Source: a virus | IMG/VR virus record: IMGVR_UViG_3300034284_000932 | Span: 1-25,482 of that record | Direction: 5' to 3' (one strand) | Length of the DNA stretch: 25,482 bases | In this document: positions 1-25,482 of the stretch, piece by piece | Position numbering within the stretch: the stretch's first letter is position 1 | How the letters are laid out: the number at the start of each line of letters is the position of its first letter | The notes under the pieces: model-generated | Seen by the model: only the letters and a program-made list of their open reading frames with translations | Databases searched by the model: none | Told to the model about the DNA's origin: nothing | Translations under genes and position numbers: made by a program

Positions 1-972
1 AAGCCCTACGCCTCGGTCTATGTGGACAAGGCGAGCAAGCATGTCTTTCTCGCTTCCGGGTTCGATGAGCAGCCGTTCTTCGTGACCCGCTACCTCAAAT
101 GGAAAAACTCAGAGTGCTACGGCTACAGCCCAAGCTGGACCGCACTTCCAGAGTGCAAGCAACTCAACTTCCTTGAAAAGCAACTCGACTCGCTCGCCGA
201 GATTCATGCGTTCCCTCGCATCCTCATCCCAGCCGGGTTCGATGGAGACATCGATCTCCGCGCCGGTGGCGTGACCTATTTTGACCCGAACAACCCCAAT
301 GCCACACCGAAGGAGTGGGGAACCGGCGGGCGCTACGACATCGGCGTGGAGCGTGCCGAACACAAGCGCAAGGCGATCAACGAGGCGTTCCATGTGGACC
401 TCTTCCAGATGTTCGCCCAACTTCAAAAGCAGATGACCGCCCGCGAAGTCGCCGAGCGTGCCAGCGAGAAGCTCATCCAATTTTCTCCGACCTTTGCTCG
501 CCTCACGACCGAGCTATTCAATCCGCTCCTGCGCCGGGTCTTCGCGATCCTCGCCCGCGCTGGCAAGTTCCCGCCACCTCCGCAGGCGCTCCAGATGATC
601 GGTGTCATCCCGGAGCCGGATGTTGCCTACAACAGCAGAATCGCCCTCGCGATCAAGAGTCTCGAAAACGCTGCCTTCATCCGCACGACCGAGATGCTCC
701 TGCCCTACGCGCAGATCAAGCCGGAGATGCTCGACAACTACGATTTCGATGAGATCACCCGCGACATGGCCCGCAACGATGGCCTGCCAGCCCGCTGGCT
801 TCTCGATGAAAACATGGTCGCCCAGACCCGCGCTCAACGCGCCCAAGCTCAACAGCAGGCCATGCAGGCGCAGCAGATGGAGCAGGCTGCAAGCGCCATC
901 GGAAAGGCTGGCAGCGTGAAGCAGGACTCCGCTCTTGCTGGCATGCTCCCCGGCATGATGGGACAAGCATGA
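1..972 (+). CDS. Portal (head-tail connector) protein, 3' part
   Basis: The reading frame is open from base 1, so the N-terminal part lies upstream of the window; the GTG at 22 is only an internal valine codon. The visible ~323 residues fit the podovirus head-to-tail connector family (T7 gp8 type), which forms the dodecameric portal ring at the capsid vertex for DNA packaging and ejection. Supporting signs are the segment around EWGTGGRYDIG followed by a charged helix, and the typical stretch MTAREVAERASEKL...FNPLLRRVFAILARAGKFPPPP. The C-terminus is Gln/Ala-rich (AQRAQAQQQAMQAQQMEQ), as is common in portal tails. The stop TGA (970-972) overlaps the start of the next gene (ATGA), which suggests translational coupling. 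The family call is from sequence pattern; the order portal, scaffold, capsid supports it. Confidence 0.88.
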   Translation, partial: KPYASVYVDKASKHVFLASGFDEQPFFVTRYLKWKNSECYGYSPSWTALPECKQLNFLEKQLDSLAEIHAFPRILIPAGFDGDIDLRAGGVTYFDPNNPNATPKEWGTGGRYDIGVERAEHKRKAINEAFHVDLFQMFAQLQKQMTAREVAERASEKLIQFSPTFARLTTELFNPLLRRVFAILARAGKFPPPPQALQMIGVIPEPDVAYNSRIALAIKSLENAAFIRTTEMLLPYAQIKPEMLDNYDFDEITRDMARNDGLPARWLLDENMVAQTRAQRAQAQQQAMQAQQMEQAASAIGKAGSVKQDSALAGMLPGMMGQA

Positions 973-1265
973 TGGCTCCAGAAGACAAGGCCGCAGCCCT
1001 CCGGCGCGAGCGTGAGCGCCAGAAGACGACCAATGCCTACCACCGTGTCTTTGGGTCCAAGGAAGGCGCTGCGGTCATCGCTGATCTCAAGACGCAGTTC
1101 GCCACCGACTCACAGGTCTTCCTGCCTGGTTACGATTTCAACCCCGTGGTCGCCGCCCTCCGGGACGGCCAGCGCGGCGTGATCCTCCACATCGAGGCGA
1201 TCCTCCGCAGGCCGGTCATCGCGGACGGCGACATCGAGACTCCCAAACGAAAGGTCAAAAAATGA
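969..1265 (+). CDS. Small phage structural-region protein, Bbp19-like
   Basis: This 98-residue protein starts at ATG 969, overlapping the portal stop; the ATG at 972 is an alternative start. It has a basic N-terminus (RRERERQK) and then a pattern resembling the small Bbp19-like phage family: YHRVFGSKEGAAVIADLKTQF, followed by a segment with ALRDGQRGVILHI. Such proteins commonly sit between the portal and scaffold/capsid genes of podoviruses, and their exact role is not settled. There is no signal peptide or membrane segment, so it is expected to be cytoplasmic or a minor virion component. Its stop overlaps the start of the next gene (ATGA at 1262-1265). The family assignment is by eye and is moderately sure; that the gene is real is more certain. 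Confidence 0.75.
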   Translation: MMAPEDKAAALRRERERQKTTNAYHRVFGSKEGAAVIADLKTQFATDSQVFLPGYDFNPVVAALRDGQRGVILHIEAILRRPVIADGDIETPKRKVKK

Positions 1266-1444
1266 GCAAGAAACCCGATCCCAAGCCCGTCTCGAAAACC
1301 ATCCCGCCTGCACCGGAAATGGAGCAGATGCTCGGCGACAAGACTCCCGCCTATGTCGAGTGGATGCGCGACTACTACCCGCAGGAATTCGCGATCCGCT
1401 ACGCCGGACGCCGCACCCACCTCGGCTACCACCCGCATCCGTAG
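1262..1444 (+). CDS. Small hypothetical protein between portal and scaffold
   Basis: This 60-residue ORF has an ATGA overlap with the preceding gene and ends in TAG just before the 15-bp element at 1452-1466. The first ~20 residues are Lys/Pro-rich and probably disordered (SKKPDPKPVSKTIPPAP). The rest contains a Tyr/Trp-rich stretch (YVEWMRDYYPQEFAIRY) that could form a short amphipathic helix. I do not recognise a family. The overlap and compact position support a real co-translated gene. It could be a small head-assembly factor, but nothing in the sequence proves this. Confidence 0.6.
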   Translation: MSKKPDPKPVSKTIPPAPEMEQMLGDKTPAYVEWMRDYYPQEFAIRYAGRRTHLGYHPHP

Positions 1445-1451
1445 TTGTGCG

Positions 1452-1466
1452 GTTTTGACTGATACC
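1452..1466 (+). promoter_or_regulatory. 15-bp element copy 1, candidate late promoter (before scaffold)
   Basis: The sequence is GTTTTGACTGATACC, intergenic and six bases upstream of the scaffold ATG (1473). It is identical to the copies at 2433, 7726 and 24755. The position matches that of the T7 phi9 promoter before the scaffold gene. A promoter role is inferred from placement and repetition. No consistent sigma70 -10 box follows. Confidence 0.5.
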
Positions 1467-1472
1467 TAATTT

Positions 1473-2342
1473 ATGGAAGACACCATCGATACCTCCTCCG
1501 AGCAGAGTCTGCTCGACACAGGAGCCGACAGCACCAACGCCGCAGCGCCAGCCGCTTCGGAAACGACAACCACCACCACGCAACCCTCAACCGGATGGGT
1601 GAACCCAGACGGCACATTCGGAGACAAGTGGCTCGATGCCCTGCCCGATGATGCGAAGGACTACAAGGACACGCTGTCCAAATACAAAAGCGTTCCCGAC
1701 ATGGCCAAGGCGCTCGCGAATGCGAATGCCCTCATCGGAAAAAAGCTCGGCGTGCCGAACGAGAAATCCTCGCCCGAAGAGGTCGCCGCCTTCCGCCGAG
1801 CCATGGGAGTTCCCGATTCACTGGAGGAATACAAGTTTGCTCCAGACGCTCTACCGGAAGGCATGACATGGAGCGACGACATGGCGAAGCCATATGCCGA
1901 GATCGCGCACAAGCACGGCATCCCGCCATCGGCCATGAAGGAACTCGTCAACCAGCATGCCCGCACCGAGGCGTTCAAGATGGAGGCGATCCAAGCCACC
2001 TTTGAGAAGCAACGCACCGAGGCTGTGCAGACGCTCCAGAAAGAGTGGGGGAATGATTTCGGAAAGAACATCGGCCTTGCCAAGCAGGCTGCGAAGATCG
2101 CTGGCGTGGATGCGAATTCACACGGGTTCAGCGACCCGGAGGTCGTGCGTGGCTTTGTTCGCATGGCGCAAATGATGAGCGAAGACAAGGTCGGTCGCTC
2201 CATGGGCGGCACAGAGTTTATGACCGGCGCAGCCCGTGCCAAAGACATCATGTCGAATCCCGACAACACTTGGCACAAACGCTACATGGAAGGCGACCGC
2301 GAGGCCGCTGCGCTCGTCACCTCCCTGCTCAAGCAGGGTTAA
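1473..2342 (+). CDS. Scaffolding protein (capsid assembly)
   Basis: This 289-residue, largely hydrophilic protein lies between the portal and the major capsid gene, the standard place for a phage scaffold. Scaffolds direct procapsid assembly and leave the capsid before or during DNA packaging. Residues ~15-45 are Ala/Thr-rich and probably disordered. A segment with WLDALPDDAKDYKDTLSKYKSVPDMAKAL and then GKKLGVPNEKSSPEEVAAFRRAMGVP is typical of podovirus scaffolds. A long charged helical region (roughly 160-215, containing FEKQRTEAVQTLQKEWG) is likely coiled coil. The C-terminus is basic and Lys-ended. The start at ATG 1473 has no Shine-Dalgarno and lies six bases after the 15-bp element. The call rests on pattern and gene order together. 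Confidence 0.87.
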   Translation: MEDTIDTSSEQSLLDTGADSTNAAAPAASETTTTTTQPSTGWVNPDGTFGDKWLDALPDDAKDYKDTLSKYKSVPDMAKALANANALIGKKLGVPNEKSSPEEVAAFRRAMGVPDSLEEYKFAPDALPEGMTWSDDMAKPYAEIAHKHGIPPSAMKELVNQHARTEAFKMEAIQATFEKQRTEAVQTLQKEWGNDFGKNIGLAKQAAKIAGVDANSHGFSDPEVVRGFVRMAQMMSEDKVGRSMGGTEFMTGAARAKDIMSNPDNTWHKRYMEGDREAAALVTSLLKQG

Positions 2343-2346
2343 AAAC

Positions 2347-2417
2347 TGCGGGGTAGTGAAAAGGTATAACACCAGTTTCATAATCTGGAATTCCGGGTTC
2401 GACTCCCGGCCCCGCTA
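2347..2417 (+). tRNA. tRNA with anticodon CAT (Met type)
   Basis: A 71-nt cloverleaf can be folded by hand. The acceptor strand 2347-2353 pairs with 2410-2416 in six of seven positions (T.T mismatch at 1-72). T8 and A9 are present. A weak D arm is at 2356-2370. The anticodon stem is 2372-2376/2384-2388, with loop TTCATAA and anticodon CAT at 2379-2381 (T.T mismatch at 31-39). The variable loop has four bases. A perfect T arm, CCGGG-TTCGACT-CCCGG, spans 2393-2409, and the discriminator is A2417. CCA is not encoded. Seven T residues follow (2418-2424), which might end the upstream transcript. CAT can read Met or, if lysidine-modified, Ile; the anticodon stem lacks the three G:C pairs of bacterial initiator tRNA. 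Confidence 0.88.
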
Positions 2418-2432
2418 TTTTTTTGAAAAAAA

Positions 2433-2447
2433 GTTTTGACTGATACC
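2433..2447 (+). promoter_or_regulatory. 15-bp element copy 2, candidate late promoter (after tRNA)
   Basis: GTTTTGACTGATACC lies nine bases after the T-tract that follows the tRNA. It is the first of two copies upstream of the capsid gene. The final CC also starts a short potential hairpin, CCGC-ATCG-GCGG (2446-2457). In this copy alone TTGACT could pair with TAATGT 16 bases downstream as a sigma70-like promoter. Confidence 0.5.
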
Positions 2448-2568
2448 GCATCGGCGGTAATGTCACCTTCGTCAGAGCAGACACCTCCTTTGTGAGCCTG
2501 CTCCCTAATACCCGCCGTCGAAGACCCCACACGGGACACTCGGAAGCGAAGGGAGCAACAAACCATCA
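2446..2568 (+). promoter_or_regulatory. Structured non-coding leader before the capsid gene
   Basis: This stretch between the two element copies has no convincing ORF. It can form a long-range stem CGGCGG (2452-2457) with CCGCCG (2512-2517), and inside it GAGCAG (2475-2480) with CTGCTC (2498-2503). A competing local hairpin is CCGC/GCGG at 2446-2457. The capsid is usually the most abundant virion protein, so a structured 5' leader that stabilises or regulates its mRNA is plausible. It is not demonstrated, and no known RNA family is recognised. Confidence 0.35.
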
Positions 2569-2583
2569 GTTTCGACTGATACC
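2569..2583 (+). promoter_or_regulatory. 15-bp element copy 3, candidate capsid promoter
   Basis: GTTTCGACTGATACC is one base different from the main form. It lies 27 bases before the capsid ATG and upstream of its Shine-Dalgarno. The placement parallels the T7 phi10 promoter immediately before the capsid gene. Confidence 0.52.
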
Positions 2584-2600
2584 AACTCACCAAAAACCAA

Positions 2601-2605
2601 AGGAG
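2601..2605 (+). promoter_or_regulatory. Strong ribosome binding site of the capsid gene
   Basis: AGGAG is spaced five bases from ATG 2611. It stands out because most genes in this window lack a recognisable Shine-Dalgarno, in keeping with the high expression expected of the capsid. It fixes the capsid start. Confidence 0.8.
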
Positions 2606-2610
2606 ACCAA

Positions 2611-3519
2611 ATGCCCGATCTAAACGGAGTTCTGACGAACATCCCCAATCACTTCACCACCCAGTTCGATAGCAACTGGAAACACCTCGTTCAGCAGAAA
2701 AATTCTCGGCTGAAAGAGTATTGCACCCTCGATTCCATCGAAGGGAAGGAGAAATCCTACAACCAACTCGATGCAACCTCGATGACCCAGATCACGGATC
2801 GCTCACGCGACACCCGTATCTCTGATCAAGCGATGGCCAAGCGTTGGATTCGCCCGCTCAACTACGACTGCGCCAAACTCGTTGACGAGTTCGACGAGCA
2901 GTTCCTCGGCGAAGTCGTGCTTCCCACAAGCCCGATCATCCAATCGCACGCCGCAGCCTACGCTCGCACTTGCGACAAGATCATCATCGACGCTCTCGGT
3001 GGCACAGCCTTCACCGGCACGACTGGCACAACGGCCACCGTCCTGCCAGCAGGCCAGAAGATCGCAGTCAACTATGTCGAGTCCGGCACAGCTGCCAACT
3101 CCGGCCTCACCATCGCCAAACTCCGCGCAGCGAAGTTCCTCTTCGACTCCAACGAGGTTGACGAGGAGGAAGAGCGCATCATGGTTGTGTCCGCCAAGCA
3201 GCTCCAAGACCTGCTCCGCACGGTTGAGGCAACCTCGGCAGACTACAACACGGTCCGCGCCCTTGTGGACGGCACTTTGAACACCTTCATGGGTTTCAAA
3301 TTCCGCCGCAGCCAACAGCTCCCGCTGGCCGTCGATATCCGCTCCTGCTACGCCTATGTGAAGAGCGGCATCACCCTCGCCGAGCGTGGTCTCAAGACCA
3401 TGATGGATGTCCGTCCCGACCTCTCACACTCCCTTCAAATCCGTTCCGTGGCCAGCCTCGCTGCCGTGCGTATGGAAGAGAAGAAAGTCGTCGAGATCGC
3501 CTGCGACGAAGTCCTCTAA
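2611..3519 (+). CDS. Major capsid protein
   Basis: This 302-residue protein is preceded by the clearest ribosome binding site in the window and followed by an intrinsic terminator. The N-terminal region (~1-75) is extended and charged. The middle holds RPLNYDCAKLVDEFDEQF and SHAAAYARTCDKIIIDALGG, the pattern of T7 gp10-like and other HK97-fold podovirus capsid proteins, where an Asp-rich segment precedes a long helix ending in D..I..AL.G. A Thr/Gly-rich loop follows at ~135-160, then a helix with EEEERIMVVSAKQLQDLL. The C-terminal half has GFKFRRSQQLPL and a final segment rich in Val/Glu. No prohead-protease domain is fused to it. Its place after the scaffold makes this the most secure structural call next to the portal. 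Confidence 0.9.
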   Translation: MPDLNGVLTNIPNHFTTQFDSNWKHLVQQKNSRLKEYCTLDSIEGKEKSYNQLDATSMTQITDRSRDTRISDQAMAKRWIRPLNYDCAKLVDEFDEQFLGEVVLPTSPIIQSHAAAYARTCDKIIIDALGGTAFTGTTGTTATVLPAGQKIAVNYVESGTAANSGLTIAKLRAAKFLFDSNEVDEEEERIMVVSAKQLQDLLRTVEATSADYNTVRALVDGTLNTFMGFKFRRSQQLPLAVDIRSCYAYVKSGITLAERGLKTMMDVRPDLSHSLQIRSVASLAAVRMEEKKVVEIACDEVL

Positions 3520-3534
3520 GTTCCCGCACCCCGC

Positions 3535-3568
3535 TGGCAGACCGGGCAATGTCTGCCACCCAATTTTT
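3535..3568 (+). terminator. Intrinsic terminator after the capsid gene
   Basis: There is a perfect 8-bp stem, TGGCAGAC (3535-3542) with GTCTGCCA (3551-3558), and an 8-base loop. After CCCAA comes TTTTT (3564-3568). It starts 15 bases after the capsid stop. T7 likewise has its late terminator directly after the capsid gene, which lowers transcription of the tail genes behind it. Confidence 0.8.
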
Positions 3569-3587
3569 GTGATCTGACTACGCTTCA

Positions 3588-5696
3588 ATGACAGACATCC
3601 AAATCTGCAACCTTGCCCTCGCCCGCCTCGGAGATTCGCGCATCGCCAATCTCAATGACGCGACCGCGCAAGCGCAGTATTGCAATCTGTTCTACACGCA
3701 GACGGTCGAGGAACTCCAAGCGGAGTTCGATTGGCAATTCTGCCGCAAGCAGGTCAACCTCACCAGCGGCACGGCCCCGCTCACCGGCTATTCTATTCAA
3801 TATGCCCTTCCCGCTGATTTCATCCGGGCGATCCGTCTTGGGAGCATTGATGCCAGCGAAAATTTTGGCACTTGGGAGATAGTCGGAACCAATCTTCACA
3901 CAAACCTCTCCGCTCCGGTCGTCCTCGACTACATCGCCAATATCACGACGACCACCTCGTTCCCAGCCATCTTCGTCGAGGCGCTCTCGATGAAGCTCGC
4001 AGCCGTCCTTGCGATGCCTCTTACCGGAAGCAAGGACTTGTTCACCCAACTCGCCGAGGTCTACGGCGCGACATTGCAAAAGCCTGCGTTCCTCCACGCC
4101 ACCGAGCGGGTCGGAAGGCAACGCGCCACTAACTCCATCGCCACGCAGGCCGACATCGTCCGGCTCGCGATCCTCAAGACCGGCACCGCCGATGGCTACA
4201 AGCCCAACGGACAAGCCGCGATGCTGGGCAATTCGTTTTTCGATCAAGCCCGCAACGAACTTCTTTCGGAGTTCGATTGGTCGTTCGCCCGCACCTCGGC
4301 CTCGATCACCGCCGATGCAGCAAACCCCGTCACCGGCTACGCCAGACGCTATGCCCTGCCCGCCGGGGCGCTCACCGTGCTTCGGGTCAACGAGGTCGAT
4401 GCCAGTGAGAATTTCTCGGTCTGGGAGGTGGCCGGGGGATTCATCCACACCGAAGCCGCCTCGCCGATCCTTGCGGAGTTCACCTCGACCGTTACCGACA
4501 TCACCAAGTTCCCCGCGATCTTCATCGACCTTCTTGTCAACAAGATCGCCATGCGCCTCGCCATGACAACCGGCGATGCGGGCCGCATGGAGATTCTGGC
4601 CAAGGAAACCGAATTCATTTTCCAAAAGCCCGGCTTTTCAAAAGCGATTGAGAAAATTGCCCCAATCCGGCCTTCGGCCACATTGAGCGCCACGGAAATC
4701 TGCAAGCAGGCCGTCATGCGTCTTGGAACCACGGACACGCTCAGTCAGACCGGCGGACACCCGGCCTTGTTCGCCCATTCCTTCTACGACCACGCCTTGG
4801 AGGAGCTTCTCGCCGACCTTCCGTGGGCTTTTGCCAAGAAGCAGGTCAGCATCACGGCCAACGCCACCCCTCCAACCCAAGGCTACGCGAAACGCTACGC
4901 TCTCCCATCGGATTTCCTGCAACTGATCCGAGTCAACCAAATCGATACGAGCGAGAATTTCGGCCAATGGGAGATCGTTGGCGGGTTTATTCACACCGAC
5001 CTCGGTTCGCCGATCATCATCGACTACACGGCCAACATCACCGATGTGGCGCAGTTCCCGGCTCCTTTCGTTGAGGCGCTCATCGCTCGCATCGCAGCCA
5101 AGATCGCGCTCCCACTCACGGCCAAGCCCGACATCGCCACCGCGCTCGCTCAAGCCGCAGCGGAAACACTCACCCGCCCGACTATTCAAATCCTCGTCGA
5201 GAAATCCGCGAAACCCCGCGCTGGGTCTGCCGCCAACTCGGTCTTCGAAATCTGCCGCCTAGCCATCCTCAAGGTGGGCAGCGCCGAAGCCTTCAAACCC
5301 TACGGGGAGCCGATGGCCATCGCGCAGTCCCTCTTCGACCAGACCCGTAACGAACTCCTCGCCGACTTCGATTGGCAGTTCGCTCGCGTCCAATCCTCCC
5401 TCACCGCAGATGGGACGCCTCCCGCCTTCGGCTACACGACCCGCTACGCCCTGCCCAGCGCCACCCTCAAAGTGCTTCGCGTCAATGGGGTGGACGAAGA
5501 CGAGAACTTCGGAAACTGGGAAATCGTCGGTGGGTTCTTGCACACGAATTTCACTTCCCCGGTCCGCATCGAGACGACCGCCATCGTGTCCGACGCCACC
5601 AAATTCCCGCCGGTCTTCGTGAATATGCTCACGGTCACCCTCGCGATGAAACTTTCCCAACTCATGGATTTCCAAGCCGCCCCAGCCGCCCGCTAA
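3588..5696 (+). CDS. Tail adaptor: four tandem gp11-like (tail tubular protein A) repeats
   Basis: This 702-residue protein is built from repeats of about 180 residues, beginning near residues 1, 187, 369 and 551. Each has an [I/V]C..A[I/L]...G start, a central E[L/F]...FDW.FA.....[I/L]T stretch, [R/Q]YALP...L..[I/L]R...[I/V]D.SENF..WE[I/V]...HT...SP, and an FP..F[V/I]..L..K.A..LA C-terminal helix. This resembles the T7 tail tubular protein A family, normally one ~200-residue domain that forms a dodecameric ring under the portal. The fourth repeat is cut by TAA at 5694-5696; its missing end is the first ~30 residues of the next ORF, in the same frame. Start ATG 3588 lacks a Shine-Dalgarno and lies 19 bases after the terminator. 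The family call is good; the stoichiometry is unknown. Confidence 0.82.
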   Translation: MTDIQICNLALARLGDSRIANLNDATAQAQYCNLFYTQTVEELQAEFDWQFCRKQVNLTSGTAPLTGYSIQYALPADFIRAIRLGSIDASENFGTWEIVGTNLHTNLSAPVVLDYIANITTTTSFPAIFVEALSMKLAAVLAMPLTGSKDLFTQLAEVYGATLQKPAFLHATERVGRQRATNSIATQADIVRLAILKTGTADGYKPNGQAAMLGNSFFDQARNELLSEFDWSFARTSASITADAANPVTGYARRYALPAGALTVLRVNEVDASENFSVWEVAGGFIHTEAASPILAEFTSTVTDITKFPAIFIDLLVNKIAMRLAMTTGDAGRMEILAKETEFIFQKPGFSKAIEKIAPIRPSATLSATEICKQAVMRLGTTDTLSQTGGHPALFAHSFYDHALEELLADLPWAFAKKQVSITANATPPTQGYAKRYALPSDFLQLIRVNQIDTSENFGQWEIVGGFIHTDLGSPIIIDYTANITDVAQFPAPFVEALIARIAAKIALPLTAKPDIATALAQAAAETLTRPTIQILVEKSAKPRAGSAANSVFEICRLAILKVGSAEAFKPYGEPMAIAQSLFDQTRNELLADFDWQFARVQSSLTADGTPPAFGYTTRYALPSATLKVLRVNGVDEDENFGNWEIVGGFLHTNFTSPVRIETTAIVSDATKFPPVFVNMLTVTLAMKLSQLMDFQAAPAAR

Positions 5697-7457
5697 ATGA
5701 AGACCGAGGAACTTTTCAAAGAACTCCAGTTCCTCGCCGGGAAGCCCGCATTGAAAAATGCGGTCGAAACCCGAGCCTCCTCGCGTCCCTCCTCCGCGCT
5801 CACCGAGGACGAACTCTGCCGCCAAGCGATCTTGCGGGTCGGCACCGCCGAGCAGTTCGGCCCCTCCTCGCAGGCGATGCTCCTTGCCAAGTCGCTCTAC
5901 CCGCAGGTTCGCGATGCGCTACTCCTCGCCGGATCGTGGACATGGGCCATGAAGTCCACCACGGTCATCGAGGCGCTCCCGCGCCCGGAATACAAGTGGG
6001 CCTACCGCTACGCGATCCCCGCCGACTGCCTGCGCGTCTTCCGGGTCAACGACTACGACTACTCGACCGGCGATTCGGCATGGGAAGTCGCTGGGAATTT
6101 CGTCCTCACCAATGCCGATTCCGGCTCGCCTGCATGGGTCACCGGTCGCACCTACGAGGTCGGCAATGCCGTCTCCAACAACGGCGCGGTCTACCGCTGC
6201 CTGGTTGCCGGTTCGACCAAGCAACCCGGCGTGTCCGCCAGTTGGACGACCGATTGGGATGTCTGGCTCGGATCGGCGATCACGCTGGAATATGTCCGCA
6301 AGGTCACCGATGTCACCCTCTTCGATTCCCTCTTCATCGACCTGCTCACGGTCTCCCTCGCCGCCAAGCTCGCCGTCCCGCTGACCGGCGATGCCAACAA
6401 GGCCGCACTCCTCGCCAAGGAAACCGAAATCCTCGGCAAAAACCCCGCCATGCGCCGGGACTCCACCGAGCGCAAGGGCCGCATCAAGCCTGCATGGCAG
6501 TCCTCCAAACTCGTCTCCTCTCGCAACGGCGGCGATGGCATTGATGGCTCGCAAGCCACTGCGGGCGGACCAGCAGGCGGCGTCAGCTACCCCTCGCTCC
6601 TCGTCACCGTAGGAACGGTCTCCAACCTCCCCACTGGCGCTACTCCCACCGTCACCAATACCGGCACAAACGACACCGCCGTTCTCAATTTCGGTCTGCC
6701 ACAAGGCCCAGCCGGAACGGTCAATGTGGGCACGACCACCACCGGGGCCGCAGGGACCAATGCCAGCGTTGCCGCCACCGGAACTCCAGAGAATAGGGTT
6801 CTCAGCTTTACCATCCCCAGAGGCGACCAAGGCGTGCAGGGTATCCAAGGATTCAAAGGCGACACCGGAAACACCGGCCCAGCGAACGCTCTGTCTATCG
6901 GCACGGTCACCGCTGGTCCGACCGCTGCGGCCACGATCACCGGCACAGCCCCGAACCAGACGCTCAACCTCACGCTTCAGCAGTCCGCGCTCCTCTCCAG
7001 CGCCAAGACCACCCTTACCGGCAACGGCACGCTCAAAACCTTCACGGTCTCCGGCCTCAAGTCCAGCGACCCGAACCATGTCATGGTCGCCATCAATGGG
7101 GTCGCGCAGGAACCCACCACCGACTACCTTGTCAACCAGGGAAGCGGCACGATCACCTTCACGCAATCGATCCCCAATGGCGCGAAGATCGTCGTCATCG
7201 CCCTCGGCCTCTACTCGCCCGCCACCCAGCGCGACCCGGACAACTCCATCCACGCCTTCGCGCTCAACGCCGCAGGAACCTTTTCCTACTACGGCCTGCT
7301 GCTCAACTCCGACATTCCCGCCACCGGCTCCCCCGCCGACGTGGCCAAATGGTCGATCACCCGCTCCGCGCTCACCACCGCCGGAGCCGTCACCACCACC
7401 GCCAAGGCGACCAATGTCGCGTGGACCAACCGGGAGACCGCCGCCTACGCATCATGA
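5697..7457 (+). CDS. Tail adaptor continuation fused to a collagen-like fibre region
   Basis: The 586-residue ORF begins with ATG directly after the TAA of the previous gene and in the same frame. Residues 1-26 complete the fourth gp11-like repeat of that gene. Residues ~37-275 form a fifth repeat, interrupted at ~143-193 by a Trp-rich module (W147..G150..Y153..GN.V) like carbohydrate-binding CBM5/12 domains. From ~300 the protein is Thr/Gly/Ala-rich and fibre-like. Seven collagen-type G-X-Y triplets (376-396) are followed by a beta-rich region with VMVAINGVAQEPTTDY, common in phage tail fibres. It is either an independently initiated adaptor-fibre subunit or the readthrough extension of the previous product. 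Location: virion tail. The TGA at 7455-7457 overlaps the next start. Confidence 0.75.
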   Translation: MKTEELFKELQFLAGKPALKNAVETRASSRPSSALTEDELCRQAILRVGTAEQFGPSSQAMLLAKSLYPQVRDALLLAGSWTWAMKSTTVIEALPRPEYKWAYRYAIPADCLRVFRVNDYDYSTGDSAWEVAGNFVLTNADSGSPAWVTGRTYEVGNAVSNNGAVYRCLVAGSTKQPGVSASWTTDWDVWLGSAITLEYVRKVTDVTLFDSLFIDLLTVSLAAKLAVPLTGDANKAALLAKETEILGKNPAMRRDSTERKGRIKPAWQSSKLVSSRNGGDGIDGSQATAGGPAGGVSYPSLLVTVGTVSNLPTGATPTVTNTGTNDTAVLNFGLPQGPAGTVNVGTTTTGAAGTNASVAATGTPENRVLSFTIPRGDQGVQGIQGFKGDTGNTGPANALSIGTVTAGPTAAATITGTAPNQTLNLTLQQSALLSSAKTTLTGNGTLKTFTVSGLKSSDPNHVMVAINGVAQEPTTDYLVNQGSGTITFTQSIPNGAKIVVIALGLYSPATQRDPDNSIHAFALNAAGTFSYYGLLLNSDIPATGSPADVAKWSITRSALTTAGAVTTTAKATNVAWTNRETAAYAS

Positions 7458-7693
7458 CGACGATCACCGAGACCAACATCACCCAGCAACTGGACCTCTC
7501 CCAGTTCACGATTGTCCTGCCAGAGGACAGCATTAAGCAGCTTGTCATTTACCCCACCGCCACAAACTTTCCGCAACCCGGCAAGGAGGCCCGCATCTAC
7601 CACGCGCAGGACACCCATGTGCAATGGCTCTGGGATGACGCCACCAACACCTACCGCCTCCTGCTCGAAATGATCGACTGCGGAGAATTCTGA
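7454..7693 (+). CDS. Small hypothetical tail-region protein
   Basis: The chosen start is ATG 7454, which forms an ATGA overlap with the preceding gene. A longer reading from 7349 would run inside that gene and has Arg/His-rich shadow composition, so I reject it. The 79-residue product begins Thr/Gln-rich (TTITETNITQQLDLSQF), then has beta-like segments with KQLVIYPTATNF, ARIYHAQD and VQWLWDDATNTYRLLLEMI. No family is recognised. Its place between the adaptor-fibre and the next fibre gene suggests a small tail or fibre-attachment protein, which is inference only. Confidence 0.65.
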   Translation: MTTITETNITQQLDLSQFTIVLPEDSIKQLVIYPTATNFPQPGKEARIYHAQDTHVQWLWDDATNTYRLLLEMIDCGEF

Positions 7694-7725
7694 ACTTTCC
7701 CCATGAACACCAAACCAACCCGTCA

Positions 7726-7740
7726 GTTTTGACTGATACC
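7726..7740 (+). promoter_or_regulatory. 15-bp element copy 4, candidate fibre-module promoter
   Basis: GTTTTGACTGATACC is intergenic, 23 bases before the fibre gene at 7764. It is identical to copies 1, 2 and 8. T7 places promoter phi17 before its fibre gene, a similar position. Confidence 0.52.
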
Positions 7741-7763
7741 AAGCCAACAACCAAATAAATCAA

Positions 7764-8741
7764 ATGCCCAATCCCATCCTGAAAATCAAACGCGGAAGTG
7801 GTTCGCCACAAAATCTTTCCGCTGGCGAACTCGCCATCGACACACTGAACAAGAGCCTGTTCGTAGGCCAAGCAGACGGCACTCCGCTCGTCATCGGCGG
7901 TGAAAACGTCTTTGCCAAAAAGACTTATGCTGACGCAGCAGTGGCAGCAGAGGCTTCGCTTCGCTCCGCAGCGGACGCCACATTGACCCAGAATCTCGCA
8001 ACCGAGGTTTCCGACCGTGCTTCTGCGGTATCCGCAGCCGCAGCCACCGCCGCGAGCAACCTCGCTTCGGAAAGCTCCGCAAGACAATCCGGCGATGCGA
8101 CATTGACCACAAGTCTCGCTTCGGAGGTCACACGCGCACAAGCCGCAGAAGGCACTCTCACACAAAATCTTGCCAGCGAGGTTTCGCGGGCGCAGAACGC
8201 GGAACTCGCTCTCGGCACACGCATTGACAATGTGCTTTCAAATACCACGGCAGGATCACTTGATTCGCTGACGGAGGTTGTGAGCGCCTTCCAAGCCGCA
8301 GACTCCTCGCTCAACGGAGCAATCACCACTCTCGCTTCCAGCGCCTCCACTGGCCTGACAAACGAGGTGAACCGTGCGACCGCAGCGGAAGAAGCCATCG
8401 CCGCCGACCTCGCGACCGAGATCACGAACCGCAGTTCCGCGATCTCCTCGCTCACCACCTCGACCTCCAGCGCCCTCGCCTCGGAAGTGTCACGGGCCAC
8501 CGCAGCCGAAGGCGTCCTCGCGGGCGACATCTCGGACATCGAGACCGCAGCGAGCGCATTGGCCAGCAGGGTGACCCTCGCAGAAAGCGACATCAATGCC
8601 GAGGAATCAGCCAGAGCCAGCGCCATCTCGGCAGTGGAAGCGAGCATCTCCTCCGAGGCTTCGACCCGTGCTTCGACTGATACCAGCTTGGGCAATCGTA
8701 TCACCGCTTTGGAAACAACCATAGATGGTGGAACTTATTAG
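7764..8741 (+). CDS. Tail fibre protein with long coiled-coil stalk
   Basis: This 325-residue protein has an N-terminal ~50-residue head (LKIKRGSGSPQNLSAGELAID...FVGQADG) typical of phage fibre and tropism-determinant N-termini that start just behind an attachment point. Residues ~55-315 are a low-complexity Ala/Ser/Thr/Glu stalk with repeats such as LASEVSRAQAAEGTLTQNL, hydrophobic residues at heptad-like spacing, and no Cys or Trp. It is probably a trimeric coiled coil. There is no obvious C-terminal receptor-binding head, so that function may lie in the following small genes. There is no Shine-Dalgarno. A copy of the 15-bp element is embedded in the coding sequence at 8670. Role: host recognition as part of a side or central fibre, by inference from composition. 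Confidence 0.8.
   Translation: MPNPILKIKRGSGSPQNLSAGELAIDTLNKSLFVGQADGTPLVIGGENVFAKKTYADAAVAAEASLRSAADATLTQNLATEVSDRASAVSAAAATAASNLASESSARQSGDATLTTSLASEVTRAQAAEGTLTQNLASEVSRAQNAELALGTRIDNVLSNTTAGSLDSLTEVVSAFQAADSSLNGAITTLASSASTGLTNEVNRATAAEEAIAADLATEITNRSSAISSLTTSTSSALASEVSRATAAEGVLAGDISDIETAASALASRVTLAESDINAEESARASAISAVEASISSEASTRASTDTSLGNRITALETTIDGGTY
8670..8684 (+). repeat. 15-bp element copy 5 (intragenic, fibre gene)
   Basis: GCTTCGACTGATACC matches 13 of 15 positions of the main form. It encodes part of ASTDTS near the C-terminus of the fibre protein. It may be a promoter for the downstream small fibre genes, a relic of recombination, or chance within a repetitive Ala/Ser/Thr sequence. 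Confidence 0.35.
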
Positions 8742-8757
8742 TATTCAATAACAAAGC

Positions 8758-8786
8758 CCGCTGGGGGGGGGCAATCCCCCCGGCGG
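8758..8786 (+). terminator. Strong GC hairpin with G9 tract between fibre genes
   Basis: An 11-bp stem (8758-8768 with 8776-8786, including one T.G pair) has loop GGGCAAT. The 5' arm contains nine consecutive G (8763-8771). It lies 16 bases after the fibre stop and 15 bases before the next ATG. There is no T-tract, so it is at best an atypical terminator. It may be an mRNA processing or stability element, and the G-run is a slippage-prone site. Confidence 0.4.
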
Positions 8787-8801
8787 CAACCTTCTCTATA
8801 G

Positions 8802-9170
8802 ATGGCCAACCCAACAATCATTCCGAAACGCAGCACGGTCGCCGGGAAAATTCCTACCGATCTGGCTCTGGGCGAGGTGTGCATCAACCACACCGACCGC
8901 AGAATATACACTCGGAATCCCGCGACTGGCGAAATCTATAAACTCGCAGGCGCAAAAGAGGCTCCCGACCGGCTGTGGATGTTCGACCTCATCGGCGACA
9001 CCACCTACCTCGGTTACCTCCTCTACTCGGCCTTCCCCAATTCCGGAAGCGTCTTTGACGCCACCGCATGGGAGATCGTCCGGACCATCTTCAACTCCGC
9101 AGGCACAACCAGCACCGAAGCCAGCGCCACCGGCGCGTGGTCGAACAAGACCAACCTAACTTTTTCTTAA
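8802..9170 (+). CDS. Small fibre-associated protein
   Basis: This 122-residue protein has an N-terminus (PTIIPKRSTVAGKIPTDLALGEVCIN, then DRRIYTRNPATGEIYKLA) resembling the head segments of phage fibres: a positively charged start, then GE..IN....R.Y....G.I..L. The remainder contains an aromatic stretch (LWMFDLIGDTTYLGYLLYSAF) and a Ser/Thr/Ala-rich end. There is no signal peptide or clear membrane helix. It could be a short fibre or a fibre cap attached like its neighbour. The start at ATG 8802 has no Shine-Dalgarno and follows the GC hairpin. Function is uncertain beyond a tail-appendage link. Confidence 0.62.
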   Translation: MANPTIIPKRSTVAGKIPTDLALGEVCINHTDRRIYTRNPATGEIYKLAGAKEAPDRLWMFDLIGDTTYLGYLLYSAFPNSGSVFDATAWEIVRTIFNSAGTTSTEASATGAWSNKTNLTFS

Positions 9171-9189
9171 ACCCAAAAAATCCAAAAAC

Positions 9190-9471
9190 ATGATCGCTAC
9201 CAACCCCATCGAAATCGACGGCAAACAATACCCAAAATATTCGCTCAACTTGGCCATATCGGGCCGATATTTGGGCGACGGTTCTTCAGACGCAAATGTA
9301 GCGATGCGCCTTGTTCCGACCCGCATTGAGAACGGCGAAGTCATCGCCGCAGATGAAGCCGCAATCGGTATCGTTCTCGGATCGCTGGCTGGTGCAGATG
9401 AAGCCACACAGCAAGCGGTGGGAGCAATTCAAGCCGCTCTGCAAACATACATCTCCGAGAAAGGACTCTAA
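9190..9471 (+). CDS. Small hypothetical protein in the fibre cluster
   Basis: This 93-residue protein starts at ATG 9190 after an A-rich stretch with no Shine-Dalgarno. It begins with a compact beta-like segment (IEIDGKQYPKYSLNLAISGRY) and continues with MRLVPTRIENGEVIAADEAA. The end is an Ala-rich helix (DEATQQAVGAIQAALQTYISEKGL). It is acidic, with no membrane segment. I do not recognise a named family. Proteins of this size and style often lie among phage fibre genes and may be chaperones or minor tail proteins. It ends two bases before the next ATG, so it is probably co-translated. Confidence 0.62.
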   Translation: MIATNPIEIDGKQYPKYSLNLAISGRYLGDGSSDANVAMRLVPTRIENGEVIAADEAAIGIVLGSLAGADEATQQAVGAIQAALQTYISEKGL

Positions 9472-9473
9472 TT

Positions 9474-10796
9474 ATGGCCACATACTTTGCCCGCAAAGCC
9501 GGGAACATAAACGCCGCCGATGTGTGGGCAACCACACCAAGCGGCACAGCCGCCGCCGTCACCTTTGCAAGCGGCGATGTGCTTGTCGCAAACTCCTTCA
9601 CCGTCACCGTCAATGTCTCGACTAATCTTGGCCCAACGGGCGAGGTTCGCAACGATAATACAGGAGGGGCGACAGCAGGAGGAGGGTTCGCCCTATCTAA
9701 TGGCGTAACGCTTACGGCCAACATTTTTGCCGGAACAACGGCAACGGCTTGCGTGACTTGGACTTTGTCAGTGCCAAATACGGCTAACATTGTAGCCGTC
9801 ACAATAAACGGAGGGTCTGGAGCAAACGGAGTTTTTGTCAACGGATCGGGCGTTTTTACTATAACAGCAACCTCTGTCAACGGCTCTGGTCCGGCAATCA
9901 ATTCGCGTGGCATTGAAATTTCTGGAAACGCTACATCTGTAAATGTAACAGCCTCGACAATAAAAGGGGGAACGAGCAACGGCTCGTCAGGCGTGGCAAA
10001 TCAAGGCGGAGCTATTGTTTCTGTTACCGGCAATGCTGTCGGCGGGGATAATGTAGCAGGTAATGCCTCCACCGCTTATGGAGTCAATAATGTCAGCAGC
10101 GGCTCTTTAAGTTTGACAGGGACGGCAACAGCGGGAGCGATCGCCGCCGGAGCCAATAATACTTCCACGGGCACGCTCACAGCCACCCGCGCCAAGGGCA
10201 ACGCTTACGGCCCAGGCAATACTTCCGGCCTTACCGCAACGGTCGGCATTTCTAACGCAGCTCTTGGCGTGGTCGAAATCCAAGAACTCGAATACGGCAC
10301 ATTCGGCCAATCGCCCACCAGCGGCACAGGCATCCGCCTCAAAAAGCTCGGCAGCAATGTCGCCGTGTTTAACTACTGCGACACCGCAGGCGCGAAGACC
10401 CTCATCGACGCCACCACTAACGCCGCCATGCCAGCCGCCACCGATGTCCGCAGCGGCGTGAGCTACGCGAGCGGAGCGCAGACCGGATCATGTGCAGTGC
10501 CAGCCGCAGGGTCGGTAGCCTTTGGTGTCCCTGTTGACAACACAACAGGCACAGCACTACTCACAGGCGCAGCCGTGGCTACAGCCGTGTGGAGCGCAGC
10601 ATCCCGCACAATCACCGGCGGAACGGTCAATGTTTTAACAACCGCCCCATCGGTCCCAACGACAATCCAGATCGCCGACGAGGTCTGGAACCGCCAAACC
10701 TCCGCGATCACCACGACCAACTCGATTGGCGAGCGTGTCAAAAACACGGCGACAACCGCAATTTTGGGCAACCTCCTCGCGCAGTCCAACAGCTAA
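9474..10796 (+). CDS. Beta-rich tail fibre / adhesin-like protein
   Basis: This 440-residue protein is dominated by short Gly/Asn/Thr/Ser/Val repeats (for example GSGANGVFVNGSGVFTITATSVNGSG), typical of beta-helix or beta-prism fibres. The N-terminal 30 residues (ATYFARKAGNINAADVWATTPSG) look like an attachment head seen in phage receptor-binding proteins. The C-terminal ~170 residues change style (EIQELEYGTFGQSPTSGTGIRLKKLG...FNYCDTAGAKTLID) and end in a segment with WSAASRTITGGTVN and EVWNRQTSAI, which may be a trimerisation or intramolecular domain. The middle (about 9660-10060) is visibly AT-richer than its surroundings, as expected for an exchangeable receptor-binding module. The stop and the next start overlap (TAATG at 10794-10798). 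Confidence 0.72.
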   Translation: MATYFARKAGNINAADVWATTPSGTAAAVTFASGDVLVANSFTVTVNVSTNLGPTGEVRNDNTGGATAGGGFALSNGVTLTANIFAGTTATACVTWTLSVPNTANIVAVTINGGSGANGVFVNGSGVFTITATSVNGSGPAINSRGIEISGNATSVNVTASTIKGGTSNGSSGVANQGGAIVSVTGNAVGGDNVAGNASTAYGVNNVSSGSLSLTGTATAGAIAAGANNTSTGTLTATRAKGNAYGPGNTSGLTATVGISNAALGVVEIQELEYGTFGQSPTSGTGIRLKKLGSNVAVFNYCDTAGAKTLIDATTNAAMPAATDVRSGVSYASGAQTGSCAVPAAGSVAFGVPVDNTTGTALLTGAAVATAVWSAASRTITGGTVNVLTTAPSVPTTIQIADEVWNRQTSAITTTNSIGERVKNTATTAILGNLLAQSNS

Positions 10797-11065
10797 TGGA
10801 AAAACACCTCCTCGAAGCGACAAACTTTGCCGCCGGTCAATCCGACCGGTGGCTCTTTGTGGCTCTTCTGGTCATCGGCCTCGCGGCCATCGGCGTGTTG
10901 TTTCGCTATTTCACGGCCCGCTTGGACACCCTCCAAGACCGCATGGATGGCCAGACCGCTGAATTCGTCGCCCACCTCAAAACCGCCAACCAAGAAATGC
11001 TCGCCGTCATCGCCAGCGCCAAAGCGGTGATCGAGCGAGTCGAGCGCAAGTTGGAGTCAAAATAA
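10796..11065 (+). CDS. Small membrane protein with C-terminal coiled coil
   Basis: The start ATG 10796 is chosen because it overlaps the preceding stop (TAATG); an upstream in-frame extension would lie inside the fibre gene. The 89-residue product has one strong membrane helix at ~19-42 (WLFVALLVIGLAAIGVLFRYF) and then a charged helix to the C-terminus (TARLDTLQDRMDGQTAEFVAHL...AVIERVERKL), probably coiled coil. This is the architecture of inner-membrane spanins and of some single-helix holins. It sits in the tail cluster, about 14 kb upstream of the lysis cassette, so a tail-associated or ejection role is equally possible. No family is recognised with confidence. Confidence 0.7.
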   Translation: MEKHLLEATNFAAGQSDRWLFVALLVIGLAAIGVLFRYFTARLDTLQDRMDGQTAEFVAHLKTANQEMLAVIASAKAVIERVERKLESK

Positions 11066-11066
11066 G

Positions 11067-14000
11067 ATGCCGAAGTTCGATTTCTATCCCTCATTCAACG
11101 CCGGTGAAGTCTCGCCCTTCATCGACGCCCGGACGAGCTTGGAGAAATACCGCAGCGCCTGCCGCACGCTGGAGAACTTCCAAATCCTGCCCTACGGCGG
11201 CGTCATCCGCCGACCCGGCACGGAGTTTCGCGGCACGACCAAAAACCCCAACCTCGGCGAAGTCCGCCTCATCGGGTTCAACTTCTCGACCACCACCCGC
11301 TTCATCATCGAAATGGGTGTGGGATACATGCGCTTCTGGAGCGGGGTAACCGGTGTGCCTGTAACCGTGGCCCCACCTGCCGCATGGGAGACTGGCAGCA
11401 TTTACTTGATCGGCAACTATGTAACGAGCAGTGGCACGACCTACTACTGCACAAGCGCCCACACCTCCGACGCATTTGCGAGCGATCTCGCCGCAGGCCG
11501 ATGGGTGGCCCAGACGATTCTTGAGGTTCCCACCCCCTACACGGGCATGCACCTGCGCGAGATCCAGTTTTCACAGATCAACGACATCATGTACTTCGCG
11601 CACGCGAGCTACCCCCCCTACAAGCTCTCGCGACTTGCCGATAACAACTGGACCTTTGAGATCATTGATTGGGACTACCCTCCTCTCCAAGACCGCAACG
11701 ACACCGATGGGGTGATCAATGTGACGCAAGGGTCATCAGCGATTCCTCGGTGGGTTGCCGGGACGACATACGCAGCAGGCGAATATGTTCAACCTCCAGC
11801 ATGGACCCAAAATACGTCTTATGTCGTAGGAGACATCGTCGAAAATGCTTCTGTGGCCTACAAAGCCACAACAAGCCACACCTCCCCGGCATCGTTTGTA
11901 GCGACAAACTGGACGGCCCAAGCCGCAAGCGGGCTATTTCGCTACAAAACGCTTGTCGCTCATAAAGCAGGGACAAGGTTCGGGACTGATGCAAATGATC
12001 TTAAGTTAAGTTCGCTACCTCTCCCACTTAACCGCATGGGTCGCCATGTCATCAGCGCCCCCGCCAACACATTCAGCTCGGTTTTGGTAGGCCAAAAAAT
12101 GGAACTCAAATGGCCTACCTCCTACACAGGTTTCGGATCGAGCGGAGTTTCGGTCATCGGACAAAGTGCAGAGATATCTGTCGAAATAATACAAGATACC
12201 TCAAGCAGGCTGAGTGAAATCGAAGGTGAGTGGGACTTGATCACAAGCGGCAAATGGAATGCAACAATCCAAATCCTGCGAATAGACAGGTCTAAAACAG
12301 GCGTTGTGGTAGCCACGGCCACGCGCAGCGGAAGCACGGTCTCGGTCTACCATCCTAACCACAGGTGGAGTGATGGTGATGCCATCAGCGTTGGGTCTGA
12401 TCCGGGAATCACTGCCACGCCATACTACACACGCGAAGCCAACATCGCGGTGACAGGCACGCATACCTACACCTACACAACACCCGACGCCACCAACACG
12501 GGAACCATCGGCATTTCCCCAGTCAATCTGACCAAAGCTGAGGTGGTGGCCGAGTTCACCCGCGACACGAACTTAGCTGGAGATGCCAACATCATCTATG
12601 CTGGAACTCAGACAAGGCAGGCATCGATTATGATTCGGGTCATCAACTGGAGTGCCAGCACGAATACCCCAGCAATACCAGTCGCACGCATCCAACCACG
12701 CAAATCCGAATCTGGTGGATTCGCCACCATTCTACAGGTCTACAGCGGTTCGTCGGCACTCATTCGCGTGGATTCATATCTTGGCACAAATAGGCATCAC
12801 TTGCAGGCCAATACAAAACTCTGGTCGCTCCCGGCTTTTTTCTCTGGGAACTATCCGCGCACGGTCGCGCTCCACGAACAACGCATCTTTTGGTCTGGCA
12901 CATCTCGCGAGCCGGTCACCCTATGGGGAAGCGAAATCGATAATTTCGAGAACTTCAAGATTGGCGCAAATGCAAGCGACTCAGTGAAGATCACCTTGGC
13001 GGCGTCCGAGGGCAATCGAATCAACTGGCTATATTCTCAACAAAATTCGCTTCTCGTTGGAACAAGCGGCGACGAGTGGGCCGTCAGCGCAGCCGATTCT
13101 GCGTCCACCCTTTCGGCAACCAACCTTGAGGCCAAGCGGCAATCAGCCTACGGCGGGAAATACCTTCGCGCCGTCATCGTCAACGATGTCCTGCTTTTTG
13201 TTCAGCGCAACGGGCGCAAACTCCGTGAACTCGTCTACGAACTCAACAAGGACGGATGGGTCGCGCCGGATTTGACCCTTCTTGCCGAACACATCACCAA
13301 CGGAGAGATCATGGAGCTTGCATACCAGCAGCAACCCGATGCCGTGTTGTGGTGCGTACGCGGCGATGGCACGCTCATTGGCATGACCTATGAGCGCGAC
13401 CAGAAGGTTGTCGGCTGGCATCGCCACACCATCGCCGACAATGCCGATGTCGAATCGGTCGCCACCATCTACGGCAACGGAACGGAGGACGAGGTCTGGA
13501 TGGTCGTCAAGCGCACCGTCTCCGGGCAAGACTACCGCACCATCGAGCGGTTCCCGCTCCTCTGGCGCAAATACCTCGATGACCAGACCGCCAACTCATG
13601 GCGTTACCTCGATGGATGGTCCGCCTTTGCCTCCGGCGCAGCAGGCCGCTCAATCTCCGGCCTCGACCGCTTCAATGGCAAGACGGTCACCGTCATGCAG
13701 GAGGGCCAAGCTCCCATCACCCGCACGGTCGCCAGCGGAGCGATCACCGTTCCCACCGCAGCCGCAGGCTATGTCGGCCTGCCCTACACATCGACCCTCA
13801 CGCCCATGAAGCTCGACATGGACTTGGAGGACGGCTCATCCCAAGGCCGCAAGAAGCGCATCCACAAAATCATCGCCCGACTTTACAAGAGTAGGGGAGG
13901 GGAGGTCCGCACTAACAACGGCGAGTGGTATGCCCTCGCCGACACGCTCTCCACCGGCGACCAAAAAATGATCTTGGCCGGTGCGTTTGGAATCGACGCA

Positions 14001-14084
14001 GATGTCACTCTGAGGCAAACTGCTCCTTATCCAATGGCCGTCATCGCCCTTCAACCTGTGTGGGATACTTTCGGTAATGAATAA
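11067..14084 (+). CDS. Tail nozzle protein (tail tubular protein B-like)
   Basis: This 1005-residue protein begins with FYPSFNAGEVSPFIDARTSLEKYRSACRTLENFQILPYGGVIRRPGTEF, a hallmark of podovirus tail nozzle proteins (T7 gp12 type), which form the hexameric tube through which DNA leaves. The C-terminal half carries further family-like patterns (TVALHEQRIFWSGTSREP, RNGRKLRELVYEL, ITNGEIMELAYQQQP). T7 gp12 is about 790 residues; the excess is explained by insertions. A Trp-rich CBM-like module lies at ~106-146 (AWETG...YLIGNYV). Two more are in tandem at ~226-283 (RWVAGTTYAAGEYV, then SYVVGDIV). A beta-rich segment follows to about residue 590 and is AT-richer than the flanks in places. The stop overlaps the next gene by eight bases. 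Confidence 0.88.
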   Translation: MPKFDFYPSFNAGEVSPFIDARTSLEKYRSACRTLENFQILPYGGVIRRPGTEFRGTTKNPNLGEVRLIGFNFSTTTRFIIEMGVGYMRFWSGVTGVPVTVAPPAAWETGSIYLIGNYVTSSGTTYYCTSAHTSDAFASDLAAGRWVAQTILEVPTPYTGMHLREIQFSQINDIMYFAHASYPPYKLSRLADNNWTFEIIDWDYPPLQDRNDTDGVINVTQGSSAIPRWVAGTTYAAGEYVQPPAWTQNTSYVVGDIVENASVAYKATTSHTSPASFVATNWTAQAASGLFRYKTLVAHKAGTRFGTDANDLKLSSLPLPLNRMGRHVISAPANTFSSVLVGQKMELKWPTSYTGFGSSGVSVIGQSAEISVEIIQDTSSRLSEIEGEWDLITSGKWNATIQILRIDRSKTGVVVATATRSGSTVSVYHPNHRWSDGDAISVGSDPGITATPYYTREANIAVTGTHTYTYTTPDATNTGTIGISPVNLTKAEVVAEFTRDTNLAGDANIIYAGTQTRQASIMIRVINWSASTNTPAIPVARIQPRKSESGGFATILQVYSGSSALIRVDSYLGTNRHHLQANTKLWSLPAFFSGNYPRTVALHEQRIFWSGTSREPVTLWGSEIDNFENFKIGANASDSVKITLAASEGNRINWLYSQQNSLLVGTSGDEWAVSAADSASTLSATNLEAKRQSAYGGKYLRAVIVNDVLLFVQRNGRKLRELVYELNKDGWVAPDLTLLAEHITNGEIMELAYQQQPDAVLWCVRGDGTLIGMTYERDQKVVGWHRHTIADNADVESVATIYGNGTEDEVWMVVKRTVSGQDYRTIERFPLLWRKYLDDQTANSWRYLDGWSAFASGAAGRSISGLDRFNGKTVTVMQEGQAPITRTVASGAITVPTAAAGYVGLPYTSTLTPMKLDMDLEDGSSQGRKKRIHKIIARLYKSRGGEVRTNNGEWYALADTLSTGDQKMILAGAFGIDADVTLRQTAPYPMAVIALQPVWDTFGNE

Positions 14085-14493
14085 CATCACCATGCGACCC
14101 TACACGGAAAGCGATTACGACATGCTCTGCGAGTGGTGGCACGCGCACGGGAAGCAACGCCGCCCGGAGCAAATGCTGCCCAAGTGCGGAGTCGTTTGCG
14201 AACTCGATGGCAAGCCGACCAGCGCCCTCTTCCTGCATATGGACAACTCCTGCGGCATGTGCATGGCCGACCACGCCGTGAGCGCCCCCGGCCTTTCTTT
14301 GAAAGCCGCCATGCTCGCTTTCCGGCATTGCGTGTCGTGCCTCAAAAAAATCGCCAAGGATTTCGGCTACCACACCATGGCCGTCTTTACTTATCCCAGC
14401 ATCGCTCGCGTGTTAGAGCGGCAGGGGTTCCGTGAGGCAAACCGAGATCAAGTTTTTCTAATGACGCCAACCGAGGAGGTTTCCAATGGCTGA
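14077..14493 (+). CDS. GNAT-like acetyltransferase-fold protein
   Basis: This 138-residue protein has the small GNAT layout seen in podovirus late regions between the nozzle and the internal virion proteins. MRPYTESDYDMLCEWWHAHG is an N-terminal alpha/beta start. A central beta segment follows (CELDGKPTSALFLHM). The end, IARVLERQGFREA (109-121), is a typical C-terminal GNAT motif. No clear Q/RxxGxG acetyl-CoA loop is visible, so enzymatic activity is doubtful; it could be a structural or modifying factor. Several Cys residues (CGMC, CVSC) are notable. The start ATG 14077 overlaps the previous gene by eight bases, and ATG 14092 is an alternative. It overlaps the following gene by eight bases as well. 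Confidence 0.72.
   Translation: MNNITMRPYTESDYDMLCEWWHAHGKQRRPEQMLPKCGVVCELDGKPTSALFLHMDNSCGMCMADHAVSAPGLSLKAAMLAFRHCVSCLKKIAKDFGYHTMAVFTYPSIARVLERQGFREANRDQVFLMTPTEEVSNG
14473..14479 (+). promoter_or_regulatory. Ribosome binding site of the gp14-like gene
   Basis: GAGGAGG is spaced six bases from ATG 14486. It is one of only two strong Shine-Dalgarno sequences in the window and fixes this start inside the end of the preceding gene. Confidence 0.8.
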
Positions 14494-15487
14494 CCCCGGC
14501 ACATGGTTAGCCATCGGTTCTGTTGTCGCCACAGCCGCTTCAACTGGCATCGCGATGTATTCCGCCGACCAGCAGTCGAAGTCCCAAGCCGCCATCGCCG
14601 ACTACAACCGCCAAATCAACGAGCAGAACGCCTCATGGCAGCGCATGGCCGCAGAGCGGGCCGCGCAGAGCGAGCAATACAATGCCCAGCTTGCCATCTT
14701 CAACGCCCAGTCGCAGCAATCGCAGGCCGCTTTCCAGTCACAGATTTCCACCTACCAGAACGAGCAACTTCGCCAGCAATCGCAGTTCAGCGACATGCAG
14801 GCGCAGATGCAACGTGATGCCGCCGACCAGATGCGCCAGCAGGCGGACGGGCAAGACCGCCAAGCCAAGGAGCAGGCCGACCGCATCCGCGCCGAGAAGA
14901 ACCGCATCCTCGGTCTCCAGCGCAGCCAGTTCGCCAAGGGTGGAGTCACCACCGAAGGTTCTCCTCTTGCTGTTTTGGCTGATACCGCAAATCTCTACGA
15001 GATGCAGGTCGCCGACACGCGCCTCCTCGCCAATCTGGAATCCAACAAAAAACGCTACGAGGCGGATGTCACCGATTTCAATGCAGGCATCACCGCGCTG
15101 GAGGGTGGCATGATGCGCGACCAGGCCAAGATCAACGAGTCGGCCATCGGGTTCAACCTCAACCAAGACCTCTTCACCGCAGGCCGGAATCTGGATTCCG
15201 CCCGCATGTCCTTCAATGACGCGCAGTTTGCCGAAAAGGCCGCAGGCGCAGGCTACCGCATCTCCATGCGCCAAGCCGCCATCGAGCAGCAAGCAGGCTA
15301 CGCGACCTCCCGCGCCACCCAACTTGGTGGCTACGCCGCCGGAGCCGCTGGAGTCGCCCAGATGGGTCAGATCGGCATGTCCGCCTACGGAAGCTCGAAA
15401 TCCAAAGAAGCAGCGAGTGGAGCAACATCACCCGGAGGAGCCTACAACCCATACGCCCAAGTAAGGCGAGCCAAAGCCGTTTCCTAA
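14486..15487 (+). CDS. Internal virion protein, gp14-like
   Basis: This 333-residue protein has a hydrophobic N-terminal segment (~7-25, WLAIGSVVATAASTGIAMYS), then a very Gln/Ala-rich helical region (~40-150) and the pattern RSQFAKGGVTTEGSPLAVLADT (GSP at 158-160). That pattern is widespread in podovirus internal virion protein B (T7 gp14) and its relatives. In T7, gp14 is ejected first and forms an outer-membrane channel for the DNA. The C-terminus returns to a small-residue hydrophobic stretch (GGYAAGAAGVAQMGQIGMSAYG), which suits membrane insertion. It lies directly upstream of the gp15- and gp16-position genes, as in T7. A degenerate 15-bp element copy is embedded at 14972 but encodes part of this conserved motif. 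Confidence 0.8.
   Translation: MADPGTWLAIGSVVATAASTGIAMYSADQQSKSQAAIADYNRQINEQNASWQRMAAERAAQSEQYNAQLAIFNAQSQQSQAAFQSQISTYQNEQLRQQSQFSDMQAQMQRDAADQMRQQADGQDRQAKEQADRIRAEKNRILGLQRSQFAKGGVTTEGSPLAVLADTANLYEMQVADTRLLANLESNKKRYEADVTDFNAGITALEGGMMRDQAKINESAIGFNLNQDLFTAGRNLDSARMSFNDAQFAEKAAGAGYRISMRQAAIEQQAGYATSRATQLGGYAAGAAGVAQMGQIGMSAYGSSKSKEAASGATSPGGAYNPYAQVRRAKAVS
14972..14986 (+). repeat. 15-bp element copy 6 (degenerate, intragenic)
   Basis: GTTTTGGCTGATACC has one mismatch to the main form (A to G at position 7). It encodes VLADT in a conserved part of the gp14-like protein, so protein constraint may explain the match by chance. Confidence 0.2.
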
Positions 15488-15489
15488 CC

Positions 15490-17568
15490 ATGCCAGCCAT
15501 CCGACTCGTTGATATCCCAAACGCAGGCCCACAAGCCCTCGGCCCCAGCAATGTGGGCATCTCCGCGCCATCCGTGCCGCGCTTTGCCGTAGACCCGCAG
15601 GCCGCGAAGCTCACCGGAGCCGCTATGGTGGATTCCTCCATCGCAACCCGTGGAGCCAAGTCGATGCTCGACCAGACGCTGGCGCTCGATGCCTTTTCTC
15701 AAGAAGCCAAAGCCGCTGCAAAATTTGGCGACTCCATACAAGGTATTGGAAATGTCGCTTTTCAGTGGGGTCAAAAATTTGCAGAAGCAAAGGATTACGC
15801 AGATATCCAGCGTGGGGAGACGATTCTCGCGGTCGCCTCACAAAAACAGAAAGCCGACCAAGCAACTCTCCCAATGGAAAAGTGGGGCGAATCTCTGGCG
15901 CGGAACCAAGAGGAAACCAAAAAGGCGCTTTCAGAAATTCAATTCAGCAACAACGCCGCTGCAAAATTCAACCCGTATTTCGAGAGTTGGTCAGTAAAAT
16001 CCGAGGCGTCGATGAATGCGGAATCCCGCATCAAGCAATTGGAACTTGCCAAGACCGACATCAAGGCCAACGCCCTCCGACTCGCCGCCGAGGGCAATTT
16101 TGAAGCCTCTCTTTCCGCTTTCAAGGGTGGGGTGGACAAAGGCGTTTTTACCCAAGAGGACTTCGATAAATTTGGAGCCGACATCCGTGACAACGAAATC
16201 CGTGCCACCGAGGCCATGCAGACTGACCGGATCACCGCTGATATGATGACGGACTGGACGGTCGCGAAGCAGCACCTCACCGAATATGTCAAGACCGCCG
16301 GGGACGCAAAGGACAATGCCCGCATTGATGGCGAATACGGACAGATGCCGATGAGTAAAGTCCGCCGGTTGATGGCACAAGTCGATCAGCAAGGACGGAT
16401 CAGCGAGGCGAACAACTACAACATTCTCGCCCAAGCCATCGATTCCAACACCCCGATCCGCGATGCCAACGGGAACGAAATCCTCATCACCGACAAAGAC
16501 AAACTTGAATCAGCACTGGCGTCTTACAAAGTCACCGGCACAGAGTCCAAGAAACGGTTGGAGCGGTTGATCAGCGACAATGTGCCGTATGATGCCAAAA
16601 AAATCTCCGAAGTGAATGCGCGGTTGGCAACCTACGACCCGGCGACTGACAATGACCTCAGCGAATACGCGACCTTGCAGAACAAAATCGCCGCCAATAC
16701 ACCCAAACAGCTTCGCCCGCTTCTCAATGACCGGCTTGCCCAATCGGTCAAAAAATTCAACGCCGATGGGACGCTCAAATCACCAACCGAAAAATGGCAA
16801 GGTGACATAATTAACGGAGTCTGGAATCTTGGAAAATCGGGACTCCTCGGCGATACCGGAACGGAAAAAACATCCTCCGGCCTTTATGGAGAAAAGATCA
16901 TCGACCTGCCAAAACACAATGCCTACTGGGTAAATGTGCTATCTATTCAAAATGGGTTGCGCGATTGGTTTGCTAAACCGGAGAACAAAGACAAAACCGA
17001 GGCTGACGCCATCCAATACCGCGACCAACTTATTGAGCCAAGGCTAAAAGGTAAAGCCCTTGAGTTGTTCAAACAGAAGTCGCCGCCCTCGTTTCTGCCA
17101 AGCTCTGGATGGCAAACACGCATGATGGATCGAGTGGATGCCCCAGCCGCGCCTCCATCTCCAACGCTTGAGCGTGAACAAAAAATGCGAGAAAAGGCTC
17201 AGTCCACCAAGGCCGAAGGTAAGGTGACCCACTACAACTTCCCCGGCGATCCGTATTCCGACTCCAATTCCCGCAACCTCATCGGCGCATGGAATAATCG
17301 CCTCGACGAAAATTCCCTCGCCATCTCGCCCGACATCGAGCGCAAATTCAAAGCCGCCGGGATCGGTAAGGGCGACCCTGTGGAACTCACGCTCGCCGAT
17401 GGGTCCACCGTGATCCGCAACTGGGACGACCGCACCATGCAGGACGCGCAGGCTATCAAAAAATTCGGTAAGCCTCTCACTGGACGCTTCGATTTCCACA
17501 GCCCCGGCGGCAAACAGAAGAACGATGGCATGGCTGTCGTTTCCTTCCGCAAAGCCACCAACGCCTAA
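15490..17568 (+). CDS. Internal virion protein, gp15-like, with C-terminal DPBB-like (putative peptidoglycan lytic) domain
   Basis: This 692-residue protein occupies the gp15 position. Residues ~60-560 are helical and charged, with repeats like AEGNFEASLSAFKGGVDKG...FTQEDFDKF, as in long internal core proteins that build the trans-periplasmic ejection conduit. After a linker rich in Pro/Glu/Lys, residues ~578-690 look like a double-psi beta-barrel or 3D-type domain: THYNFPGDPYSDSNS, a later NSLAIS (608-613), GIGKGDPVELTL, and WDDRTM with Asp646/Asp647. Such folds occur in MltA/RlpA-like lytic transglycosylases, so this end may open peptidoglycan during DNA entry. In T7 the transglycosylase is instead in gp16. 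The domain call is by pattern and moderately sure; position and size support the gp15 role. Confidence 0.7.
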   Translation: MPAIRLVDIPNAGPQALGPSNVGISAPSVPRFAVDPQAAKLTGAAMVDSSIATRGAKSMLDQTLALDAFSQEAKAAAKFGDSIQGIGNVAFQWGQKFAEAKDYADIQRGETILAVASQKQKADQATLPMEKWGESLARNQEETKKALSEIQFSNNAAAKFNPYFESWSVKSEASMNAESRIKQLELAKTDIKANALRLAAEGNFEASLSAFKGGVDKGVFTQEDFDKFGADIRDNEIRATEAMQTDRITADMMTDWTVAKQHLTEYVKTAGDAKDNARIDGEYGQMPMSKVRRLMAQVDQQGRISEANNYNILAQAIDSNTPIRDANGNEILITDKDKLESALASYKVTGTESKKRLERLISDNVPYDAKKISEVNARLATYDPATDNDLSEYATLQNKIAANTPKQLRPLLNDRLAQSVKKFNADGTLKSPTEKWQGDIINGVWNLGKSGLLGDTGTEKTSSGLYGEKIIDLPKHNAYWVNVLSIQNGLRDWFAKPENKDKTEADAIQYRDQLIEPRLKGKALELFKQKSPPSFLPSSGWQTRMMDRVDAPAAPPSPTLEREQKMREKAQSTKAEGKVTHYNFPGDPYSDSNSRNLIGAWNNRLDENSLAISPDIERKFKAAGIGKGDPVELTLADGSTVIRNWDDRTMQDAQAIKKFGKPLTGRFDFHSPGGKQKNDGMAVVSFRKATNA

Positions 17569-17574
17569 CTTTCC

Positions 17575-20500
17575 ATGACTGATCTCATCGACGACGCAAC
17601 AGCAGATTTATACCTCACAGAAATAGACAAGGTTACTGGTGATGACCGTCTGAAAATGGCGAATGCTTTAGAAAAATACGCCGATAGCCTTGCTGAAAAA
17701 AGACGCCAACAGACCGACGAACACTTTTCCAAACTATTCACTGACGAAGCCTATTTCGAGCAACAGAAGGCGGCTAACACTGCCGTGCAGGAATCCATCG
17801 ACCCCGACCAAACGGCAAAAAGCGCAGCCATTGGCGCATGGCTGGAGCATCACAACGGCAGGCCCATCGACCCCATGTCCTACCAAGTCGAGCGCGATGC
17901 CTTTGCGATGGCAAACTACGGGAAGAAAAACCTCGATGACAATCAACTCTTCGATTTCATCCGTGGTGAATACGATTGGCAGAAACAACGCACAGAGGCC
18001 ATCAACGACCTCCAGATGCAGGCCGTGGGCAAAGCAATCACCGACTCCCAACTCGGCCAGAATCGTCCTTTCGTGGACGGCATGACCGAGGTCTTCAACC
18101 AGTGGCAGCAAAAATACCCGGAGCTGGTGGACGGCAAAAATGACGCCGCCTTCCTCTCGCAGGGCTACAAGCTCTACTACGACACGATCAACGACCTCGA
18201 CACCGTTCGCCCGCAGGCATCCAAGGCGCTCTCCACGCTCACCTCGTTCACCCAAGGCAACGCCACCGACGAGGAGATGCAAAGCCTCGCCAATGATTTC
18301 GTCGGCGCTCCACCCGAAGACCGCCAGAAAATCTACAAATATGTGACCCTCGCCGCGCAGGCCGGTCAGATCGACCGCGCCGGGATCGAGCAGTTTGCCA
18401 TCAACATGGGGCAAGCCTTCACCCGTGGGTTCGATTTCGTTCCGCAGGGAACGCTCCAGATGCAGGAGGCAGGCGTTAATAACTGGCTGGAGTCCATCCG
18501 CAACGGAACGCAAATCTGGGTTCCCGCCGATGGCGACCTCACCAAGGCCGTGGTCGGCAACGCTCCCGCCGGAGCCGAGTCCGATGCGTGGCGGCAGGCC
18601 ACCGTGCCGGAGGCAGAGACACTCATCCAGAGTGGCCAGAATGTGCGCGAGTCCTTCAAGGTCGTGCGCGAACTCCGCAATGTCGCCAAGACCGGCGTCG
18701 ATCCCATCCGCCCCGTGCTGGAGGAGAACTCCTTCTGGGGAACCGCCGAGCGTGGAGCCTACGGTTTGTCTGGCAGCATCCCGCTCATGGGCGCGACTGC
18801 CGTCAATCCCTTCCTCGGCGTCCTCGCCTACCAATCCACGGAATACGACCGCATCATGCTGGAGAACCCGGACATCAATCCGCAGTTCGCCCAAGGTCTC
18901 GCCCTGGTGGAAGGCGCGGCCAATGCCGCCATCGACCGGGTCCAGTTGAGCAGCATCTCCGGGCGACTCCCCATGTTTGGCCGCTACCTCGACCGCATCG
19001 CCAGCGATGGAGTCCGCCGCACCGTCAAGATCGGGGCCAATGTCGTGGAGCAGAACTTGCAGGAAGGCGCTCAAGACCTCATCGCCCCTGTGCTGGAGAC
19101 CGCAGTCGCAAGCCTCCGCGAGGACATGCCCGACAAGGATTTCACGAAGCTCATGGACGACTGGTCTGGCCAGCGGGCTGAGACCTTCTTCGCCACCCTT
19201 CCGCTCGCCCTCATCGGTGGCGGCGTAGCCACATATCGCGACATCAAGAATCCATCTGCCGAACTCAACGCCACAAAGCTCCGCATGGCAGGATTCGGGC
19301 AGGATCAAGTCACCTTCATCCAGCGAGCCGAGAATCCGGAGGAATACGATGCCCGCATCAAGATGGAATGGGAAAAGCGCACGCCGGAGAACATCAAGGC
19401 CGGTGAGCAGGAAGTCCTCAACACCATCGAAAAAGCACGCACTCCCGGAGAACTCGACGCCCGCATGCAGCGAGTCACCGCGCCCGATGGGTCCGAGGAC
19501 ATCGTCGTCACCTCACCCGATGGTAAGGAACTCCTCCGCACCAAGAGTGAGCAGGCCGCGCTGGAGGCTGTGCGTCAGCACAACGAGGCGCAACTCATCA
19601 ACGAGCGCAATGCTGTCTCCGACATGGTGGACTACTTTCGCGCCCAAGACCCCGCCAATGTTGCCACCATCGAAGCGCCTCGCACCGTCCAGCAAGAACT
19701 CGACCGGCTGACAGAGGCTGGTGATTCCAAAGGCATCGCCAATCTCAACGAGCGCATCCGGTTCGCAGGCATCCCCGAAGGGTCCGACCTAACCACCTAC
19801 AACATCCTCGGCGAGGCCAATGTCGAGACGACCGCCGAAGGCGTCTTCCGTGGCGTCATCAAGCTCCGCGAGAATTCCCGCCCGGAGGATGCCTTTGAGG
19901 AGATCAACCATGTCTTCGTCCGCAAGGCGCTCGCCGAGGGCCGCACCGATCTGGATTCCCTGCGCGGGTGGCTCAACCAAACCAGCGAGGCAACCGGCGA
20001 AATCTACGCCACCGAGACCGAAACCGACATCATCGAGAACATCGCCAAGGTCGGCATGGACTACGCCGCAGGCCGCATCGAGGAGACATCCCTTCCGGCC
20101 TCCTTCGTCGACTACATCAAGCGCATGCTCCAAGTCTTCAAAGAGACCATGGCCCGCGCCATCAAGCTCAAGGACGCTTTCGCCACCGGCAAGATCGACT
20201 CCAACTTTGAAACCCTCCTCGCCGACTCGGTCGGCCTCAACCAGCAGGCGCGTGTCGATACCGCCAGCAACAGGGTCATAGGGGAACTGACTCAAGGGCT
20301 TTTCAATTACTCGATTGGTCAGCAGGTTTCGACTGATACTAATTTTAGTATTGGCAACCCGGCAAAAGTCGATGAGAACGGAATCCATTCGTTTGCCAAA
20401 CCACGGCCATCGACCTACGCTACACCCAATGAATCGCAATTTGACCCATCGGCCATCCTCGAAACTCTCGTTCGAGGAAAGACTGGCGCAAATTCAAAGA

Positions 20501-23500
20501 AGCGCCGGAAACATGGGCGAACTCTCGCCAGCTTTTCCGAAATCGTGGATTGGGCAGAAAGCCAAGGCCGAACCATTGATCCTTCGATTTTTGCCGAAAG
20601 AAAAGAACTTGGATCCGGCGGGGAACATTTAGTTTTTCAAGCAGAAGAGGGGCGGGTCTACAAACTCACGAAGCCCGGTCTTTTCGGAATTCAAGCCGAT
20701 GATGCAGGGGCTTACCTGCAACGCTGGGCGCTTGCAAACCGCCTTTTCAATGATGATGCTCGTATCGAAGGCATCGTTAAGCTGACAGGAGAATCCGACT
20801 ATCGCACCGTCGTTTCCCACCGCCACATTGACGGCAGAGACTCGACCCAAGCAGAAATTAAGGACTACCTCCAAAGCCATGGCTTTGTGCAAGTCGAGTC
20901 CCAATGGATTCACCCGACACTTGGAATCGCGGCACTTGATGCTGACACTGCTGGCAACTCGATCACCATGCCGGATGGCACAGTGGCCCCGGTCGATCTC
21001 AACCTCCAACCCGCAAGCCCGCAATACCTCCAGCAGGCCCGTGAACAATCCGGCCTCGGAGGTGTGAGCAACTTTTCCATCGGCATCGCTCCAAATGGAA
21101 CTCCCAGCAACCTCAAGCCAGAGGAGCAGGCGTTGGCAAAATCGCCGGAATTCAAGCAATGGGGTGGGAATTGGGAAGCTTTGAGCCACAAACAATTTTT
21201 AAACGGTGACCCTGTTTCTATCCTTGCTGGAGGAGAGTTTAAAAAAATTGATGGGCAATCACTAATTGACCGAGTGGCAAGCTGGTTTGCATCAAAGCAT
21301 CAAAACAAAGCTATTAACTCTGTGGTTGGGGAGGTGGCTTTAACCAAGAATGGCGTTTCAGACTCTCTTGCCCATGGAATCGGACGAGACAAAGCAGATG
21401 CATTTGCAGCTGTCCCCGAAGTAATTTCAAAAGGTCGCGTTGTTGATTATCAAAAAAACTGGAAAGGCAGAGGCTATGATAGCGTGACTTTAGCGGCTCC
21501 CATTCAAATAGCCGGAAAAGATTTTATAGCAGTTGCTATTGTTATTCGCGAGCAAAGCAAACAGAGATTCTACCTGCATGAGGTAGGATTGAGAGAAAGG
21601 CTCCAGCAAAGCGATGCGTTCAAGTCCGGTGCCAGTGCCGAAGAACAAGCTTCGGTTGAGCCTTCCGGCGCACGCTCTGAAGGAGCCATAAAGAACCTAC
21701 TTCGTGGCATTTTTTCAGTCAACCCCGAATCCGTAACCGTCAAAACCGACGAGAACGGCGAACCGCTTGCTTCAGAGATCGCACGCTTCCGGCAGGAGAC
21801 CGGAACCTCCAACTACTCCATCGCCAGCCAGTCCGAGATCGACCGGGTGAACCGCGCCCTCGGTGGCATGAACCGAGGGCCAGACGCCCGGCTGGCAGTC
21901 TACGAGCGGGCCAAGGCAAAGCTGATCGGCCTCATGCAAAGCAACCAGGCTTCGCTGGACGATTTGAAAAAAGGCACCGTGTCGTTCCGCCGCACGCAAA
22001 TCCTGCAAGCCCTCGGAGAACTCGACGCCATCCTCTCAATCTTCCCGCCAGATTTGCGCGGCAGGGTGGGGGGCTACACCAAGCTCGCCAGCATCGCACC
22101 GCACGATGTCTTCAAGGATGGCGAGAAGGTCAGCGAGGTCAGCGGCATGAACGGCGCGATCATCAGCGCATGGATGCGCGAAGGCCAAAACATCGGGCAG
22201 GCAGGTCAGCAAACCGAACTCCCGCCCGGCTACACAGCCAAAGAAAACCTCGGCACCGCCCGCGCAGACCGTGCCATATCAGACTTCTTCAAAAAGCGAA
22301 TCGAGATGATCGACCGTGAATTGGAGAAGACCCTCCGTCGCGAATACGACGAAGCCTTCCGAAAGCTTCTCGACCGAACCAAACCCAAGAAAGCCGCACC
22401 GGGAGAGAAGCCGAAGGGCATCGGCGGCGACATCCAAGACCTGTTCGCCGTGGTGCGGGATTCGGTGGACATGAACGCCACGCAAGTTGCCGCACACATC
22501 GCTGGGTTGGATTCCATGATCGCATCCGGGGAACTCACCGCCGAGCAGGAGGCGAGGGAGCAGATCGAAGCCGCGCTGGTGGCACTCACGGGAGATTGGA
22601 AAAACGCCGACTCAGATCGCCGCCGCACTGCGCTCACTGAGGCGACCCGCATCTGGAGCGGTGCCTATGCTGCACACACGCAAAAAGTGATCCGGCAGCG
22701 TGAGGAGCGTGAGATCGCAAGGGCCGAGTCCATCATAGCCACCGGCAAGGATGGTGATATGCCTGGCCGAGCATCCAAAGCCATTTCCGATTCCGGACTC
22801 AAAGGCACTTGGAAGGACTACATTCTCAACCTTCTTAATTTCGACCAAGTAGTCGGCGTGCTATTCGGAGAAAATACTGAATTCTCCAACACGATCATCG
22901 ACAAGCAACGCCTTGCCGAAAACGCCAAAGAGGACGGGTCGCAAACCAAAATGCAGGGTCTGGAAGATTTCTTCAGCGGCCTCGCGGGCGGCAACCTACT
23001 CGCCGGAGAGCGCCTGCGCTACCAACTCACGCAGCCCATCATGACGGTGAACGACATTCAAATGTCGCAGCTTGAAGGACTCTCAGCCGTCATGATGTGG
23101 GCGCAGGAAGACGGTCGTCGGCACATGGAAGGCGAGCGAGACGAAAATGGCAGACCCTCCGGGAAATGGAACTACGACCAAGCATTTGTTGACGAGATAA
23201 CGACCAATCTTTCCGCCGAGGCGCTGGCTCTCCGCGATTGGCTCTCCAAGCAGTATGCCGCCGAATACGCCAACATCAATGCGGTCTACTCTGAACTCAA
23301 TGGAGTCAACCTCCCGCAAATCCAAAACTACTCGCCAGTCACCGTGCAGCCGGTCAACGCACCAGCGGGGCAAGTCCTCGATCCTGTCAGCGGATCAGCC
23401 ATGTCCGGAGCCAGCACAAGTCCCGGCGCTCTCCGCACCCGTGGCACCTCCATCGCAGAACCTCGGTTCCAAGATGCCCTGCAAACCTACATCGCCCACA

Positions 23501-24744
23501 CGCTCCAGATGGAACACTGGAAAGCCTTCGCGCCAATGCTCTCGGAGGTCAACGGCATCCTGCGGAATCGCGATGTGCAAAACTCTGTGCAAGAAAAAGG
23601 CGGGGCCGAAGCAAGGAAGGTGCTCAACTTATGGCTCGACTATTTCGGCCAAGGCGGAAACCGCGATGCCGGGGCGCATCTGGCGCTTAACCAAGGGCTG
23701 AACAATGTCCTCGGTCGTGCTTCGCAGGTGGCGCTTGTGGGTCGAATTTCCACCCTCCTCATTCAGTCCACACAACTTGGTGCAGCCCTCGCCGAGGTGC
23801 CTGTGGGACCATATCTCAAACGCATGGGCAAACTGCTCTCCGGGCAACTCAGTTGGGACGCCGCGATCAATAGCGACTACATCCAGCGCCGGATTAAACA
23901 AATGCCACCAGTTGTCCAAATGGCGATGCAAGGACTCAAAGGCGCAAAGCCCACAGCCATTCAACAAGCTGGGAAACGCCTTGGAATGTTGCTCTCCGGC
24001 GCTGACGGCCTTTTCACAGCAGGCACCTACGCAATCGTCTACGACTGGCATCTCTCCAAAGCCAAGGAACTCGGCCTTGCCGGACAACAAGCTGAAGACT
24101 ACGCCCGGAACACTGCGGAAAGAGCTACCGACCGCATCGCTCAACCAACCCGCGCAGGCGCTCGATCCCTCTACGAAAACACCCAGACAGACCCGCTGGC
24201 CCGTGCTGGATGGGCGTTTGCCTCCGAGGCCCGGAAGAACCTTGCATTGGTTGCGTATTCGTTCGCCGAGCGAGACACAGCCACAAAACTTCGGACCATA
24301 GCCTATGTGCTTGCATTGAATGCCATCGGCTCTCAAATCCTGCGATCCATTTGGCGCGACACTCAAGACGACGATGACGAGGAACTTTTCGATGAGAAAT
24401 ATTGGAATCCCAAACGCTTCTTGATGGCTGCGGCAACCGAGCCGCTCTACGGAATACCAGTCTTCGGGTCGATGTTGGAAGAAGCCGTCTACAAATCGGC
24501 AGGCGAATACAACCCACAGACATCGTTATTTTCCGTTGCCTCCGCAGTTGGCCCAATTAAACGACTGCCGGATCACTTGTCCGGCGACACCGAAATGCGC
24601 GATGTTTTCAGTGACATCGACAAAATCATTTCCTCGCTCGGCGTCATGCACTCAAACATCGCAGCCACCGCATCAATCACGCATCTCGCCAAAGACCTGT
24701 TTGGCCTCGCCGATTCTGCCGTGGACGCCACCACCGAAGATTGA
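17575..24744 (+). CDS. Giant polyvalent internal virion protein (gp16 position) with kinase-like cassette
   Basis: This 2389-residue protein is the largest in the window. Residues 1-~700 are mainly helical, with hydrophobic stretches near 397-420 and 540-552. Residues ~745-900 resemble a phage zincin metallopeptidase domain, but the expected HExxH reads EEINH (775-779). Residues ~985-1150 fit the protein kinase domain of polyvalent proteins: Gly-rich GSGGEHLVF (1013-1021), Lys1030, ALDADTAGN (1121-1128) and PVDLNL with Asp1141. Residues ~1180-1400 form a second polyvalent-associated domain (GEVALTKNGVSDSLAHG, KADAFAAVPEVI 1273-1284). N-[FY]-S-I peptides bound these cassettes. The rest is long and helical, with LYENTQTDPLARAGWAF (to ~2214) and a membrane-like helix (~2242-2260). 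It is probably ejected with the DNA, delivering its domains to the host; that role is inferred. Confidence 0.78.
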   Translation: MTDLIDDATADLYLTEIDKVTGDDRLKMANALEKYADSLAEKRRQQTDEHFSKLFTDEAYFEQQKAANTAVQESIDPDQTAKSAAIGAWLEHHNGRPIDPMSYQVERDAFAMANYGKKNLDDNQLFDFIRGEYDWQKQRTEAINDLQMQAVGKAITDSQLGQNRPFVDGMTEVFNQWQQKYPELVDGKNDAAFLSQGYKLYYDTINDLDTVRPQASKALSTLTSFTQGNATDEEMQSLANDFVGAPPEDRQKIYKYVTLAAQAGQIDRAGIEQFAINMGQAFTRGFDFVPQGTLQMQEAGVNNWLESIRNGTQIWVPADGDLTKAVVGNAPAGAESDAWRQATVPEAETLIQSGQNVRESFKVVRELRNVAKTGVDPIRPVLEENSFWGTAERGAYGLSGSIPLMGATAVNPFLGVLAYQSTEYDRIMLENPDINPQFAQGLALVEGAANAAIDRVQLSSISGRLPMFGRYLDRIASDGVRRTVKIGANVVEQNLQEGAQDLIAPVLETAVASLREDMPDKDFTKLMDDWSGQRAETFFATLPLALIGGGVATYRDIKNPSAELNATKLRMAGFGQDQVTFIQRAENPEEYDARIKMEWEKRTPENIKAGEQEVLNTIEKARTPGELDARMQRVTAPDGSEDIVVTSPDGKELLRTKSEQAALEAVRQHNEAQLINERNAVSDMVDYFRAQDPANVATIEAPRTVQQELDRLTEAGDSKGIANLNERIRFAGIPEGSDLTTYNILGEANVETTAEGVFRGVIKLRENSRPEDAFEEINHVFVRKALAEGRTDLDSLRGWLNQTSEATGEIYATETETDIIENIAKVGMDYAAGRIEETSLPASFVDYIKRMLQVFKETMARAIKLKDAFATGKIDSNFETLLADSVGLNQQARVDTASNRVIGELTQGLFNYSIGQQVSTDTNFSIGNPAKVDENGIHSFAKPRPSTYATPNESQFDPSAILETLVRGKTGANSKKRRKHGRTLASFSEIVDWAESQGRTIDPSIFAERKELGSGGEHLVFQAEEGRVYKLTKPGLFGIQADDAGAYLQRWALANRLFNDDARIEGIVKLTGESDYRTVVSHRHIDGRDSTQAEIKDYLQSHGFVQVESQWIHPTLGIAALDADTAGNSITMPDGTVAPVDLNLQPASPQYLQQAREQSGLGGVSNFSIGIAPNGTPSNLKPEEQALAKSPEFKQWGGNWEALSHKQFLNGDPVSILAGGEFKKIDGQSLIDRVASWFASKHQNKAINSVVGEVALTKNGVSDSLAHGIGRDKADAFAAVPEVISKGRVVDYQKNWKGRGYDSVTLAAPIQIAGKDFIAVAIVIREQSKQRFYLHEVGLRERLQQSDAFKSGASAEEQASVEPSGARSEGAIKNLLRGIFSVNPESVTVKTDENGEPLASEIARFRQETGTSNYSIASQSEIDRVNRALGGMNRGPDARLAVYERAKAKLIGLMQSNQASLDDLKKGTVSFRRTQILQALGELDAILSIFPPDLRGRVGGYTKLASIAPHDVFKDGEKVSEVSGMNGAIISAWMREGQNIGQAGQQTELPPGYTAKENLGTARADRAISDFFKKRIEMIDRELEKTLRREYDEAFRKLLDRTKPKKAAPGEKPKGIGGDIQDLFAVVRDSVDMNATQVAAHIAGLDSMIASGELTAEQEAREQIEAALVALTGDWKNADSDRRRTALTEATRIWSGAYAAHTQKVIRQREEREIARAESIIATGKDGDMPGRASKAISDSGLKGTWKDYILNLLNFDQVVGVLFGENTEFSNTIIDKQRLAENAKEDGSQTKMQGLEDFFSGLAGGNLLAGERLRYQLTQPIMTVNDIQMSQLEGLSAVMMWAQEDGRRHMEGERDENGRPSGKWNYDQAFVDEITTNLSAEALALRDWLSKQYAAEYANINAVYSELNGVNLPQIQNYSPVTVQPVNAPAGQVLDPVSGSAMSGASTSPGALRTRGTSIAEPRFQDALQTYIAHTLQMEHWKAFAPMLSEVNGILRNRDVQNSVQEKGGAEARKVLNLWLDYFGQGGNRDAGAHLALNQGLNNVLGRASQVALVGRISTLLIQSTQLGAALAEVPVGPYLKRMGKLLSGQLSWDAAINSDYIQRRIKQMPPVVQMAMQGLKGAKPTAIQQAGKRLGMLLSGADGLFTAGTYAIVYDWHLSKAKELGLAGQQAEDYARNTAERATDRIAQPTRAGARSLYENTQTDPLARAGWAFASEARKNLALVAYSFAERDTATKLRTIAYVLALNAIGSQILRSIWRDTQDDDDEELFDEKYWNPKRFLMAAATEPLYGIPVFGSMLEEAVYKSAGEYNPQTSLFSVASAVGPIKRLPDHLSGDTEMRDVFSDIDKIISSLGVMHSNIAATASITHLAKDLFGLADSAVDATTED
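20326..20340 (+). repeat. 15-bp element copy 7 (intragenic, at kinase cassette border)
   Basis: GTTTCGACTGATACT encodes VSTDT exactly between two N-[FY]-S-I-G peptides of the giant protein. The following TAATTT (20339-20344, sharing the last T of the copy) resembles the TAATTT after copy 1 (1467-1472). This suggests that an intergenic segment was carried in with the cassette, which is inference. Confidence 0.4.
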
Positions 24745-24754
24745 CAACTCACTT

Positions 24755-24769
24755 GTTTTGACTGATACC
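24755..24769 (+). promoter_or_regulatory. 15-bp element copy 8, candidate lysis promoter
   Basis: GTTTTGACTGATACC is intergenic, 11 bases before the lysis cassette start (24781). It is identical to copies 1, 2 and 4. No Shine-Dalgarno and no sigma70 -10 box follow it. Confidence 0.5.
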
Positions 24770-24780
24770 ATAAGACCACT

Positions 24781-24951
24781 ATGAAACCACTCAACTACCT
24801 CCTCGACAGGCTCAACGAGAACTCCACATGGAGGGGCATCCTGCTCGTCCTCACAGCCCTTGGCGTGTCGCTTTCGCCGCAGCACCAAGAGGCCATCGTT
24901 GCAGCGGGCCTCGGCCTTGTCGGCGCGATCAACATCTTCCGCAAAGGATGA
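24781..24951 (+). CDS. Holin candidate, 56 residues
   Basis: This small protein starts at ATG 24781. After ~17 hydrophilic residues it has a hydrophobic segment (RGILLVLTALGVSL), a short polar turn (SPQHQEA) and a second hydrophobic segment (IVAAGLGLVGAINIF) ending in a basic RKG tail. This two-helix hairpin with a charged C-terminus is common in small phage holins of the type found directly upstream of endolysin genes. Holins make inner-membrane lesions that time lysis. It is first in a three-gene cassette, with an ATGA overlap (24948-24951) to the lipoprotein gene. The family is not certain; small membrane proteins diverge quickly. Confidence 0.72.
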   Translation: MKPLNYLLDRLNENSTWRGILLVLTALGVSLSPQHQEAIVAAGLGLVGAINIFRKG

Positions 24952-25190
24952 GGCCACGCCGGATCGCCGCAGGACTGATCGTCGTTGCCTTCGTGGCGCT
25001 GGCATTCTTGACCTCCTGCGTCAGCGTTCCGGTTCCGCCATTCGGTGACCGGCGAGGGGAACTCGGCAACCTGCAAGTCAGCGTCAGCGTTAAATACATC
25101 CCGCTCACAAATCCCGATCTCCCCGGAGATCAGAATCTCAATCACGCCTGGTCGAAATTCGGCGAGGCAAAAGCTCTCAAAGACAAATGA
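24948..25190 (+). CDS. Small lipoprotein in the lysis cassette, o-spanin candidate
   Basis: The chosen start is ATG 24948, overlapping the holin stop; an upstream in-frame extension from 24828 would run through the holin gene. The 80-residue product has a textbook lipoprotein signal: basic RPRR, hydrophobic AAGLIVVAFVALAF, then lipobox LTSC with Cys24. The mature part (~57 residues) is short and begins Val/Pro-rich (VSVPVPPFG). A short lipoprotein between holin and endolysin fits an outer-membrane spanin (Rz1-like), which would act with an inner-membrane partner to fuse the membranes at lysis. No partner is encoded next to it; the membrane/coiled-coil protein at 10796 is a possible one. The stop overlaps the endolysin start (ATGA). 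Confidence 0.75.
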   Translation: MRPRRIAAGLIVVAFVALAFLTSCVSVPVPPFGDRRGELGNLQVSVSVKYIPLTNPDLPGDQNLNHAWSKFGEAKALKDK

Positions 25191-25482
25191 CCAAGCTCCT
25201 CGCCGAAATCGCCGCCTCACAAATCGGAGTTCGCGAGGAAGGCGGGAATAACAACGGAGCAAAAATCCGCGACTACCAAAAGGCCACCGACCTCAAGCCC
25301 GCCTCATGGCCATGGTGCGCGGCCTTCGTGGACTGGGTAATCTCCGAGTGGCTCGACCACCCCGGCGTCCGCGACTGGCTCAACCTCCAATCCTCCACGC
25401 CGGAGGACTGGAGACCCAAAACGGCGCTCGCATACGGGTTCCTCGGCTGGGCTAAAGCCCGCCCGAAGACCGCCATCATCCT
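25187..25482 (+). CDS. Endolysin, cysteine-peptidase (CHAP/NlpC-P60-like), N-terminal part
   Basis: The ORF starts at ATG 25187, overlapping the lipoprotein stop, and stays open to the window edge, so the C-terminus is missing. The ~98 visible residues begin AEIAASQIGVREEGGNNNGAKI, then SWPWCAAFVDWVISEW with Cys44 in the WCA motif. This is the usual start of phage and bacterial cysteine amidase or endopeptidase domains that cut peptidoglycan; the catalytic His would lie beyond the window. There is no signal peptide, so release would depend on the holin. Position after holin and lipoprotein supports lysis. Which bond it cuts cannot be told from this part. Confidence 0.82.
   Translation, partial: MTKLLAEIAASQIGVREEGGNNNGAKIRDYQKATDLKPASWPWCAAFVDWVISEWLDHPGVRDWLNLQSSTPEDWRPKTALAYGFLGWAKARPKTAII

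Follow-up and report, generated by a model that had tools for sequence, protein, structure and literature searches.

The question raised by this locus is why a tetrapeptide, N[FY]SI, recurs four times within a single very large protein of a short-tailed phage (a podovirus). We addressed it in the window, that is, the whole stretch of DNA analysed (25,482 nt; positions 1 to 25,482 of IMG/VR record IMGVR_UViG_3300034284_000932), and in relatives of its giant gene drawn from viral contigs. The giant gene (Table 1) is preceded by a phrog_418 internal virion protein gene followed by a 692-aa gene, and a portal-like end fragment, a putative scaffold gene, a capsid gene (Phage_capsid_2) and tail genes (phrog_376) lie around it. 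The order tail protein, phrog_418, 692-aa gene and giant gene is like that of the T7 gp14-gp15-gp16 cluster and places the giant gene in the gp16 position; judged from this position, the protein is probably delivered with the DNA. Neither its conserved N-core nor its conserved C-core matched a solved structure (PDB) by sequence, so that the likeness to gp16 is one of gene position alone, and unlike the T7-type cluster, the protein has an effector bay. It resembles the polyvalent proteins of phages and conjugative elements (PMC5512222) in being a giant phage protein with Kinase-PolyVal and LPD3 domains, both above the Pfam cut-off, and a zincin-like domain, and in that ART-PolyVal, LPD13 and other effectors occur in its relatives; it differs in that its zincin-like domain is degenerate. 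One LPD3-bearing protein, Pseudomonas phage H66 gp60, is a virion protein by mass spectrometry according to its record, and is not a core homologue of the giant protein.

Two related near-complete genomes encode a Head-tail_con portal, a terminase, a Bbp19-like protein, a RecT-like annealase and an exonuclease; the phage collection contained no isolate with a homologous C-core. Elsewhere in the window, a 702-aa open reading frame in the region 3588-7457 apparently comprises four related tail-adaptor-like units, with another in the next open reading frame; in relatives G009 and G006 this unit is a single 196-aa gene. The phrog_376 tail protein (11067-14084) contains two CBM_5_12 carbohydrate-binding stretches, and a tRNA with a CAT anticodon (2347-2417) lies between the putative scaffold and capsid genes.

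All four N[FY]SI peptides listed in a first-pass annotation of this DNA, at residues 911, 923, 1166 and 1413, were recovered; the span given there, 20299-21830, began two codons ahead of the first peptide. None of the remaining forward-strand frames of the window contains the pattern. From composition, 0.023 occurrences would be expected over the 2389 aa, against four observed (Poisson P(≥4) = 1e-8), a figure to be read knowing that the pattern was picked after inspection of the same protein; independent evidence therefore comes from the relatives. The intervals 923-1166 and 1166-1413 measure 243 and 247 residues as claimed, and the kinase-like domain and further polyvalent-associated domain proposed to lie in them are Kinase-PolyVal (PF18762, residues ~990-1122, E 8e-8 with the segment searched alone) and LPD3 (PF18798, residues 1234-1333, E 1e-9). 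Cassettes in relatives range from 29 to 736 aa, so the near-equal spacing is a coincidence. An AlphaFold2 model of residues 900-1457 (four-row alignment, mean pLDDT 39) puts the four peptides in predicted coil, and is too poor to serve as evidence.

Table 1. Features of the giant gene, in window coordinates
Feature	Position (nt)	Strand	Basis
Giant polyvalent protein, 2389 aa	17575..24744	+	Open reading frame and gene order; T7 gp16 position
Conserved N-core, residues 1-908 (part shared by relatives to about 920)	17575..20298	+	Common to relatives; almost without [FY]S[ILV]
Degenerate zincin-like metallopeptidase domain, residues ~736-885	19780..20229	+	hhalign; alignments
Short DNA-level conserved anchor before the cassette bay, residues 878-901	20206..20277	+	Nucleotide identity in relatives
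Border peptide NYSIG, residue 911	20305..20319	+	Motif search
Border peptide NFSIG, residue 923, opens the kinase cassette	20341..20355	+	Motif search
Kinase-PolyVal cassette (family F9)	20341..21069	+	PF18762; common to L004 and L020 beside other neighbours
Border peptide NFSIG, residue 1166	21070..21084	+	Motif search; L004 homology stops a few residues past it
LPD3 cassette (family F10)	21070..21810	+	PF18798
Border peptide NYSIA, residue 1413, opens the C-core	21811..21825	+	Motif; nucleotide homology to divergent relatives starts here
Conserved C-core, residues 1413-2389 (shared part from about 1410); PLxRFG-like DPLARAG at residues 2206-2212	21811..24741	+	Common to relatives

Among the relatives, the border bias is strong: the motif is dense in the middle of the protein and almost missing from the cores. 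The finding that would have told against the first-pass proposal, homologues lacking such a bias, was therefore not obtained. A first set of 30 non-redundant proteins had 0, 128 and 12 copies of [FY]S[ILV] in the N-core, middle and C-core, against 15, 20 and 18 expected; a wider set of 63 non-redundant proteins gave 0.07, 4.8 and 0.38 occurrences per 1000 residues of the N-part, middle and C-part respectively. Cutting the middle at the motif yielded 89 cassettes in 21 families (ART-PolyVal, ParB_N-like, LPD13, DUF7178, kinase and LPD3 among them), and these families recur beside different neighbours. In the middle, 56% of the starts and 62% of the ends of BLAST homology lay no more than 15 residues from a motif, compared with 16% (maximum 29%) for random motif placement. 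At the downstream side of the bay, DNA homology of several divergent relatives starts at gene nt 4235-4239, and the last motif starts at 4237; at the upstream side, the anchor before the first motif keeps mostly 90-97% nucleotide identity over 56-70 nt, although the relatives' N-core has otherwise diverged. The bay between the N- and C-cores is thus a series of exchangeable effector cassettes, with the peptide at nearly every border and homology break-points at the motif, which bears out the proposal that the peptides bound domain cassettes.

Further observations on the bay came from individual contigs. Of 17 contigs terminating within the giant gene, four (L003, L019, L025 and L037) stop ≤ 30 aa after a border, perhaps reflecting assembly forks where cassettes vary in the population. 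The LPD3-position cassettes of L053 and L024 have kept the flanks IAPNGKPSNLKPEEQAL and SVNPESVTVKTDENGEPL and exchanged the central domain, a pattern that is a second layer of swapping inside one cassette. Among the relatives we saw no convincing natural gene split at a border: the apparent cases are contig starts or L011, the giant gene of which is split (31-2463 and 2111 onward) by an apparent frameshift near the anchor, from either a sequencing error or a real break.

What has been kept at the borders is peptide, not DNA, as the first-pass annotation had argued. Codons differ among all four window copies (Ser codons TCG, AGT, TCC and TCC), AGY and TCN Ser codons are mixed among the copies in 19 of the 27 proteins with more than one, and only three of 177 within-protein copy pairs share an identical 15-mer; selection therefore acts on the peptide, and simple DNA repeats or conversion are ruled out as the cause of its conservation. 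The context profile shows a sharp five-residue island, with core-position conservation that is partly built in by the search pattern, between flanks that are poor in hydrophobic residues and rich in G/S/T/P/N/D/A, i.e. a hydrophilic linker.

The island is spelled in clade-specific dialects. NYSIG/NYSIA is found in 25 proteins; the other dialects are SFSIR/RFSIQ, NYSVR/SYSIR, TFSL (L194 and L183), [AST]FS[IV]S (L157), xFSVI (L123 and L262) and DYSIG (L191), and TFSL, YSVR, SFSIR and FSVI are homogeneous inside their proteins. We compared cassettes whose homologues, in proteins from a different C-core clade, were < 55% identical. Border words of such cassettes scored a similarity of 0.58 to other borders of their own protein, 0.44 to those of the homologous cassette elsewhere and 0.41 to unrelated borders elsewhere, with the own-protein preference holding in 40/47 proteins, counts that are not independent events since the proteins are related to one another. 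Once close homologues were admitted, the words went along with their cassette (0.59), which is what recent transfer would produce, so that dialect uniformity is partly shared exchange history. No contrast appeared in a first version of the test, in which clades were defined by the N-core; the dialect result thus depends on the choice of C-core clades and on the identity limit. Within these sequence comparisons, the motif spelling of diverged homologous cassettes follows their own protein more than the cassette.

Such peptides had also been called familiar in polyvalent proteins at large, which holds for the window's family ([FY]S[ILV] 305 versus 118 expected; [FY][ML]P 35 versus 41) and for ART C-terminal borders, where [FY]S fills the slot after the conserved C-terminus in 44/69 cases (second collection, genome contigs), and fails for H66 gp60 and Rhodobacteraceae phage MD07, both of which lack a repeated FS[ILV] word. 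Unrelated polyvalent proteins sometimes show a different word (FMP, FLP, FQP or RFS) in the same slot as their most over-represented tripeptide. One different zincin subfamily has [FY][ML]P in excess (66 versus 11.4 expected), without an excess of [FY]S[ILV]. We treat this correspondence of zincin subfamily and word as a lead, given that the groups amount to few independent lineages. A comparison of zincin subfamily with word class on single proteins had low power.

An obvious candidate for a reader of the motif is the zincin-like domain embedded upstream of the bay. Residues 736-885 align with polyvalent MPTases that carry HExxH (hhalign probability 94%, E 1e-7). Foldseek of residues 560-908 gave no significant match in the PDB and matched other uncultured phage polyvalent proteins among viral models; the zincin-like assignment thus rests on sequence profiles. 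At the HExxH position the window has EEINH (nt 19897-19911), which departs from the HExxH plus downstream Glu of an active MPTase. Among the relatives, HExxH occurs only in the distant L163 and L202 (HERTH and HEKTH), while others, such as L005 and L009, have lost the active site (RDVAQ and RDFSQ) and kept NYSIG borders. A domain that is degenerate, and further decayed where the motif is kept, is not a required reader, and we rejected cis release by this zincin as it is found today. No other intracellular protease was found among the matches listed (the best 25 of 36 Pfam families) for 40 gene products of two relatives with heuristic gene calls; the peptidase-type domains among these matches were endolysin-type M15 and CHAP, and no capsid-type protease was seen among those listed for the two related genomes.

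We consider it highly probable that these peptides are motifs under selection at cassette borders. For their use, our preferred explanation, to which as a whole mechanism we give a little less than even confidence, is that N[FY]SI[GA] is one lineage's short linear motif at effector-bay borders, that it has a lineage-matched reader, and that it is probably cut. Each phage lineage would encode, or be matched by, something that reads the border motif; this reader would most probably be a processing enzyme other than the embedded zincin as it now stands, and the effectors, once cut, would act separately after injection. Such cutting, which the first-pass annotation had raised as a possibility, would take place at the motif. 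P1 DdrB and N4 vRNAP are comparable to the giant protein in that both carry a zincin-like domain and are virion proteins that enter the cell by injection, and they differ in their fate: DdrB is processed (Iyer 2017, PMC5512222), which counts in favour of processing, whereas N4 vRNAP, likewise a polyvalent protein and one that has an MPTase, goes into the virion uncut (PMC5512222), which counts against it. Iyer et al. proposed that the zincin-like domains free polyvalent domains by autoproteolysis (PMC5512222).

The main rival, which we think rather unlikely although it has several observations on its side, is that the border peptide is an uncut docking or spacer motif. It would fit into a groove of some partner protein of the virion or of ejection, or of the degenerate zincin itself, and the cassettes would thereby be packed, unfolded or threaded in order. 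A short conserved island within a hydrophilic linker is consistent with such a role, clade-specific spelling fits a co-evolving partner, the zincin-like domain has been retained despite its lost active site, and the uncut N4 vRNAP supplies a precedent. Proteins of the RDFSQ/RDVAQ type and of the EExxH type, however, use the same NYSIG word, which makes binding to the active-site region of the zincin unlikely.

More doubtful is the explanation that the peptide is no separate signal at all and belongs to a neighbouring domain, either opening the next one as an N-terminal strand or cap or closing the one before as its C-terminal end. On its side are the ART cassettes, whose first conserved strand comes immediately after the motif (NYSIG-AFHGTPH), and the second collection, in which about 64 of 69 slots have an aromatic residue behind the conserved ART C-terminus. 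Against it, one and the same word stands before unrelated folds (kinase, ParB-like, LPD13, LPD3, ART and the C-core), and the word of a given cassette family changes from clade to clade. We find it less probable still that the motif is a relic, i.e. the site of a once active embedded zincin that persists only through exchange between phages: L163 and L202 do retain HExxH, but where the peptidase is dead the motif has stayed well defined and specific to its lineage, and a relic would be expected to decay. Least probable is a DNA-level recombination site or gene-conversion scar, conserved because exchange occurs there, a reading that draws on the clustering of homology breaks at the motif, the RecT-like annealase and exonuclease of related phages and the contigs stopping just past borders, and that the codon data have largely refuted already, with longer DNA anchors lying beside the motifs even though border exchange is real.

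Proteins of this kind were already known; a repeated border word with clade dialects we did not find described in the open literature searched or mentioned in the searched text of PMC5512222. Cassette exchange in polymorphic toxins is similar in combining a conserved carrier with exchangeable effector domains, an analogy that Iyer et al. drew for kinase loci (PMC5512222); unlike in polymorphic toxins, several cassettes here stand in series, with a short peptide at each border, in a virion-type protein.

Returning to the lineage-matched reader, we tentatively extend it to a general scheme, a possibility that we hold with still less assurance than the mechanism proposed for this family: giant phage polyvalent proteins may be modular polyproteins whose lineage-specific border words are read by a factor, from phage or host, that evolves alongside them and separates the injected effectors, and incoming cassettes would have to gain the local word in order to work. 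From the first description of polyvalent proteins onward, their cutting, its sites and its agent have been matters of proposal, and the border word offers a concrete, mutable site and a handle for a search for the reader. It also lets giant phage proteins be parsed into effector units from sequence alone, and it marks the effector bay as a site of rapid cassette exchange.
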